From: Marmoricola endophyticus
Lineage (GTDB): Bacteria > Actinomycetota > Actinomycetes > Propionibacteriales > Nocardioidaceae
Assembly: GCF_014644415.1 (NCBI RefSeq)
Contig: NZ_BMKQ01000001.1
Location: 2,741,217 to 2,805,216, forward strand
Length of the DNA stretch: 64,000 nucleotides
Reading direction: 5' to 3'
The translations under genes were made by a program, and so were the position numbers. How positions within the stretch are numbered: position 1 is the stretch's first letter; every line of letters begins with the position of its first letter. The notes under the pieces were generated by a model that had not been told where the DNA came from, ran no database searches, and saw nothing but the letters and a program-made list of their open reading frames with translations. Below are positions 1 through 64,000 of the stretch, piece by piece.

Positions 1-321
1 GATGTCGAGGAGGCTGCCGCGTCGCTCGGTGCGTCGCGGCTGACCACGTTTCGCCGGGTGATCCTGCCCTCGCTGGTCCCGGCGATCGCCGCCGGTGCGG
101 CGCTGGCCTTCGCCCGCGGGATCAGCGAGTACGGCTCCCTCGTCCTGCTCTCCGGCAACCTGCCCAATCGCACCGAGGTCGCCTCGGTGCGGGTCTTCAC
201 CTACCTCGAGAACGGCCAGAAGGGGCAGGCCTCGGCGATCGCGGCCGTGCTCCTGGTCGTCTCGCTGGTCGTGATCGTGTCCCTGGACCTGATCCAGCGA
301 CGGGTGGCGCGCCGTGGCTAG
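1..321 (+). CDS. cysT: Sulfate ABC transporter permease CysT (3' part)
   Basis: This is the C-terminal 106 residues of an inner-membrane permease; the start lies before the window. It opens with the permease EAA loop (E-A-A near residue 4, then G, then the I-L-P triplet near residue 21), which docks on the ATPase, followed by hydrophobic segments and the short basic tail typical of CysT/CysU. The next gene starts inside it (8-nt overlap at 314-321) and encodes CysW, then CysA, so the set is the sulfate/thiosulfate importer. The periplasmic-type binding protein gene is expected upstream, outside the window. Confidence 0.88.
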   Translation, partial: DVEEAAASLGASRLTTFRRVILPSLVPAIAAGAALAFARGISEYGSLVLLSGNLPNRTEVASVRVFTYLENGQKGQASAIAAVLLVVSLVVIVSLDLIQRRVARRG

Positions 322-1147
322 GGCGCAGGCCCCGCTCACCCGCGACCCGGCGCCGGTGCGCTGGGGGCTGAGGGTCGTCGCGGTGGTGTACGTCGTCCTG
401 CTGGTCGCGTGGCCGACGTACCTCGTCTTCGAGAACGCGCTCAAGCCCGGCCTCGGAGCGATGCTGGACGGACTGCGCGACCCCGACGTCGCGCACGCGA
501 TCGACCTGACGGTGACGATCACGGTGTACGCCGTACTGATCAACCTGGCCTTCGGCCTGACCGTCTCGCTGCTGCTCGTCCGCTACGACTTCCCCGGTAA
601 GCGGCTGCTCTCCGCGCTCCTGGACGTGCCGCTGTCGGTCTCGCCCGTCGTGGTCGGCCTCGCGCTGGTGCTGGTCTACAACGGCCAGGACGGCTGGTTC
701 GGACCGACGCTGGAGAGGCTCGGCTACCAGGTGATCTTCTCGACCCCCGGCATCGTGATGGCCACCGTCTTCGTCGCGCTGCCGCTGGTGATCCGCGAGA
801 TCGTGCCGGTGCTGGAGGAGATCGGCGACGAGCAGGAGCAGGCCGCCCGCAGTCTCGGCGCCAACGGGGTGCAGACCTTCTGGCGCGTCACCCTGCCGGG
901 CATCAAGTGGGCGGTGGTGTACGGCGTCGTCCTCGCGCTGGCCCGTTCCATCGGCGAGTTCGGCGCCGTCAAGATCGTCTCGGGCAACGTCGTCGGCCAG
1001 TCGCAGACCGCGACGCTGGTCGTCGAGGAGACCTACCAGAACTTCCAGCAGCAGACGTCGTACGCCGTCTCGGCCCTCCTCGCCCTGGTGGCGATGGTGA
1101 GCCTGGTCGTCGTCGCCGTGCTGAGGCCCAAGGAGCACAAGTCATGA
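314..1147 (+). CDS. cysW: Sulfate ABC transporter permease CysW
   Basis: A 277-residue membrane permease, second half of the CysT/CysW heterodimer that passes sulfate or thiosulfate to the cytoplasm. About six hydrophobic segments are visible from residue 18 to the end. The EAA loop lies near residues 173-193 (E-Q-A-A-R-S-L-G-A, then the L-P-G-I of the coupling helix). The GTG start at 314 overlaps cysT by 8 nt, indicating translational coupling. The stop at 1145-1147 overlaps the next start codon as ATGA. CysT and CysW share this fold; the assignment to CysW rests on order and on the overall sequence pattern. Confidence 0.9.
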
Positions 1148-1254
1148 ACACGCCAACGATCCCGCTCGCCCCGCTCGCGCTTCGTCGGGGACGCCGCACG
1201 AACACATCGACGAACCACTCGCTTCGCCCGCGCTTCGCCGGGGACCCCGCATGA
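1144..1254 (+). CDS. 36-codon ORF between cysW and cysA
   Basis: A short reading frame whose ATG overlaps the cysW stop (ATGA at 1144-1147) and whose TGA overlaps the cysA start (ATGA at 1251-1254), so ribosomes could pass cysW, this ORF and cysA without leaving the mRNA. The 36-residue product is rich in Arg, Pro, Thr and Leu and matches no family I recognise. Its DNA holds two copies of a 21-nt sequence (1178-1198 and 1231-1251). It may be a translated linker created by a small repeat insertion rather than a functional peptide. Confidence 0.35.
1178..1251 (+). repeat. Imperfect 21-nt direct repeat upstream of cysA
   Basis: Positions 1178-1198 and 1231-1251 share 19 of 21 bases (CGCTTCGYCGGGGACSCCGCA, 21st base included at 1198/1251). 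The second copy ends on the A of the cysA ATG. Similar CGCTTCG/GGGGACCCC strings occur in the 223-bp elements of this window, so this looks like a short dispersed sequence trapped inside the operon. Confidence 0.6.
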
Positions 1255-2222
1255 GCATCCACGTCGACGGCGTGAGCAAGCGCTTCGGGGACTTCGTCGC
1301 CCTCGACGACGTCAGTGTCGACCTGCCCACCGGCCAGCTCACGGCGCTGCTCGGGCCCAGCGGCGGGGGCAAGTCGACGCTGCTGCGCATCATCGCCGGC
1401 CTGGAGACCGCCGACACCGGCACCGTGACCATCGAGGGCCGCGAGGCCACGCACCTGCCCCCGCAGAAGCGCAACGTCGGCTTCGTCTTCCAGCACTACG
1501 CCGCCTTCAAGCACATGAGCGTGGCCAAGAACGTCGCCTTCGGCCTCGAGATCCGCCACCGCCCGAAGACCGAGGTGAAGAAGCGGGTCGCCGAGCTGCT
1601 CGAGCTGGTCCACCTCGACCAGTTCGCGCACCGGCTGCCCTCCCAGCTCTCCGGCGGGCAGCGGCAGCGGATGGCACTGGCCCGGGCGCTCGCCGTCGAG
1701 CCGTCGGTGCTGCTGCTCGACGAGCCCTTCGGCGCGCTCGACGCGAAGGTACGCAAGGAGCTGCGCGAGTGGCTGCGCCGGCTGCACGACGAGGTGCACG
1801 TGACCTCGGTGTTCGTCACCCACGACCAGGAGGAGGCCCTCGAGGTCGCCGACGAGATCGTGGTGATCAACGAGGGCCGGGTCGAGCAGGTCGGCACCCC
1901 CGACCAGCTGTACGACGCCCCGGCCACCGACTTCGTGATGGGCTTCCTCGGCCCGGTCACCCGGCTCGGCGGGGCCCAGGTGCGTCCGCACGACATCGAG
2001 GTGAGCACCGACCCGGGGCAGCCGGGAGCCGTGCCGGGACGCGTCGTACGCCTCCTGCGGGTCGGCTTCGAGGTACGACTCTGGGTGGAGACGGCGCCCA
2101 GCGAGGAGCCGGTCTCGGTCACCGTGACCCGCGCCCACCAGCGGCAGCTCGCCCTCGGCGAGGGCAGCGCGGTCTGGCTCTCGCCGACGTCCGACGCGAC
2201 CCGGGTCGACGCAGTGGTCTGA
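1251..2222 (+). CDS. cysA: Sulfate ABC transporter ATPase CysA
   Basis: The cytoplasmic ATPase of the sulfate/thiosulfate importer, 323 residues. Visible motifs are Walker [10 protein letters not shown] (35-43), signature LSGGQRQRM (133-141), Walker B VLLLDEP (153-159), the D-loop after it and the switch histidine (H191). Residues from about 230 form a short TOBE-like regulatory domain, as in CysA/MalK-type importers. The ATG overlaps the TGA of the preceding 36-codon ORF. No CymR- or CysR-type site could be identified. The gene ends against a strong hairpin at 2294-2333. Confidence 0.92.
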
Positions 2223-2293
2223 GGAGGGCCGCGGTGGCTCGCGGCTGCAGGTTCCCCACGGTATGCAGACGAGTTCGCAGGCCCCACGACGAA

Positions 2294-2333
2294 CCCGCAC
2301 CTCCCACGACGGGTACGCCGTGGGAGGTGCGGG
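2294..2333. terminator. Hairpin between convergent cysA and yajQ
   Basis: A perfect 15-bp inverted repeat: arm cccgcacctcccacg (2294-2308), 10-nt loop, complementary arm 2319-2333. It sits between two genes that converge on it and has no clear T-run on either side. It is the best candidate in the 236-bp gap for a bidirectional transcription stop. Flanking short strings (ggtacgccg, gtacccg) repeat around it and could lengthen the structure. Confidence 0.65.
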
Positions 2334-2458
2334 TACGCCGTGGGGAGCAGTGCGGCGTACCCGACGTGCCGTTGGCCTCCCGGCGCATCGTGAGGGACCC
2401 GCTCCTGCGGCGACACCCCGACCGTGAGGACAGCAGGGCATACACCCCGGCGCCGACG

Positions 2459-2950
2459 TCAGCGGTAGTTGGTGAACTGCACCGCGAAGTCGTAGTCCTG
2501 TGCCTTGACCAGCTGCTGCACGGCCTGCAGGTCGTCGCGCTTCTTGGAGCTGACCCGGAGCTCGTCGCCCTGGACCTGGGCCTTGACCCCCTTGGGGCCC
2601 TCGTCGCGGATCAGCTTCCCGATCTTCTTGGCGTCCTCGGAGGTGATGCCCTCCTTCAGCGCCACCGTGATCTTGGACTGCTGGCCCGACGGGCGCGGCT
2701 CGGAGGCGTCGAGGATCTTCAGCGACTGCTGCCGCTTGACCAGCTTCTCCTTGAAGACCTCGAGCACCGCAGTCGCCCGGTCGTCGGCGTTCGCGCTGAT
2801 CTCCACGGCCGCCTCGCCGGCCCACTCGATGCTGGCCCCGGTCCCCTTGAAGTCGAAGCGCTGGGTGACCTCGCGGGCCGCCTGGCTCAGCGCGTTGTCG
2901 ACCTCCTGGCGGTCGAGCTTGGAGACGATGTCGAAGGAGGAGTCGGCCAC
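2459..2950 (-). CDS. yajQ: YajQ-family nucleotide-binding protein
   Basis: A 163-residue soluble protein of the YajQ (DUF520) family. It opens with the family signature S-F-D-I-V-S-K and ends with F-A-V-Q-F-T-N-Y-R, and contains the conserved R-F-D-F-K-G-T stretch near residues 31-37. Family members bind nucleotides and tRNA; some proteobacterial homologues bind cyclic di-GMP, but that is not shown for actinobacteria. GTG is the only start that keeps the N-terminal signature. Monocistronic, convergent with cysA. Confidence 0.9.
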
Positions 2951-3070
2951 GAGAGGGGCTGCCTTTCCGATTTATCGGGGACCAGGGGTCTGCGCTAGAG
3001 TCGCTCGCGCGCTGGCCACTGTAGTGGCGTCGCGCACCCGGCAGGTTGGCACCTGCCACCGAGTCGTCAG

Positions 3071-3096
3071 AGGCCGGGCCCGGACGGGCCCGGCCT
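3071..3096 (+). terminator. Strong GC hairpin, possible terminator
   Basis: Perfect 11-bp stem (aggccgggccc / gggcccggcct) with a 4-nt loop, followed by TCGTCGTC. It resembles intrinsic terminators of high-GC actinobacteria. There is no protein-coding gene directly before it on the + strand, so it either ends an unannotated small RNA or insulates the downstream gene. Confidence 0.5.
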
Positions 3097-3186
3097 TCGT
3101 CGTCCCCGACGACTGACGCGGGGTGCGCTCACCGCTCGGACGCCTATCTGCGGGAGAGCGAGATCACCCTGTCCGAGCTTGGTCCT

Positions 3187-3217
3187 GTCATGAGTCATGC
3201 GAGAGAATGCTCATGAC
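3187..3217. promoter_or_regulatory. Spaced palindrome upstream of the 58-aa gene
   Basis: GTCATGAG (3187-3194) and CTCATGAC (3210-3217) are perfect inverted repeats separated by 15 nt, about 43 nt before the ATG at 3260. The spacing and position suit a dimeric repressor or activator site. No regulator gene is adjacent, so the protein that would bind is unknown. Confidence 0.4.
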
Positions 3218-3259
3218 GGCGGAAACGGTCCGCCCGGCCCCTCGAAGGAGTGATCGCTC

Positions 3260-3436
3260 ATGACGACCAAGCCCCCCTACGACCTGCTGTCGGTTCGCGC
3301 GCAGACCAGCGTCGGATCCCGTGAGTGGGTCCTCCGCGCCGGTCGCGGGGTGCGTACGGCGATGCGCGACGCCGCTGCCGCCAACCGCCGGATGGCCGAG
3401 CTGCGCACCAGCATCGACCACGTCACCCCGTTCTGA
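3260..3436 (+). CDS. Small hypothetical protein, 58 aa
   Basis: An ATG preceded by a strong ribosome-binding site (GAAGGAG at 3244-3250) opens a 58-residue frame ending at TGA 3434-3436, and a 17-bp-stem terminator follows 11 nt later. The product starts M-T-T-K-P-P-Y-D and is basic in the middle (R-A-G-R-G-V-R-T near 31-38), with an alanine/arginine stretch and the C-terminus D-H-V-T-P-F. No signal peptide or membrane segment is visible and I do not recognise the family. The complete expression unit (palindrome, RBS, terminator) argues that it is a real gene. Confidence 0.65.
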   Translation: MTTKPPYDLLSVRAQTSVGSREWVLRAGRGVRTAMRDAAAANRRMAELRTSIDHVTPF

Positions 3437-3446
3437 GCCACGCTCC

Positions 3447-3485
3447 ACGACGGCCCCCGACGCACCACGCGTCGGGGGCCGTCGT
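3447..3485 (+). terminator. Intrinsic terminator after the 58-aa gene
   Basis: A perfect 17-bp stem (arms 3447-3463 and 3469-3485) with a 5-nt loop (accac). It begins 11 nt after the stop codon. It lacks a long T-run, as is usual in this GC-rich DNA, but the stem is among the strongest in the window. Confidence 0.8.
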
Positions 3486-3495
3486 CGTGCGCCAC

Positions 3496-3501
3496 TAGTC
3501 T
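3496..3501 (+). promoter_or_regulatory. -10 box of tag (leaderless)
   Basis: TAGTCT lies 8 nt before the GTG at 3510. With no ribosome-binding site in front of that codon, transcription probably starts at or next to the start codon. The same arrangement recurs at many genes in this window. Confidence 0.45.
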
Positions 3502-3509
3502 CTCGACGC

Positions 3510-4103
3510 GTGAGCGAGGGGACCGGGCCGCTGGTCGGCGAGGACGGTGTCGCGCGCTGCCCGTGGGGCGGCGGGCCGGCGATGATCGCGTACCACGACA
3601 CCGAGTGGGGCGTGCCGCTGCACGGTGAGGACGCCTGGTTCGAGCGGCTGAGCCTCGAGGGCTTCCAGGCGGGCCTGTCGTGGCGGACGATCCTGGACAA
3701 GCGGCAGCGGTTCCGAGAGGTCTTCCACGGTTTCGTCGTCGACGAGGTCGCGGCGATGACCGACGCCGACCTGGAGCTGCTGATGGCCGACCCGGGGATC
3801 GTCCGCAACCGCGCCAAGGTCCTCGCCACGCGCGGCAACGCCCGGGCGACGCAGGCGCTGCGCGAGCGCGGCGGGCTCGGGGCGCTCCTCGCCTCGTACG
3901 CCCCGGAGGAGACGCCGCGGCCGGCCGTCGTCGAGGAGGTGCCGACGGTCTCCGAGGAGTCGACGGCGCTGTCCAAGGCGCTGCGCAGGCTCGGATTCTC
4001 GTTCGTCGGGCCGACGACGATGTACGCCCTGATGGAGGCCAGCGGACTGGTCGACACCCACCTGCTCGGCTGCCACCGGCGCGGCGTCCGCCACGCGACC
4101 TAG
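3510..4103 (+). CDS. tag: DNA-3-methyladenine glycosylase I
   Basis: A base-excision repair enzyme that removes 3-methyladenine from alkylated DNA, 197 residues. The N-terminal R-C-P-W and A-Y-H-D-T-E-W-G strings and the C-terminal T-H-L-L-G-C-H-R string give the family's zinc site: C17, H29, H184, C188. The helix-hairpin-helix-like G-F-Q-A-G-L-S-W segment follows near residue 50. GTG 3510 is chosen because it leaves the short N-terminus usual for Tag and follows a TAGTCT box. The stop codon coincides with the left edge of a 223-bp repeat. Confidence 0.93.
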   Translation: MSEGTGPLVGEDGVARCPWGGGPAMIAYHDTEWGVPLHGEDAWFERLSLEGFQAGLSWRTILDKRQRFREVFHGFVVDEVAAMTDADLELLMADPGIVRNRAKVLATRGNARATQALRERGGLGALLASYAPEETPRPAVVEEVPTVSEESTALSKALRRLGFSFVGPTTMYALMEASGLVDTHLLGCHRRGVRHAT

Positions 4104-4323
4104 GCCCTGTCTCTCAATTCGTGGCCTGCTGCCCGCCGCTCATCACGCACGCTGGCTGCGTTGCGGAAGCTCGACGGGCCGCCGGCCCGCCGTCGCTCCC
4201 GCGCCAAGCCACCACCCCACGAGACCGCTCGCTGCGCTCGCGCTCCCGCAGGGACCCCGGAGCTGCCATCGCACGCGCTCGACGACGTTCAGCGGACGGC
4301 CAGAATCGAGAGACATGCCTTAG
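4101..4323. repeat. 223-bp MITE-like element, copy 1
   Basis: A noncoding element that fills the entire gap between convergent tag and the MFS gene and touches both stop codons. Its ends are inverted: left ggccctgtctctcaattc, right gaatcgagagacatgcc, with TA at both outer edges. A second copy of the same length lies at 14066-14288 and differs at only scattered positions. It has no transposase. The TA edges would suit a TA-targeting (IS630/mariner-like) mobiliser, which is inference. Confidence 0.8.
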
Positions 4324-6164
4324 CCCTCGCGCTCGTGCCGGCCGTGCTCCTCGGGCAGGTGCGGCGGGCCGTCCTTGCGGTGGTGTCCGCCGACGGTCGC
4401 CTCGAGCTCGCCCGCCTCCTCGGTCACCGGGGAGCCGGCGGCCTCGCCCGCGGCGTACTCGACGCGCTCGCCCTCGGAGCCCTCGGCCGCGGCGCTCGCG
4501 GGCGCGCTCTCGCGCAGCTCGATCTTCGGCAGGAAGTTCAGCACGACGAACGCCACCGCCATGACGATCGCGCCACCGATCAGCACGGTGCCCATCGAGC
4601 TCGCGAAGCCGGCCTGGAAGGGGTGGGCGACCAGGTCGCTCATCTTGTTGATGATCGAGGAGTCGTCCTGCACCGAGGCGAACACCCCGTTGCTCGATCC
4701 GGGGTTCTGCAGGCCCTTGAGCACCTGGCCGTCGACGCCGGTCGTGGGGATCTGCCCGCTCCTGGCCGCGGCGATGATGTCGGGCCCCTCGGACTTGAAC
4801 GCCGAGGAGATGTTGCTGCCGACCGTGCTGAACAGCAGCGACAGGAACACCGCCACACCGAGCGCGCCACCGGTCTGCCGGAAGAAGGTCGCCGAGGCGG
4901 TGGCGACGCCGATCTCCTTCGGCGGGACGGCGTTCTGCACGATGATCGTGATCGGCTGCATGCACTGCCCGATGCCGAGACCCAGCAGCAGCATCCCCGC
5001 CATCACGAGGACGACGTTCGTGTCGGCGGTGAGGAACGAGAGCGCGCCCATCATGATCGCCGCCAGGCCGGAGCCGATGATCGGGAAGATCCGGATCGCA
5101 CCGGTGCGGCCGGTGATCTGACCGACCACGATGCCCGCGGTCATCATCCCGACCACCATCGGCAGCATGAACAGGCCGGCCTCCGTCGGGGAGGCGCCGT
5201 GGACGATCTGGAAGTACTGCGGCAGCACCGAGATCGCGCCGAACAGCCCGGCGCCGATCAGGACGCTGGCGATGATCGTGACGGTCGCCGCCCGCAGCCG
5301 GAAGAGCCGCAGCGGGATCAGCGCGTCGTCGCGCATCGCCCGCTCCACCAGGACGAAGCCGAGGATCCCCACGACACCGACGGCGTACGAGACCAGTGCC
5401 CGCGCCGAGCCCCAGCCCCACTCGCGACCCTGCTCGGCGACGATCAGCAGCGGGACGGTGGCGACGGCGATGAACAGCGCCCCCCACCAGTCGATGCGCA
5501 GGTTCGGCTTCCGGGTGACCGCCCTGAGGTGGAGGTTCTTGGTCACGACCGCCAGCGCAATGATCCCGATCGGGACGTTGACCAGGAAGACCCAGCGCCA
5601 GCCGGTGACGCCGAGGATGGAGGCCTGGCCGGCGAAGAGGCCGCCGATGACCGGGCCGAGCACGCTGGAGGTGGCGAACGTGGCCATGAAGTAGCCGGTG
5701 TAGCGGGCACGCTCGCGCGGCGACACGATGTCGCCGATGATCGCCAGGACCAGGGTGAACAGGCCACCGCCGCCGATGCCCTGGAGCGCCCGGGTGACGG
5801 CGAGCATGTACATCGAGCTGGCGAAGGTGCACGCGACCGAGCCGATGATGAAGATGCTGATCGCGAACAGGAAGAGCTTCTTGCGGCCGTAGAGGTCGCC
5901 GAGCTTGCCGTAGATCGGCGTCGTGATCGTGGTCGTGATGAGGTACGCCGTCGTCGCCCACGCCTGGAGCGACAGACCGTCGAGGTCGTCGGCGATCGTC
6001 CGGATCGCGGTGCTCACGATCGACTGGTCGAGCGCGGCGAGGAACATGCCCAGCATCAGGCCGGACAGGATCGTCAGGACCTGGCGGTGGGTGTAGCCGC
6101 TGGCGTTGACGTCGTCGTGGGTCGTACGACCGCCGGTCTCGGCGCGGGTGGCGGTGGTGGCCAT
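4320..6164 (-). CDS. DHA2-family MFS drug exporter
   Basis: A 614-residue membrane transporter of the EmrB/QacA (14-helix, DHA2) type that probably expels drugs or other hydrophobic compounds using the proton gradient. Visible are the helix-1 motif L-D-Q-S-I-V-S-T-A, the loop 2-3 motif G-K-L-G-D-L-Y-G-R-K, and the helix-5 G-P-V-I-G-G-L-F motif. A hydrophilic acidic tail of about 75 residues ending in a His/Glu-rich stretch follows the last helix. ATG 6164 has GGGAG seven bases upstream; longer in-frame starts lack this. A TTGCC/GGCAA palindrome lies upstream at 6224-6238. No regulator is adjacent. Confidence 0.85.
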   Translation of the reverse strand: MATTATRAETGGRTTHDDVNASGYTHRQVLTILSGLMLGMFLAALDQSIVSTAIRTIADDLDGLSLQAWATTAYLITTTITTPIYGKLGDLYGRKKLFLFAISIFIIGSVACTFASSMYMLAVTRALQGIGGGGLFTLVLAIIGDIVSPRERARYTGYFMATFATSSVLGPVIGGLFAGQASILGVTGWRWVFLVNVPIGIIALAVVTKNLHLRAVTRKPNLRIDWWGALFIAVATVPLLIVAEQGREWGWGSARALVSYAVGVVGILGFVLVERAMRDDALIPLRLFRLRAATVTIIASVLIGAGLFGAISVLPQYFQIVHGASPTEAGLFMLPMVVGMMTAGIVVGQITGRTGAIRIFPIIGSGLAAIMMGALSFLTADTNVVLVMAGMLLLGLGIGQCMQPITIIVQNAVPPKEIGVATASATFFRQTGGALGVAVFLSLLFSTVGSNISSAFKSEGPDIIAAARSGQIPTTGVDGQVLKGLQNPGSSNGVFASVQDDSSIINKMSDLVAHPFQAGFASSMGTVLIGGAIVMAVAFVVLNFLPKIELRESAPASAAAEGSEGERVEYAAGEAAGSPVTEEAGELEATVGGHHRKDGPPHLPEEHGRHEREG

Positions 6165-6223
6165 GGGAGCTCCCGGTGTGGCTGGTGGGCGGGCTGCTGG
6201 GCCGGTGGGCCCCCGACAGGCTA

Positions 6224-6238
6224 GTTGCCTCGGGCAAC
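6224..6238. promoter_or_regulatory. Palindrome upstream of the MFS gene
   Basis: GTTGCC-TCG-GGCAAC is a perfect 6-bp inverted repeat with a 3-nt centre, 60 nt before the exporter start. Short TTGCC/GGCAA palindromes of this size are typical of MarR-type operators in front of exporters. There is no marR gene in the window, so the regulator would act from elsewhere. Confidence 0.4.
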
Positions 6239-6395
6239 GAGTCGCACCGGATTTGGGGGTGAACCCCCTCACCCGTGGATGTGTTCCTCGCTCCGGTGCG
6301 CCCCCAGGGCGCCGAGCGCGCAGTTGGGGCACGTCGTACGACGCCGAGCGGGCGTTCTCGTCCGGGCCGTGTGCGTGAAGTGCCCGGTCGGCGCG

Positions 6396-7763
6396 CTAGA
6401 GCAGGGCCCCGGGGTTGAGGATGCCGGCCGGGTCCAGCGCCCGCTTCACCGTCAGGTTGAGGGCCATGACGTCCTCGCCGAGCTGGGCCGGCAGGGCGTC
6501 GCGCTTGGCGCGTCCGACACCGTGCTCGCCCGTGATCGTGCCGCCCAGGGAGATCGCCAGGGCCATCACGTCCTCGAACGCCCGGCGCGATCGCGCGACG
6601 GCGTCGGGGTCGTTCGCGTCGAAGACGATGAACGGGTGGCTGTTCCCGTCGCCCGCGTGGGCGACGACGGCGATCGTCGTCTCACGCTCGGCGGCGATCC
6701 GGGCCACCCCGCCGACGAGCTCGGGCAGCAGCGGCACCGGGACGCCGACGTCCTCGAGGAGTGCCGAGCCCTTGGTCTCCAGCGCCGTGAACGCGGCCCG
6801 GCGGGCGTCGACGAACATCTCCGACTCCTCGGGGTCGGTGGTCGCCAGCACCTCGGCGGCGCCGCTCGCCTCGCACACCTCGCCCATCGCCTCGATCTCG
6901 AGCCCGCGCGCGTCTCCCGGGGCGTCGGACTGGGCGATGAGGAACGCGCCGGCCTCGCGGTCGAGGCCACGCGGCTTGAGGTCCTCGACGGCGTTGATGG
7001 TGGCCGTGTCCATCAGCTCCAGCATCGAGGGACGCATCCGTCGCCGGATCTCCACCACGGCCCGGGCCGCCTCGGTCATCGAGGCGAACGTCGCCACCAT
7101 GGTCGCGAGCGGCCCCTGCGAGGGGACCAGCCGCAGGACCGCACGGGTGACGATGCCCAGCGTGCCCTCGCTGCCGACGTACAGCTTGAGCAGGGGCAGT
7201 CCCGCGACGTCCTTGACCCGCTTGCCGCCGAGGGTGACCAGCGTGCCGTCGGCGAGGACGACGTCGAGTCCCAGGACGTAGTCGGCGGTGACGCCGTACT
7301 TCACGCAGCACAGCCCGCCGGCGTTGGTCGCGATGTTGCCGCCGATGGAGCACATCTCGTACGACGCCGGGTCCGGCGGGTACCACAGGCCCTCGGCTGC
7401 GGCCGCCTGCTTGACCGCGGCGTTGAGCGCACCCGGCTCGACGACGGCGACGCCGGACGCGGCGTCGATCTCGATCGCCCGCATCCGCTCGAGCGAGACC
7501 ACGATCCCGCCGTCGACCGCGGAGGCGCCGCCCGACAGGCCGCTGCCCGCGCCGCGCGGGACGACCGGCACCCGGTGTGCGGCGGCCCAGCGCACGGCCG
7601 CCTGCACCTGCTCGGCGGACTCGGCCCGGACGACGGCGAGCGGGGTCCCCGCCGTCTCGTCGTGCGACCAGTCGAAGCGGTAGCCCTCCAGCGTCGCGGG
7701 CTCGGTGGTCAGCACGCCGGCCGGGAGCACCTCGGCGAGCGACGGCAGGTCCGGGGTGGTCAC
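6396..7763 (-). CDS. FAD-linked oxidase, GlcD/D-lactate dehydrogenase type
   Basis: A 455-residue flavoenzyme of the VAO/GlcD family, which oxidises alpha-hydroxy acids such as glycolate or D-lactate. The FAD-binding PP-loop reads V-P-R-G-A-G-S-G-L-S-G-G (69-79 region), the C-S-I-G-G-N-I-A-T-N-A-G-G stretch follows near 137-149, and the C-terminal G-E-H-G-V-G motif near 417-422 is the family's substrate/FAD signature. The length fits single-subunit GlcD-like enzymes; no iron-sulfur subunit is next to it. GTG 7763 is the only start that leaves the normal short leader. The substrate is not determined by sequence. Confidence 0.85.
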   Translation of the reverse strand: MTTPDLPSLAEVLPAGVLTTEPATLEGYRFDWSHDETAGTPLAVVRAESAEQVQAAVRWAAAHRVPVVPRGAGSGLSGGASAVDGGIVVSLERMRAIEIDAASGVAVVEPGALNAAVKQAAAAEGLWYPPDPASYEMCSIGGNIATNAGGLCCVKYGVTADYVLGLDVVLADGTLVTLGGKRVKDVAGLPLLKLYVGSEGTLGIVTRAVLRLVPSQGPLATMVATFASMTEAARAVVEIRRRMRPSMLELMDTATINAVEDLKPRGLDREAGAFLIAQSDAPGDARGLEIEAMGEVCEASGAAEVLATTDPEESEMFVDARRAAFTALETKGSALLEDVGVPVPLLPELVGGVARIAAERETTIAVVAHAGDGNSHPFIVFDANDPDAVARSRRAFEDVMALAISLGGTITGEHGVGRAKRDALPAQLGEDVMALNLTVKRALDPAGILNPGALL

Positions 7764-7798
7764 GACTCACACCCAACCACGCCGGCCGACACGGGCGG

Positions 7799-7848
7799 AG
7801 GTCTCGACGTCCTCCCTCGCTGGCGCTCGGTCGGGCTCGACCACCTCG
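7799..7848 (-). repeat. Dispersed GGTGGTCGAG...GTCGAGACC element
   Basis: Read on the minus strand this is nearly identical, over about 48 bp, to the copy at 31721-31768 (one visible mismatch). Other diverged members lie at 16736-16860, 37336-37441 and 61014-61075. All are intergenic. Confidence 0.7.
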
Positions 7849-8034
7849 GTGACGGCCTCGACGTCCCTTCGACGCGCGCTCCTTCGTCGCTGCTCAGGAC
7901 ATCGACTCGCTCGCTGGCGCTCGGTCGGGCTCGACCACCTCGGTGGCGGCCTCGACGTCCCTTCGACGCGCGCTCCTTCGTCGCTGCTCAGGACATCGAC
8001 TCGCTCGCTGGCGCTCGGTCGGGCTCGACCACCT
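7816..8034 (+). repeat. 94-bp tandem repeat, about 2.3 copies
   Basis: Copies begin at 7816, 7910 and 8004 with CTCGCTGGCGCTCGG. The two full units differ at a single visible position (gtgacgg versus gtggcgg near 7849/7943). The third copy breaks off after about 31 nt. The array lies between divergent genes and ends 47 nt before the asparaginase promoter box. Confidence 0.85.
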
Positions 8035-8080
8035 CGGGGACGGTCCCGACGGCGGCCGCACCGTCACGTCCACGGCGTCG

Positions 8081-8086
8081 TAGGTT
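8081..8086 (+). promoter_or_regulatory. -10 box of the asparaginase gene (leaderless)
   Basis: TAGGTT, then 7 nt, then the ATG at 8094. No ribosome-binding site is present, which supports a leaderless transcript. Confidence 0.5.
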
Positions 8087-8093
8087 CGTGGTC

Positions 8094-9053
8094 ATGGCGT
8101 CGGTGGTGCTCGCGGAGATCGTTCGGTCGGGGTTCGTGGAGGGAGCGCACCACGGGTCGGCGGTGTCGCTGGCGGCCGACGGGACGCTCGCGTACGCCGC
8201 CGGCGACGTGAGCACGCCGATGCTGCCGCGCTCGTGCGCCAAGCCCCTCCAGGCGGTGGCGATGCTCCGGATGGGCCTCGAGCTCGACGGCGAGCTGCTC
8301 GCGCTGGCGTCGGGCTCGCACTCCGGGGAGGGGTTCCACGCGGAGGGGGCGCTGCGGATCCTGCGCGGCGCCGGGCTGGACGCCTCCGCCCTGCAGGACC
8401 CGCCCGACCTGCCGCTGCAGCCGCAGGTGCGCGACATGGCGCTGCGCGGCGGCGTGGAGCCGAGCCGGCTGCTGATGAACTGCTCCGGCAAGCACGCGGC
8501 GATGCTCGCGACCTGTGCCGTGCGCGGGTGGGACACCTCGTCGTACCTCGACCCGCAGCACCCGTTGCAGCAGGGGATCGAGGAGACGGTCGCCGAGCTG
8601 ACCGGGGAGCCGATCGCCGTCCACGCCACCGACGGCTGCGGTGCGCCCCTGCTGTCGACGTCGCTGGCCGGGCTCGCGAGGGCCTTCGCGAGGCTGGCCA
8701 CGGCCGTCGACGGTCCCGAGCGCCGAGTGGCCGATGCGATCCGGCAGCACCCGGAGTGGACCAGCGGCACCACGCGCGACGAGCGCGCGCTCCTCGCGGC
8801 GGTCCCCGGGGCGATCGCGAAGATGGGTGCCGAGTCCTGCTACGTCGTCGCGCTCGCCGACGGCAGGGCGTTCGCGCTCAAGCACGACGACGGTGCCGAC
8901 CGGGTGCGTCCGGTGACGATGACGGCCCTGCTGAGCCGCTCGGGTGTCGACACCGAGCCCGGCGTCGACACCGGTGCCGTACGACGACTCGGCGAGCTGT
9001 CGCTGCTGGGTGGCGGCGTCGTCGTCGGCGCGATCCGCGCAGCACTTCCCTGA
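8094..9053 (+). CDS. L-asparaginase, Rhizobium etli type (asparaginase II)
   Basis: A 319-residue cytoplasmic amidohydrolase that converts asparagine to aspartate and ammonia. It belongs to the class distinct from E. coli AnsA/AnsB. Key residues match in spacing: the S-C-A-K motif (S47, K50; the nucleophile/lysine pair), N-C-S-G-K-H (C130, K133) and D-G-C-G-A-P (C182), the last two being the zinc-ligand region of the R. etli enzyme. The motif S-G-S-H-S-G-E lies at 73-79. ATG 8094 follows a TAGGTT box. Monocistronic. Confidence 0.85.
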   Translation: MASVVLAEIVRSGFVEGAHHGSAVSLAADGTLAYAAGDVSTPMLPRSCAKPLQAVAMLRMGLELDGELLALASGSHSGEGFHAEGALRILRGAGLDASALQDPPDLPLQPQVRDMALRGGVEPSRLLMNCSGKHAAMLATCAVRGWDTSSYLDPQHPLQQGIEETVAELTGEPIAVHATDGCGAPLLSTSLAGLARAFARLATAVDGPERRVADAIRQHPEWTSGTTRDERALLAAVPGAIAKMGAESCYVVALADGRAFALKHDDGADRVRPVTMTALLSRSGVDTEPGVDTGAVRRLGELSLLGGGVVVGAIRAALP

Positions 9054-9061
9054 CTCCTGCT

Positions 9062-9155
9062 GCTAGCAGAGCAAGCGGTTGTCTGCTCAACCACTGTTGA
9101 GTATCTGTGACTACGTTCACGCTGCTAGCGGTTGCAAGCGCTAGCACTTGCTAGC
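9062..9155. promoter_or_regulatory. Cluster of four GCTAGC sites upstream of the XRE gene
   Basis: GCTAGC occurs at 9062-9067, 9124-9129, 9140-9145 and 9150-9155, together with GCAAGCGGTTG/CGGTTGCAAG strings. Positions 9121-9129 (GCTGCTAGC) and 9150-9158 (GCTAGCAGC) are inverted. CTAG is otherwise sparse here, so four copies in 94 bp look like a regulator-binding array. The adjacent XRE protein is the obvious candidate, acting on its own gene. Confidence 0.55.
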
Positions 9156-9166
9156 AGCATGGAGGC

Positions 9167-9589
9167 ATGGCACGAAGCAAGGTCGGCGACGCGGTGGTCT
9201 CCCTCGGGGAGTACCTCCGCGAGCAGCGCACCGGCGCCCAGCTGTCCCTGCGCCAGCTCGCCGCCCAGGCGGGCGTGTCCAACCCGTACCTCTCCCAGAT
9301 CGAGCGCGGACTCCGCCGGCCCTCGGCCGAGGTGCTCCAGCAGCTCGCCAAGGCGTTGCGGATCTCCGCGGAGTCGCTCTACCTCCACGCGGGGATCGTG
9401 ACACCCGAGGGTCAGACCCGGTCAGTCGAGCTGGCCGTCCTCGGCGACCCCGACCTCACCGAGCGGCAGAAGCAGTCGCTGCTCGACATCTACTCCTCGT
9501 TCCGGTCCTCCAACCTCGGCGACGACGCCGAGGACCGGTCCGGGAGCCCACGCACGGTCCGCGCCGACAGCACCGTCGGCACCGAGTAG
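9167..9589 (+). CDS. XRE-family transcriptional regulator
   Basis: A 140-residue DNA-binding protein with one Cro/C1-type helix-turn-helix at about residues 15-70 (Q-L-S-L-R-Q-L-A-A-Q-A-G-V-S-N-P-Y-L-S then I-E-R-G). Its C-terminus is hydrophilic and variable. The next gene encodes an HbhA-like protein and the one after a DUF2516 protein, the same order as Rv0474-Rv0476 of M. tuberculosis, so it is probably the Rv0474 orthologue. The GGAGG before ATG 9167 is only one base away, too close to serve as a normal RBS, so the start is uncertain (ATG 9159 is out of frame). The GCTAGC cluster upstream suggests self-regulation. Confidence 0.82.
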   Translation: MARSKVGDAVVSLGEYLREQRTGAQLSLRQLAAQAGVSNPYLSQIERGLRRPSAEVLQQLAKALRISAESLYLHAGIVTPEGQTRSVELAVLGDPDLTERQKQSLLDIYSSFRSSNLGDDAEDRSGSPRTVRADSTVGTE

Positions 9590-9617
9590 CACCACCACCA
9601 CGAGAAGGAGCCCACAC

Positions 9618-10361
9618 ATGGCTGGCACCAGCACGAAGTCCAAGAACGCGATCGACACGGCGGTGCGCCCGCTGTACGCCGTGGCCGGTGCGACCGACCT
9701 CGCCGTCGAGATGGCGCGCGGGTACGTCGCCGGGGCCCAGGCCAAGGTGACCGGGGCGCAGAAGAGCGCCCAGAAGCGGTTCTCCTCGGTCGACCTCGAC
9801 CCGAAGACGCTGCAGAGCTCGGCCAGCTCGCTGGTCGCCGCGCGCGTCGAGGAGGTCGGCAGCCGCGCCAAGGCGCGTCGCAGCGAGATCGAGAAGACCG
9901 TCACCGACCTGCAGGACCGCGTCCAGGCGCTGCCCGGTCGCGTGGAGTCCTACGCCAAGGACACCGTCTCCGACCTGAACCAGACGTACGCCGAGCTGGC
10001 CACCCGCGGTGAGCAGCTGGTCACCCGGATCCGCACCCAGCAGTCCAGCCAGGACCTGAAGTCCTCGGTCAAGACCGGTGTCGCGGAGGCCAAGGCCACG
10101 GCGACCACCGCCGAGAAGGGCGCGAAGGCCACCAGCTCGCGTGCGAAGGCGACCTCGACGACGGCCAAGAAGTCCGCGAAGAAGGCCACGAAGTCCGCTG
10201 CCTCCTCGACGTCGAGCAGCGCCAAGGCGACGGGGACGACGGCCAAGAAGGCCGCCAAGTCCACCACCAGCCGCGCCAAGGCGACCGGCACCACCGCCAA
10301 GAAGGCCGCCACCAAGGCGACCGAGGCCGTGAGCGACGCCGCCGAGAAGATCGGCGACTGA
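9618..10361 (+). CDS. hbhA: HbhA-like coiled-coil, lysine-rich repeat protein
   Basis: A 247-residue protein with an N-terminal hydrophobic/amphipathic segment (about 12-45), a long helical coiled-coil region (about 60-150) and a C-terminal third made of imperfect K-A-T/T-T-A-K-K/S-A-K-K repeats, resembling histone H1 and mycobacterial heparin-binding hemagglutinin. In mycobacteria the lysine repeats bind heparan sulfate and nucleic acids; the role in this organism is not known. AGAAGGAG precedes the ATG by 8 nt. A 28-nt gap separates it from the XRE gene. A strong terminator follows at 10378. Confidence 0.75.
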   Translation: MAGTSTKSKNAIDTAVRPLYAVAGATDLAVEMARGYVAGAQAKVTGAQKSAQKRFSSVDLDPKTLQSSASSLVAARVEEVGSRAKARRSEIEKTVTDLQDRVQALPGRVESYAKDTVSDLNQTYAELATRGEQLVTRIRTQQSSQDLKSSVKTGVAEAKATATTAEKGAKATSSRAKATSTTAKKSAKKATKSAASSTSSSAKATGTTAKKAAKSTTSRAKATGTTAKKAATKATEAVSDAAEKIGD

Positions 10362-10377
10362 CCCTCGACCCGCACCG

Positions 10378-10413
10378 CGAGGCGCCTCCCGTCCGATGAC
10401 GGGAGGCGCCTCG
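10378..10413 (+). terminator. Intrinsic terminator after the HbhA-like gene
   Basis: Perfect 16-bp stem (arms 10378-10393 and 10398-10413, cgaggcgcctcccgtc and its complement) with a 4-nt loop, followed by ttccggtttt. It begins 17 nt after the stop codon. Confidence 0.88.
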
Positions 10414-10467
10414 TTCCGGTTTTCGCCGGATCGCTCGTCGCTCGCGGGCACCGTCGGTGGATCTCGG

Positions 10468-10473
10468 TAGGCT
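10468..10473 (+). promoter_or_regulatory. -10 box of the DUF2516 gene
   Basis: TAGGCT lies 7 nt before GTG 10481 with no RBS between them. It decides the start: an earlier in-frame GTG at 10457 lies upstream of the box. Confidence 0.5.
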
Positions 10474-10480
10474 CGTCAAG

Positions 10481-10762
10481 GTGAGCTACGCGTTCGAGTT
10501 CCAGAATCTCGCGGTGACCGCGATCCTCCTCGTGATCGTCGCGGGGACGGCGTGGGCGCTCATCGATGCGCTGACCCGCAACCCGCAGGCGTTCGTGGCC
10601 GCGGACAAGCAGCAGAAGAACACCTGGCTCCTGATCCTGGGGATCTGCCTGGCGGTGGCGATCTTCCTGCCCGGTCTCGGCCTGTTCATCGGCGCGGTGG
10701 GGATGCTCGTCTACCACCTCGACGTGCGTCCGGCGCTGGCGCGAGTGACGCGGCGGCGATGA
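10481..10762 (+). CDS. DUF2516 small membrane protein
   Basis: A 93-residue protein with two hydrophobic segments (about 10-28 and 46-75) joined by a hydrophilic loop with N-P-Q-A-F and K-Q-Q-K-N-T-W, and a basic C-terminus. This is the DUF2516 pattern; the family has no assigned biochemical role. It follows the HbhA-like gene as in mycobacteria. It is separated from that gene by a terminator and has its own promoter. The next gene starts 4 nt after its stop, so the two are probably co-transcribed. Confidence 0.75.
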   Translation: MSYAFEFQNLAVTAILLVIVAGTAWALIDALTRNPQAFVAADKQQKNTWLLILGICLAVAIFLPGLGLFIGAVGMLVYHLDVRPALARVTRRR

Positions 10763-10766
10763 GTCG

Positions 10767-12080
10767 ATGAGCGCGCCGCTGCACGCGTACCCCTGCACCA
10801 TCGTGCCGCCGTACCTCCTCGAGCGGATGCGTGGCCACGACGACCCGCACTGCGCCTCCTGCGCCTCGCAGACGCTGGCGCTGGACGCCGAGCTGCGCGA
10901 GCGCACGCTCACCCGAGACGTCGCCGGACCGACGCCGGTCACCGGGGACTGGGCGATCCACACGGCCGGCAACACCACCGATCTGCCGGGCCGTCTGGTC
11001 CGCAGCGCCGGCGAGCCCGAGAGCGGCGACGCCGCCGTCGACGAGGCGGCCGCCGGGATCGCGGCCACCCTGGCGATGCTGCGCGAGGTCTTCGACCGGG
11101 ACTCCTACGACGGAGACGGCGCCGGAGTGCTCGGCACGGTGCACTACGGGCAGGACTACGACAACGCGTTCTGGAACGGCACCCAGCTGGTCTTCGGCGA
11201 CGGGGACGGCAAGGTCTTCGGCCGGTTCACCGAGCCTGTCGACGTGCTGGCCCACGAGCTCGCGCACGCGCTCACCGAGCGGACCGCCGGGCTGGCGTAC
11301 CAGGGCCAGCCGGGCGCGCTCAACGAGTCGGTCTCCGACGTCGTCGGCGCCTGCGTGAAGCAGCGCGTCCTGGGGCGTACCGCCGAGACCGCGACGTGGC
11401 TGGTCGGGGAGGGGATCTTCCTCCCCGGGGTGCAGGGCAAGGCGCTGCGCTCGATGATCGAGCCCGGTACGGCGTACGACGACCCCACGCTCGGCAAGGA
11501 CCCCCAGGTCGGGTCGATGGCCGACTACGTCGAGACCGACGAGGACAACGGCGGCGTCCACATCAACTCCGGCATCCCCAACCGCGCCTTCGTGCTCGCG
11601 GCGAGGGCCATCGGCGGGGACAGCGCCGAGGGCGCCGGCCGGGTCTGGTACGCCGCCCTCACCTCGGGCATCGGGCCCGACACCGACTTCGCCGGCTTCG
11701 CGCAGGCCTGTGTCGCGGCGGCCGGTGACCACGCCGACGCGGTGCGCTCGGCGTGGGAGCAGGTCGGGGTCACGCCCGGCACGGCGGCGTCGCCAGCCCC
11801 GGCGGCCGGTCGGGCGGTCCGCGTCACCCGCAGCGGCGGCTTCGCCGGGATCGGGGCCAGTGCCGAGCTGGACCTCGACGGCACCGACCCGAGGGCGGCC
11901 CAGGCGCAGGAGCTGGTCGCCCGGACCGACCTGGCGTCCGTGCGCGCCAGAGCACCCCAGGACAGCCACCCGGACCGGTTCGCCTACCGGATCGAGGTGC
12001 CCGGCGCCGCACCGGTGACGGTGGCCGAGCAGGACCTCACCGAGGACCTCCAGCAGCTGGTCCGTCTGCTCCTGGGCTGA
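10767..12080 (+). CDS. M4 metalloprotease (protealysin-like) with emfourin-like C-terminal domain
   Basis: A 437-residue zinc protease. There is no signal peptide. The N-terminus carries the short protealysin-type propeptide (I-V-P-P-Y-L-L near 12-18). The catalytic core has H-E-L-A-H (H163, E164, H167), the third zinc ligand E187 in L-N-E-S-V-S-D, and G-G-V-H-I-N-S-G-I with the second catalytic histidine H265. After a Pro/Ala linker (about 336-348) comes a roughly 90-residue domain resembling emfourin, the small inhibitor normally encoded beside protealysin. Having protease and inhibitor in one chain is unusual. The last 44 bp overlap the convergent PqqD-like gene. Confidence 0.85.
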   Translation: MSAPLHAYPCTIVPPYLLERMRGHDDPHCASCASQTLALDAELRERTLTRDVAGPTPVTGDWAIHTAGNTTDLPGRLVRSAGEPESGDAAVDEAAAGIAATLAMLREVFDRDSYDGDGAGVLGTVHYGQDYDNAFWNGTQLVFGDGDGKVFGRFTEPVDVLAHELAHALTERTAGLAYQGQPGALNESVSDVVGACVKQRVLGRTAETATWLVGEGIFLPGVQGKALRSMIEPGTAYDDPTLGKDPQVGSMADYVETDEDNGGVHINSGIPNRAFVLAARAIGGDSAEGAGRVWYAALTSGIGPDTDFAGFAQACVAAAGDHADAVRSAWEQVGVTPGTAASPAPAAGRAVRVTRSGGFAGIGASAELDLDGTDPRAAQAQELVARTDLASVRARAPQDSHPDRFAYRIEVPGAAPVTVAEQDLTEDLQQLVRLLLG

Positions 12081-12342
12081 CCTCCTCGACCAGCCCCTCC
12101 GCGGACAGCGTGGCCACGGCGGCGGCGACGAGGGCGCCGGGGTCCTGGCCGGGCGGTGCGCCGAGCTCCTCGACGAGCCGCTGCGTGAGTGCGGCGAGCG
12201 GGGTCGGCTCCGCCAGCAGGTCGAGGACGTACGGTCCGAGGCCGTGCACGTGCACGACCCGGCCGGCCAGGAGCACCAGCCGCTCCCCGTCGCGGTCCAG
12301 CTCGTCGACCGGCGTCACGCGTCGCAGCGGCCCGCCGCTCAT
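12037..12342 (-). CDS. PqqD-like protein, first copy
   Basis: A 101-residue protein resembling the PqqD fold: an N-terminal two-strand segment (V-D-E-L-D-R-D-G-E-R-L-V-L-L-A) followed by helices and a C-terminal winged element (L-V-A-A-A-V-A-T-L-S-A-E-G-L-V-E). PqqD-type domains hold peptides for modifying enzymes, but many unrelated clusters use them with unknown roles. Its ATG overlaps the stop of the HprK-like kinase gene (ATGA at 12339-12342), so the two are translated together. Its 3' end overlaps the protease gene by 44 bp. Confidence 0.65.
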   Translation of the reverse strand: MSGGPLRRVTPVDELDRDGERLVLLAGRVVHVHGLGPYVLDLLAEPTPLAALTQRLVEELGAPPGQDPGALVAAAVATLSAEGLVEEVSPGADGPAAGGPR

Positions 12343-13115
12343 CGGGCCGGGCCGATCAGCTCGTCGAGCAGCGGGCCGAGCGTGGTGGCCTCGGCGTACG
12401 TCACCGCCAGCACGGGGCGCACATCGAGCAGGTCGGCCAGCAGGTGCAGGGGTCGGTCCAGCCGGTCCAGCGAGGAGGTCTCCTCGGCGAGCGCGACGAT
12501 CGTGTCGAAGAGTCCGAGCCTCTCGACGCTCGGCTGCCCGACGTGCGTGGGCTCGCGGCGAAGCAGCACCAGAGCGGCGAGCCACGGTGCGGCGCCCTCG
12601 GTCCCGAGTGCCAGGCTGCCCGGCGCGACCTCGTCCTTGGTGACCTCATCGGCGCGGCGGACCGACAGCGGCTTGGCGAACGGCACCACGGTGCCGTCGC
12701 GACGCAGCGCGAGGGTCTCGTCGGTGAGGTAGCGGCGACCGGGGCCCAGCGTCCGGCACAGCGTGGTCTTGCCCGTACCGCCCCTCGCGACGCAGGCGAC
12801 GGCGGCGCCGGTGACCGGATCGGCCAGCCCGGCGGCGTGCAGCATCAGCAGCTCGCCCGCGCCGGACTCGATCGCGATGCGCACCAGGGCGTGGGTGAGC
12901 GTGGTCGGCAGCCGCTCGGCGTCGGGGTCGGCGATGCTCTCGGGCTCGGCGGGGGCGCCGACGCGTACCGTCACCCGGCGTCCGGGCGCCGTCGCGTCGC
13001 GTCCGCAGCCCGCCCAGAGGGCCGCGAGCGAGCGGTGCATCTCCTCGGCGCCCGGGCCCGACACGTCGAGGTCGACGTCCGCGCGCAGCAGGCGCAGCGG
13101 GATCGGCGGGAGCAC
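12339..13115 (-). CDS. HprK-like P-loop kinase
   Basis: A 258-residue protein with a Walker A loop (G-G-T-G-K-T-T, residues 112-118) in the V-A-C-V-A-R-G-G-T-G-K-T-T context and a downstream Y-L-T-D-E-T-L-A-L stretch, both arranged as in HPr kinase/phosphorylase relatives. True HprK phosphorylates serine on HPr; this protein lacks the N-terminal HprK domain and no HPr gene is near, so its target is unknown. It is coupled to the PqqD-like gene. It starts at GTG 13115, 7 nt after a TATCCT box. The combination resembles the HPr-rel-A gene sets found beside glycan loci. Confidence 0.7.
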   Translation of the reverse strand: MLPPIPLRLLRADVDLDVSGPGAEEMHRSLAALWAGCGRDATAPGRRVTVRVGAPAEPESIADPDAERLPTTLTHALVRIAIESGAGELLMLHAAGLADPVTGAAVACVARGGTGKTTLCRTLGPGRRYLTDETLALRRDGTVVPFAKPLSVRRADEVTKDEVAPGSLALGTEGAAPWLAALVLLRREPTHVGQPSVERLGLFDTIVALAEETSSLDRLDRPLHLLADLLDVRPVLAVTYAEATTLGPLLDELIGPAR

Positions 13116-13147
13116 CCCAGCGAGGATAGAGCGCCTACAGTCGCCGG
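13116..13147. promoter_or_regulatory. 32-bp interlocked divergent promoters
   Basis: The whole gap between two divergent GTG starts is 32 bp. It contains TATCCT on the minus strand (13128-13123), 7 nt before the kinase GTG, and TACAGT on the plus strand (13136-13141), 6 nt before the MauE GTG. Each promoter's -35 region must lie at or inside the other gene's first codons, so both transcripts are presumably leaderless and mutually exclusive at the DNA level. Confidence 0.55.
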
Positions 13148-14068
13148 GTGACCGACGCCGTCCTCCTCGCCCCGCTGGCGCTGGCGGTCTCGCTGGCCGT
13201 CGCCGGCGTGGCCAAGCTGCGCGACCCGGTCGGGAGCGCGATCGCGTTCGAGGACCTGGGCGTCCCGGCGGCACTGAGCGGGCCGAGGGCCGTCCTGGCC
13301 CTGCCGTGGGTCGAGATCGTCCTCGCGGTCGGGCTCGTGGCGCTCCCCGCGCCGTGGACGCTGGTGGCGGCGGTGCCGGCCACCCTCCTCCTCGTGGTGT
13401 ACGTCGGTCTCGTCCTGCGGGTGCTGCGCGCCGGGGAGGAGGTGTCGTGCCAGTGCTTCGGCGGGATCGGCGACGGCGCCGTGGACTCCCGCGCGCTGGC
13501 GCGCAACGTCCTGCTGCTGCTCGCCGGTCTCCTCGGCGTCGTCGACGCGGCGAGCGGCGGGTCCGTGGTCGGGCGGGTCCCGGATCTCGGCGGCGAGGGC
13601 TGGGCGTGGCTGGTCGGCGGTGTGCTGCTGGCGCTGCTGGCGGCGCTGGTCGTCGGGTCCTCGCGGGCGACGGCGGAGGAGCGCGCGGGCATCCCGTACC
13701 TCACGGTGCACACCGAGGACGGCGAGAGCACCAGCCTCCCCGAGCTGGCCAGCCTGCGACCGGTGCTCCTGGTCCTGCTCTCCACCTCGTGCAGCCACTG
13801 CGAGCGGGTCAGTGCGCAGGTGGCCGACTGGCCGGCGATGCTGCCCGAGGTCGCCGTCCACGTCGTGGGAGCCGGAGCCGACGCGGACCCGCGCTGGCCC
13901 GCCGTCCTGCGGGACCCCGAGGAGCAGATCGCCCGCGTGCTCGGGATGGGTCGGCCGTCGGCGGTGCTGCTGGGCGCCGACGCCCTGGTGGCCGGTGGAC
14001 CGGTCACCGGTGCCGGCGACGTCCTGCGGCTGGCGTCCGACGTCCGGGCCCGGCTCGACGAGGCTTAG
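13148..14068 (+). CDS. MauE/DoxX-like membrane protein fused to a thioredoxin-like domain
   Basis: A 306-residue protein. Residues 1-135 form four membrane helices with the MauE hallmark C-Q-C-F-G-G (101-106). Another helix follows near 152-172, and a thioredoxin-like domain (about 180-306) carries a C-S-H-C redox motif (C215, C218). MauE-type proteins act with disulfide exchange in the maturation of exported proteins, and the fusion supplies both membrane and thiol parts. Its partner is not identified. It starts 6 nt after a TACAGT box. Its stop codon forms the left edge of the second 223-bp element. Confidence 0.75.
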   Translation: MTDAVLLAPLALAVSLAVAGVAKLRDPVGSAIAFEDLGVPAALSGPRAVLALPWVEIVLAVGLVALPAPWTLVAAVPATLLLVVYVGLVLRVLRAGEEVSCQCFGGIGDGAVDSRALARNVLLLLAGLLGVVDAASGGSVVGRVPDLGGEGWAWLVGGVLLALLAALVVGSSRATAEERAGIPYLTVHTEDGESTSLPELASLRPVLLVLLSTSCSHCERVSAQVADWPAMLPEVAVHVVGAGADADPRWPAVLRDPEEQIARVLGMGRPSAVLLGADALVAGGPVTGAGDVLRLASDVRARLDEA

Positions 14069-14284
14069 GCCCTGTCTCTCAATTCGTGGCCTGCTGTCCG
14101 CCGCCCCTCACGCACGCTGGCATCGTTGCGGAAGCTCGACGGGCCGCCGGCCCGCCGTCGCTCCCGCGCCAAGCCACCACCCCACGAGACCGCTCGCTGC
14201 GCTCGCGCTCCCGCAGGGACCCCGGAGCTGCCAGCGCACGCGCTGGACGACGTTCAGCGGTCGGCCAGAATTGAGAGACGTGCC

Positions 14285-14288
<4 letters not shown>
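14066..14288. repeat. 223-bp MITE-like element, copy 2
   Basis: Same length and near-identical sequence to 4101-4323. Its inverted ends are gtctctcaattc (left) and gaattgagagac (right), a perfect 12-bp match. It again fills the gap between two convergent genes and touches both stop codons (MauE-fusion TAG 14066-14068, rmlCD TAG 14287-14285). The element's own right end supplies the rmlCD stop context. Confidence 0.82.
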
Positions 14289-16923
<2,635 letters not shown>

Positions 16924-16924
16924 C

Positions 16925-16930
16925 TAGGAT
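16925..16930 (+). promoter_or_regulatory. -10 box of rmlA (leaderless)
   Basis: TAGGAT, then 8 nt, then ATG 16939. No RBS is visible. Confidence 0.5.
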
Positions 16931-16938
16931 CGCGACCC

Positions 16939-17799
16939 ATGCGAGGAATCATCCTGGCCGGGGGGACCGGCTCGCGACTGCACCCGATCACGCTCGGGGT
17001 GAGCAAGCAGCTGGTGCCGGTCTACGACAAGCCGATGATCTACTACCCGCTGTCCACGCTGATGCTGGCCGGGATCCGCGAGGTCCTCGTCATCACGACG
17101 CCGCACGAGGCGGCGCAGTTCGAGCGGCTGCTGGGCGACGGGTCGCGGTTCGGGATCGAGATCACCTACGCGGTGCAGCCCTCGCCGGACGGGTTGGCGC
17201 AGGCGTTCGTGATCGGCGCCGACCACGTGCGCGGGGAGAAGTCGGCCCTGGTGCTGGGCGACAACATCTTCTACGGCGCCGGGATCGGCCACCAGCTCAC
17301 CCGCTTCGAGAACCTGGAGGGTGCGGCGGTCTTCGGCTACCAGGTCAGCGACCCCACGGCGTACGGCGTCGTCGAGTTCGACGAGACCGGCCGGGCGATC
17401 TCGCTGGAGGAGAAGCCGGCGCGGCCGCGGAGCCCCTACGCGGTCCCGGGGCTGTACTTCTACGACGAGCAGGTCGTCGACATCGCCTCCACCCTCACCC
17501 CGTCGCCGCGCGGCGAGCTGGAGATCACCGACCTGAACCGGGTGTACCTCGAGCGCGGTGAGCTGCGCGTCGATGTGCTCCCGCGCGGCACCGCCTGGCT
17601 GGACACCGGCACCTTCGACTCGCTCAACGACGCCGGCGACTTCGTCCGCACCATCGAGAGCCGGCAGGGACTCAAGATCGGCGCGCCCGAGGAGATCGCC
17701 TGGCGGCAGGGCTGGCTCGACGACGACGCGCTGCGCGAGCGGGCCGAGCCGCTGGTCAAGAGCGGGTACGGCGAGTACCTCCTCGGCCTGCTCGACTGA
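16939..17799 (+). CDS. rmlA: Glucose-1-phosphate thymidylyltransferase
   Basis: A 286-residue enzyme that couples glucose-1-phosphate with dTTP, the first step to dTDP-L-rhamnose. It shows the nucleotidyltransferase signature G-G-T-G-S-R-L-H-P (7-15), Y-D-K-P-M-I-Y-Y-P, the [10 protein letters not shown] metal site and E-E-K-P. The length is normal for RmlA. It is transcribed away from rmlB-rmlCD, so the pathway is a divergent pair of units. It converges with the PqqD-like gene, leaving a 16-bp gap. Confidence 0.95.
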
Positions 17800-17815
17800 C
17801 CCGTTCGGGCGACGA

Positions 17816-18091
17816 TCAGGGCGCGACGAGCAGCCCGCGTCCGACGAGGTCGTCGAGGAGGTCGCGCACGGGTGCGTCGAGGGTCTCGGCGTCCTCCCCG
17901 GTGAGGTCGGCCATGCGGGCGACCACCTCGCCGGCGTCGCGGGACTCGAGCGCCACCAGCCAGATCTGCGCGGCGGAGGCGGGCAGGACCACCGGCTCCC
18001 CGCCGGGCATCCGGGCCAGCAGGACCGACTGCGGTGCCTCGGTCGACTCGTCGACGGTCCAGGCGACGTCGGGCGCCGCGGCGTAGGTCAC
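17816..18091 (-). CDS. PqqD-like protein, second copy
   Basis: A 91-residue protein of PqqD type: an N-terminal strand pair (S-V-L-L-A-R-M-P-G-G-E-P-V-V-L), the A-A-Q-I-W-L helix start, and a C-terminal L-L-D-D-L-V-G-R-G-L-L winged end. Its GTG overlaps the stop of the nucleotidyltransferase gene (GTGA at 18088-18091), so both are translated together. This mirrors the kinase-PqqD pair 5 kb away. The function is not known. Confidence 0.65.
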   Translation of the reverse strand: MTYAAAPDVAWTVDESTEAPQSVLLARMPGGEPVVLPASAAQIWLVALESRDAGEVVARMADLTGEDAETLDAPVRDLLDDLVGRGLLVAP

Positions 18092-18966
18092 CGCGTCCGC
18101 CCGCGGAGGCGGGAGCGCACGAGGTCACGTACGTCGCCGAGGGCGTTGCGCCGACGCTCGCGGCGCGCCTGGGCGAGCTCGGCAACCGACGGCTCGTGGC
18201 CGATCGCCATGGCGACGTACTCCGGGTTGACCCGGAGGCCGTCGGCGGCGACCCGGAGCTTCGCCCGGGGTGTGGGCGCCGCGCGTACCCGGGCGCGCAG
18301 CTCGTCGAGCCGGCTTCCGCCCTCGGAGTAGTAGCGCCACAGCGCGGCGGTGCGGTCGTCGGCGTGCCGGCCCAGCTCGCCGAGCGCGGCGGCGAGCGCC
18401 ACCTCGGCCCCGAGCCCGTCGGCACGCTCGCGCAGCGCGGAGCGGGCGCTCGCCGGCTGCTCCTCCCAGGCACGGCGCACGTCATGCTGCGCACGTGTCG
18501 ACCGGCCGTCACGTGCGGCGTGCAGCAGGAGCAGCAACCCCTGGTCGAGCAGGGACGGGACGGCGCACTCCACGTGCGCGATACGTGTCGTCGCGCGATC
18601 GGCCCACAGCGCGTCGAAGGCGTCGGCCGCCGGGACGGTGAGGCCGGGGAACGAGCGGTGCAGGTCGGCGTACCCCCAGTGCGGGTGGCGGTAGTTGGCC
18701 GCGTGCTCGAACGCCGAGCCTCGGGCGAAGCCGGTGACCAGCCGCCAGTGGTGCGCGACCAGGAGCGAGACGAGCCGGTCGACGTGCCCGGGACGGATCA
18801 GGACGTCGGCGTCGCTGCTCGAGCGCTCGCCCTCGCCCGTCAGCGCGGGATCCAGCGCCGGCCCCTTGACGTGCAGCAGGTCCAGCCGGTGCTCGGTCGC
18901 GAGGGAGCCCAGGGTCGCGTGCGCCATCCGCACCCGGGCCTGCAGGCCGACCTCCACGGCGTCCAT
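18088..18966 (-). CDS. Nucleotidyltransferase-fold protein (PF14907-like)
   Basis: A 292-residue protein. The N-terminal H-V-K-G-P-A-L-D and S-S-D-A-D-V-L-I strings (about 31-60) match the metal-binding D-x-D of the uncharacterised nucleotidyltransferase family seen beside PqqD and HprK-like genes. The rest is helical and arginine-rich at the C-terminus. The substrate is unknown; it might transfer a nucleotide or sugar nucleotide to a protein or glycan precursor. ATG 18966 stands 7 nt after TATCCT (18979-18974). Confidence 0.65.
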   Translation of the reverse strand: MDAVEVGLQARVRMAHATLGSLATEHRLDLLHVKGPALDPALTGEGERSSSDADVLIRPGHVDRLVSLLVAHHWRLVTGFARGSAFEHAANYRHPHWGYADLHRSFPGLTVPAADAFDALWADRATTRIAHVECAVPSLLDQGLLLLLHAARDGRSTRAQHDVRRAWEEQPASARSALRERADGLGAEVALAAALGELGRHADDRTAALWRYYSEGGSRLDELRARVRAAPTPRAKLRVAADGLRVNPEYVAMAIGHEPSVAELAQARRERRRNALGDVRDLVRSRLRGRTR

Positions 18967-18973
18967 GCGGCCG

Positions 18974-19031
18974 AGGATAGGTGTGGCAGGGGACTCGGCG
19001 GCCTGCCGTGCGGCTGCGTTCCCCGTACACT
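18974..19031. promoter_or_regulatory. Divergent promoters: nucleotidyltransferase and Wzz/BY-kinase
   Basis: On the minus strand TATCCT (18979-18974) lies 7 nt before ATG 18966. On the plus strand TACACT (19026-19031) lies about 55 nt before GTG 19086, giving that gene a real leader. Confidence 0.45.
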
Positions 19032-19085
19032 CGGCCGACGACAGGGACCAGTGCACTGGTTCGGACGACCCACCCGAGGGCACCC

Positions 19086-20654
19086 GTGACCGTCATCGAC
19101 TTCGTGCGGCTGAGCAGGGCCAACGCCACGCTCCTGCTCGTCTTCGTCTCGCTCGGGTTGCTGCTGGCGCTGGGCCACACGGTGCGGCAGCCGGTCGTCT
19201 ACACGGCCACCTCGAAGGGGTACGTCGTCGTCGACTCCGGCAGCTCGGTCGGCGACGTGTTCAGCGCGCAGAACCTCGCCCAGCAGAAGCTCTCGACGTA
19301 CGTCACCCTCGCCACCAACACGCAGGTGGCCGAGGACGTGATCGACCAGCTCAAGCTCGACACGACGCCCGGCGACATCGCCTCGCGCTACGTGGCGACC
19401 GCCAGCGAGGGCTCCCCCGAGCTGACCATCTCGGCCAACGCGTCCTCGCCCGACGAGGCCCGCGACCTGGCCAACGCGGCGGTCGGTGCGCTGTCGCGTG
19501 CGGCGGCGCGGCTCGAGTCCGCCGCACGGCCCCAGGGGGCGGCGACCCAGAGCCTGGTCAAGCTCCAGCCGATCGAGCAGGCGGTGTCGCCGGGTGCCCC
19601 GTCGTCGCCGAGCTACCCGCGCAACCTCGGCATCGGTGCGCTGCTCGGCCTGGCCGCCGGCTACGGCGTGGCGCTGATCCGCAAGCAGCTGGACCGGCGC
19701 CTGCGTACGGTCGACGACATGGAGGAGGCCGTCGGGACGGCCGTGCTCTCCATCCTCCCGGAGTCCGACGAGCTGGACCGGCGGGGCGCCAAGGGTCTGG
19801 TCGCCTCGCAGACCGGGCCGGCGGCGGAGGCCCTGCGCCAGCTGCGCACGAACCTGCGCTTCGTCGACGTCGACCACCCGCCCCGCAGCATCGTGATCAC
19901 CAGCGCGAGCGCCGGCGAGGGGAAGTCGGTGCTGACCGCGAACCTCGCCCGGGTGCTGGCGGCGGCCGGGCAGCGCACGGTCCTCGTCGACGGCGACCTG
20001 CGGCGGCCGATGGTGGCCTCGCTCTTCGACGCCGACCCGGCCGTCGGCCTGACCCAGGTCCTGGCCGGCGACGTCGCCCTCGACGACGTCGTCCAGTCGA
20101 CCACGCTGCCCAACCTGGCGGTGATGACCGCCGGCCGGATCCCGCCGAACCCCTCGGAGCTGCTGGGCTCCCAGCGGATGCAGCAGCTGATCGAGGACCT
20201 CGTGGCTCGCGGCAACATGGTGCTCCTCGACGCCCCGCCGCTGCTGCCGGTGACCGACGCGGGGCTGCTCAGCGCCACCGTGGACGGCACGATCCTCGTG
20301 CTGGCGGTCGGGCGCACGTACAAGGAGCAGGCGCGGCTCTCGGCCAAGGTCCTCGACCAGGTCGGCGGGCACCTCGTCGGGTCGGTGCTCAACCGGGCGC
20401 CGCTGCACGGGATCGGCTCGGTGCTCTACGGGTACGGCTACGGCTACTCGGCCTACTCCCGCGACTACTACAGCGCGTACGGCTACCGCGGCGGGTCCCG
20501 GTCGCCCGCCGGGCGCGGACCGCTCTCGTGGCTGGCGTGGCTGGCCGGCCGCCGTCGTCGGTCGGCCACGGCGCGAATCACCCCGATGTCACCGGAGCGC
20601 GACGGGGAGGAGCCCGGGCCGGAGCGCCGCGAACCCGCTCGGCGGCGGGGCTGA
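19086..20654 (+). CDS. Wzz-domain / bacterial tyrosine kinase fusion
   Basis: A 522-residue inner-membrane protein controlling polysaccharide chain length and export. Residues 1-210 hold the Wzz domain between two membrane helices (about 14-34 and 180-198). Residues 230-450 are the BY-kinase with Walker A A-S-A-G-E-G-K-S, Walker A' V-L-V-D-G-D-L-R-R-P and Walker B V-L-L-D-A-P-P. A C-terminal cluster with many tyrosines (about 465-490) is the expected autophosphorylation site. A GAGGG lies before GTG 19086. As a single chain it resembles proteobacterial Wzc more than the split CapA/CapB of firmicutes. Confidence 0.9.
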   Translation: MTVIDFVRLSRANATLLLVFVSLGLLLALGHTVRQPVVYTATSKGYVVVDSGSSVGDVFSAQNLAQQKLSTYVTLATNTQVAEDVIDQLKLDTTPGDIASRYVATASEGSPELTISANASSPDEARDLANAAVGALSRAAARLESAARPQGAATQSLVKLQPIEQAVSPGAPSSPSYPRNLGIGALLGLAAGYGVALIRKQLDRRLRTVDDMEEAVGTAVLSILPESDELDRRGAKGLVASQTGPAAEALRQLRTNLRFVDVDHPPRSIVITSASAGEGKSVLTANLARVLAAAGQRTVLVDGDLRRPMVASLFDADPAVGLTQVLAGDVALDDVVQSTTLPNLAVMTAGRIPPNPSELLGSQRMQQLIEDLVARGNMVLLDAPPLLPVTDAGLLSATVDGTILVLAVGRTYKEQARLSAKVLDQVGGHLVGSVLNRAPLHGIGSVLYGYGYGYSAYSRDYYSAYGYRGGSRSPAGRGPLSWLAWLAGRRRRSATARITPMSPERDGEEPGPERREPARRRG

Positions 20655-20661
20655 GCAGCGC

Positions 20662-21897
20662 TCAGCGCACGCCCTTCTCGGGGTTGAGGGTCCCTGCGTC
20701 GGCGCCGTACTTCTCGATGTAGGCGTCGAGCCGGTCGGCCCGGACGTCGCCGAACAGCTCCTTGGTGCGCGCGACGTCGGGGATGATCACGGCCCCGGCC
20801 GCGTTGGTGGCGAAGCGCTTCATCGGGGCAGTGACGAAGCTGAGGTCGTCCGCGCGCAACCCGCGCAGCGACCAGGCCAGCCGGCGGATGTCGCCGTTGG
20901 TCAGCCCGCTGTCCACCGTCAGGTTGCCGGTGATCGCCCGCAGCAGGTTGCGGAACCGGACGGGGTCGGTGAGCGTGCCGCGCGACGCGGACTGGCTGAG
21001 CGCGGCGCGCAGGAAGTTCTGCTGGCGCTGGATCCGGTCGTAGTCGCCGTTCTTCAGCCCGTAGCGGGTGCGGACGTAGCGCAGCGCCCGGTCGCCCTTC
21101 AGCGTGGTGTAGCCGGGCTTCCACTCCCCGCCGGCGCCCTGCTGGCTGGAGGTCGCCTCGGAGATGTAGACCTGCACGCCGCCCAGCGCCGTCGCGAGGT
21201 CACGGAACCCGGTCCAGTCGATGATCGCGGTGTGCTGCATCCGCAGTCCGGTGAACTGCTCGACGGTCTGCACGGCGAGGCTCGGGCCGCCGTAGGAGAA
21301 CGCGGCGTTGATCTTCTGCTCGCCGTGCCCGCTGACCGGGACGTAGGTGTCGCGGGGGATGGAGACGAGGTACGCGTGCTTCCGGTCCGCGGTCAGGTGC
21401 AGCACGATCAGCGTGTCGGAGCGGTGCGACCCGGGGGTCCAGGAGCCGTCGGCGAGCTCCTGGGCGATCGTGCCGGCGTCGCCGTTGTCCGCGCCCGCGA
21501 GCAGCAGGTTCATCGACCCGTCGGTGGGGGCGGCCGGCCGGTTGGTGGCGTCGATCTCGACCCGCGGGATCGACCCCAGCTGGGTGTTGAGCCACCACGC
21601 CGCGCCGACGACCGCGACGAGGATGATCCCGACGAGGGCGAGGAACGCGGTGAGCGCCTTGTGGCGCCTCATCCAGCTCCGCGCGGGTGTCCGGCGCGAG
21701 CGGGAGCGGCGCGAGCGGGAGCGGCCCGAGCGGGATCGGCCCGAGCGGGATCGGCCCGAGCGGTGCGAGGACGATCGGCGGGAGATCGGTCCTCCCTCCG
21801 CCCAGGGGTCGACCTCGCGCCCGGGACCCGGCGCGTCGTCGGCGCCGGAGGGCGACAGGTCGGGCTCCGCGGAGGACGGGCGGCCGGTGCCGGGCAT
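20662..21897 (-). CDS. LytR-CpsA-Psr (LCP) glycopolymer transferase
   Basis: A 411-residue membrane-anchored enzyme that joins polyprenyl-linked glycans to peptidoglycan. A cytoplasmic head of about 75 residues with an R-S-G-R-S/R-S-R-R repeat tract (about 45-68) is followed by one helix (82-105). The extracellular LCP domain has R-S-D-T-L-I-V, the S-I-P-R-D-T-Y-V phosphate-binding motif, K-I-N-A-A-F and the R-x-R-Y-G-L-x-x-x-D-Y-D-R-I-x-R-Q-Q-N-F-L motif. GAGGAGG precedes the ATG. It converges with the Wzz/BY-kinase gene 7 bp away and fits the final attachment step of this locus. Confidence 0.92.
   Translation of the reverse strand: MPGTGRPSSAEPDLSPSGADDAPGPGREVDPWAEGGPISRRSSSHRSGRSRSGRSRSGRSRSRRSRSRRTPARSWMRRHKALTAFLALVGIILVAVVGAAWWLNTQLGSIPRVEIDATNRPAAPTDGSMNLLLAGADNGDAGTIAQELADGSWTPGSHRSDTLIVLHLTADRKHAYLVSIPRDTYVPVSGHGEQKINAAFSYGGPSLAVQTVEQFTGLRMQHTAIIDWTGFRDLATALGGVQVYISEATSSQQGAGGEWKPGYTTLKGDRALRYVRTRYGLKNGDYDRIQRQQNFLRAALSQSASRGTLTDPVRFRNLLRAITGNLTVDSGLTNGDIRRLAWSLRGLRADDLSFVTAPMKRFATNAAGAVIIPDVARTKELFGDVRADRLDAYIEKYGADAGTLNPEKGVR
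21705..21770. repeat. 15-bp repeats coding for R-S-G-R-S units
   Basis: Within the LCP gene, CGAGCGGGATCGGCC-type 15-mers repeat in tandem about four times, encoding the Arg/Ser-rich cytoplasmic tract. Slippage here would change the tract in 5-residue steps without breaking the frame. Confidence 0.7.
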
Positions 21898-21971
21898 CGC
21901 GTCCTCCTCACGGCGGCAGGCACGGCAGAGCGTACGTGAGGACCCGTGCGGGGGCTGTCAGGATGGGGGCC

Positions 21972-22925
21972 GTGCGCTCGCCCCGGTCCGTCCTGCTGGT
22001 GGCGGGGCTCGTGGCCCTCGACCTGCTGATCGTCGTGGTCGCCTTCGCCCTCAGCCACCGCGACGGCGCCCCGGCGGACGCCGGCGGCTCCGCGGCCCCG
22101 TCCGTTGCGTCGGCGCAGGACGACGTGGCGCCGATCCAGGGGCCGCTCGTCCTGGCCGCGTCGGACGAGGGCGCGATCGTCCGGGCGACACGCGGGTCGT
22201 GCGACGAGCGGGCGCCGGTCGCCGCCCGGGTCTGGACCTCCACGGGCGCCGGCGGCGAGCTCACCGAGCGGAAGGTCGCAGGGCTGCAGGAGAGCCTGGG
22301 TGTCACCTATCGCGGGCGGTCCGTCTCGATCGTCGGAGCGACGACGAGCTGCGAGGTGGTCGGCTTCGAGTCCTCGGACGGCGGGCGGACCTGGCAGCGC
22401 GGCGCGGTGCCTCGTGACGCCTGGTGGCTCGACACCGACACCTCGAGCGGTTTCGTCCACGGGCCGGTCCCCAACGGTGAGGTCAACGTGGTCTGCATCC
22501 CGACGTCGCTGAGCACGCTCGGGGCGGGGCAGAGCGCACGTGTCGTGTGCCAGGGCCAGAACGTCGTCACGGTCGACCGAGGGCTGGGGCAGAGCACCGG
22601 CTCCGCCCCGGTGCAGTCACCGTCGGCCGCGACCGCGGTCTCCGGTGATCGCCTGCTGGTGCTCGCGGAGCAGCCGGACTGCTCCGCGGCGCTGGTTCGG
22701 GTGAGCAAGGGTGACGCCGCGAGCGGCGGGGACGGCGACGCGGACAGTGTGGGGTCCCGAGTCGCCTGCCTGTCCCGGTCGGCCGCCGGCCTCGGCCTGG
22801 CGAGCGGGGGAGGACGGGTCTTCGCGCAGGTCGGCTACCGGCTGCTGGTGAGCACCGACGGTGGCGAGCGGTTCACGGCGTACGACGGCGACCCGGTGAC
22901 GGCCGCCGCCGACGCCGATCAGTAG
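21972..22925 (+). CDS. Membrane-anchored BNR/Asp-box repeat protein
   Basis: A 317-residue protein with one N-terminal helix (about 6-28), a small Ala/Ser linker and a beta-rich extracellular part. Two Asp-box-like turns are visible (S-S-D-G-G-R-T-W and S-T-D-G-G-E-R-F), as in sialidase-type propellers and photosystem-assembly-like proteins. There are no sialidase catalytic residues that I can place, so an enzymatic role is not claimed. GTG 21972 follows CAGGAT by 7 nt; ATG 21963 is an alternative start. The stop overlaps the convergent transferase gene by 7 nt. Confidence 0.6.
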   Translation: MRSPRSVLLVAGLVALDLLIVVVAFALSHRDGAPADAGGSAAPSVASAQDDVAPIQGPLVLAASDEGAIVRATRGSCDERAPVAARVWTSTGAGGELTERKVAGLQESLGVTYRGRSVSIVGATTSCEVVGFESSDGGRTWQRGAVPRDAWWLDTDTSSGFVHGPVPNGEVNVVCIPTSLSTLGAGQSARVVCQGQNVVTVDRGLGQSTGSAPVQSPSAATAVSGDRLLVLAEQPDCSAALVRVSKGDAASGGDGDADSVGSRVACLSRSAAGLGLASGGGRVFAQVGYRLLVSTDGGERFTAYDGDPVTAAADADQ

Positions 22926-24427
22926 GCCCCGGCGGAGGCGAGCACGGCGCGCAGCGTCCGCAGGAGGATCACTGCGTCCTGCACCATCGACCAGTTGTCG
23001 ACGTAGTACAGGTCGAGCCGGACGGTGTCCTGCCAGGACAGGTCCGAGCGGCCCGACACCTGCCACAGCCCGGTCATGCCCGGACGGACACGCATCCGCC
23101 TGGCGACGTCCTCGTCCCAGTGCCCCCGCTCGGTGGGCAGCGCCGGCCGGGGCCCGACGAGGCTCATCTCGCCTCGCAGCACGTTGACCAGCTGGGGAAG
23201 CTCGTCGACCGAGAAGCGGCGCATCCAGCGGCCGGGGGGCGTGACCCGGGGGTCCTGCGCCATCTTGAACATCGGCCCGTCGTGACGCTCCTCCGGGGCC
23301 AGACCGGCCTGCTGCTGCTCGGCGTCGACCACCATGCTGCGGAACTTCAGCATCGTGAACGTGGCGCCGTCGCGGCCGACCCGTCGCTGCCGGAACAGCA
23401 CCGGACCGCCGTCGTGACGTCGTACGGCGATCGCGCCGGCGAGCATCACCGGGGAGAACGCGACCAGCAGCGCGGCTCCCGCGATCAGGTCGAAGGACCG
23501 CTTGGCCCAGCGCAGTGCGTTGCGCCCCGTCGGCCGCTCCAGGTGCACCAGCGGCAGGCCGGCGACGGGGCGTACGGCGACCCGCTCCGCGGCCATGTCG
23601 GTGATGCTCGGCGCGACGATCACCTGGACCCGGTGCTCCTCCAGCGCCCACTGAGCCCGGCGCAGCGCCTCGGAGGTGGGGTAGGCCCCGCGGGCGACGA
23701 TGATCGCGTCGACCGCGCCCTCCTCGGCGAGGCTGGCAGCGTGGTCGGCGGTGCCGACGTACGCCACACCGCCGGGCGTCTCCGGGCCGCTCTTCGTCGA
23801 GGGGGCACCCGGTGCCGGGCCGGGGGAGAGGGCGCCGACGATGGCGTAGCCGAGCCAGGTCTCACGACGCAGCACGGTGGCGATCTCGTCGACGTGGGCG
23901 GCGTCGCCGGCGAGCAGCACGCGCAGCGGGAACCGGCCGCGCACCCGGGCGCGGTGGAAGGCCCGGCGCAGCAGCAGCCGGGCGAGCACCAGCAGCGGGA
24001 TGCCGAGGAGGAAGCTGAGGACGAAGAACCCGCGGGAGAGCGGGATCTTGCCGAGGTAGCAGACGATCCCGACGACCCCGGCGGCCACGACGGAGGCGGT
24101 CATCACCGAGCGGTACATCTCGACGCCGGTGTTGAGCCGGTGGACGTCGTAGGTGCCGAAGAGGGCGAGCAGGACCAGCCAGGCCACCGCCATCGGCCCG
24201 CCGATCTGGGAGACCAGCTGGTTGACGGCCCCTGCGTCACGGTCGAAGGGGAGGGCGACCCGGAGGGCGGACGCCGCGACGATCACACCGACGATCACGA
24301 CTGCGTCGAGGGTCACCGCGAGCAGGGGCAGCGTGGGCCGGCGTCGACGGGCACCGGTGCGCAGGAGGGACCGCGACCGGTCCTCGACGGCGCGGTCGAC
24401 GGTGCGCTGAGTGGTGAGTGTGGTCAT
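22919..24427 (-). CDS. Initiating polyprenyl-phosphate sugar-1-phosphate transferase
   Basis: A 502-residue enzyme of the WbaP/ExoY-type family that places the first sugar phosphate on undecaprenyl phosphate. Four N-terminal helices (about 35-150) and a nucleotide-binding-like middle are followed by a helix (K-R-S-F-D-L near 310) and the catalytic domain: F-R-Q-R-R-V-G-R, K-F-R-S-M, D-E-L-P-Q-L-x-N-V-L-x-G-x-M-S-L-V-G-P-R-P and R-P-G-M-T-G-L-W-Q-V-S-G-R. ATG 24427 has no RBS; a TACCGT box lies about 33 nt upstream. It probably starts the repeat unit made by this locus. Confidence 0.92.
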   Translation of the reverse strand: MTTLTTQRTVDRAVEDRSRSLLRTGARRRRPTLPLLAVTLDAVVIVGVIVAASALRVALPFDRDAGAVNQLVSQIGGPMAVAWLVLLALFGTYDVHRLNTGVEMYRSVMTASVVAAGVVGIVCYLGKIPLSRGFFVLSFLLGIPLLVLARLLLRRAFHRARVRGRFPLRVLLAGDAAHVDEIATVLRRETWLGYAIVGALSPGPAPGAPSTKSGPETPGGVAYVGTADHAASLAEEGAVDAIIVARGAYPTSEALRRAQWALEEHRVQVIVAPSITDMAAERVAVRPVAGLPLVHLERPTGRNALRWAKRSFDLIAGAALLVAFSPVMLAGAIAVRRHDGGPVLFRQRRVGRDGATFTMLKFRSMVVDAEQQQAGLAPEERHDGPMFKMAQDPRVTPPGRWMRRFSVDELPQLVNVLRGEMSLVGPRPALPTERGHWDEDVARRMRVRPGMTGLWQVSGRSDLSWQDTVRLDLYYVDNWSMVQDAVILLRTLRAVLASAGAY

Positions 24428-24509
24428 GGTGTGAGATGCCGCAAATCGGGCTTGTCGACACGGTAGCCGACCCGGTGGCCCGGTGGGCCCGTTCCCTGCG
24501 GACCGGGGA

Positions 24510-25616
24510 TCAGGAGCCGAGCACCCGGTCCACCTCGTCGTGCAGGCGTCGGGCGAACGCCGCCTCGGAGAAGTCGTCGGCGTGCCGGCGTACCGCGTCG
24601 TGGTCCCATCGGGTCGCGGTGGCCTCGGCCAGGGCCGCGGCGAGGGGTCCCGCCTCGGGCCGGTCGAAGTGGACGCCGGTGACGCCGGGCACGACGGTGT
24701 CGAGGTAGCCCCCCGCGCCGAGGGCCACGGTCGGGACGCCGAAGGCGGCCGCCTCGAGCGGGGTGAGGCCGTAGTCCTCGAGACCGGCTGCCACCAGCAG
24801 CCGCGCGTGGGCGTACGTCCAGCGCAGCTGGGCGTCGTCGAGGCCGTGCAGCAGCGCCACATGTCCGGGCAGGTCGCGCAGCAGCCGCTCCCGCTCGGGG
24901 CCGTCGCCGACGACGACGAGCCGGCGCCCGGTGCGTCGCGCCGCCTCCACGGCGACGTCCACGTTCTTGTACGGCAGCAGCCGCGAGACGACCAGGTCGT
25001 AGCCCTCCTCCGCCCACGCGGCGATCGCGGGGACGGGCTCCTGGGGAGCGGTGGGGTCGAAGGAGTGTGGCGCCGGCGCGAGGGTCGCGTCGATGCCGTA
25101 CGCCCGGGCGATCCGTTCGCGCACGACGCGCGAGTTGCAGAGGTAGGCGTCTGCGCGCGCGGCCGCGCGCCGGTCCCAGCGACGCAGGGGGCGTCGCAGG
25201 GCCAGCAGGGCCAGTCCCTTCGGGGATCGGGTCAGCGGCCCGCCGACGTACGCCTCGGGCTGGTAGAGCCACCGCGCGGGGGCGTGGCAGTAGACCAGCC
25301 GGCGGCCGCGGACGTCGAAGCCGTGGGCCCAGCCGCTGCTGGAGCTCAGCACGACGTCGGCCTCGACCCGGGTGCGGGAGGCGACCGGCGCGAGGACCGG
25401 CAGCGCGCGGCGCGGGTCGCGCCGCAGCGGCCGCACGCGGTTGAGGGGTGAGGCGACGACGTCGAGGTCGGCGAACTCGGGGTAGGTGCCCTCGGGGTCG
25501 TAGAAGGTCGTGTGGATGCGGGCGCCGGGGAACGCGCGCGCCATGGCGAGCACCACGCGCTCGGCTCCGCCGCGCTGGGTGAGGTAGTCGTGCGCGATGG
25601 CCACCCGCGGAGTCAT
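24510..25616 (-). CDS. Glycosyltransferase family 4
   Basis: A 368-residue GT-B enzyme. The N-terminal I-A-H-D-Y-L-T-Q-R-G-G-A-E-R opening and the C-terminal E-D-Y-G-L-T-P-L-E-A-A-A-F-G-V-P donor-binding motif (E-x7-E) are typical of the WbaZ-like mannosyl/rhamnosyl group. Its ATG overlaps the upstream dehydratase-like gene by 4 nt, and the initiating transferase follows 82 bp later. Given the GDP-sugar genes just upstream, a GDP-linked donor is likely but not proven. Confidence 0.85.
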   Translation of the reverse strand: MTPRVAIAHDYLTQRGGAERVVLAMARAFPGARIHTTFYDPEGTYPEFADLDVVASPLNRVRPLRRDPRRALPVLAPVASRTRVEADVVLSSSSGWAHGFDVRGRRLVYCHAPARWLYQPEAYVGGPLTRSPKGLALLALRRPLRRWDRRAAARADAYLCNSRVVRERIARAYGIDATLAPAPHSFDPTAPQEPVPAIAAWAEEGYDLVVSRLLPYKNVDVAVEAARRTGRRLVVVGDGPERERLLRDLPGHVALLHGLDDAQLRWTYAHARLLVAAGLEDYGLTPLEAAAFGVPTVALGAGGYLDTVVPGVTGVHFDRPEAGPLAAALAEATATRWDHDAVRRHADDFSEAAFARRLHDEVDRVLGS

Positions 25617-26584
25617 CGGGTCGGCGGGTCGTCCAGGTCGGCGTCGACCATGCGGCCGACCAGCTCGGCGAAGTCGACGGTGGGGGTCCAGCCGAGCACC
25701 TCGGCGGCCCTGGAGGCGTCGCCGCGCTGCTCGGTCGGGTCGGCGGGGCGTACGAGCGACTCATCGACGCCGACGACCCGGTCCCAGTCCTCGATGCCGA
25801 CCCGGGCGAAGGCCGCGGCGACGAAGTCCCGGACGGTGTGCGCCCGGCCCGTGGCGACGACGAAGTCCATCGGCTCGACGTGCCGGGCGGCGCGGACCAT
25901 GGCGTCGACGTAGTCGGGGGCCCACCCCCAGTCCCGACGGGCGTCGAGGTTGCCCAGCTCGAGCCGGGCCAGCCGACCCTGGGCGATCATCGCCGCGCCC
26001 TGGGTGATCTTGCGGGTGACGAAGCGGGCGGGGCGGCGCGGGGACTCGTGGTTGTAGAGCACGCAGCTGACCGCGTGCAGGCCGCGCTGGCGGAAGACGT
26101 TCGCCCCGAGGTGGGCGGTGGCCTTGGCGACGCCGTACGGGTTCACCGGGCGGACGGGCGTCTGCTCGTCCTGGGGGGAGCTGTCGGCCTCGCCGAAGAT
26201 CTCCGCGCTGGAGGCCTGGACGAAACGCACCTCGCGGCCCGACCGCTCCTGCAGGCGCAGGCAGGCGTCCATGAGGTCCAGCGGAGCGAGCCCGGAGACG
26301 CGGGCTGTGGCACCGGGCTGGTCCCACGACTGGCCCACCGAGCTGATCCCGCCGAGGTTGAAGACGACGTCGGGCTCGACCTCCTCGAGGAGCCGGCCCA
26401 TCGCCTCGGCGTCGGTGAGGTCGCCGGGGTGGGTGACGACGCCGTCCACGTGGGTGTCGTCGGGGCTGGCCCGGTGCACGAGCCCGTGCACGGCGACGCC
26501 GTCGGCCAGGAGCCGCTCGGCGAGGTAGCTGCCGTCCTGCCCGGTCACGCCGGTGACCAGGGCGGTGGCGGAGTCGGGGGTCAT
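25613..26584 (-). CDS. Gmd-like SDR: GDP-sugar dehydratase or 4-reductase
   Basis: A 323-residue NAD(P)-dependent enzyme similar to GDP-mannose 4,6-dehydratase: T-G-V-T-G-Q-D-G-S-Y-L-A-E (11-23), S-S-A-E-I-F-G-E, Y-G-V-A-K, N-H-E-S-P-R-R and V-T-R-K. It lies directly after a second, more canonical gmd. In pathways to GDP-D-rhamnose the dehydratase is followed by a related reductase (Rmd), so this copy may be that reductase; a duplicate dehydratase is the alternative. It overlaps the next GT gene by 4 nt and follows gmd by 15 bp. Confidence 0.75.
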   Translation of the reverse strand: MTPDSATALVTGVTGQDGSYLAERLLADGVAVHGLVHRASPDDTHVDGVVTHPGDLTDAEAMGRLLEEVEPDVVFNLGGISSVGQSWDQPGATARVSGLAPLDLMDACLRLQERSGREVRFVQASSAEIFGEADSSPQDEQTPVRPVNPYGVAKATAHLGANVFRQRGLHAVSCVLYNHESPRRPARFVTRKITQGAAMIAQGRLARLELGNLDARRDWGWAPDYVDAMVRAARHVEPMDFVVATGRAHTVRDFVAAAFARVGIEDWDRVVGVDESLVRPADPTEQRGDASRAAEVLGWTPTVDFAELVGRMVDADLDDPPTR

Positions 26585-26599
26585 CGAGTCGCCGGCCGC

Positions 26600-27586
<987 letters not shown>

Positions 27587-27647
27587 GGGGATCCTCCTGG
27601 CTCGGCGGGCTCGGCGCGCGGCTCGCGCGGCCTCATCGTAGTGGTTC

Positions 27648-28604
27648 TCAGAACGCCCCACCGATCCGTTCGGGATGGCGTCGACCGGCCACGCCCGCCG
27701 ACTCCACGAGCAGGGCGACCAGCTTCTGCGCCACCCACGGCGGGAGGTGCTGCGTGCGACGGTCGAGCACCGAGCCGACCCTGCTCACCGACCGCTCGGT
27801 CACCCCGCCCGCCACCAGGTCGACCAGCCGGGACCAGGCCGTTCGTCCCTGTCGCTGCCGTGCGGCCTCGGCGGTGAGCGGTGCGTCGAGGACTCCCTCG
27901 CCGTGGATGGCCTCGAAGGTCAGCCGGGCCGCACCGGAGTGCAGCGCCCGGCGGGCGCGCTCCTCCACGCTGGTGACCGGACCGTGGTGCAGGGTGGTGA
28001 AGCCGTCCGGGACGAGGATCGGCACGCCGAGGGCGTGCAGCCGGTAGCCCCAGTCGACGTCCTCCATGCCGTAGCCGCGGTAGCGCTCGTCGTACCCACC
28101 CACCCGGTCGTAGGTCTCGCGGCGCGCGGAGACGCAGCCGCACCACCAGCGCCAGGTCTGGTCGGGCGTGGTGGCCAGGGCCGTACGACGGATCCGCGCG
28201 TCGGCGGGCACCCCGTACGCGCGGGAGTACGCCGTGGGCCGGGCGTACGCCTCCAGGCACATGGTGACGATCCCGACCTCCCGGTCGGCGTGCAGCGCGC
28301 GGTGGCGGGCGACGAAGTCGGGCTCCAGCTCGAGGTCGTCGTCGCAGCGGACGAGGATCTCCCCGCGGGCGTCGGCGAAGCCGGCGTTGAGCGCGGCCGA
28401 GCGTCCGCGGTTCTCGGGGAAGACGATGCTGCGGACCGGCACGTCCGTGCGGCGGGCCACGACGGCCTCGGAGCCGTCGACGTCGCCGTCGAGGACCACG
28501 ACCACCTCGAGGTCGTCGTCGGTCTGCGCCGCGACGCTGTCCAGCAGGGTGTCCAGCCGCTCGGCGCCGCCGCGGGAGGGGACGACGATCGAGGTTGCGG
28601 GCAC
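27648..28604 (-). CDS. Glycosyltransferase family 2
   Basis: A 318-residue GT-A enzyme: S-I-V-V-P-S-R-G-G opening, [15 protein letters not shown] as the metal-binding D-D-D, and the acceptor-side [12 protein letters not shown] motif of the GT2/GT7 C-terminal type. The last 70 residues are helical and basic and may contact the membrane. GTG 28604 stands 6 nt after TAGCAT. The acceptor is unknown. Confidence 0.85.
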
Positions 28605-28610
28605 GCGCGG

Positions 28611-28691
28611 ATGCTAGTTCGTGGCGAGGGTGCGTTGCTGAACCGCTGGCCGTTCGCAGCAGGCCAGGGGTTCAGCGACGTGCCCTAGGGT
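28611..28691. promoter_or_regulatory. Divergent promoters around an 18-bp-arm palindrome
   Basis: Minus-strand TAGCAT (28616-28611) serves the GT2 gene and plus-strand TAGGGT (28686-28691) the methyltransferase gene; both are leaderless in arrangement. Between them lies an inverted repeat: gttgctgaaccgctggcc (28634-28651), 10-nt spacer, complementary arm 28662-28679, with 16 of 18 pairs matching. Each arm covers one expected -35 region, so it looks like a shared operator. Confidence 0.5.
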
Positions 28692-28699
28692 CTCGGCCC

Positions 28700-29482
28700 A
28701 TGGGAGGCGAGTCCGAGCGGATCGACGCGGCCAACGTGTCGGCCTACGCCAGCGACGCCTCGGTCTCCCACTACGCGGCCCAGTCGTCTTTGCAGGTGGG
28801 GGAGAGGGCCGTGCTGGACGCCCTCGGTCTCGACCTGGCCGGCACCGACCTGCTGGACCTGGGGATCGGGGGTGGGCGGACCACCGCCGCGCTCGCCCCG
28901 CTGGTGGCCGGCTACGTCGGCCTCGACTACGTGCCCGAGCTGGCGGAGCGCGCACGGGCACGGTTCCCCGGGGTGCGCGTCGAGACCGGCGACGCCCGGG
29001 CTCTCGAGCACGAGGACGCGACGTTCGACCTCGTGCTGTTCAGCTTCAACGGGATCGACGGCGTCGCCCACGAGGACCGGCTGCAGATCCTGTCCGAGGT
29101 CCGTCGGGTCCTCCGCCCGGGCGGACGGTTCTGGTTCTCGGCGCACAACCGCGGCTGGTCGCGCTTCCACAGGCTGCCCTGGCAGGGACGCCCGAGACCG
29201 GGCCGGGTGATGCTGCGGAAGTCGTACGAGGCGTGGCGGGCGCGCGCGAACCGTCGACGCCTCAGGCCGCTCGAGGTGCACACCGACGAGTACGCGATCG
29301 TGAACGACGAGGCCCACGACTACGGCCTGCTTCTCTACTACGTCGCGCCGGAGGCCCAGGTGCGCCAGCTGGAGGCGGCGGGATTCGGCGACGTCCGCGT
29401 CTACGACCAGTGGGGGAGCCCGGTGGACGCCGGCTCGACCTCGCCGGAGTCGATCTGGCTGCACTACGTGGCGCGGTCCTGA
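28700..29482 (+). CDS. SAM-dependent methyltransferase (class I)
   Basis: A 260-residue methyltransferase. The SAM-binding motif I reads L-L-D-L-G-I-G-G-G-R-T (about 51-61), acidic loop G-L-D-Y-V-P-E, and motif IV F-D-L-V-L-F-S-F-N-G-I. The basic middle (H-R-L-P-W-Q-G-R-P-R-P) and aromatic C-terminus fit small-molecule or sugar methyltransferases. ATG 28700 follows TAGGGT by 8 nt. It overlaps the convergent GT gene by 19 bp. Substrate unknown; a sugar of this glycan is the likely target. Confidence 0.8.
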   Translation: MGGESERIDAANVSAYASDASVSHYAAQSSLQVGERAVLDALGLDLAGTDLLDLGIGGGRTTAALAPLVAGYVGLDYVPELAERARARFPGVRVETGDARALEHEDATFDLVLFSFNGIDGVAHEDRLQILSEVRRVLRPGGRFWFSAHNRGWSRFHRLPWQGRPRPGRVMLRKSYEAWRARANRRRLRPLEVHTDEYAIVNDEAHDYGLLLYYVAPEAQVRQLEAAGFGDVRVYDQWGSPVDAGSTSPESIWLHYVARS

Positions 29483-30384
29483 GGCCTCCGGCGGGTCCAC
29501 ACCCGGGCCAGCTGGTCGGCCAGCTCCGTCGCGGGGCGGGTCGGACGGCCCGCGACCCGGCGAGCAGCGCCGACCGCCGCGTTCACGAGCGAGGCGGCGC
29601 TCAGGCCGACCCGCAGCCGGGTCAGACCACCCCAGGTGCGCGCGTAGTGCAGGCGCGCGGTGGTCAGCCACGAGGCCCGCAGCGCCGGGTCCGAGGACGC
29701 CGCGCCCTCGTGCAGCACCGGAGTCGTGCCCAGGACCACCGAGCCGACGCCGCGCTGGTGCAGCCGGCGCTGCAGGTCGACCTCCTCGGCGTACATGAAG
29801 TACGTCTCGTCGAAACCACCGACGGCCGCGAAGTCCTGCGTGCGCATCAGCATCGCCTCGCCTGCGACCCAGTCGACGACGACCCGGCCACCGGCCGGCG
29901 GTGCGTCGACCTTCCCGATCGCCCGGCGGAACCAGCGCGCGTCCTGCCACCGGCCGAGGAACGAGACCCACTCGACGCTCTGGAAGCGTGCCCGCGGGAA
30001 GCGCTGCCCGCCCGTCATCCTCCCGCCGCACGAGACGTTGGGCGCGACCACGGCGGGCAGCTCCGGCAGCGCCCGGCCCACCAGCTCGTCGAGGAACCGC
30101 GACGGCACCTCGAGGTCGCTGTTGAGCACCAGCAGGAGCGGGTGGCGTGCCTCCCGCGCCCCGGTGTTGACCGCGCTGCCGAACCCGCCGTTGCGCTCTC
30201 GCCGCAGGACCGTGACGTCGTCGCGGTCGGGGAACGGCGCCGGTGAGCGGTCGTCGACCACGATCACCTGGAGCGGGTGCCGGGTCGGCTGGGTGAGCAG
30301 CTGCTCGACGAGGGCCAGTGCCGGAGCCGGGGAGCCGTAGTGAGGGATCACCGCCGTCACGCCGACAGCCGCCGCTTGCCTCAC
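29464..30384 (-). CDS. Glycosyltransferase family 2 (rhamnosyltransferase-like)
   Basis: A 306-residue GT-A enzyme with V-I-P-H-Y-G-S-P opening, V-V-D-D-R-S-P, N-G-G-F-G-S-A-V-N-T-G, V-L-N-S-D-L-E-V as the metal site and the F-M-Y-A-E-E-V-D-L-Q-R-R-L acceptor motif typical of WbbL-type rhamnosyltransferases. It is clearly paralogous to the enzyme at 53948-54913. GTG 30384 stands 6 nt after TACGAT. dTDP-rhamnose made by the rml genes is a plausible donor. Confidence 0.85.
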   Translation of the reverse strand: MRQAAAVGVTAVIPHYGSPAPALALVEQLLTQPTRHPLQVIVVDDRSPAPFPDRDDVTVLRRERNGGFGSAVNTGAREARHPLLLVLNSDLEVPSRFLDELVGRALPELPAVVAPNVSCGGRMTGGQRFPRARFQSVEWVSFLGRWQDARWFRRAIGKVDAPPAGGRVVVDWVAGEAMLMRTQDFAAVGGFDETYFMYAEEVDLQRRLHQRGVGSVVLGTTPVLHEGAASSDPALRASWLTTARLHYARTWGGLTRLRVGLSAASLVNAAVGAARRVAGRPTRPATELADQLARVWTRRRPQDRAT

Positions 30385-30424
30385 CGCGGCATCGTACGAG
30401 CCGTCCGTCGCCTAGGTTGGCCTC
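30385..30424. promoter_or_regulatory. 40-bp divergent leaderless promoters
   Basis: Minus-strand TACGAT (30396-30391) lies 6 nt before GTG 30384, and plus-strand TAGGTT (30413-30418) lies 6 nt before GTG 30425. As at 13116-13147, each promoter extends into the other gene. Confidence 0.5.
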
Positions 30425-31045
30425 GTGCGCCGCCTGGTCCTCGCCCCTCACATGGACGACGAGTCGCTGGGCTGCGGCGGTCTGCTGGCGAAGCACCCCG
30501 AGGAGTGCTCGGTCGTGGTCGTCACCGACAGCGGCGAGCAGCGGCGCGAGGAGCACGCGCGGGCGCTGGAGATCCTCGGCGTCGGTGAGTCGGTCGCGCT
30601 GGGGCTGCGCGACGGCGAGGCGCAGCTGCACATGGCCGACCTGGTGCGCCGCCTCGACGATGTCCTGCGCGAGCTGCGGCCCGACGAGGTCTACCTGCCG
30701 TTCCCGTCGCTGCACCAGGACCACATCGCGGTCTACGAGGCCGGGATGCGCGCCTGCCGGATCTCGATGAGCCCCGACCACTGGCTGCCGTCGACGGTGC
30801 TCGTCTACGACATCGCGGTCTACGACCTCAACCTCTACCCGTCGGACCTGACCTGGAACACCTTCGAGCGGCTGACGGAGGAGCAGGTCGACCGCAAGGT
30901 GGCCGCGTGCGAGGCCTACGCCTCGGAGAACCCGGGCGGCGACCACCCGATGAGCAGCGTCAAGCAGATCGCCGGCGCGGTCGGCAAGGTGCGGCTGGTG
31001 CCGTACGCCGAGCAGTACGCCCTGGTCCGCCACATCCGGCGGTGA
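30425..31045 (+). CDS. PIG-L family deacetylase
   Basis: A 206-residue zinc-dependent amidase-type deacetylase. It shows the metal-binding P-H-M-D-D-E (8-13) and the distal H-Q-D-H (97-100), with D-S-G-E after the third strand. The family removes N-acetyl groups from amino sugars (for example in mycothiol or glycan synthesis). Here it precedes WbqC by 6 bp within the glycan locus, so an N-acetylated sugar nucleotide or glycan intermediate is the likely substrate; MshB is the other possibility but its usual neighbours are absent. Confidence 0.82.
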   Translation: MRRLVLAPHMDDESLGCGGLLAKHPEECSVVVVTDSGEQRREEHARALEILGVGESVALGLRDGEAQLHMADLVRRLDDVLRELRPDEVYLPFPSLHQDHIAVYEAGMRACRISMSPDHWLPSTVLVYDIAVYDLNLYPSDLTWNTFERLTEEQVDRKVAACEAYASENPGGDHPMSSVKQIAGAVGKVRLVPYAEQYALVRHIRR

Positions 31046-31051
31046 GGGCCG

Positions 31052-31690
31052 GTGATCGTGGCGATCCACCAGCCGGACCTGCTGCCGTACTCCGGCTTCT
31101 GGTTCAAGATGGCGACCTCGGACGTGTTCGTCGTCGCGGTGCACGACCAGTTCCAGAAGCACGGCTACCAGCGCCGGGTGACGATGCGGGAGGCGTGGTG
31201 CTCCCACCGGCTGGTCGGCAAGCCGTCGCTGGTGCCGATCGACGACGTCGAGGTGGCGGAGGGCTGGCAGCAGCACCTGTGCGACGTGATCCGCGGCCGC
31301 TACACCGGTGCCCGGCACTGGCGTGACCGGGGCGGCGAGCTGCTGGAGCGGATCTCCGCGTGCACGGGCACGACCCTCGACGAGGTGAACCTCTCGATGA
31401 TCCGGGCCGTGCGCGACCTGCTGGGCATCGGGACCGAGCTCGTCGTCACCGCGCCGCCCCGGCAGGCGGGCATCGACCGGCTGATCGAGCAGGTCGCCAC
31501 GGTCGGCGGCACCGAGTACGTCTCCGGTGCGGGCGGGGCCGCCTACCTCGGCGCCGACGCCGACGAGCGGTTCGCCGACCACGGCATCACGTTGCGCTGG
31601 TCGGCGCACGTGCCCGCCTCGCCGGACTCGATCGTCACCGTGCTGATGGACCACGACGACCCGATGGACGTCGTACGCCGCACCGCCTGA
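31052..31690 (+). CDS. WbqC-family protein
   Basis: A 212-residue protein with the WbqC signature at its start (A-I-H-Q-P-D-L-L-P-Y-S-G-F-W-F-K-M, residues 4-20) and K-H-G-Y-Q-R-R and A-Y-L-G strings later. WbqC genes occur in O-antigen and other glycan clusters and are thought to act in making modified amino sugars, but the reaction has not been settled. It is in one unit with the PIG-L deacetylase. The start is GTG 31052. Confidence 0.82.
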   Translation: MIVAIHQPDLLPYSGFWFKMATSDVFVVAVHDQFQKHGYQRRVTMREAWCSHRLVGKPSLVPIDDVEVAEGWQQHLCDVIRGRYTGARHWRDRGGELLERISACTGTTLDEVNLSMIRAVRDLLGIGTELVVTAPPRQAGIDRLIEQVATVGGTEYVSGAGGAAYLGADADERFADHGITLRWSAHVPASPDSIVTVLMDHDDPMDVVRRTA

Positions 31691-31720
31691 CCGGGCTCGT
31701 GCTGGTCGGGCTCGGTACTC

Positions 31721-31768
31721 GAGGTGGTCGAGCCCGACCGAGCGTCAGCGAGGGAGGACGTCGAGACC
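31721..31768 (+). repeat. Dispersed GGTGGTCGAG...GTCGAGACC element
   Basis: 48 bp starting GAGGTGGTCGAG and ending GACGTCGAGACC, nearly identical to the reverse complement of 7799-7848. It fills the gap between convergent WbqC and a GT gene and ends 2 nt before that gene's stop codon. Confidence 0.75.
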
Positions 31769-31770
31769 CC

Positions 31771-32793
31771 TCACAGCTGCGACAGCAGCACCGCGAGCCG
31801 CTCGGCCCCCGCCTCCGGCGAGAACCGCTGCTCCCACCGGAGCCGTGACGCCTGCCGGGCCGCCTCACGCTGCTCGGCGGAAGCGCGGAGTGCGTCGCCG
31901 ACGACCCGCGCCAGGTCCACGGCGTCGTCCGCGCGCGCCACCCAGGGGTGCTCCGCCCCGGCGACCTCCGGCAGCGCCCCGGCGTCCGAGATCACGAACG
32001 GGACGCCGCTGCCCATCGCCTCGGCCGCCACCAGTCCGAACGGCTCGGCCCAGGTGGACGGGAACACGGCCAGGTCGACGCGGTCGAAGAAGTCGTCGCG
32101 ATCGATCCAGCCGACCCGGTCGACCGCGTCGCCGAGAGGCGCGAGAGCGGCCTCCACGACCTGCACGTCCTCGGCGGTGCCGAAGCGCGCCTCGCCCGCG
32201 ACCAGGAGCCGGGCGCTCAGACCCTCGTCCCGCAGGCGGCGGACGGCGCGAGCGAGGAGGTGGACACCCTTGTCGACGGTCGTCCTGCCGAGGAAGCCGA
32301 TCGTGGGCGACTCGGGCAGCGGCGCGGCCGGGCGGAGCACGAGCGGCTCCGTCCAGTTCGGCAGCACCGCCGTGTGGCCGACTCGCGCACCCATCGACTC
32401 GGACGGCACGACGACCGCTCGCGCTCCTCGGACCGCGAGCAGGCGTGCGCCCTTCTGAGGGCCCTCGGGCTCCCGGTGCAGGTGCACCACGCGGTCCCGG
32501 TGCCCCGCGGTCGCGGCCGCCGGGAGCAGCCCGTTGCACCACAGCAGCCCCTGCCGTTCCCGCCGGTCCCAGGCGCGGAGTGCGACGGCGTACGAGCGTC
32601 GGTCGCGGACGTCGAGCGTGACGACCGCGAGACCGGTCGCCGACGCGGCCTCGACCAGACCCGAGGGGTGCCGCGGTCCCACGACGGTGACCCCGTGGCC
32701 GAGGGAGCGTGTCGCCTCGGCGAGGTGCAGCAGCATGACCTCCCCGCCGCCCAGGTCGCCGTTGGTGGTGGCGATCGTGAGGTGACCGCTCAC
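31771..32793 (-). CDS. Glycosyltransferase family 4
   Basis: A 340-residue GT-B enzyme: G-D-L-G-G-G-E near the start, the V-P-S-E-S-M hinge, I-G-F-L-G-R-T-T-V-D-K-G-V-H at the second domain and [20 protein letters not shown] as the donor site (E-P-F-G-L-x-x-x-E). It is last in a four-gene operon beginning at 37263. Its GTG overlaps the polymerase gene stop by 4 nt. Confidence 0.85.
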   Translation of the reverse strand: MSGHLTIATTNGDLGGGEVMLLHLAEATRSLGHGVTVVGPRHPSGLVEAASATGLAVVTLDVRDRRSYAVALRAWDRRERQGLLWCNGLLPAAATAGHRDRVVHLHREPEGPQKGARLLAVRGARAVVVPSESMGARVGHTAVLPNWTEPLVLRPAAPLPESPTIGFLGRTTVDKGVHLLARAVRRLRDEGLSARLLVAGEARFGTAEDVQVVEAALAPLGDAVDRVGWIDRDDFFDRVDLAVFPSTWAEPFGLVAAEAMGSGVPFVISDAGALPEVAGAEHPWVARADDAVDLARVVGDALRASAEQREAARQASRLRWEQRFSPEAGAERLAVLLSQL

Positions 32794-33962
32794 GTCGGTG
32801 CGGGTGGGGGATCGGGCGGGCGAGCGGTCAGCAGGTGGTGCATCGCCGCACCGATGGCGATGGCGGCCGGGAGCTCGAGAAGCACCTCGCCGAGGTTCAC
32901 CGCGACGACCGCCGCGCAGATGATCGCGCCCTCGAGCCAGCCGTTGCGCCGGGGCACCGGCATCCGGAGCAGTGAGACGAAGACGGTGACGGCCAGGACC
33001 GCGAGGATCCCGATCAGGACCCAGCCGCCCTCACGCTGGGCCGCGAGATAGCTGGAGTGGTAGAAGAACCGGTCCGACCCGAGGTTCACCTGGGCGGTCC
33101 CCGCACCGCTGCCGAACCACGGGGAGGCCGCGACGTCGACCTTCTCCTGGGCCAGGAGCCGGTCCCGGAGGGCGTCGCTCCCGGTGCGGTCGGAGAACAG
33201 GCCGAGCAGACTCGTCTCGCGGGGGATGGTGGACACGACGTACGCGTAGACGGCGACGATCGGGATGCTGAACGCGGGGCGTACGCGACGACCGGTCAGC
33301 ACCCACGCGCCGGCGAACACCGCGGCGAGCAGAGAGGTCCGGGAGAGGGTCAGCACGACCGCGACCGCCACCACCACGGCCACGACCCGCCGCAGCCAGG
33401 TCCGGTCGCCGGCACCGACGGCGACGCACCCGAGGACCGTGAGGACGTAGCCGGCGAGGTTCGGGTCGCCGAGGGTCCCGCTCAGCCGGCCGACGTAGGT
33501 GTCCGGGCCGAGGCCGGCGACGGTGAGGGCGACGGTCAGCACCAGACCCACGCCCAGCCCTCGCGCGGCGGAGGGGAGGTGGATCCGCCCGGACGCGACG
33601 AAGATCGCGAGCACCGCCCACAGCCCGAGGTGGAGGAGGCGGCGGTAGGGCGCCAGGTCGTTGTGGGCGGAGACGAGGGCGAGCCATACCGGCACCGCCA
33701 GGACCAGCAGGACGAACCAGGTCGGCAGCTTCGCCGGGACGGCCGGTCGGCGGAAGGCGGCGAGCGCGCAGAGCGCGCCGGGGGCGATCTCGTTCGCGGG
33801 CAGGCCGAGCCCCGGGACGAGGAGCGCCGGGAAGGCGAGGAGCACGAACGCCGCGAAGTCGGGGAGGTGCAGGTCCTTGCTGCGGTCCTCGACGTCGGGC
33901 CTGACGCCGTACGCGTTCTGCGTGCGCCGGGTCGTCCGGCCCTCGACGACGCGGTCGTTCAC
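32790..33962 (-). CDS. O-antigen ligase / Wzy-like polymerase
   Basis: A 390-residue polytopic membrane protein with about ten hydrophobic segments. The large loop before the last helices has the Wzy_C/WaaL hallmarks: R-D-R-L-L-A, then P-W-F-G-S-G-A-G and H-S-S-Y-L-A-A-Q-R-E-G-G-W. The family either polymerises repeat units or ligates glycans; in a locus with Wzz and LCP proteins polymerase is the more likely role. GTG 33962 and the stop both overlap neighbours as GTGA. Confidence 0.85.
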   Translation of the reverse strand: MNDRVVEGRTTRRTQNAYGVRPDVEDRSKDLHLPDFAAFVLLAFPALLVPGLGLPANEIAPGALCALAAFRRPAVPAKLPTWFVLLVLAVPVWLALVSAHNDLAPYRRLLHLGLWAVLAIFVASGRIHLPSAARGLGVGLVLTVALTVAGLGPDTYVGRLSGTLGDPNLAGYVLTVLGCVAVGAGDRTWLRRVVAVVVAVAVVLTLSRTSLLAAVFAGAWVLTGRRVRPAFSIPIVAVYAYVVSTIPRETSLLGLFSDRTGSDALRDRLLAQEKVDVAASPWFGSGAGTAQVNLGSDRFFYHSSYLAAQREGGWVLIGILAVLAVTVFVSLLRMPVPRRNGWLEGAIICAAVVAVNLGEVLLELPAAIAIGAAMHHLLTARPPDPPPAPT

Positions 33963-35026
33963 CCCAGCACCCCGTCGTACACGGCCGCGATCCTGGCCGT
34001 CATCGCGGCCACCGACGGCCAGCCCTCGGGCAGCGCCGGGCGGGTCCCCCGGTCGAGTCCCTGGCTGGCGAGCACGGCAGCCACCGTAGTCGGGTCCTCG
34101 GGGTCGACCAGGCACCTCTCCGGGACCAGCTCGGGGTTGCCGCCGACGGGGGAGGCGACGACCCCGACGCCGCGGGCGAGGCCGTCGAGGATCGCGTACG
34201 AGCAGTTCTCCCAGACCGAGAGCTGGGCGAGCACATCGGCCTCGGCGAGCAGCGGGCCGGCGTCGACGTGTCCCGGCAGGTCGACGCGGTCGCCGAGACC
34301 GAGGCGGGACACCTGGGCCCGGAGGTCGCCCTCGAGCGGCCCGGTGCCGGCGAGGGTGAGCCGCGCGGCCGGGTGCTCGGCCGCCAGCAGGGCGAACCCG
34401 TCGAGGAGGCGGTCGAGGCGCTTCTCCGGCGCCAGGCGGGCGAGGCTGACGACGTGCGGGCCAGGGGCGTGGGCGGCGCTGCGAGACGACGCGTCGACGC
34501 CGTTCGGGACCACGGCGGTGGTCAGCCGCGGCGGCAGCCGCCACTTCGTCAGGGCGGCGTCGAGGGTGGCGTGGGAGACCGCGACGAAGCCGTCCGTACG
34601 ACGCAGCCGGAGCCGGTGCAGGCGTGCCTTGAGCGCCGACCGCGCGGTCGAGCGGTGGTAGACGAGGTCGTCGGCGGCGATGCCGTGCTCGGTGGTGACC
34701 AGCCGCTGACCCCGCTGCTTGCCGAGGGAGGCGACGACGTCGGCGTACGAGAGGTGGCTGTGCACGACGGCCGGTCGCAGCCGGCGCTGCGCGCGACGCA
34801 GGGCGACGAGGGATGCCGCCAGGCCGTGTGCCGGGCCGATCCGGTCCACGACGACCTCGGCGCCCGCGCCCCGCAGCACGCCCACGACCGGGCCGTCGGG
34901 CACGAGGAACACGACCCGGTAGCCCGGGATCTCGACGCGTGCGACGTCGGCGGCGTGGCGGGCGACACCGCCGAGATCCGAGACCGGCAGTACCCACAGC
35001 ACGGTCGGTGGGGCGCTCAGAACCAC
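33959..35026 (-). CDS. Glycosyltransferase family 4
   Basis: A 355-residue GT-B enzyme: S-D-L-G-G-V-A-R-H near residue 16, V-H-S-H-L-S-Y-A-D, V-P-N-G-V-D, the R-L-A-P-E-K-R-L-D-R-L-L donor-domain start, and W-E-N-C-S-Y-A-I-L-D-G-L-A-R-G at the donor site. GTG 35026 overlaps the preceding gene by 10 bp and has GGAGGAG touching it, so the exact start is not certain. It is third from last in its operon. Confidence 0.83.
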   Translation of the reverse strand: MVLSAPPTVLWVLPVSDLGGVARHAADVARVEIPGYRVVFLVPDGPVVGVLRGAGAEVVVDRIGPAHGLAASLVALRRAQRRLRPAVVHSHLSYADVVASLGKQRGQRLVTTEHGIAADDLVYHRSTARSALKARLHRLRLRRTDGFVAVSHATLDAALTKWRLPPRLTTAVVPNGVDASSRSAAHAPGPHVVSLARLAPEKRLDRLLDGFALLAAEHPAARLTLAGTGPLEGDLRAQVSRLGLGDRVDLPGHVDAGPLLAEADVLAQLSVWENCSYAILDGLARGVGVVASPVGGNPELVPERCLVDPEDPTTVAAVLASQGLDRGTRPALPEGWPSVAAMTARIAAVYDGVLG

Positions 35027-37263
35027 TCCTCCAACCGCTCGAGGGCGGTCCAGAAGCCCTCGCCGTCGTTGACGTGGCCCTGCCAGATCTCCGGGATGAA
35101 GCCGGCCCGCGGCGCGAGCCGGTCGAGCTGCTCGGCCAACACCGGCCAGTCCACGTCGCCCTCACCCACTTGCACACCCTCGCCGTCGACGCCGGTCGCG
35201 TCGACGAGGTGCAGGTGCTCGGTGTGCGGGGCGAGGGTGTCGACGACCTCGGTGAAGGGCACGTCCAGCCATGTGGCGGCCAGCCTGGAGTGCGACACGT
35301 CGAGCACCAGCCGGCGCTCGTGGGCGCGGGCGAACGCGGCGGTGTCGTCGGGTCGGACGAAGAGGTTGCAGTAGAGCTGGCCGCCCAGGTACCAGGGGTA
35401 CGGCGGCAGCGTCTGCGCGCAGAGACGTACGCCGGCGTCGTCGACCTGCGCGAGCCCGTCGGCGACCCGCTCGTAGAGCGCCGGCAGCTGCGAGGGGTGC
35501 AGGTGCGCGTCGTGGGTGAATCCGCCGAGGCTGGCGATCACGACGGGCGCGTCGTCGAGGGTGAACCGCGGGGTCAGCGCCCGGGTCAGGTCGACGACGC
35601 GCTGCAGCTCGGCGATCGAGCGGCGCCAGTGGTCGTCGTCGGAGGAGGCCAGGTTGAGCAGGAAGTCGCCGGCGAACAGGTCCGGGCTGTGCACGGCCAG
35701 GCCGAGCGGCTGGCGCTCGGTGAACACGCCCGCAGGGTCGATCTCGAGGTCCTTGTAGGACAGGTGCAGCTCGAGGAAGTCGGGGTTCGACATCGCGGCG
35801 AGCGGGCCCGCGTCGTGGTAGCGCACCGGCAGCCCCCACGGGCGCCGGAAGCGGTAGCGGCGCGCCCGGGCGCCGCCCTCCTCCAGGTCGGCGGCGTAGA
35901 AGTAGTCGCCGGCGGCCAGGTCGCGCCGCGCGGTCCGACCGACCAGGCGGTCGAGGGCGTTGGGCTGCAGACCTCGGCCGGGGGAGCGGACGTCGACCGC
36001 GTCCGCGGCGATCGTCTCCCCTGCGGCGACCGGGCGCGCGGCGACCAGGCTCTTGGCGAGGTTGACCCGGTTCATCCGCTCCCCGGTCGAGACCGAGCGC
36101 GGCGCGTTGCTCCCCATCGCCTCCTCGAGCTCGCGCACACGGCGGACCATCGCGGCGAACTCGTCGGGCAGCAGGCTGACCTTGTGGTCGTTGCCCTCCA
36201 GGTCGCGGTCGGTGGTGAAGTGCTTCTCGACCACCACCGCACCGAGCGCGACCGCCGCCAGCGGGACGTGGAACCCGCGCTCGTGCCCGGAGTAGCCCAC
36301 CGGGCAGCGCCCGATCTCGGCCAGCCGCTGCAGGTAGCGGAGGTTCACGTCCTTGTACGGCGCGGGGTACGTCGACTGGCAGTGCAGTAGCGAGTACGCG
36401 ACCCCGGTCTCGCGCAGCACCGCCACGGACTCCCGGATCTCGCCCTCGGTGGCCATGCCGGTGGAGACGACCATCGGGAGACCCGTGGCCGCCATCCGCC
36501 GCAGCAGGTCGTGGTTGGTGAGGTCGGCCGAGGCGACCTTGAGCGCGTCGACGCCGTACTCCGCCAGCCGGTCGACGCTGAGCGGGTCCCAGGCCGTGCA
36601 CATCAGTCCGACCCCGGCCGCGCGAGCGTGGTCGAAGACCTGGGCCAGCTGGTTGGCCGAGAGGTTGTACCTCGCCAGCAGGTCCAGCGTGTACTGCGGG
36701 CCGAGGTCCTCACCGGCGCTGGCCCCGTCCGCCTGGCGGTACGTCGCGTCCAGGTCACGCAGCTGGAACTTCACCACGTCGGCCCCGGCCTCGACCGAGC
36801 GGTCGACCAGCTCCTTGGCGAACGCGACCGACCCCTGGTGGTTGATGCCGATCTCGCTGACCATCAGGGCCGGGCGGCCCGGACCGACCGCGTGCCGACC
36901 GATCCGCAGCTCGTCGCCTGTGTCGACGGCGATCGCGACCAGCCGGCCGAGGTCGTCGACCAGCGGGACGTGACCCACGCCGTCGCCGAACAGCGGCCGC
37001 ACGTCGCCGGGAGGGGTGCGCTCGTGCGCCGAGCGGACCGCCCGGTTGGCGACCGTGAGCACCGGCGCCTCGAGGTCGACGGTGCTGCCGTTCGCGCTCA
37101 CCCAGCGTCGGAAGTCGCCGTCCGACATCGCGCCCTCGAGGTGACCGTCGCCGGTGACGACGAACACGATGCGCGCCCGGTTGGCCGTGACCGCCTCGAG
37201 AGCCTGGAGGACGGTGTCCTCTGTGTCGACGACGTACGGCGCCACGTGTCGCTCGATGAGCAC
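35017..37263 (-). CDS. Four-domain nonulosonate synthase: CBS + NeuB + SAF + TIM barrel
   Basis: A 748-residue protein. Residues 1-120 form a CBS pair (M-S-D-G-D-F-R-R, H-V-P-L-V-D-D). From about 130 to 390 is a NeuB-type synthase (V-S-E-I-G-I-N-H-Q-G, A-D-V-V-K-F-Q, G-Y-S-G-H-E, V-E-K-H-F-T-T-D), which condenses phosphoenolpyruvate with a six-carbon amino sugar. Residues 400-470 are a SAF domain (S-L-V-A-A-R, R-S-P-G-R-G-L). From 485 to the end is a sugar-isomerase-like TIM barrel (H-S-P-D, D-V-S-H-S-R, E-I-W-Q-G-H). GTG 37263 follows TAGACT by 6 nt. It is first in an operon with two GTs and the polymerase. The N- and C-terminal additions suggest regulated or channelled synthesis. Confidence 0.85.
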   Translation of the reverse strand: MLIERHVAPYVVDTEDTVLQALEAVTANRARIVFVVTGDGHLEGAMSDGDFRRWVSANGSTVDLEAPVLTVANRAVRSAHERTPPGDVRPLFGDGVGHVPLVDDLGRLVAIAVDTGDELRIGRHAVGPGRPALMVSEIGINHQGSVAFAKELVDRSVEAGADVVKFQLRDLDATYRQADGASAGEDLGPQYTLDLLARYNLSANQLAQVFDHARAAGVGLMCTAWDPLSVDRLAEYGVDALKVASADLTNHDLLRRMAATGLPMVVSTGMATEGEIRESVAVLRETGVAYSLLHCQSTYPAPYKDVNLRYLQRLAEIGRCPVGYSGHERGFHVPLAAVALGAVVVEKHFTTDRDLEGNDHKVSLLPDEFAAMVRRVRELEEAMGSNAPRSVSTGERMNRVNLAKSLVAARPVAAGETIAADAVDVRSPGRGLQPNALDRLVGRTARRDLAAGDYFYAADLEEGGARARRYRFRRPWGLPVRYHDAGPLAAMSNPDFLELHLSYKDLEIDPAGVFTERQPLGLAVHSPDLFAGDFLLNLASSDDDHWRRSIAELQRVVDLTRALTPRFTLDDAPVVIASLGGFTHDAHLHPSQLPALYERVADGLAQVDDAGVRLCAQTLPPYPWYLGGQLYCNLFVRPDDTAAFARAHERRLVLDVSHSRLAATWLDVPFTEVVDTLAPHTEHLHLVDATGVDGEGVQVGEGDVDWPVLAEQLDRLAPRAGFIPEIWQGHVNDGEGFWTALERLEEWF

Positions 37264-37269
37264 CGGGCG

Positions 37270-37275
37270 AGTCTA
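37270..37275 (-). promoter_or_regulatory. -10 box of the nonulosonate operon
   Basis: TAGACT on the minus strand, 6 nt before GTG 37263, no RBS. Confidence 0.5.
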
Positions 37276-37335
37276 GGTGGCCCCGGTCCTCGGCCGGCCC
37301 GGCCCGAGCCCCGCCCCGGTGGTCGAGCTGTTCTC

Positions 37336-37441
37336 GGTGGTCGAGCTTGTCGAGACCGTCGTGGTGGCGGTGACCCGGGTGGTCGAGCCTGTCGAGACCG
37401 TCGTGGTGGCGGTGACCCCGGTGGTCGAGCTTGTCGAGACC
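37336..37441 (+). repeat. 42-bp tandem array of the GGTGGTCGAG element
   Basis: GGTGGTCGAGC begins at 37336, 37378 and 37420; each unit contains TTGTCGAGACC or CTGTCGAGACC plus a GTCGTGGTGGCGGTGACC spacer. It occupies most of the 184-bp gap and stops 6 nt before the next gene's stop codon. A shorter related piece starts at 37318. Confidence 0.8.
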
Positions 37442-37447
37442 TCCCAC

Positions 37448-38395
37448 TCAGGGGGTGCCGGTCACCGGGATCACCCCGGCCAGCCGCTCGCGCAGCTGGG
37501 GGAGCCGCTCGCGCGGGGCGAGGACGGCGTTCCAGTACGTCGTACGGCCGACCGAGCCGGCGACCTCCTGGGTGACGGCCGGGACGGCGAGCCGGTCCTG
37601 CTCGACGAGCCCGCCGGGCGTGATCTCGAACGGCACGTAGTCCAGCCCGGCCAGACTGTCGGCGACGGCGTCGAGCGACTCGTCGCCTATCTCGACGACG
37701 AGGAACGGGCGGGCGGTCCGCAGCACCTCGCGTGCACCGGCAAGGGCCTGCGCCTCGAATCCCTCGACGTCGACGAGCAGCAGCTCGGGGGCGTCGCCCA
37801 GGTCGTCGTCGAGGGTCACCACCTCGACGGCGACGCTGCCGCTGTGGCGGGCCTTGAACGCGGGGTCGAGCGACGCCGAGCCCTCGAGCAGCCCGTGGTC
37901 GGTCGGGGGGACGTGCAACGGCATGGTCCCCGGGGCGTCGCTCGCCGCACAGGGGCGGACGCGCACGTCGGTGAGCCTGTTGTCGGCGAGGTTCTCCCGC
38001 AACCGGTCCAGGGCGGGCGGGAACGGCTCGTACGCCGTCACGCCCGCCCCCGTGGCCTGGGCCAGCAGCATCACGTAGTAGCCGCTGTTCGCGCCGACCA
38101 CGGCACTGGGCCCCGGACCGGCCAGGGCGGGGACGACGCGGGGCAGCGGGGGCTCGAACCCCAGTGACCCGTGCAGCCAGACCAGCTGGGCCACCAGGCA
38201 GGTCGGCGTCCCGGTCGCCATCGTGAAGACGCCGCGGTCGTGCGTGACCTCCACGCGCGCGGGGAGTCGGTGCTGGGCCGCGAGGAACCGGTGCAGCCGG
38301 CCCGTCGGCAGCCGGTGGGCGGCGGCCACGAGCACTCGCTCGACCGCGCGGACGTGCAGCGCGGTCTCGGCGGCGCGGGCGAGGGAGCGGTGCAC
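37448..38395 (-). CDS. FkbM-type methyltransferase
   Basis: A 315-residue methyltransferase. SAM site: V-V-G-A-N-S-G-Y-Y (about 98-106) and Y-E-P-F-P-P-A-L-D-R-L-R-E-N; the later V-T-L-D-D-D-L and L-L-L-V-D-V-E-G-F-E are the FkbM hallmarks. Members methylate hydroxyls of sugars or polyketides. GTG 38395 follows TAGTTT by 6 nt. One of three FkbM-like genes in this locus; the others are at 47120 and 56138. Confidence 0.82.
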   Translation of the reverse strand: MHRSLARAAETALHVRAVERVLVAAAHRLPTGRLHRFLAAQHRLPARVEVTHDRGVFTMATGTPTCLVAQLVWLHGSLGFEPPLPRVVPALAGPGPSAVVGANSGYYVMLLAQATGAGVTAYEPFPPALDRLRENLADNRLTDVRVRPCAASDAPGTMPLHVPPTDHGLLEGSASLDPAFKARHSGSVAVEVVTLDDDLGDAPELLLVDVEGFEAQALAGAREVLRTARPFLVVEIGDESLDAVADSLAGLDYVPFEITPGGLVEQDRLAVPAVTQEVAGSVGRTTYWNAVLAPRERLPQLRERLAGVIPVTGTP

Positions 38396-38449
38396 CCGCC
38401 CAAACTAGGGCCCGTTGCTCGCTCTAGGGGTCGGTCTAGATTGTGCCGC
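38396..38449. promoter_or_regulatory. 54-bp divergent leaderless promoters
   Basis: Minus-strand TAGTTT (38407-38402) stands 6 nt before GTG 38395. Plus-strand TAGATT (38437-38442) stands 7 nt before GTG 38450. Two further CTAG strings lie between. Confidence 0.5.
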
Positions 38450-39247
38450 GTGCCGCGCCTGACCGATGACGACGTCGACACGGTCCCTGGAGCGTTCTGG
38501 GCGCCGGACCTCGACCTGTTCCGGGTGCTGCTGGAGGCGACCGCGGCGCAGGGGGACGGCGACCTCGCCGAGCTGGGTGTGCTGCTGGGTCGCAGCGCGG
38601 TACTGATCGGTGACCACCTCCGTCCGGGCGAGGTGTTCACGGTGGTCGACCTGTTCGGCGACGACTCCGGCGACCGGGCCACCGACGCCGAGAACGACAC
38701 CAGCTACCCGACGCTGACCCAGGCCGCGTTCGAGCGGCACTACCGGCGCCTGCACCGCGACCTGCCGGTGGTGGTGCGCGGCCTGACCTCGAGCCTGGTC
38801 GACCACGCCCCGCACGGCACCCACCGGTTCGTGCACGTCGACGCCTCGCACCTGCACCACAACGTGGTCGCCGACCTCGAGGTCTCGCGCACGCTGCTGC
38901 GTCCCGACGGCGTCCTGGTCCTCGACGACTTCCGGGCCGAGCACACCCCGGGTGTCGCGGCCGCCGCGTGGCAGGCGGTCGGGAGCAGCGGGCTGCACGC
39001 GTTCGCGGTCTCGCCGCAGAAGATGTACGCCACCTGGGGCGACCCGGCGCCGTACCTCCGTGCGCTCCGCAGCTGGCTGACGGCCGGCGGCCCGCCGTAC
39101 GAGACCCAGCAGGTCAACGGCCGTGACCTGCTCCTGGTCAGCGCACCGAGGGCCACCGCCGCGCCGCACCCGGCCCGCAGGTTCGTGCCGCCGGTGCTGG
39201 TGGAGCCACTCGCCCGGGTACGCCGACGCGTGCGTGGCCTGCGGTGA
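38450..39247 (+). CDS. Class I SAM methyltransferase (Methyltransf_24-like)
   Basis: A 265-residue enzyme. The A-E-L-G-V-L-L-G-R-S-A-V-L-I-G segment and V-D-L-F-G-D-D form the SAM site; H-V-D-A-S-H and L-V-L-D-D-F carry the acidic metal-binding residues seen in TylF/MacOCII-like sugar O-methyltransferases. It starts at GTG 38450 after a TAGATT box. Its stop overlaps the next GT start as GTGA (39244-39247), so both act in one unit. Confidence 0.8.
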   Translation: MPRLTDDDVDTVPGAFWAPDLDLFRVLLEATAAQGDGDLAELGVLLGRSAVLIGDHLRPGEVFTVVDLFGDDSGDRATDAENDTSYPTLTQAAFERHYRRLHRDLPVVVRGLTSSLVDHAPHGTHRFVHVDASHLHHNVVADLEVSRTLLRPDGVLVLDDFRAEHTPGVAAAAWQAVGSSGLHAFAVSPQKMYATWGDPAPYLRALRSWLTAGGPPYETQQVNGRDLLLVSAPRATAAPHPARRFVPPVLVEPLARVRRRVRGLR

Positions 39248-40290
39248 TCGTCTTCGCGACCCTCGACCACGCGGCGCCGGCGGGCGGGATCAGGGTGGTC
39301 TACGCGATGGTCGAGGCGCTCGAGCGCGCCGGTGTCGACGCCGCCGTCTGGCACGCGTCGGACGGCTTCCGCGCGACCTGGTTCGACAGCGACGCGCGGG
39401 TCGTGTCGGGCGCCGAGCGTCGGCTCGAGCCCGGCGACGTGCTGGTGATGCCCGAGATCGGGGGCGCCCGGCACCACCACCTGACGCGCCACGCGCGCGT
39501 GGTGGTGCTCAACCAGCGGCACTCGTACACCGTCGAGCCCGGCCTTGCCGCCTCGGACCCCTCGGCCTACCCCGGCTGGCCCAACTGCGTGGCCGTCGTG
39601 AGTACGAGCGAGGCAATCACTCGATTCGTGGAGGCACTGGTCGCGGATCGGATTCCGGTCGAGCGCGCGACAGTGCTCGTGGACGACGACTTCTTCCTCG
39701 ACCAGCCCAAGCAGCGACTGGTCACCTGTGTCGAGTCGCGCCGGCCGGGGGACGTCGCAGCCCTCGGGCACCTCCTGGCGAGGTCACCGCACTTGCCAGA
39801 GGGTTGGCGCTTCCAGGTCGTCGGTGGGCTCGGCAAGACCGAGCTCGCCCGGGTGCTGGCCGAGACCGCGGTGTACGTCAGCACCGCGGACCATGACGGC
39901 TTCAGCCTGATGGGTGCCGAGGCGTTGGCCGCCGGCTGCGACGTGGTGGGCTTCCACGGCGACGGGGCACGGGAGTACCTGCGACCGGAGTTCAGCACCG
40001 TGGTCGACGACCCGGACCTGGTGGGGCTGCGCGACGCGGTGGTCGCGGCCGCCCGCGAGTTCGACGAGGACCAGGAGACCTACCGGCGGCGGCGTGCCGC
40101 GGGGCGTGCCTTCGTCCGGGACCACTACGCCGCCGACGTCTTTGCCGCGCGGACGGTCGAGGTCTTTGCCGACCTGGTCGACCGCGGGGTCGGGCAGGAT
40201 CGTGCCGTCACGGTGCGCCACATGTACGCCGGCCCCACGCGTGCCCAGCGGATCCGGGCGGCGGGGAGGCGCGTCGTACGACGTGGCTGA
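39244..40290 (+). CDS. Glycosyltransferase family 4 (paralogue A)
   Basis: A 348-residue GT-B enzyme with A-G-G-I-R-V-V-Y-A-M near residue 14, V-L-N-Q-R-H, V-S-T-S-E-A-I, V-S-T-A-D-H-D-G-F-S-L-M-G-A-E-A-L-A-A-G-C and H-G-D-G-A-R-E-Y-L. The same strings occur in the enzyme at 50953-52041, so the two are paralogues. Its TGA directly abuts the stop codon of the convergent gene at 40291, forming ggctgatcagcc. Confidence 0.82.
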   Translation: MIVFATLDHAAPAGGIRVVYAMVEALERAGVDAAVWHASDGFRATWFDSDARVVSGAERRLEPGDVLVMPEIGGARHHHLTRHARVVVLNQRHSYTVEPGLAASDPSAYPGWPNCVAVVSTSEAITRFVEALVADRIPVERATVLVDDDFFLDQPKQRLVTCVESRRPGDVAALGHLLARSPHLPEGWRFQVVGGLGKTELARVLAETAVYVSTADHDGFSLMGAEALAAGCDVVGFHGDGAREYLRPEFSTVVDDPDLVGLRDAVVAAAREFDEDQETYRRRRAAGRAFVRDHYAADVFAARTVEVFADLVDRGVGQDRAVTVRHMYAGPTRAQRIRAAGRRVVRRG

Positions 40291-41844
40291 TCAGCCGCTC
40301 TCGCCGGTGGAGCCGTTCCACCCGCCGGCGATGTCGGCGACGACCCGCCAGCGCGGGTCGACCTGGTAGGCCCGGCCGCCGGCCTCGGCCCTGCTGAAGA
40401 ACCACGGCGCGACCGTGTCCGCGTGGTTGTCGCCGTGCCGGACGTTGCTCGCGTACGCCGCCCAGTAGGAGAAGGTCGAGTTGGTGATCACCGGCCGCCG
40501 AGCGGCGGCCACCTCGGCGAAGTTCGCCAGCGCGGAGTCGCTCGGGGCGGCGAGCTCGACCTCGTGCTCCTCGGCCAGCCAGCCGAGCCGGGTGCGGCAC
40601 CACTCGGGCCCGTCGGAGACGATGCGTACCCGGCTGACCGGCGCCCCCTCCTGCGCGGCCGCGAGGGCGGCGCGCAGGTAGGCCACCTGGTCGAAGCCGT
40701 AGGTGACCTGGTGCTCGGGGACGCTGTAGTAGTCGCCTCGCCGGACGTTGAGGGTGACCAGGCCGGGGTCCGGGTCGGTGGTGACGTCGAGTGCCGCCGA
40801 GCCGAGCAGCCGGGCTCGTACGAAGTCGGCCAGCTCGTCGGCGGTGAAGTCCAGGCCGAACGCGCCGTACGTGCGCAGCAGCGGGTCCTCCCGCCGGTCA
40901 CGGCGTCGTACGTCGTCGGCGACGAGGTCGTCGAGGGTGCCCAGCGACGTCGCCCAGCGGTCGAGGACCGGCGTACGGAGCACCCGGCAGTCCCGACCGG
41001 CGGCGCGACGGGTGTGCGCGGCGAGCAGCAGGTAGAGCAGGTTGCCGAATCCCATCCAGGGCGGAGCGACGATCACCGTCGGCCGGTTCGTCCGCGGCGC
41101 AGCCCCCGTCCCCGGCACCTGGGCCGAGCGGACCACGTCGGGCCCGGCGAGCGCGCCGTCGGGGTCCCAGGTTCGCCATCGCTTCAGGTCGACCTCGGTC
41201 ACCGGCCCGTGCGGTGACCTGGCAGGGCGGACGAGATGCAGGTCGGGGGCGCCCGCCCGCGAGCCCGGCCGGTCGACCGTGCTCCCGTCCGGCCCGACCC
41301 GCGCCAGCGTGTGCGTGCGGAACGCGACCCGACCTCGCCGGTCGCGGCTGCGGTCGAGCAGCCAGCGATCGCCGTCGAGGACGGCGTCGTGCACGGGGAC
41401 GCCAACGACGTCGGCGTCAGTGGCAGCGAGGGCGTCGGAGAGCGATTCGCCACGGGCAAACCCGCGTTCGTCGGGACCGGCCACGAGCACCCAGTCGGCG
41501 CCGGCACGCCGAGAGCGGCGGGCCAGGGCGGTGAGGAGCTCACCGTCGGTCGCCCAGGCGTCCGTGCTCGTGCCGACGAGCGCAGACCCGCGCTGCGCGA
41601 GCGACCCTCCGGTGCCCCCCATGTCGGCGACGGCGAGGTGACTGATCCCTTGGACGGCCCAGCGCTCTTGGTCCGGCCAGGGGTCGCCGTCGCGCACGAT
41701 CGTCACCAGCCAGACCTCGCCCGGGCGTCGGGGCCCACGCAGGTCGGCGGACCAGGTCAGCCGGACCCGACGTCGTACGCCGGCCCGTGCGGCGCGTAGC
41801 AGGGTGCCGCCCGTCGTACGGACCAGGGTGGTGAGCCGGCTCAG
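40291..41844 (-). CDS. Fused glycosyltransferase: GT2/GT92-like N-domain + GT11-like C-domain
   Basis: A protein of up to 517 residues. The N-terminal part (to about 230) has V-W-L-V-T-I-V-R-D-G-D-P-W and W-A-V-Q-G-I-S-H-L-A-V-A-D, like GT92-type enzymes that open with a call to act at a distance, but without a clear D-x-D. The C-terminal part (about 255-517) resembles alpha-1,2-fucosyltransferases: G-F-G-N-L-L-Y-L, N-V-R-R-G-D-Y-Y and I-T-N-S-T-F-S-Y-W. No ATG/GTG/TTG exists near the 5' end; CTG 41844 overlaps the upstream stop as CTGA. GTG 41706 is the first standard start and would cut into strand 1. It is last of a seven-gene operon. Confidence 0.7.
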   Translation of the reverse strand: MSRLTTLVRTTGGTLLRAARAGVRRRVRLTWSADLRGPRRPGEVWLVTIVRDGDPWPDQERWAVQGISHLAVADMGGTGGSLAQRGSALVGTSTDAWATDGELLTALARRSRRAGADWVLVAGPDERGFARGESLSDALAATDADVVGVPVHDAVLDGDRWLLDRSRDRRGRVAFRTHTLARVGPDGSTVDRPGSRAGAPDLHLVRPARSPHGPVTEVDLKRWRTWDPDGALAGPDVVRSAQVPGTGAAPRTNRPTVIVAPPWMGFGNLLYLLLAAHTRRAAGRDCRVLRTPVLDRWATSLGTLDDLVADDVRRRDRREDPLLRTYGAFGLDFTADELADFVRARLLGSAALDVTTDPDPGLVTLNVRRGDYYSVPEHQVTYGFDQVAYLRAALAAAQEGAPVSRVRIVSDGPEWCRTRLGWLAEEHEVELAAPSDSALANFAEVAAARRPVITNSTFSYWAAYASNVRHGDNHADTVAPWFFSRAEAGGRAYQVDPRWRVVADIAGGWNGSTGESG

Positions 41845-42533
41845 AGGTCGGCCCTGCCGGCCAGGTCGGTCAGCCGCTGCTCGGCCGCCGCGAGGTCGGC
41901 CTCGGTGTCGACGTCGACGCCCTCCACCTCGTCCATGACGAACAGCGAGATCCGCCCACCGAGGCGGTTGTGCTGCTCGCGGTAGACCGCCGGGCGGGTG
42001 AGGTAGAGCGAGCCGGTCTCGCGGTAGCGCAGGTCGGCCGGACCCATGTCCTGACGACGCAGCCGGTTGGCCACGTCGTACGACGCGACGGGTGCGCCGT
42101 CGGGCCGCAGCTCCCACACGAAGGGGGGCTGGGGGACCACTCCGACCATCGAGTCCACGCCGTCGGCCTCGAACTGCTCGACGGCGCGGGCCAGCGTGCC
42201 GGGCAGGCGGACCGGAGAGGTGGCCTGCAGCAGGAGGACCGCCGACGGCTCGGTGCCGAGGCTGTCCAGCGCGTGCTCGACGACCGGCTCGGTCGGGGTC
42301 TCGTCACGCGCGAGATCGGCGGGGCGCAGGAAGGGGACGGCGGCCCCGGCGTCCCGGGCGACGCCGGCGATCGCCTCGTCGTCGGTGGAGACGACCACGT
42401 CGGTGTCGCCCAGCGCGAGGGCGTGCTCGATCGTCCACACGATCAGCGGCTTGCCGGCGACCACGCGGAGGTTCTTGCCGGGCACACCGCGGGAGCCGCC
42501 GCGCGCGGGGACCAGGCAGAGCAGCCGGCTCAC
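41841..42533 (-). CDS. NeuA-like acylneuraminate cytidylyltransferase
   Basis: A 230-residue enzyme that would activate a nonulosonic acid with CTP. It shows the signature L-V-P-A-R-G-G-S-R-G-V-P-G-K-N (7-21), V-V-S-T-D-D-E, L-Q-A-T-S-P-V-R and the metal site D-V-D-T-E-A-D near the C-terminus. It partners the NeuB-type fusion 3 kb away. No hydrolysing UDP-GlcNAc epimerase or Neu5Ac-specific gene is in the window, so the exact sugar is unknown. GTG 42533 and its stop overlap neighbours. Confidence 0.88.
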   Translation of the reverse strand: MSRLLCLVPARGGSRGVPGKNLRVVAGKPLIVWTIEHALALGDTDVVVSTDDEAIAGVARDAGAAVPFLRPADLARDETPTEPVVEHALDSLGTEPSAVLLLQATSPVRLPGTLARAVEQFEADGVDSMVGVVPQPPFVWELRPDGAPVASYDVANRLRRQDMGPADLRYRETGSLYLTRPAVYREQHNRLGGRISLFVMDEVEGVDVDTEADLAAAEQRLTDLAGRADL

Positions 42534-43525
42534 CCGATCGCCTCCAGGGCCGCGGCGACCGCGCGAGCGGGCTCGACGGCCGGCCGAGCCGGCGCCGGCG
42601 TCGGGTCCGATCCCCAGGGGCGCATGGCGTAACGGTCCCAGAACTCCTCGAGCCAGGCCGGAGGGGTCGGGAGATCGACCCACGCGGGCAGGCCTCGGGC
42701 CGCCGCCTCGAGGACGCCGGTGGAGAAGACGCTCACCACGCCGCCGGTGAGGGCCGAGAGCGGCTCGTCGGACCGGTCCAGGGTCATGCCGGAGGCCTCC
42801 CAGCGTGCGTGCGTGCGCCGGCTGGCCCGGTCCCGCTCGGCAGGGTGGGGCCGGTACGTCGCCCCGTGGGCAGCGCAGAACGCCTCGGCGGCCGCGGCCA
42901 GGTCGCGCCGGGGGAGCTCGGCGCCGTGCAGCTGGCCGAGGTAGGTCAGCGGGGGCGAGGAGGCGGTGGCGGGAGCCGGGTGCGCGGCCGCGTCGTGCAG
43001 CAGCTGCGACCCGACGATCTCGGCGCGCTCGGCGCCCCAGAAGTCGGCGTCCGCCGCGCTCCAGGCCAACAGCGTCGCCCCCGGGGGCAGCGGCGGCGCG
43101 AGCGGGGTGAGCAGCCCGTGCTGGACGACCAGCTCGGGGACGTCACGCCGACGCGCCTCGGCGTGCCCCACCGCGCCGAGCGCGAGGTAGTGGCCGGCGG
43201 TGAGCACGGCGGAGACCGGCCCGAGCGGCTCGCCGTCGCCCCACCGTTGCTCGGACCAGCCGTGCTCGGGGAGGAGATCGACGACCGGGACGGGGGACAG
43301 GACCGCGACCCGCTCCGGTGCCAGCGCGGCGACCGGCGCCAGCAGCGCGGCCCGGTTGGAGGGCGAGAGGCCGTCGAGCACGACCAGCAGGTCGGCCTCG
43401 GCGCTGCCCCGCGTGAGGACACCGGCCGTTCGTACGGGGCGCAGCCGTCCTCGGACCGCACGCAGTGGGTGTCGGCGCCGCTGCCACCGCCGCCAGGCGG
43501 AGAGGTCGGCGTACCTCAGCCCCAC
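42530..43525 (-). CDS. Unknown protein in the nonulosonate operon (GT-B-like)
   Basis: A 331-residue protein I cannot assign firmly. It has L-L-V-V-L-D-G-L-S-P-S-N near residue 46, L-V-V-Q-H-G-L-L-T-P-L, P-P-L-T-Y-L-G-Q-L-H-G-A, R-P-H-P-A-E-R-D and V-V-S-V-F-S-T-G-V-L-E-A-A-A-R-G-L-P. The last two resemble the donor half of polysialyl- or CDP-glycerol-type GT-B transferases. It lies between a CgeB-like GT and NeuA, so it may be the transferase that uses the CMP-sugar; this is inference. GGAGGAG stands 10 nt before GTG 43525. Confidence 0.6.
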   Translation of the reverse strand: MGLRYADLSAWRRWQRRRHPLRAVRGRLRPVRTAGVLTRGSAEADLLVVLDGLSPSNRAALLAPVAALAPERVAVLSPVPVVDLLPEHGWSEQRWGDGEPLGPVSAVLTAGHYLALGAVGHAEARRRDVPELVVQHGLLTPLAPPLPPGATLLAWSAADADFWGAERAEIVGSQLLHDAAAHPAPATASSPPLTYLGQLHGAELPRRDLAAAAEAFCAAHGATYRPHPAERDRASRRTHARWEASGMTLDRSDEPLSALTGGVVSVFSTGVLEAAARGLPAWVDLPTPPAWLEEFWDRYAMRPWGSDPTPAPARPAVEPARAVAAALEAIG

Positions 43526-44517
43526 GTCGACCACAGCTCCTCCAGCACCGCGACGCGGTGGTCGACGGTGTGCTCGGCCAACGTCCGCGCGGCGCCGCGG
43601 CGGCGGACCCGCTCGGCCCACGCGGCATCGGTGCGCGCCCGGGTGAGGAGCTCGACGAGGTGCTCGAGGTCGTGGAAGACCAGCAGCTCCTCGCCGGGCT
43701 CGTACAGCTCGCCGACGTCGCTGCGGTCGATCAGCTGCAGCCCACCGACTCCGCACGCCTCGAAGGTGCGCATCGTGAAGCCGTCCTGGTCACCGTGCAC
43801 GTTGAGCGCACCGCGCGCGCCGGCCATCGCGGCGTACGCCGCGGGGCGGTCCAGGTCGCGCCCCGTGGGCAGCGCCGGACGGGCGCCGCCCCAGGTGCGC
43901 AGCCGATCCACCGGGTGGCGTGACCAGTCGCGCCCGTACGCCGTCACCGCGACGCCGGCGGCCTGCAGCCCCAGCAGCAGCTCCTCACGGCGGGGGTAGC
44001 GGGCCCCGACGAAGACCACGTCCTCGCGCTCCCGGACCGCCCCGTGGGCGACGTACGGGTCGTGGGCCAGCGGCAGGTGTCGCGCCGGCACGCCGGCGGC
44101 GTCCAGCCGGGCCACGTCGTGCGGGGAGTACGACGCCACGGGACCCACCTGGCCCAGCCGGTCGAGCGGGTGGGCCATCCGCGCCAGCTCGTCGTAGAGC
44201 CAGAGCACGCGGGGCAGCCGCCGCTCGTCGAGCAGGCCCCAGAAGTCCTCGCCCAGCACGTCGCCCTTGACCACGAGCACGACCTCGGGCCGCTCGGCCC
44301 GCAGCCGGGCGACGGTCCGCGCGGTGATCTCGGCGCGCAGCTGCTCGGGGCTCGTCCGCCCGAGTCGCTCCGGCAGCTCGTAGCGCAGCTTCTTGCGCAC
44401 CGGCCCGACGTCGTCATAGCGGTGCTCGGCCACCTCGTGGCCGCGCCGGCGCAGGGCGTCGGCGATCGAGGTGCCGTAGCCGTGGAAGGTCGGGGTGACC
44501 AGCAGCAGCCGGCTCAC
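43516..44517 (-). CDS. CgeB-like glycosyltransferase
   Basis: A 333-residue protein resembling CgeB/Glyco_trans_1_2: L-L-L-V-T-P-T-F-H-G-Y-G opening, V-V-L-V-V-K-G-D, W-L-Y-D-E-L near 125, S-Y-S-P-H-D, V-V-F-V-G-A-R-Y-P-R-R and the C-terminal A-L-N-V-H-G-D-Q-D-G-F-T-M-R-T-F-E-A-C-G-V-G-G, the family's donor-site hallmark. It overlaps its upstream neighbour by GTGA and its downstream neighbour by 10 bp. Donor and acceptor are unknown. Confidence 0.8.
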   Translation of the reverse strand: MSRLLLVTPTFHGYGTSIADALRRRGHEVAEHRYDDVGPVRKKLRYELPERLGRTSPEQLRAEITARTVARLRAERPEVVLVVKGDVLGEDFWGLLDERRLPRVLWLYDELARMAHPLDRLGQVGPVASYSPHDVARLDAAGVPARHLPLAHDPYVAHGAVREREDVVFVGARYPRREELLLGLQAAGVAVTAYGRDWSRHPVDRLRTWGGARPALPTGRDLDRPAAYAAMAGARGALNVHGDQDGFTMRTFEACGVGGLQLIDRSDVGELYEPGEELLVFHDLEHLVELLTRARTDAAWAERVRRRGAARTLAEHTVDHRVAVLEELWSTWG

Positions 44518-45575
44518 CCGGTGAGCCCCCGCCGGGCCAGCTCGTCGAGGGCGCCGTCCCACGCGGCGGCCGCCGCGCCGGGTCGCGCCCAGGCGTGGGC
44601 GACGAAGTCGGCGACAGCGTCCGCGGTGGACCGGGTGGGCAGCGGGGCGCCGAGCGCGGCGAGGTGGGTGAGGTCGGCGCAGGCGTGCGTGATGTCGCCG
44701 GCGCGGCGCACGTCGAGGTGGGCGATCTCGAACGGGCCGCGCGAGTCCTCGGGCCGGCCGTCGGCCGTCAGGCGGGCGAGGTCGAGCAGCGTCGTGCGGA
44801 CGCCGGTCCCGCAGTTGAGGACCCGGGGCCGGGCGGCCTCCGGGGGGTGCTCCAGGCACCAGGCGAGGAGATCCGCCACGTCGGCGACGTGCACGAGGTC
44901 GCGGGTCTGGTGTCCGTCGCCGTACACCGTCAGCGGCCGGCCCTCGCGCAGCATCGCCAGGAACGCGGCGAGGACCCCGGTGTACGGGTTGTGCAGCGAC
45001 TGGCCCGGCCCGACCACGTTCTGCGGCCGGACGACGGTGACCGGCACGTCCAGGGCGTGCAGGCTGCGCTCGCCGGCCGACTTCGTCTCGCCGTACACCG
45101 ACACCGGACGGTGCTCGTCGTCCTCTGTCGAGGCAACCGGGAGCGCGGCGTCGCAGCACGGGCCGCCGACGCGAGTGCCGTGCTCCGGGCACGCGTAGCG
45201 GCCCTCGCCGTAGACCGCGCGCGAGCTGGCCGTCACCAGCGGCACGCCCCGCTCCTGCGCGAACCGGCCGGCCAGCGCGGTGCCGTCGACGTTGACCCGG
45301 TGGTAGCGGTCGGCCTCGTACATCGACTGGCCGGTCCCGGTCTCGGCCGCCAGGTGGACGACCGCGTCGGGGGAGGCGAGCCCCGTCCAGGCGTCCTCGT
45401 CGGCCACGTCCGCCACCGTGACAGTCCCGGGGAACGCGGCGACGGCACCGTCGGGGTCGGGATGCACCTGCGGGTGCAGCAGGTCGAGCGCGGTCACCTC
45501 GTGGCCGCCCGCGACCAGGCGCCGGGCCAGGTGCTGGCCGGTGAAGCCGGCACCGCCGGTGACCAGGACCCTCAC
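44514..45575 (-). CDS. NAD-dependent sugar epimerase with a Cys-rich insert
   Basis: A 353-residue extended [14 protein letters not shown] (4-14), H-L-A-A-E-T-G-T-G-Q-S-M, S-S-R-A-V-Y-G-E-G and Y-G-E-T-K (catalytic Tyr/Lys). Right after the V-Y-G-E-G strand comes a Cys/His insert (C-P-E-H-G, then P-C-C-D) like the one in dTDP-L-rhamnose 4-epimerases, which make dTDP-6-deoxy-L-talose. That reaction would use the rml product and is the best guess; UDP-sugar epimerase is the alternative. GTGA overlaps on both sides. Confidence 0.78.
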   Translation of the reverse strand: MRVLVTGGAGFTGQHLARRLVAGGHEVTALDLLHPQVHPDPDGAVAAFPGTVTVADVADEDAWTGLASPDAVVHLAAETGTGQSMYEADRYHRVNVDGTALAGRFAQERGVPLVTASSRAVYGEGRYACPEHGTRVGGPCCDAALPVASTEDDEHRPVSVYGETKSAGERSLHALDVPVTVVRPQNVVGPGQSLHNPYTGVLAAFLAMLREGRPLTVYGDGHQTRDLVHVADVADLLAWCLEHPPEAARPRVLNCGTGVRTTLLDLARLTADGRPEDSRGPFEIAHLDVRRAGDITHACADLTHLAALGAPLPTRSTADAVADFVAHAWARPGAAAAAWDGALDELARRGLTG

Positions 45576-46456
45576 GCGCGCTGCTCCCGGATCAGCACCG
45601 GCTCGGCGTACGCGCCGCGGCGTAGGAGCACCAGCCCGGCGATGTTGCCGACGAGCGTCACCACACGGCGAGCGGCAGCACGGCGGTCGAACCCGCGGCC
45701 GGCGCGGACGTCGGCGAGCCAGAGCGCCGGCAGCCGCAGCAGGCCCCCGACCGGGTAGCGCAGCCGCAGTCGGTCGGCGAACCGGGTGGGGTGCCGTTGC
45801 CAGACCACGGCCTCCGCCGTCGCGGACCGGTAGATCTTGGTGACGACGTGGGTGAACCCCTCCGTGGGGCGGTGGAACATCACCATCGTCTCGTCGACAC
45901 CGATCCTCACGTGCGCAGCCTCCGCGCGGATCGCCAGCTCGAACTCCTCGCACCCGTAGGGCGGCAGCCCCTCGTCCATCCCCCCGATCTCCAGGTACGT
46001 CGCCCTGCGTACGGCGAAGTTGCACCCGACCACCGCGCGGGCGAGGTCGAGCACCTCTGCCTCCGGACCCGCCCGCTCGCCGAGCAGGCGGGTCTCGCCG
46101 GAGACCACCTCGAGATCGGCCAGCGCCCCCACGGCGGCGGAGAGCCACCGAGAGTCCGCCCGGTCGTCGGCGTCGCAGAACGCGACGAGCGGTGCCGTCG
46201 ACGCGAGCAGGCCGGTGTTGCGGGCGTGGCTGATCCCCGGCCGCCGACCGGCGTCGACGACGCGCAGCCGGACCGGGAAGGCGTCGGCCCGGGCCCCGAC
46301 CCGCTCGCGGGTGTCGTCGGTCGACCCGTTGTCGGCGATCACCACCTCCCACGTGCCGTCGAAGTCCTGCGCGGCCAAGGCGGTCAGCTGCTCGTCGATC
46401 CAGTCCGCGCCGTTGCGGACCGGGATCACGACGCTCACCGAGGGCGACGAGGTCAC
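45572..46456 (-). CDS. Glycosyltransferase family 2
   Basis: A 294-residue GT-A enzyme: V-S-V-V-I-P-V-R-N-G opening (7-16), I-A-D-N-G-S-T-D-D-T, A-R-N-T-G and F-C-D-A-D-D as the metal site. The acceptor side has P-Y-G-C-E-E-F-E-L-A-I-R. A helix-rich tail of about 70 residues follows. GTG 46456 overlaps the acetyltransferase stop. Donor unknown. Confidence 0.83.
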   Translation of the reverse strand: MTSSPSVSVVIPVRNGADWIDEQLTALAAQDFDGTWEVVIADNGSTDDTRERVGARADAFPVRLRVVDAGRRPGISHARNTGLLASTAPLVAFCDADDRADSRWLSAAVGALADLEVVSGETRLLGERAGPEAEVLDLARAVVGCNFAVRRATYLEIGGMDEGLPPYGCEEFELAIRAEAAHVRIGVDETMVMFHRPTEGFTHVVTKIYRSATAEAVVWQRHPTRFADRLRLRYPVGGLLRLPALWLADVRAGRGFDRRAAARRVVTLVGNIAGLVLLRRGAYAEPVLIREQRA

Positions 46457-47013
46457 GCGGGGGACCCCACGACCCGAGCGGGTACGCCCACCACCGTCGC
46501 GCCCGCCGGAACGTCGCGGGTCACCACGGCGTGCGCACCGACCGTTGCGCCGTCGCCGACGCTCACGCCACCGAGCACGACGGCCCGCTGCCCGAGGAAG
46601 ACGTCGTCGCCGATCACCACCGGACCGGAGCCGTGCACCGCGTGCCGGTCCTGGCGGTCGTGGTCGGCGGAGGTGACGAGGACGCCGTCGGCGAGCACGC
46701 AGCCGGAACCGATCCGGACCGCGTCGATGGAGTGCACGTGCACCCCGAGCCCGAGGTAGACGCGGTCGCCGATGTCGATGCCGGGGGAGCCGTCCTCGGC
46801 CTGGAGCCAGGCGTCCTCGAAGATCGCGCAGTCCCGACCGACCCGGATCCGGTCGACCCCGCGCAGCGCGTGCGGCCGGACGATGACGGTCCCAGAGCCA
46901 AGAGCCCCGAAGGCACGGCGGAGCAGCGGCATCCGCAGCCGAGCGCGGTGCCAGCGCAGGGCGGGCGGAGCGCTGAGGACCTGTCGAGCGAGGCTCACGC
47001 CCCTCCTTCCCAT
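46453..47013 (-). CDS. Left-handed beta-helix acyltransferase (CysE/WbbJ type)
   Basis: A 186-residue hexapeptide-repeat protein (I-V-R-P-H-A-L, I-R-V-G-R-D-C-A-I-F, V-V-I-G-D-D-V-F-L-G-Q-R-A-V-V-L-G-G-V-S-V-G-D-G-A-T-V-G-A-H-A-V-V). The catalytic histidine is probably in S-A-D-H-D-R. Such enzymes O- or N-acetylate sugars from acetyl-CoA. It is the first gene of a seven-gene operon. ATG 47013 lacks an RBS; GTG 46998 has AAGGAGG only 3 nt away, so either may be used. Confidence 0.82.
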   Translation of the reverse strand: MGRRGVSLARQVLSAPPALRWHRARLRMPLLRRAFGALGSGTVIVRPHALRGVDRIRVGRDCAIFEDAWLQAEDGSPGIDIGDRVYLGLGVHVHSIDAVRIGSGCVLADGVLVTSADHDRQDRHAVHGSGPVVIGDDVFLGQRAVVLGGVSVGDGATVGAHAVVTRDVPAGATVVGVPARVVGSPA

Positions 47014-47119
47014 GAGAGGTCGACCCGGTGGAGGCTTGGATTCAAGCACGCCGCCGCCAAGCGTGAGGTGGCCGTTGGTGGTTGACTGCCGTTCGCCGAG
47101 CCGACCCGGAGGGGGCGAG

Positions 47120-47980
47120 ATGCACCCGGTCCTGCGACAGGTCGCCGACCAGTCCCGCGCCGTGTGGTCCCACCCGTCCAACCGCGGGGCTCGGGTGCGG
47201 GCGGTGGGCCGCGCCGTGCGCTACCAGGTGAGGGCACGCGTGCTCGGCCGCTCCAGCGTCGCCCGCGTCGGGGTACGAGGCCGCGTCGTCGTCCGGCTGC
47301 ACGACTGGGGGTCCTCTCAGGCGCTCTACGCCAACCCCGTCGACCACGCGGAGATGACCTTCTGGCGCGGGTTCTTGAGACCGGGCGACCTGTTCCTCGA
47401 CGTCGGCGCGAACGTCGGGATCTACTCCCTGTGGGCCGCCGACCGCGATGCCGAGGTCTGGGCCTTCGAGCCTGACGACGAGGCGCGCGGACGGCTGGAG
47501 GAGAACGCCGCCCTGAGCGGGCTGGCCGTCGCGGTCCACCCGTGTGCCGTCGGCGCCGGGTCCGGGACCATGCGGATCACCGAAGGGCTCGGCACCAGCA
47601 ACCGGATGAGTGCCGACGACGCGCCGGGCACCCGCGAGGTGCCCGTACGGAGCCTCGACGACCTCGTCGGCGACCGCGAGGTCCGTGGCATCAAGGTCGA
47701 CGTCGAGGGGGTCGAGCGGCTGGTCGTCGAGGGTGCAGCCCGGCTCCTGGACGGGGCACGCGTCGACGTGCTGCAGCTGGAGTGGAACCACATGAGCGAC
47801 GTCGTGCTGGGCGAGGGCCGTCGCCCGTTGTGGGACCTGCTGCGCGCGCACGGGTACGTCGGGTGCCGACCCGAGAACGGCCGCCTGGTCAACCTGGCGC
47901 GCGACGAGTGCCCGGGCCACGGAGCCGACCTGTTCTTCGCCTCGCCTCGCTGTGCCGAGGGGCTCGACCGCCTCGAGTGA
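47120..47980 (+). CDS. FkbM-type methyltransferase
   Basis: A 286-residue methyltransferase with F-L-D-V-G-A-N-V-G-I-Y-S (about 91-102), A-F-E-P-D-D-E-A-R-G-R-L-E-E-N, V-R-S-L-D-D-L and I-K-V-D-V-E-G-V-E, the full set of FkbM motifs. The N-terminal 75 residues are basic and may form an accessory domain. GGAGGGGG stands 5-6 nt before ATG 47120, so this gene, unlike many neighbours, has a conventional leader. Divergent from the acetyltransferase operon and convergent with a GT. Confidence 0.84.
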   Translation: MHPVLRQVADQSRAVWSHPSNRGARVRAVGRAVRYQVRARVLGRSSVARVGVRGRVVVRLHDWGSSQALYANPVDHAEMTFWRGFLRPGDLFLDVGANVGIYSLWAADRDAEVWAFEPDDEARGRLEENAALSGLAVAVHPCAVGAGSGTMRITEGLGTSNRMSADDAPGTREVPVRSLDDLVGDREVRGIKVDVEGVERLVVEGAARLLDGARVDVLQLEWNHMSDVVLGEGRRPLWDLLRAHGYVGCRPENGRLVNLARDECPGHGADLFFASPRCAEGLDRLE

Positions 47981-48001
47981 ACACGGCCAAGGGGGCCGGA
48001 G

Positions 48002-49117
48002 TCAGGTCAGCGCGAGCACGTGCTCGACCCGTCGACGGAACTCGTCAGCGAACAGGTGCTCGGCCATGAAGGCCACGCCCGCGGCCCGTGCTCGTACGAT
48101 CTCGGCGCGATCGCGGGCGAGGGCGGCCAGCCGGTCGGTGAGGGCGCCGACGTCGCCCACCGGTGCGCTCCAGCCAGCGCGGCTCTCACCGATCAGCCGC
48201 CGGGCGTACGCGTTGTCACAGGCCAGCACCGGAGCACCGCAGGCGAGGGCCTCGAGGTAGGTCCCGGAGGGGTCCGCCTGCGGGTGCGGGAGCAGCATCA
48301 CGTCGACCGACCGGGACACGTGCCGCACCCAGTCGGGGTCGAAGGGCAGCGCGCCGGTCAGGCGGAGGCCGTCTGGCGCGTCCCTGCGCACCCGTTCCTC
48401 CTCGGGGCCGGACCCGAGCAGCTCGACGGTGACGGGCAGCCGGCGCCGCTCGCACTCCCGCGCCACGGCGACGACGGTGTTGATGCCCTTGGTCCGCAAC
48501 CACCGGCCGGAGAAGGCGACCCGCAGCGGGCCGTCGGCCACGGGCGCCGTCGGGGCGGCCAGCTGCTCGCGCCGGATCCGGCTGTCGAGGTAGAGCATCG
48601 GTGCGGCCGATCCGCGGGCGTACCGGTCCCAGGTCGGCCAGCCGTTGCACTGCAGGCCGGCCGCGCGACGCACCATCGCTCGCTGCCGCAGGTCGCGACG
48701 GACTGCGCCGAGGCGGACCCGGGCCCGGGTCAGCGCGGTCGTGCCGCCGTCCAGCAGCGTGTACGCCGCCTGGTTGGCCGGCGTGTTCTCGGCGAGCAGC
48801 ACGACAGGCCGGTGGCCTCCCAGCAGTGGCTCGTGGGCCGGGTCCAGCCCGGCCAGGACGACTCCCCGCCCCGGTCGGGCCAGCGTGTCGGCCACCGGGT
48901 CGTCGGCCAGGTCGAGAGCGAACGGAAGCTGTCCGGGGTCGACCCAGTCCACGTCGAGGTTGGCCGACGGGTCGCTGGGCACCGGCCGGCCGACCATGCG
49001 GACGGTGCCGGGCCAGTGCTCGGCGTACGCCGCCATGCCGGTCGTCGTCTTGGCTGCGACCAGCACCCGCCCGTCGGGTCGCCGCGGGACCGGTCCGGCG
49101 AGCACGGTCAGCTCCAC
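48002..49117 (-). CDS. Glycosyltransferase family 4
   Basis: A 371-residue GT-B enzyme. The N-domain lacks a clear glycine loop but has V-L-L-A-E-N-T-P and C-N-G-W-P-T-W. The C-domain shows R-V-A-F-S-G-R-W-L-R-T-K-G, E-L-L-G-S-G-P-E-E and the donor site D-P-S-G-T-Y-L-E-A-L-A-C-G-A-P-V-L-A. It is last in a four-gene GT operon starting at 52041 and overlaps the gene before it by 10 bp. Confidence 0.8.
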   Translation of the reverse strand: MELTVLAGPVPRRPDGRVLVAAKTTTGMAAYAEHWPGTVRMVGRPVPSDPSANLDVDWVDPGQLPFALDLADDPVADTLARPGRGVVLAGLDPAHEPLLGGHRPVVLLAENTPANQAAYTLLDGGTTALTRARVRLGAVRRDLRQRAMVRRAAGLQCNGWPTWDRYARGSAAPMLYLDSRIRREQLAAPTAPVADGPLRVAFSGRWLRTKGINTVVAVARECERRRLPVTVELLGSGPEEERVRRDAPDGLRLTGALPFDPDWVRHVSRSVDVMLLPHPQADPSGTYLEALACGAPVLACDNAYARRLIGESRAGWSAPVGDVGALTDRLAALARDRAEIVRARAAGVAFMAEHLFADEFRRRVEHVLALT

Positions 49118-50124
49118 GGCACGACCCCCCGCTCGCGCAGGCCCTCGGCGAGCCGCTGCCACATCCGGGCGGTGCCGTGGTGGCGGTGCACGTGCTCGCG
49201 GCCCGCGGCGGCGAGCCTGTCCCGCAGTGCCGCATCGTCGCGCAGTGCCGCGATCGCGGTGCGCAGCGCTCGGGCGTCGCCGGCCGGCGGCATCAGCGCA
49301 GTCTCGCCGTCGGCGAAGTAGTCCCGCATCGCCGCCGTGCCCGAGACGACCACTGCGCAGCCCGCCGCGGCGGCCTCCAGCGCGACGGTCTGGCCGGTGG
49401 GGTACGCGAGTTCGTGGGTGGCCACCACGACCGTGCGCGCGCGGCGCAGCAGGGCGAGGTGGTCGTCGTACGCGACCCGGCCGAGCAGCGTCACGCCGGG
49501 AAGCCCAGCCAGCGGGCCGACCCGTTCGGGCGGCGCCACCACAGTGAGTCGGCCGTCGGTGCCGCGGATCGCGGATGCCAGCGTCGCCGGGTCGCGCCCC
49601 GCGTCCTGGCCGACCGTGAGCAGGTCGATGTCGCGCTCCACCGGCGCGGGGTCTGTGTGCGGTGCGAGGTCGACCCCGAAGGGGACCGGAAGCAACCGCT
49701 CCGCGGGGATGCCGTGGTCCGTGAAGACGGCGCTCTGGTTCTGTGACAGGTAGGCCACCACCGCGCTGGCCCGCAGCAGCCCCAGCGCCCGCTCGCGCTG
49801 CCACGGCTCGCCGCGCAGCAGGTCCTCTGCGACCCAGCAGACCAGCGAGACCAGCGGCGGCGCGCCAGGCAGCCGGGCCAGCCGGACCGGCCAGTGCAGG
49901 TTGGGCTCGAAGTAGCCCAGCAGCAGGTCTGCGCGTCGCGCGGCCAGCAGACCGGGCTGCTCGAGGCGTACGCCGCTGCGGTCGCGGACCACGGCCGCGA
50001 GCTTGGCCGGTAGGGGGACCCGGCGCGGGAGGGTCGGCTCGATGCCGTGCTCGGCGAGCGCCTCGGCACCGAAGGCCATCGGCTCGCCGGGGGCCGCGCC
50101 GTTGAAGAGCAGCGCCCGGGTCAT
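49108..50124 (-). CDS. Glycosyltransferase family 4-like (CgeB-type C-domain)
   Basis: A 338-residue GT-B protein: N-terminal A-D-L-L-L-G-Y-F-E-P-N-L, V-P-F-G-V-D-L, I-D-L-L-T-V-G-Q-D-A-G-R-D, then a C-terminal G-Q-T-V-A-L-E-A-A-A-A-G-C-A-V-V-V-S donor motif. ATG 50124 overlaps the GT11-like gene by 4 nt. Part of the same operon; substrate unknown. Confidence 0.78.
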   Translation of the reverse strand: MTRALLFNGAAPGEPMAFGAEALAEHGIEPTLPRRVPLPAKLAAVVRDRSGVRLEQPGLLAARRADLLLGYFEPNLHWPVRLARLPGAPPLVSLVCWVAEDLLRGEPWQRERALGLLRASAVVAYLSQNQSAVFTDHGIPAERLLPVPFGVDLAPHTDPAPVERDIDLLTVGQDAGRDPATLASAIRGTDGRLTVVAPPERVGPLAGLPGVTLLGRVAYDDHLALLRRARTVVVATHELAYPTGQTVALEAAAAGCAVVVSGTAAMRDYFADGETALMPPAGDARALRTAIAALRDDAALRDRLAAAGREHVHRHHGTARMWQRLAEGLRERGVVPWS

Positions 50125-50960
50125 GGGCGCTCGTCCCAGCCGCCGGGGAGCTCGTCGACGACCTGCCAGGCCGGGTGCAGCTGCCAGGCGCGCCCCCCGT
50201 TGATGTCGCGCCGGTGCAGGCGCGGAGCCCACACCGACGCCGGGCGTCCGCTGCGGACCCCGGACACGTAGGCGCCCCAGTACGAGAAGCTCGAGTTGGT
50301 GATCACCAGGCGGGTCGCCGCGCAGACCTGGGCGAGGTCACCGAGGGGTCCCTCGTCGATCGACCCGAAGCGGGTCGGGGCGACGTCCTCGAGCCAGCCG
50401 AGGTGCTCGCGGCACCAGTCCAGGCCGTCCGAGACGACCCGGACACGCCGGGGCGGGCCGTCGGCGGCCACCGAGCCCGCGACCGCGGCACGCAGGTAGC
50501 CGTCCTGGTCGAAGCCGTAGAGCGCGCGGAAGGCCGGCACCGAGTAGTAGTCGCCGCGCCGCACGTTGACCACCAGCTCGCCGGGGTCGGTGGCCCGCTC
50601 GACGGCGTCGGCGAAGCCGGGCGCGGACAGCAGCCGCTCGTGGACGAACGCGTCGAGGTCCGCCAGGGTGAAGTCGACCCCCAGCTCGCTGTGGTCGTGC
50701 TCGAGCACCCGCCGGTCCCAGGGGCGGACCTGTGCCCGCCGTCGGGACAGCTCGCGCAGCGCCGGGAAGACCTCCAGCCACGGCTCCACGGAGTCCTGCA
50801 GCAGCACCGACTCCCGGACCCCGGCCCGCCGAGCCGTGGCCGCGTGCTGCCAGAGGTAGAGGAAGTTCCCGAGGTTGACCCCGGGGAAGGTCCAGGTCAC
50901 CGGGTCGCCGTGGCGGCGTACGGCGTTGACCAGCGGGCCGAGCAGGGAGTGGTCAGCCAC
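50121..50960 (-). CDS. GT11-like glycosyltransferase (alpha-1,2-fucosyltransferase fold)
   Basis: A 279-residue enzyme with the GT11 hallmarks N-L-G-N-F-L-Y-L (about 29-36), N-V-R-R-G-D-Y-Y-S-V-P (the H-x-R-R-G-D-Y motif with Asn replacing the usual His) and I-T-N-S-S-F-S-Y-W-G-A-Y. It is homologous to the C-terminal half of 40291-41844 over its full length. Fucosyltransferase activity is not proven; another GDP-6-deoxyhexose from the gmd pathway is possible. It overlaps both neighbours. Confidence 0.8.
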   Translation of the reverse strand: MADHSLLGPLVNAVRRHGDPVTWTFPGVNLGNFLYLWQHAATARRAGVRESVLLQDSVEPWLEVFPALRELSRRRAQVRPWDRRVLEHDHSELGVDFTLADLDAFVHERLLSAPGFADAVERATDPGELVVNVRRGDYYSVPAFRALYGFDQDGYLRAAVAGSVAADGPPRRVRVVSDGLDWCREHLGWLEDVAPTRFGSIDEGPLGDLAQVCAATRLVITNSSFSYWGAYVSGVRSGRPASVWAPRLHRRDINGGRAWQLHPAWQVVDELPGGWDERP

Positions 50961-52041
50961 GTGTCCGCCACGCGTCGAGGGTCTGCCGGGCCGCGCTGCG
51001 CCAGGCCACCCACGAGCGGTCCCAGGCGCTCTCCCCGGGCGCGTGGGCCGCGAAGTGCTCGACCAGCGCCGGCGCCGGCTGACGGGCGGGGGAGCCTTCG
51101 GCGTCGAGCCGGGCGAAGGCGTCCTCGAGTGCGGCCGACATCGCGGCGGCGGTGTACGTCCGCGCCACGTGCTCCCGCCCGGCCGTCGTACGTCGCGCCC
51201 ACTCGTCGTGGTCGTCGTCGAAGAGCCGGCAGGCCGCCACGACCGCGTCGTGCAGGGCCACCAGGTCGGTGTCGCCGAGGGGCACCGACCACGCCGGGTC
51301 GAGGTACTCCCTCGCCCCGTCGCCGGTGAACCCGACGACGAGGCAGCCCGACAGCACCGCTTCGGCGCCAGGCAGACCGAAGCCGTCGCGCTCGGCGGTG
51401 CTGACGAAGACGGCGGCGCGGGCCAGCGCCGCGGCCATCGCGTCGCGGTCCAGGCCGTGCAGCAGGTCGACCTGCCAGCCGTCGTCGAGGGCGCCGCTAC
51501 GGCGCAGCAGCTCGCTCAGCGCCGCGACGTCCCACGGGCGGCGGGCGGTGGTGACGGCGACCCGGCGCTCCTTCGGGCCCGGGGCGAACCGCGCGGCGTC
51601 GACGTGGAGCGGCACGTGGTGAACCGGGAAGTGCACCGGGACCAGGCGCCGAAGGAAGGTCTCGATCGCCCGCGACGTGGCGACCGCGGCCACCGCGTTG
51701 GGCCAGCCCGGGTACGGCTCATCGAACCGGGTGCCCGGATCCACTCCGCCGAAGGTGAAGTGGTGCCCCTGGTTGAGCATCACGACCTTCGCGTCGCCGG
51801 TCAGGTGGCGGTGCCGCGGACCACCCGCCTCCGGCACCAGCAGCACGTCACCGGTGGCGAGCTCGCGGCGCAGGCCGTGCACGATCCGGGTGCGGTGCGG
51901 GAACCAGGACGCCGCGAACCCCTCGCGACCGTGCCACACCGCCGCCTCCCGGCCGGCGTCGTTGAGCCGGTCGACGACGTCGTACATCACCTTGATCCCG
52001 CCGGAGGGCTCGGCGATGTCCGGTGCGAGGACGAGGATCAC
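50953..52041 (-). CDS. Glycosyltransferase family 4 (paralogue B)
   Basis: A 362-residue GT-B enzyme paralogous to 39244-40290: P-S-G-G-I-K-V-M-Y-D, A-A-V-W-H-G-R-E-G-F-A-A-S-W-F, M-L-N-Q-G-H-H, A-T-S-R-A-I, V-S-T-A-E-R-D-G-F-G-L-P-G-A-E-A-V-L-S-G-C and G-D-G-A-R-E-Y-L. The extra 30-residue C-terminal tail is helical. It begins the operon. GTG 52041 has GGGAGA a few bases upstream. Divergent from the ABC transporter gene by 70 bp. Confidence 0.82.
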   Translation of the reverse strand: MILVLAPDIAEPSGGIKVMYDVVDRLNDAGREAAVWHGREGFAASWFPHRTRIVHGLRRELATGDVLLVPEAGGPRHRHLTGDAKVVMLNQGHHFTFGGVDPGTRFDEPYPGWPNAVAAVATSRAIETFLRRLVPVHFPVHHVPLHVDAARFAPGPKERRVAVTTARRPWDVAALSELLRRSGALDDGWQVDLLHGLDRDAMAAALARAAVFVSTAERDGFGLPGAEAVLSGCLVVGFTGDGAREYLDPAWSVPLGDTDLVALHDAVVAACRLFDDDHDEWARRTTAGREHVARTYTAAAMSAALEDAFARLDAEGSPARQPAPALVEHFAAHAPGESAWDRSWVAWRSAARQTLDAWRTRG

Positions 52042-52084
52042 TGCTCTCCCGGGTCGGGTGCGGGTGGACGGAGGTGTGCGTTCC

Positions 52085-52090
52085 TATACT
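52085..52090 (+). promoter_or_regulatory. -10 box of the ABC transporter gene
   Basis: TATACT, five of six matches to the consensus -10, 21 nt before GTG 52112. It is one of the most canonical promoter boxes in the window. Confidence 0.55.
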
Positions 52091-52111
52091 GACGGCTCGA
52101 TCCGGCGGGGG

Positions 52112-53974
52112 GTGAGCACGGCGATGCTCGGTCTGACGCGGCGTGTCGTGGCCCTCTTCGACGCCCGCACCCGTCGCCGGCTGGCGCTGGCCGTCATCGG
52201 CTCGGTGGTGATCGCGCTGGCCGAGGTGGTCGCCGTGGTCGCCGTGCTGCCGCTGCTCGAGCTGCTCACCGGAGGCTACGACGACGCCGGCCGCCCGTCC
52301 GGCGCGCTGCGGGTGGCCAGCGACGTGTTCGGCGACCCGCCGCCCTCCCGGCTCGCGGCGTACGTCGCGGCGACGGTGTTCGTCGGCTTCCTGGTCAAGG
52401 GCCTGGTCTCGCTGGCGATCCGCTGGTGGTCTCTCGGATTCCTGCTGCGCCAGGGGGTGCGGACCGCCGAGGACCTGATGCGCTACTACCTCACCGCGCC
52501 GTACTCCCTGCACCTGCGCCGCGGGCCGGCGGACCTGCTGCGCACGATGAACGACGCGGTGGGGCAGGTCTACTCCCAGGTGGTGATGGGCGGGGTGACG
52601 ATCCTGACCGAGGCGGTCACCATCGTCACCCTCGTCGTCACGCTCCTGGTGGTGAACCCGCTGCCGACGATCGCGGTGGCGGTGTACTTCGCGGTCGCGG
52701 CGCTGCTGCTCCAGCGGCTGGTCCGCGCTCGGGCGGTCCGCGCCGGCGAGGACATGATCCACGCGGCGTACGTCACCACGCAGACCGGCCTGCAGGCCCT
52801 CGGCGGGGTCAAGGAGATCAAGCTGCGCAGCGAGCAGGAGGTGTTCGTCCGCCGATACGCCGCCGCCAGGCAGCGCGCCGCCGACGCGCTGCGGACGTCC
52901 AGCTTCCTCTCCGACGTGCCGAAGTACGCCATGGAGCTGCTCTTCGTGCTCGGGATCGCTCTGGTCACCGCGCTCGTCTACGCCCAGGACGGGTCCCGCT
53001 CGGCGCTGGCCTCGGTCGCGCTGTTCGCGGTCGCCGGGTTCCGGGTCCTGCCGAGCATCGTGCGGGCGATGAGTGCACTGACCTCGCTGCGTGCCGGTAC
53101 GGGCTCGCTGGACCTCGTCGAGCACGACCTGGACCTGGCCCGCGCGACCGAGCGGGTCCCCGCCGAGCGGCCGGAGCGGATGCGGTGGAGCCGCGGCCTC
53201 ACCGTGCAGGACGTCTCCTTCCGCTACGAGGGACACGACGCGCTGGTCCTGGACCGGGTCGACCTCGACATCCCGGCCGGCAGCTCACTCGCGCTGGTCG
53301 GCAGCAGCGGCGCCGGCAAGACCACCCTGGTCGACGTCCTCCTCGGCCTGCACGCGCCGGTGTCCGGTCGAGTCCTCGCCGACGGCGAGGACGTACGCCG
53401 CGACCTCGCCGCCTGGCAGCAGGGGCTGGCGATGGTCCCGCAGGAGGTCTACCTGTTCGACGAGAGCCTGCGAGACAACATCCGGTTCTCCCCTGACGTT
53501 GACGACCCCGACGACGCGCGTCTGCTCGAGGTGATCGAGCAGAGCCGGCTCGGGGACCTGGTCCGCAGCCTGCCCGACGGGGTGGCCTCGTCGGTCGGTG
53601 ACCGCGGCCAGCGGCTCTCCGGTGGTCAGCGGCAGCGGGTCGGCATCGCACGCGCACTCTTCCGTCGGCCGTCCCTGCTGGTGCTCGACGAGGCGACCTC
53701 CGCGCTGGACAACGAGACCGAGCACGAGGTGATCGAGACGGTCGAGGCGCTGCACGGCGAGGTCACCCTCGTCGTCGTGGCCCACCGGCTCTCGACGGTC
53801 CGCCACTGCGACCAGATCGCCTTCCTGAAGGACGGCCGGGTGGAGGGGGTCGGCACGTTCGCCGACCTGCGTCGTACGGTCCCCGACTTCGAGCGGATGG
53901 TGCGGCTGGGGCGCCTGGACGACGAGAGGACGTCCCCGAGCGAGAGGTCAGGGACGGGCGAGAGGGCGTCCTGA
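52112..53974 (+). CDS. ABC exporter, PglK/MsbA-like (glycan flippase candidate)
   Basis: A 620-residue half-transporter with six N-terminal helices (about 20-315) and an ATPase domain: Walker A V-G-S-S-G-A-G-K-T-T, Q-loop P-Q-E-V-Y-L-F, signature L-S-G-G-Q-R-Q-R, Walker B L-L-V-L-D-E-A-T-S-A-L-D and switch histidine V-V-A-H-R-L-S. Inside a glycan locus without a visible Wzx gene, it is the best candidate to flip the lipid-linked repeat. GTG 52112 is chosen; ATG 52124 is the alternative. The 3' end overlaps a convergent GT gene by 27 bp. Confidence 0.88.
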   Translation: MSTAMLGLTRRVVALFDARTRRRLALAVIGSVVIALAEVVAVVAVLPLLELLTGGYDDAGRPSGALRVASDVFGDPPPSRLAAYVAATVFVGFLVKGLVSLAIRWWSLGFLLRQGVRTAEDLMRYYLTAPYSLHLRRGPADLLRTMNDAVGQVYSQVVMGGVTILTEAVTIVTLVVTLLVVNPLPTIAVAVYFAVAALLLQRLVRARAVRAGEDMIHAAYVTTQTGLQALGGVKEIKLRSEQEVFVRRYAAARQRAADALRTSSFLSDVPKYAMELLFVLGIALVTALVYAQDGSRSALASVALFAVAGFRVLPSIVRAMSALTSLRAGTGSLDLVEHDLDLARATERVPAERPERMRWSRGLTVQDVSFRYEGHDALVLDRVDLDIPAGSSLALVGSSGAGKTTLVDVLLGLHAPVSGRVLADGEDVRRDLAAWQQGLAMVPQEVYLFDESLRDNIRFSPDVDDPDDARLLEVIEQSRLGDLVRSLPDGVASSVGDRGQRLSGGQRQRVGIARALFRRPSLLVLDEATSALDNETEHEVIETVEALHGEVTLVVVAHRLSTVRHCDQIAFLKDGRVEGVGTFADLRRTVPDFERMVRLGRLDDERTSPSERSGTGERAS

Positions 53975-54913
53975 GGGCCGTCGCAGCGCCGCGCGCGACT
54001 CCGACAGGCCAGCGGCGAGGTGCCCGAAGTCGGTCCGGATGCTGCGCAGCGGGGTGGTCGGGCGCCCACTGAGACGACGCAGAACGTTGTAGGCGAGGTT
54101 GACCGCGGACACGGTCGCGGCGACGAGGGTCGCGCGCCGGTGGAACCCCCAGATGCGGGCGTAGAGGGTGGCGGACACCGACAGCGCGCGGACTCGGCCA
54201 CCCCACCCGGTCGTCCCACCGCCGAGGTGGGTGACCGCGACGTCCCCCACGAAGTAGGCGGGCACTCCGTGCCGGGCCAGGCGGCGTTGCAGGTCGACCT
54301 CCTCGAAGTACATGTGGAAGCGTTCGTCGAAGCCGCCCACGGCCCAGAAGTCGGCCGTCTGCATCAGCAGGCAGGCTCCGGTCAGCCAGTCGGTGCGACG
54401 ACGTCTGCCGGCGACGCAGTCGACGTCGAAGCCGACCAGTCGACGCATCCACGCATGCTGTGACCAGCGAGCGAGGGGCTGGAGAGCGCCCAGCCCTCGG
54501 TAAGCGGCCGGCCAACGATTGGCGGTGGAGGTCGGGCGCCCGCTCTCGATCAGCAGCGGACTCGAGACCGACGGCCGGGTGGAACGGCCCGCGGCGACGA
54601 GCCTGTCGAGGGTGCCCGGCGGCATCGTGACGTCGCTGTTCAGCACCAGCAGCCAAGGGTGCAGTGCATGCGCCGCTCCGGTGTTGATCGCGGCGCCGAA
54701 GCCCAGGTTGAGATCGTGGCGGATCACCGTGACGCCCGGTCGCGGCGCGAACGGCTCAGGCGAGTGGTCGTCGACGACGATCAGCTGGACCGGCCGATCC
54801 CCGTGCTGGTCGCGGACTGCAGAGACAGCTCCCTCTGCCAAGGAGGCGCCGCCGTAGTGCGGCACGACCACGCTGACGCCCTCGCCCTCGCCCTCGCCCC
54901 CGGCTCCGGTCAC
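53948..54913 (-). CDS. Glycosyltransferase family 2 (rhamnosyltransferase-like)
   Basis: A 321-residue GT-A enzyme paralogous to 29464-30384: V-V-V-P-H-Y-G-G, V-V-D-D-H-S-P-E-P-F, N-L-G-F-G-A-A-I-N-T-G-A, V-L-N-S-D-V-T and F-H-M-Y-F-E-E-V-D-L-Q-R-R-L. Before the first strand stands a G-E-G-E-G-E-G leader from GTG 54913, which overlaps the upstream stop as GTGA; a start at the later V-S-V-V is possible. Donor probably dTDP-rhamnose or a related sugar. Confidence 0.83.
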   Translation of the reverse strand: MTGAGGEGEGEGVSVVVPHYGGASLAEGAVSAVRDQHGDRPVQLIVVDDHSPEPFAPRPGVTVIRHDLNLGFGAAINTGAAHALHPWLLVLNSDVTMPPGTLDRLVAAGRSTRPSVSSPLLIESGRPTSTANRWPAAYRGLGALQPLARWSQHAWMRRLVGFDVDCVAGRRRRTDWLTGACLLMQTADFWAVGGFDERFHMYFEEVDLQRRLARHGVPAYFVGDVAVTHLGGGTTGWGGRVRALSVSATLYARIWGFHRRATLVAATVSAVNLAYNVLRRLSGRPTTPLRSIRTDFGHLAAGLSESRAALRRPSGRPLARP

Positions 54914-55638
54914 GGGGAACCCGTCGGCCCGGCCCACGTCGTCACGTCGGCGCGGGCATGGTCGCGGTAGTACCGCTCCTCCTCGTCCAGGCGAGCGCTG
55001 TCGACGTACCAGGGCTCGTGACGTGCGACGAGTCGTCCTCCGGTGCGGATCGCAGGTCCGAGGGTGGGCGCGCGCACCGACGGGCGGTAGACGGCGAAGG
55101 TGGTGTCGATGGGCGCGTGGAACACCTCTGGGCCGATCGCGTGCTGCCACGCCGAGGCCTCCCAGTCCAAGACGTCCTGCTTGCCGGCGTACTGGTCGGG
55201 GAGGTCGTCGATACGCAGGCCGAAACCCACCTTCACGTAGGTCGGGTGACGGTTGAGCAGCCGGATGAACGTGCGCACCGCGCCGTGGGCGGCCTCCTCG
55301 GGCACGACGTCCGGATCGGTGACGACGTAGGGCTTCCGGCCGGCCACCGAGTCGACGAGACCAGCGTCCCAGGCCGCGTGGTGGCCGAGGTTGGCGCCGA
55401 GTCGTACGACCCGGTGGTGCGTGCGTTCGTAGAACCTCAGCAGCGGGGGGTACGTCGAGGCGTTGTCCACCAGCACGATGTTGGTCATGCCCTCGTCGTC
55501 GAGCCACCCGAGCAGGCGGAGCAGCGAGCTCACCCGGTCCCGGCAGACGACGAAGACCGGCATGGCGGGGTCGAAGCCGACCGGTCGGTGCCGCACGCGG
55601 GCCCGAGCGTGGGCGACCAGCCTGGCGTGGTCGATCAT
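54910..55638 (-). CDS. Glycosyltransferase-like protein (GT2 fold)
   Basis: A 242-residue protein: P-V-F-V-V-C-R-D-R-V near residue 27, I-V-L-V-D-N-A-S-T-Y-P-P, L-G-A-N-L-G-H-H-A-A-W and V-V-T-D-P-D-V-V-P as the D-x-D-like site, all in the order of a GT-A fold. It is shorter than usual and lacks the typical acceptor domain. Coupled to the GT2 gene that follows. The gene after VanZ by 31 bp. Confidence 0.72.
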   Translation of the reverse strand: MIDHARLVAHARARVRHRPVGFDPAMPVFVVCRDRVSSLLRLLGWLDDEGMTNIVLVDNASTYPPLLRFYERTHHRVVRLGANLGHHAAWDAGLVDSVAGRKPYVVTDPDVVPEEAAHGAVRTFIRLLNRHPTYVKVGFGLRIDDLPDQYAGKQDVLDWEASAWQHAIGPEVFHAPIDTTFAVYRPSVRAPTLGPAIRTGGRLVARHEPWYVDSARLDEEERYYRDHARADVTTWAGPTGSP

Positions 55639-55669
55639 CGGCCGATCATGGCACGCAGCCGCGCCGGTC

Positions 55670-56083
55670 TCACCGGCCTCGGCCCCACCTGTGACGCGCC
55701 GGCACTGAGAGCAGCGTGCCGACCAGGCCGCCGAGACCGTTCGCGACGAGGTCGGTGAGGCTGGAGACGCGGTGCAGGGCCGGGATCATCTGCACCAGCT
55801 CGACTGCAGCCGACAGCGCGACGCAGCACAGCGCGGTGAGCAGCCAGGGAAGGCGCAGCAGCACTGCGAGCAGGATCCCGACGGGGATGAAGAGCAGCAC
55901 GTTGAGGCCGAACCCGAACACCTCCGGTGGCGGCCGACCGGGCAGCGCGAGGTCGTAGTTCCACACGCCGTACATGCGCACCGTGAGCTCGTTCAGCTCA
56001 CGGCCGACGGGGGAGAGCACGAGGGCCGCGAGGGCGGCGGCGTAGAGGCCGGCCGTCAGCCACACGGCCCGTCGCGCTGTCAT
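55670..56083 (-). CDS. VanZ-family membrane protein
   Basis: A 137-residue protein with four hydrophobic segments. It shows the VanZ pattern N-V-L-L-F-I-P-V-G (about 61-69), A-V-E-L-V-Q (about 93-98) and D-L-V-A-N-G-L-G-G near 111-119. The family gives low-level teicoplanin resistance in enterococci but is found widely with no defined reaction. ATG 56083 follows TAGGAT by 6 nt. It heads a three-gene unit with two GT2-type genes. Confidence 0.82.
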   Translation of the reverse strand: MTARRAVWLTAGLYAAALAALVLSPVGRELNELTVRMYGVWNYDLALPGRPPPEVFGFGLNVLLFIPVGILLAVLLRLPWLLTALCCVALSAAVELVQMIPALHRVSSLTDLVANGLGGLVGTLLSVPARHRWGRGR

Positions 56084-56137
56084 GGCGCGATCCTATGGAG
56101 CGCACGGAGCGGTCCGCGGACGTGCCAGCATGTGCCC
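56084..56137. promoter_or_regulatory. 54-bp divergent promoters: vanZ and fkbM
   Basis: Minus-strand TAGGAT (56095-56090) lies 6 nt before ATG 56083. Plus-strand CAGCAT (56126-56131), a weaker box, lies 6 nt before ATG 56138. Both arrangements are leaderless. Confidence 0.4.
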
Positions 56138-56890
56138 ATGAGGCCCAGCGACGTGGCGCGGCTGCGCCGCGGCGTTCTCGACCCGACGCGCTACCGGTCG
56201 GTCCTCGAGCTGCTGCGCCTCAGCCGGCGGCCGCTGACCACGCTCCGCCGGTACGTCGACGCCGACGCGGGGGAGTACCCGTGGACGACCACCGTACGTA
56301 CGCCGACCGGCCCGCTCGCCCTGCGGCTGCCGCACCCGCACGACGTCCGCACCCTCAACGAGGTGTTCTTCCGCCGCGACTACGGCGACGCGGCGCCACG
56401 GGTCGTCGTCGACGTCGGCGCCAACATCGGCGTCGCGTCGGCGTACTTCCTCTCGCGGCGCCCCGATGCGGTCGTGCACTGCTGGGAGCCGGTCCTGGCC
56501 AACCTGTCGACCCTGCGCCACAACCTCGGCCCGTACGCCGACCGCGCCGTCGTCCACGAGTCGGCCCTGGCGCCTGCGGCCGGGCTCGCGGCGTTCCGCG
56601 TCGAGGCGGTCGGGCGCTACAGCGGGCTCGCCGACTACTACGAGCACGACCTCGAGACCGAGACCGTCGAGGTCACCTGCGAGGCCGTCGGACCGGAGCT
56701 CGAGGAGGTGATCGCCCGGCACGGCGGGATCGACCTGCTCAAGATCGACACCGAGGGGAGCGAGACGGCGCTGCTCGCCGCGGTGCCGGACGACCTGCTG
56801 CCACTGATTGGGACGGTCGCCTACGAGCGGCACGGGTCCGTACGACGCGTCGCCGGCGCGGCCCTGCTGGCGCAGCGACGGGCCGGCTGA
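56138..56890 (+). CDS. FkbM-type methyltransferase
   Basis: A 250-residue methyltransferase: V-V-V-D-V-G-A-N-I-G-V-A-S-A-Y (about 88-102), H-C-W-E-P-V-L-A-N, E-V-T-C-E-A-V and L-L-K-I-D-T-E-G-S-E. The motif order is that of FkbM; the N-terminus is short and basic. Convergent with the acyltransferase gene, 3 bp apart. It probably decorates the same glycan; its precise target is unknown. Confidence 0.83.
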   Translation: MRPSDVARLRRGVLDPTRYRSVLELLRLSRRPLTTLRRYVDADAGEYPWTTTVRTPTGPLALRLPHPHDVRTLNEVFFRRDYGDAAPRVVVDVGANIGVASAYFLSRRPDAVVHCWEPVLANLSTLRHNLGPYADRAVVHESALAPAAGLAAFRVEAVGRYSGLADYYEHDLETETVEVTCEAVGPELEEVIARHGGIDLLKIDTEGSETALLAAVPDDLLPLIGTVAYERHGSVRRVAGAALLAQRRAG

Positions 56891-56893
56891 CGC

Positions 56894-57937
56894 TCAGGCC
56901 GGTGCCGCGTCGCGCCGCAGCACCGCTCGCAGCGAGCGGCGTACCCACCGGCTCGCCGGCACCTCGACGACGTGGTGAACGCCCCAGGCCAGCACCAGCA
57001 CCACGAGCACGGCGAGGACCGAGGCCAGGGTCCGGTCCACGTGCCCGACCAGCCGCTCGAGGACGACGTAGCCGACGTTCTGGTGGACGAGGTAGAGCGG
57101 GAAGCTGATCTCACCGAGGAGGACCAGCGGCCGCCAGCGCAGCACCGGAACGCCCGGGACCAGCACGACCGCGGCGAAGGCCAGGGAGAGGGCGGTGACG
57201 ACGAGCGCGGCCGACAGCCCCTGCAGCGACCAGGTGACCGCGAAGCCGACGACGACGCTGAGTGCCGTCAGCGGCTCGACCCGGCCGCTGCGCCTGCTCA
57301 GGAGCAGGAGCATCCCCGTGCTGAACAGCGCGGCGTACTCGGTGACGGTGACGACCTGGACGAGGTCGAGCAGCCGGGACCCGGGCAGCGCGCGCGACGC
57401 GGCCGCGACGAGCACGCTGAGGGCCAGCCAGCCGACCACGACCCGTCGGACGGTGCCGGCGGTGAGCGTGCCCAGCCAGGCCAGCAGCACGAAGACCAGG
57501 GCGTAGAAGACGATCTCCACCGACAGCGACCAGTAGGCGCCGTCGACGCTGCGCACCCCGACCAGCCGCTGCACCATCGAGTAGTTGACCGCGATCTCCA
57601 GCGGGCTCCGGAACAGCCCGCCGACGCCGGCGACCAGCACCACCACCCACGACAGCGTCAGGCAGGCCCAGTACGTCGGGTAGAGCCGGCTCACCCGGGA
57701 CACCGCGAAGTCCACGGCGTCCCCGCGCTGCGCGGTCAGCAGGATGACGTACCCGCTGATCAGGAAGAACAGGTGCACGCCGTAGAAGCCGAGGGAGAAC
57801 TCCACGACGGGGCGGTCGCCGGCCGGGTCGAAGTACACGTCGTACAGGTGGAACAGGTGGTAGAGCACCACCGACCCGGCGGCTATCCCCCGGAGCCCGT
57901 CCAGCTCCAGGTAGCGCGAGGACAGGCCGGTGCGCAC
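56894..57937 (-). CDS. Acyltransferase 3 (OafA/YrhL type)
   Basis: A 347-residue polytopic membrane O-acyltransferase with about ten helices. N-terminal hallmarks are [10 protein letters not shown] (11-20), the catalytic-type histidine in V-L-Y-H-L-F-H, and [16 protein letters not shown] follows near 136-142. It would acetylate sugars on the outer face of the membrane. GTG 57937 follows a weak GACACT box by 6 nt. It marks the end of the glycan locus. Confidence 0.86.
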
Positions 57938-57962
57938 CGGCCCAGTGTCCCCGATCGTCCGC

Positions 57963-59843
<1,881 letters not shown>

Positions 59844-60049
59844 GTGCGTGCAGGCCTTTCGGTCTCCCACCTCGGGCGGGCGAGAGGGGTACGACGAGGG
59901 CGGGCCGTGCGGCAGTGTCGCTCGTACGGCGGGGCGCGCGAGGCCGGTCCTCGGCCTGCGCAGCCCGGCCCAGCCTATCGCGTGGGCGCGGGTGCCCCGC
60001 CCGCCGCGGGTCCTGCGGCGCCCTGCCGGTCGGTGTCCGTGACGGGTGA

Positions 60050-60055
60050 CACACT
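60050..60055 (+). promoter_or_regulatory. Possible -10 box of the esterase gene
   Basis: CACACT lies 6 nt before ATG 60062 with no RBS. It matches the leaderless pattern of the window only at the A and T positions. Confidence 0.3.
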
Positions 60056-60061
60056 GCGGGC

Positions 60062-60982
60062 ATGCCAGTCGCCCCCGACCTCCAGCCGCTGCTCGACGCC
60101 ATGGCCGCGCCCGAGGCGCGTCCGATCCAGGACGGGACGCCGCAGGAGGCGCGCGAGATGATCGGGATGACCGAGCAGCTGCGCCGGCCCGACCAGGAGG
60201 TCGGCGGTGTCGAGACCGCGCCCGACGAGGTCGCCGGGTGTCCGGCCCGGGTCTACCGGCCCGAGGGCGCCACCGGTCCGATGCCGACGATGCTGTTCCT
60301 GCACGGTGGCGGTTTCGTGGTGGGCGACCTGGACACGCACGACGCGATCTGCCGGCTGCTCGCACGTGAGTGCTGGGCGACCGTCGTCGCGGTGGACTAC
60401 CCGCTCGCGCCCGAGCACCCGTTCCCGGCCGCACCCGAGACGGCGGTGCGGGCGATGCGCGAGGTGGCCGCGCGGCGGGAGTCGTACGGCGGCGACGACC
60501 GGCTGGCCGTCGGCGGCGACAGCGCCGGCGGGAACCTCTCCGCGGTCGTGGCCCAGCAGTGCCGCGACCTGCGACTGCAGGCCCAGCTGCTGATCTACCC
60601 CGTCGTCGACCCGTACGGCGAGTGGGCCTCTCGCGAGGAGAACGGGTCGGGCTACTTCCTCGACCTGGCGGGGATGGCGTGGTTCCAGGGCCACTACGCC
60701 GCCGGCATCGACGAGGAGACCCGCACGGACCCGCTGATGGCGCCGCTGCACGGCGACCTCGCGGGCCTCGCCCCGGCCGTCGTCGCGACCGCCGAGATGG
60801 ACCCGCTGCGCGACGAGGGCGAGGCCTACGCCGCCGCGCTGGCCGACGCCGGCGTACCCGTCGACGCGAAGCGGTACGACGGCCAGATCCACGGCTTCGT
60901 GAACTTCGACTTCCTCGCCGAGTCCTCCCGCGCCGCGATCATGGACCTCCTCGCCCGGTTCCGGACGCTCCTGCACGGTTGA
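60062..60982 (+). CDS. Alpha/beta hydrolase, HSL family esterase
   Basis: A 306-residue cytoplasmic esterase. The oxyanion motif F-L-H-G-G-G-F (79-85), the nucleophile G-D-S-A-G-G (about 155-160), the acid in the M-D-P-L-R-D-E region and H-G-F (H280 area) form the hormone-sensitive-lipase type catalytic machinery. Substrates of this family are short- to medium-chain esters; nothing here narrows them. It is monocistronic and convergent with the SDR gene. Confidence 0.87.
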   Translation: MPVAPDLQPLLDAMAAPEARPIQDGTPQEAREMIGMTEQLRRPDQEVGGVETAPDEVAGCPARVYRPEGATGPMPTMLFLHGGGFVVGDLDTHDAICRLLARECWATVVAVDYPLAPEHPFPAAPETAVRAMREVAARRESYGGDDRLAVGGDSAGGNLSAVVAQQCRDLRLQAQLLIYPVVDPYGEWASREENGSGYFLDLAGMAWFQGHYAAGIDEETRTDPLMAPLHGDLAGLAPAVVATAEMDPLRDEGEAYAAALADAGVPVDAKRYDGQIHGFVNFDFLAESSRAAIMDLLARFRTLLHG

Positions 60983-61013
60983 GCGGTCTCACCTGCACGT
61001 CGAGACCGGCCCT

Positions 61014-61075
61014 GAGGTGGTCGAGCCGTGAGGCGCGCCAGCGCCGACCGACGTCGAGAGCCGGTGAGGTGCGCG
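61014..61075 (+). repeat. Diverged GGTGGTCGAG...GTCGAGA element
   Basis: Starts GAGGTGGTCGAG and runs to GACGTCGAGA, followed by CCGGTGAGGTGCGCG, a tail also present after the copy ending at 16860. It lies in the 148-bp convergent gap; another gtcgagacc stands at 61095. Confidence 0.65.
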
Positions 61076-61130
61076 CGACAGCGGGGGTGCGGTTGTCGAG
61101 ACCGCTCACCCCGGGGAGAGGGCGCGCGGG

Positions 61131-61874
61131 CTAGACCCCGACCCGGTGCACCTTGTGCTGGGCGGCCTGCGCCTTCGGGCGCATGACGAGCTCGTCGATG
61201 CTGACGTGGTGCGGCAGCGAGGTGACCCAGCGGATCGCCTCGGCGACGTCCTCGGCGACCAGCGGCTCGGCGACACCGGCGTACACCGCGTCGTACTTGT
61301 CCTGGTCGCCGCCGAAGCGCACCTTGCTGAACTCCTCGGTCCGCACCATCCCGGGCGCGATCTCGGTGAACCGGACCGGCTGGTCGACCAGCTCCAAGCG
61401 CAGCGTCTCGTTGACGACGTTCACGCCGTGCTTGGCAGCGGTGTAGCCGCCGCCACCCTCGTACGCCACGCGCCCGGCCGTCGACCCGGTCTGCACGACC
61501 AGGCCGTTGCCCGAGGCGATCAGCGCCGGCAGCAGCGCCTGGGTGACGCGCACGGTGCCGAGGACGTTGACCTCGTACATCGCACGCCAGGTGTCGATGT
61601 CGGCCTCCGCCACCGTCGCCTGGTCGAAGGCGCCGCCGGCGTTGTTGACGAGGACGTCGAGAGAGCCGCCGACGGCGTCGGCCAGGGCCGCCACGTCCTC
61701 GGCGTCGGTGACGTCGCACGCGACGGCGCGGCCGCCGATCTCCTCGGCGAGTGCGCGTACGCGGTCCTCGCGCCGTGCCGCGCAGACCACCTCGAAGCCG
61801 TCCCCCGCCAGGGCCCGCGCGGTGGCCGCGCCGATCCCCGAGCTGGCTCCGGTGACCACGGCGAGTCGTGTCAT
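61131..61874 (-). CDS. SDR-family oxidoreductase
   Basis: A 247-residue classical short-chain dehydrogenase: T-G-A-S-S-G-I-G (8-15), N-N-A-G-G (about 76-80), catalytic S-T-A-G, and Y-T-A-A-K (Tyr/Lys). The cofactor is probably NADP, given the C-A-A-R-R after strand 2. M. tuberculosis also has an SDR gene (Rv0484c) close to mshA, so this may be its orthologue. ATG 61874 overlaps the stop of the DCC gene by 4 nt. Substrate unknown. Confidence 0.86.
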   Translation of the reverse strand: MTRLAVVTGASSGIGAATARALAGDGFEVVCAARREDRVRALAEEIGGRAVACDVTDAEDVAALADAVGGSLDVLVNNAGGAFDQATVAEADIDTWRAMYEVNVLGTVRVTQALLPALIASGNGLVVQTGSTAGRVAYEGGGGYTAAKHGVNVVNETLRLELVDQPVRFTEIAPGMVRTEEFSKVRFGGDQDKYDAVYAGVAEPLVAEDVAEAIRWVTSLPHHVSIDELVMRPKAQAAQHKVHRVGV

Positions 61875-62272
61875 GACGCCTTCCTCTCCTCGAGCGAGCA
61901 GGTCGCCGTACCGCCCGGCAGCGACTGCCTGTGCGCGGCGACCCACGTGTAGGACCTGGACGCGACCGGGCGCACCGCCCGCGAGCCGAGGACGGCACCC
62001 GCCGCACGCACCACGGCGTACGACGACCGGCGCAGCGCGCCAGCGATCGCCTCGTGCCCGCGCAGCACCCGGTCGCCGTCGACGAGGTGGATCTCGGCGT
62101 GGGCGGCCTCCGGCGTGATGGCGTACGCCGCCAGCTCGTCGAAGTCCTGCCAGGCGACCATCTCGACGTCGCACCCGAGCCGCTGCACCCATCGGGCCGA
62201 GCGCACGCAGAAGCCGCAGTCCGCGTCGTGGAGTAGCGCGTGCCGCAGTCCGGGTCCTCGGCTCGTGGTCAT
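61871..62272 (-). CDS. DCC-family (DUF393) thiol protein
   Basis: A 133-residue protein with the family signature D-A-D-C-G-F-C (17-23) and W-V-Q-R-L after it, then the L-V-D-G-D-R-V-L-R-G-H-E-A-I motif. The fold is thioredoxin-like; a disulfide role is assumed but not shown. ATG 62272 follows TAGGGT by 6 nt. It is translationally coupled to the SDR gene and divergent from mshA. Confidence 0.84.
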   Translation of the reverse strand: MTTSRGPGLRHALLHDADCGFCVRSARWVQRLGCDVEMVAWQDFDELAAYAITPEAAHAEIHLVDGDRVLRGHEAIAGALRRSSYAVVRAAGAVLGSRAVRPVASRSYTWVAAHRQSLPGGTATCSLEERKAS

Positions 62273-62392
62273 ACGACGACCCTACGCACCCTCGTGCACC
62301 CTCCGCCGGGGTGAAGGCCGTCACCTCGGGTCGGAATAGGGTGCCGGAGGCGCGGGTTGACCCGGGCAGCAGTGTGGACAGGAGGCCGGCGG
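62273..62392. promoter_or_regulatory. Divergent promoters: DCC gene and mshA
   Basis: Minus-strand TAGGGT (62284-62279) is 6 nt from ATG 62272 (leaderless). Plus-strand TAGGGT (62337-62342) is about 51 nt before ATG 62393, which has its own RBS (AGGAGG). The two boxes are identical, only 52 nt apart. Confidence 0.5.
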
Positions 62393-63682
62393 ATGAGTGT
62401 CGTGCACGGCGTGGAACGCCCTCTGCGCCGCGTGGCCATGGTCAGCGTGCACACCTCGCCGCTGGACCGTCCCGGCACCGGCGACGCGGGCGGCATGAAC
62501 GTGTACGTCGTCGAGCTCGCGCGTCGACTGGCCCGACGCGGCGTCGAGGTCGACGTCTTCACCCGGGCCACCTCCTCGGAGCTGGAGCCGCTGGTGCAGG
62601 CCGAGGACGGCGTACGCGTCCAGCACGTCACCGCCGGACCGTTCGAAGGGCTGGACAAGGCGGACCTGCCCGCCCAGCTGTGTGCGTTCTCCCGTGAGGT
62701 GCTGCGGACCGAGGCCAGCCACGAGCCCGGCTGGTACGACGCCGTCCACAGCCACTACTGGCTCTCCGGCCAGGTCGGGGCGCTCGCGCGCGATCGCTGG
62801 GGCGTCCCGCTCGTGCACTCGATGCACACGATGGCCAAGGTCAAGAACGCCGCGCTGGCCGACGGGGACCCGCCGGAGCCCGCGGTCCGGGTGATCGGCG
62901 AGGAGCAGGTCGTCGCCGCGGCCGACCTCCTGATCGCCAACACCGACGACGAGGCGCGCGAGCTGGTCGAGCACTACGGGGCCGAGCCGGACCGCATCGA
63001 GGTCGTCGCACCCGGAGTCGACCTCGAGCTGTTCACGGCGACCGACCGCACCGCCGCGCGCGCCCGCCTCGGTATCGCGCCCGACAAGCACCTGCTCGTC
63101 TTCGTCGGCCGGATCCAGCCGCTCAAGGCTCCCGACATCCTGCTGCGCGCCGCGGCCGAGATGCTTCGGCGCGACCCCACGCTCGCGGGGCGGCTCGAGG
63201 TCGCCGTCGTGGGTGGTCCGTCCGGCAGCGGGCTGGAGCGGCCCACCGCCCTGGTCGACCTCGCGGCCGACCTCGGCCTGGGCGACGCGGTCCGGTTCGT
63301 CCCACCGGTCGAGCGGCGCGAGCTGGTCGACTGGTACGCCGCCGCCGACGCGGTCTGCGTGCCCTCGTACAACGAGTCGTTCGGCCTGGTCGCCGCCGAG
63401 GCGCAGGCGGTGGGGACCCCCGTGGTCGCGGCCGCGGTCGGCGGGCTCCCCACCGTCGTACGACATGAGGAGTCGGGGCTCCTGGTGCCTGGCCACGACC
63501 CGGTCGACTACGCCGCTGCCCTGGGCCGCATCGTCGCCGATCTTGCTTTGCGCGAGCGGCTGGCGGACGGGGCGGTACGCAGTGCTTCCCGGTTCAGCTG
63601 GGACCGTACGGCGGACCGCACGCTGGCGGCGTACCGGACCGCCGCGCTGCGCCGCCGTGAGGACCTGGTGCCTCGTGCCTGA
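62393..63682 (+). CDS. mshA: D-inositol-3-phosphate glycosyltransferase MshA
   Basis: A 429-residue GT4 enzyme catalysing the first step of mycothiol synthesis, transfer of GlcNAc to 1D-myo-inositol 3-phosphate. It has the MshA-specific opening S-V-H-T-S-P-L and [11 protein letters not shown] (about 28-38), [23 protein letters not shown] and [21 protein letters not shown] precedes ATG 62393 by 7 nt; longer frames lack it. Followed by a YbjN gene, as in M. tuberculosis (Rv0486-Rv0487). Confidence 0.94.
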
Positions 63683-63692
63683 GGATGGTGCG

Positions 63693-64000
63693 GTGAGCGA
63701 GCCACTGGAGCAGGACCTGCCGGCCGACGCCCTGGCTGCCGCGGAGGTGATCCGGGCGGCGCTGGACCAGGGCGGGATCGACTGGGAGGAGCCGAGCGGC
63801 GGGACGTTCGACGTCGTACTCCCCGGGGAGCGGAAGCTGAAGACCCCGGTCCGGCTCCAGGTCGGCAGCCACGCGCTCGCCGTGCACGCCTTCGTGTGCC
63901 GTCGTCCCGACGAGAACCACGAGGTGGTCTACCGCTGGCTGCTGGAGCGCAACCTGAAGATGTTCGCGATGGCCTTCGCCGTCGACCACCACGGCGACAT
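63693..64000 (+). CDS. YbjN-domain protein (5' part)
   Basis: The first 102 residues of a protein cut by the window end. The frame starts at GTG 63693, 10 bp after mshA. Visible features are W-E-E-P-S, L-P-G-E-R-K-L-K-T-P, the V-H-A-F-V-C-R-R-P-D-E-N segment and W-L-L-E-R-N, which fit the YbjN/TY3 chaperone-like fold. The matching position after mshA in mycobacteria supports the call. Function not established. Confidence 0.78.
   Translation, partial: MSEPLEQDLPADALAAAEVIRAALDQGGIDWEEPSGGTFDVVLPGERKLKTPVRLQVGSHALAVHAFVCRRPDENHEVVYRWLLERNLKMFAMAFAVDHHGD

Follow-up and report, generated by a model that had tools for sequence, protein, structure and literature searches.

A conserved CBS–NeuB–SAF–TIM-barrel fusion of Actinobacteria, a putative synthase of a non-amino ulosonic acid

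A single gene of Marmoricola endophyticus encodes a protein of 748 amino acids in which a pair of CBS repeats, the two domains of a NeuB/PseI-type ulosonate synthase and a sugar isomerase-like TIM barrel are joined, and this fusion is a conserved family across hundreds of actinobacterial species rather than an isolated join. The gene belongs to a polysaccharide locus in the 64,000-nucleotide stretch of DNA that was analysed as a whole (hereafter, the window). The explanation that we tentatively prefer, with somewhat less than even confidence, is that the protein would be a feedback-controlled enzyme of one chain that makes a non-amino ulosonic acid, similar to Kdn or Kdo, for a polysaccharide of the cell surface. 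The four domains, the invariant catalytic residues, the obligate character of the fusion and the conserved polysaccharide locus are direct observations; the substrate, the role of the barrel and the ligand of the CBS pair are argued below with differing strength.

Domain architecture and integrity of the fusion

The gene is read on the minus strand, from 37263 to 35017; the sequence-only reading, which had proposed the four-part architecture, gave no strand. The gene and its domains are as follows.

35017..37263, minus strand: four-domain ulosonate synthase gene, GTG start, 748 aa
36910..37263, minus strand: CBS pair, residues 1-118, with the invariant DGDxRR motif at residues 48-53
36094..36867, minus strand: NeuB catalytic barrel, residues 133-390
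35878..36081, minus strand: SAF (antifreeze-like) domain, residues 395-462, with Ser427 in place of Arg314 of NmeNeuB
35020..35847, minus strand: sugar isomerase/epimerase-like TIM barrel, residues 473-748, with candidate metal ligands Q617, D655, H683/H685 and E725

A Pfam domain search recovers the proposed architecture in full, with all four domains above their cut-offs: CBS (residues 9-55, 28.6 bits against a cut-off of 24), NeuB (residues 152-386, 262.9 bits), SAF (residues 404-461, 50.2 bits) and AP_endonuc_2, the xylose-isomerase-like TIM barrel (residues 514-744, 70.1 bits). The second CBS repeat scores below the Pfam threshold and is visible by profile comparison, in the AlphaFold model and in structural matches. 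The AlphaFold model agrees with the domain search: the CBS region (residues 1-122) is modelled with a pLDDT of 93.8 and retrieves CBS pairs in a structure search, and the barrel (residues 466-748, pLDDT 90.2) retrieves sugar epimerase and endonuclease IV barrels.

Scanning one genome per GTDB species yielded 438 relatives of the barrel, and the architecture was checked for the best 80 of these. All 80 carry the whole four-part fusion, 77 of them in one intact frame, which rules out a chance join of adjacent reading frames or a frame error; of the remaining three, one (L110) runs into the edge of a contig and two (L059 and L105) have a broken frame. The best 80 of the 438 relatives come from Nocardioides, Phycicoccus, Knoellia, Micrococcus, Rothia, Sinomonas, Arthrobacter-type bacteria, Rathayibacter, Microbacterium, Brachybacterium, Tessaracoccus, Cutibacterium and one member of the Acidimicrobiaceae. 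The interrupted copy of Rothia aeria (AP017895; L105, 8592-10843) consists of two overlapping frames split at a run of T between SAF and the barrel, owing to either a sequencing error or a natural split. In Tessaracoccus massiliensis (NZ_LN623540.1), two letter-for-letter identical stretches of 20.8 kb (L097, 12209-33051; L098, 34196-55038) are separated by about 1.1 kb and inverted relative to each other, each with the fusion, perhaps as an assembly artefact.

The barrel was found in 24 of 245 genomes of the window's own family, where the full-length proteins examined are 65-71% identical, and in 6 of 394 genomes of the class and 19 of 297 of the order of Rothia (Micrococcales). Since in both of the latter samples it always resides within frames of at least 712 residues, it behaves as an obligate part of the protein; a lone barrel occurred in none of these approximately 690 actinobacterial genomes. 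Of 296 genomes taken across the phylum, 36 others contain a NeuB relative; no alignment to these extends over the barrel, and a CBS pair is absent from all of them. Three candidates for a CBS-NeuB protein lacking the barrel, from Sinorhizobium mexicanum, Azospirillum lipoferum and genome G226, were rejected as ordinary synthases without CBS, the last having shown a partial N-terminal overlap with the fusion. In the same G226 genome (L139, C1:266500-271500), an ordinary aminotransferase-NeuC-NeuB run is directly followed by a gene that seems to join a domain of cytidylyltransferase type to a PEP-mutase-like one. A full-length copy, 48% identical end to end, is located on a megaplasmid of Ensifer canadensis; recent transfer between phyla was considered and set aside, as this is the only plasmid relative in PLSDB and no phage with the full fusion was found.

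The polysaccharide locus

Comparison of 24 representative loci revealed a conserved set of genes around the synthase, encoding a CTP_transf_3 cytidylyltransferase, a family defined by the motifs YRPHPxExD and FSTGxLE, GT4 and GT2 transferases and a Wzy-like protein. The corresponding genes in the window include the following.

31771..32793, minus strand: GT4-type glycosyltransferase of the same locus
32790..34655, minus strand: Wzy/O-antigen-ligase-like membrane protein (Wzy_C 27 bits, below the cut-off; start uncertain)
33959..35026, minus strand: GT4-type glycosyltransferase, its first 10 bases shared with the end of the synthase gene
41844..42683, minus strand: CMP-ulosonate synthetase (CTP_transf_3, PseF-like, below the PseF cut-off; start codon uncertain)
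42533..43756, minus strand: conserved neighbour with YRPHPxExD and FSTGxLE motifs, candidate ulosonate transferase

In most loci the CMP-ulosonate synthetase gene is directly upstream of the synthase, and in orthologous loci the Wzy_C match exceeds its cut-off. The YRPHPxExD/FSTGxLE family is present in 22 of the 24 loci, with both motifs invariant; its member in the window matches no Pfam or NCBIfam model and a profile search of the PDB was empty, but the invariant motifs suggest a candidate GT-B ulosonate transferase. A member of this family upstream of the fusion in locus L100 showed 29% identity to part of the barrel, which was taken as a chance match.

Amino-sugar precursor genes are absent from the conserved neighbours of the fusion loci. 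Relatives of GDP-mannose dehydratase and reductase genes occur at 8 of the 23 comparison loci, and their likelier role is the formation of a GDP-deoxyhexose. In Ensifer, a gene for a bifunctional mannose-6-phosphate isomerase/GDP-mannose pyrophosphorylase is followed by those for the cytidylyltransferase and the fusion, an order compatible with a mannose-derived acceptor and equally with the nearby GDP-sugar genes. Inside the window's locus, on the opposite strand, lie two adjoining genes, one for a deacetylase weakly similar to bacillithiol BshB (30425-31045, plus strand) and one for a WbqC-like-looking protein with no NCBIfam match (31052-31690, plus strand).

The synthase core and its substrate

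By its catalytic and metal-binding residues and its SAF domain, the core is a ulosonate synthase of the NeuB/PseI type. All the functional residues listed for NmeNeuB (PMC6795526) that were compared (E25, K53, Q55, T110, K129, S132, Y186, S213, H215, E234 and H236) are conserved in the window protein, and the equivalents of E25, K53, T110, K129, S132, Y186, H215, E234 and H236 are invariant in 79 fusion sequences. The fusion thus shares the NeuB-SAF core with the N-acetylneuraminate synthase NmeNeuB/SiaC (PDB 1xuu, 4ipi), which however has neither CBS pair nor barrel, is specific for ManNAc and carries an arginine, Arg314, that the fusion lacks. This residue of its SAF domain is reported to contact and position the N-acetyl group of ManNAc and to be required for activity (PMC6795526); the equivalent residue is serine (Ser427) in 79 of 79 fusion sequences. 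When 16 ordinary synthases with SAF from actinobacteria were compared, 15 kept the arginine, and it is also found in PseI of the Campylobacter jejuni type (8h2c).

The genome-wide content of amino-sugar pathways was examined in 14 genomes with the fusion. NeuC was above its cut-off in none of them and PseB in one, and a full-length DegT sugar aminotransferase is missing in 6, including those of Rothia, Kocuria and Micrococcus. The replacement of Arg314 by serine, the lack of NeuC and the missing aminotransferases point to a non-amino ulosonate resembling Kdn or Kdo as the probable product, and the amino-sugar substrate envisaged in the sequence-only reading is disfavoured. NeuB and SAF together would then condense PEP with a sugar lacking an N-acetyl group. 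Against a non-amino product count the DegT enzymes of the other 8 genomes and NanE, which offers an alternative route to ManNAc-6-phosphate and has clear matches in 3 of 11 genomes, though it was not found in the genome of the window.

An alternative is that, its additional domains apart, the protein is a common synthase of N-acetylneuraminate, legionaminate or pseudaminate, supplied with amino sugars made elsewhere in the genome. Consistent with it, the best NCBIfam models for the synthase are NeuB_NnaB and PseI, and the window genome has one DegT aminotransferase, beside a PseB-like gene about 1 Mb away. Both scores, however, are far under the curated cut-offs of these equivalog models (305 against 399.65 bits for N-acetylneuraminate synthase, TIGR03569; 220.9 against 340.25 bits for pseudaminic acid synthase, TIGR03586), and the loss of Arg314 in all 79 sequences and the gaps in the amino-sugar pathways speak against it as well. 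Furthermore, although the fusion is the sole NeuB in 10 of 11 genomes checked, the exception, Brachybacterium epidermidis (G878), retains a classical pseudaminate-like cluster of PseB, DegT and a 360-aa NeuB (C11:335547-340868) on a different contig from the fusion, a coexistence that suggests another function for the fusion. An ordinary synthase is therefore considered decidedly improbable.

In the phylogenetic tree, the fusion family forms a separate clade (support 100/100) on a long branch. Its nearest neighbours, joined at a fork with support 85/91, are synthases of Streptomyces-like genomes that have in common with the fusion the GYSGHE motif and the absence of Arg314, but lack SAF and the barrel, have serine at D247 and form a 100/100 clade of their own. 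These enzymes are presumed to be Kdn synthases: Kdn teichulosonic acid is present in the cell wall of Streptomyces coelicolor (PMC7831098), and Kdn is formed from mannose-6-phosphate and PEP (PMC7845648).

The C-terminal barrel

The barrel has the sugar isomerase/epimerase (AP_endonuc_2) fold by Pfam score, pLDDT and structural alignment. It aligns with MJ1311 (3wqo, Z 22.3) and with 3-epimerases of the tagatose/allulose type at Z of about 21-22 over 236-243 residues with 14-17% identity, and MJ1311 is its sole significant profile match (E 2.4e-6). At the strand ends it has Gln617, Asp655, His683/His685 and Glu725, all invariant in 79 sequences. By alignment to 3wqo and strand position, Gln617 (glutamine in 79 of 79) occupies the place of the first glutamate metal ligand, so that of the Glu-Asp-His-Glu set of DTE-type ketose 3-epimerases the last three members are kept and the first is replaced; the barrel also differs from these enzymes in being joined to a synthase. 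With glutamine at position 617, the barrel has lost one of the two glutamates that act as acid/base in the tagatose/allulose 3-epimerase family, so it is not a standard 3-epimerase. Judging by its conservation, which is almost as strong as that of the synthase, it is probably an enzyme nonetheless, and a role in preparing or processing a sugar, as initially suggested, is plausible.

In the explanation preferred here, the metal-dependent barrel would isomerise or epimerise a sugar, most likely supplying the acceptor of the synthase. This is the weakest step of the proposed mechanism. Acceptor supply is the first choice because the barrel is always fused, resembles sugar isomerases and has no other acceptor-making gene conserved nearby. 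The exchange of Glu for Gln, which may mean that the barrel performs other chemistry or none, counts against this explanation. Moreover, Streptomyces walls hold Kdn and none of the Streptomyces-type genomes sampled has the barrel, so Kdn formation as such need not require it.

The main rival, which we regard as somewhat unlikely, is that the barrel acts after the synthase, by epimerisation, dehydration or phosphate removal on the fresh ulosonate, to give an unusual product. Its C-terminal position behind the synthase, the loss of the first canonical glutamate, which suggests non-standard chemistry, and the presumed formation of Kdn in Streptomyces without a barrel are in line with this possibility. 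So is the GYSGHE motif shared with the SAF-less synthases, which by analogy with human NANS hints at a phosphorylated substrate, together with the lack of a phosphatase among the conserved neighbours of the fusion loci. On the other hand, domain order is a poor guide to reaction order, and no member of the AP_endonuc_2 families is known to use 2-keto-3-deoxy acids as substrates or to work as a sugar phosphatase.

Finally, the barrel might lack catalytic activity and serve as a scaffold or for dimerisation, with the CBS pair left over as a structural remnant. The Gln617 replacement and the conservation of the CBS pair, which with a mean column entropy of 1.39 bits over the 79 sequences is the least conserved part (0.82 for NeuB, 0.94 for the barrel), would fit such a reading. 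Yet the conservation of the barrel almost equals that of the synthase and includes an invariant pocket (H525, Q617, D655, H658, H683, H685, E725 and H730) and PPxPWxxGGQ loop, and the (T/S)DGDxRR motif of the CBS pair varies only in S/T, DGDxRR being invariant in 79 of 79 sequences. A purely structural role for both is highly improbable.

The CBS pair

In the structural model, two CBS repeats fold as a pair of the KdsD type. A profile of 39 sequences has its top solved-structure match in 4o9k, the CBS pair of D-arabinose-5-phosphate isomerase (E 8.7e-11), which also ranks first in structure alignment (Z 15.5, ahead of 3k2v and 3fna at 14.9), and the region has weak NCBIfam matches to GutQ/KpsF. 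The KdsD/KpsF/GutQ proteins thus possess the CBS pair closest to that of the fusion in both sequence and fold and, like it, combine an isomerase with CBS control in a ulosonate pathway, but their isomerase part is a SIS domain and is not joined to a synthase. A CBS pair is also contained in PtmE, the nucleotidyltransferase of the legionaminate pathway; it too is on a nonulosonate-pathway enzyme, but with a different catalytic domain and at a different step.

Allosteric control by the CBS pair, which the sequence-only reading deduced, remains likely. The adenine-nucleotide ligand that it suggested is possible but less supported: as the pair is nearest to that of KdsD, and 4o9k presumably contains CMP-Kdo, a CMP-sugar is the better candidate. 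By this analogy, the pair would sense the CMP-activated product of the neighbouring cytidylyltransferase and adjust the flux by feedback; the ligand is a guess, because 4o9k scores only slightly above other CBS pairs (Z 15.5 against about 14, a margin of about 1-2 units). A complete one-chain pathway, in which the barrel makes an unusual acceptor for the synthase, the CMP-linked product shuts the enzyme off through the CBS pair and the ulosonic acid is one new to actinobacterial walls, is unlikely.

Significance

None of the parts is new by itself; what is new in this ulosonate synthase is the way they are joined, together with the loss of the arginine that binds the N-acetyl group. In the open-access literature searched, no description of the four-part architecture was found, nor any report that pairs NeuB with two or more of the other domains (CBS, SAF, TIM barrel), a CBS domain with sialic acid synthase, or xylose isomerase with NeuB and nonulosonic acids, and to that extent the initial statement that the architecture is uncharacterised holds. 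Hundreds of actinobacterial species, among them Nocardioides, Micrococcus, soil bacteria of the Arthrobacter type and the oral Rothia mucilaginosa, have a synthase of the sialic acid type but not the amino-sugar pathway that usually accompanies it. If the preferred explanation is true, these bacteria would place a non-amino ulosonic acid in a surface polymer by means of a compact regulated enzyme, and CBS feedback control of ulosonate pathways would be extended, with CMP-ulosonate as a specific candidate ligand.
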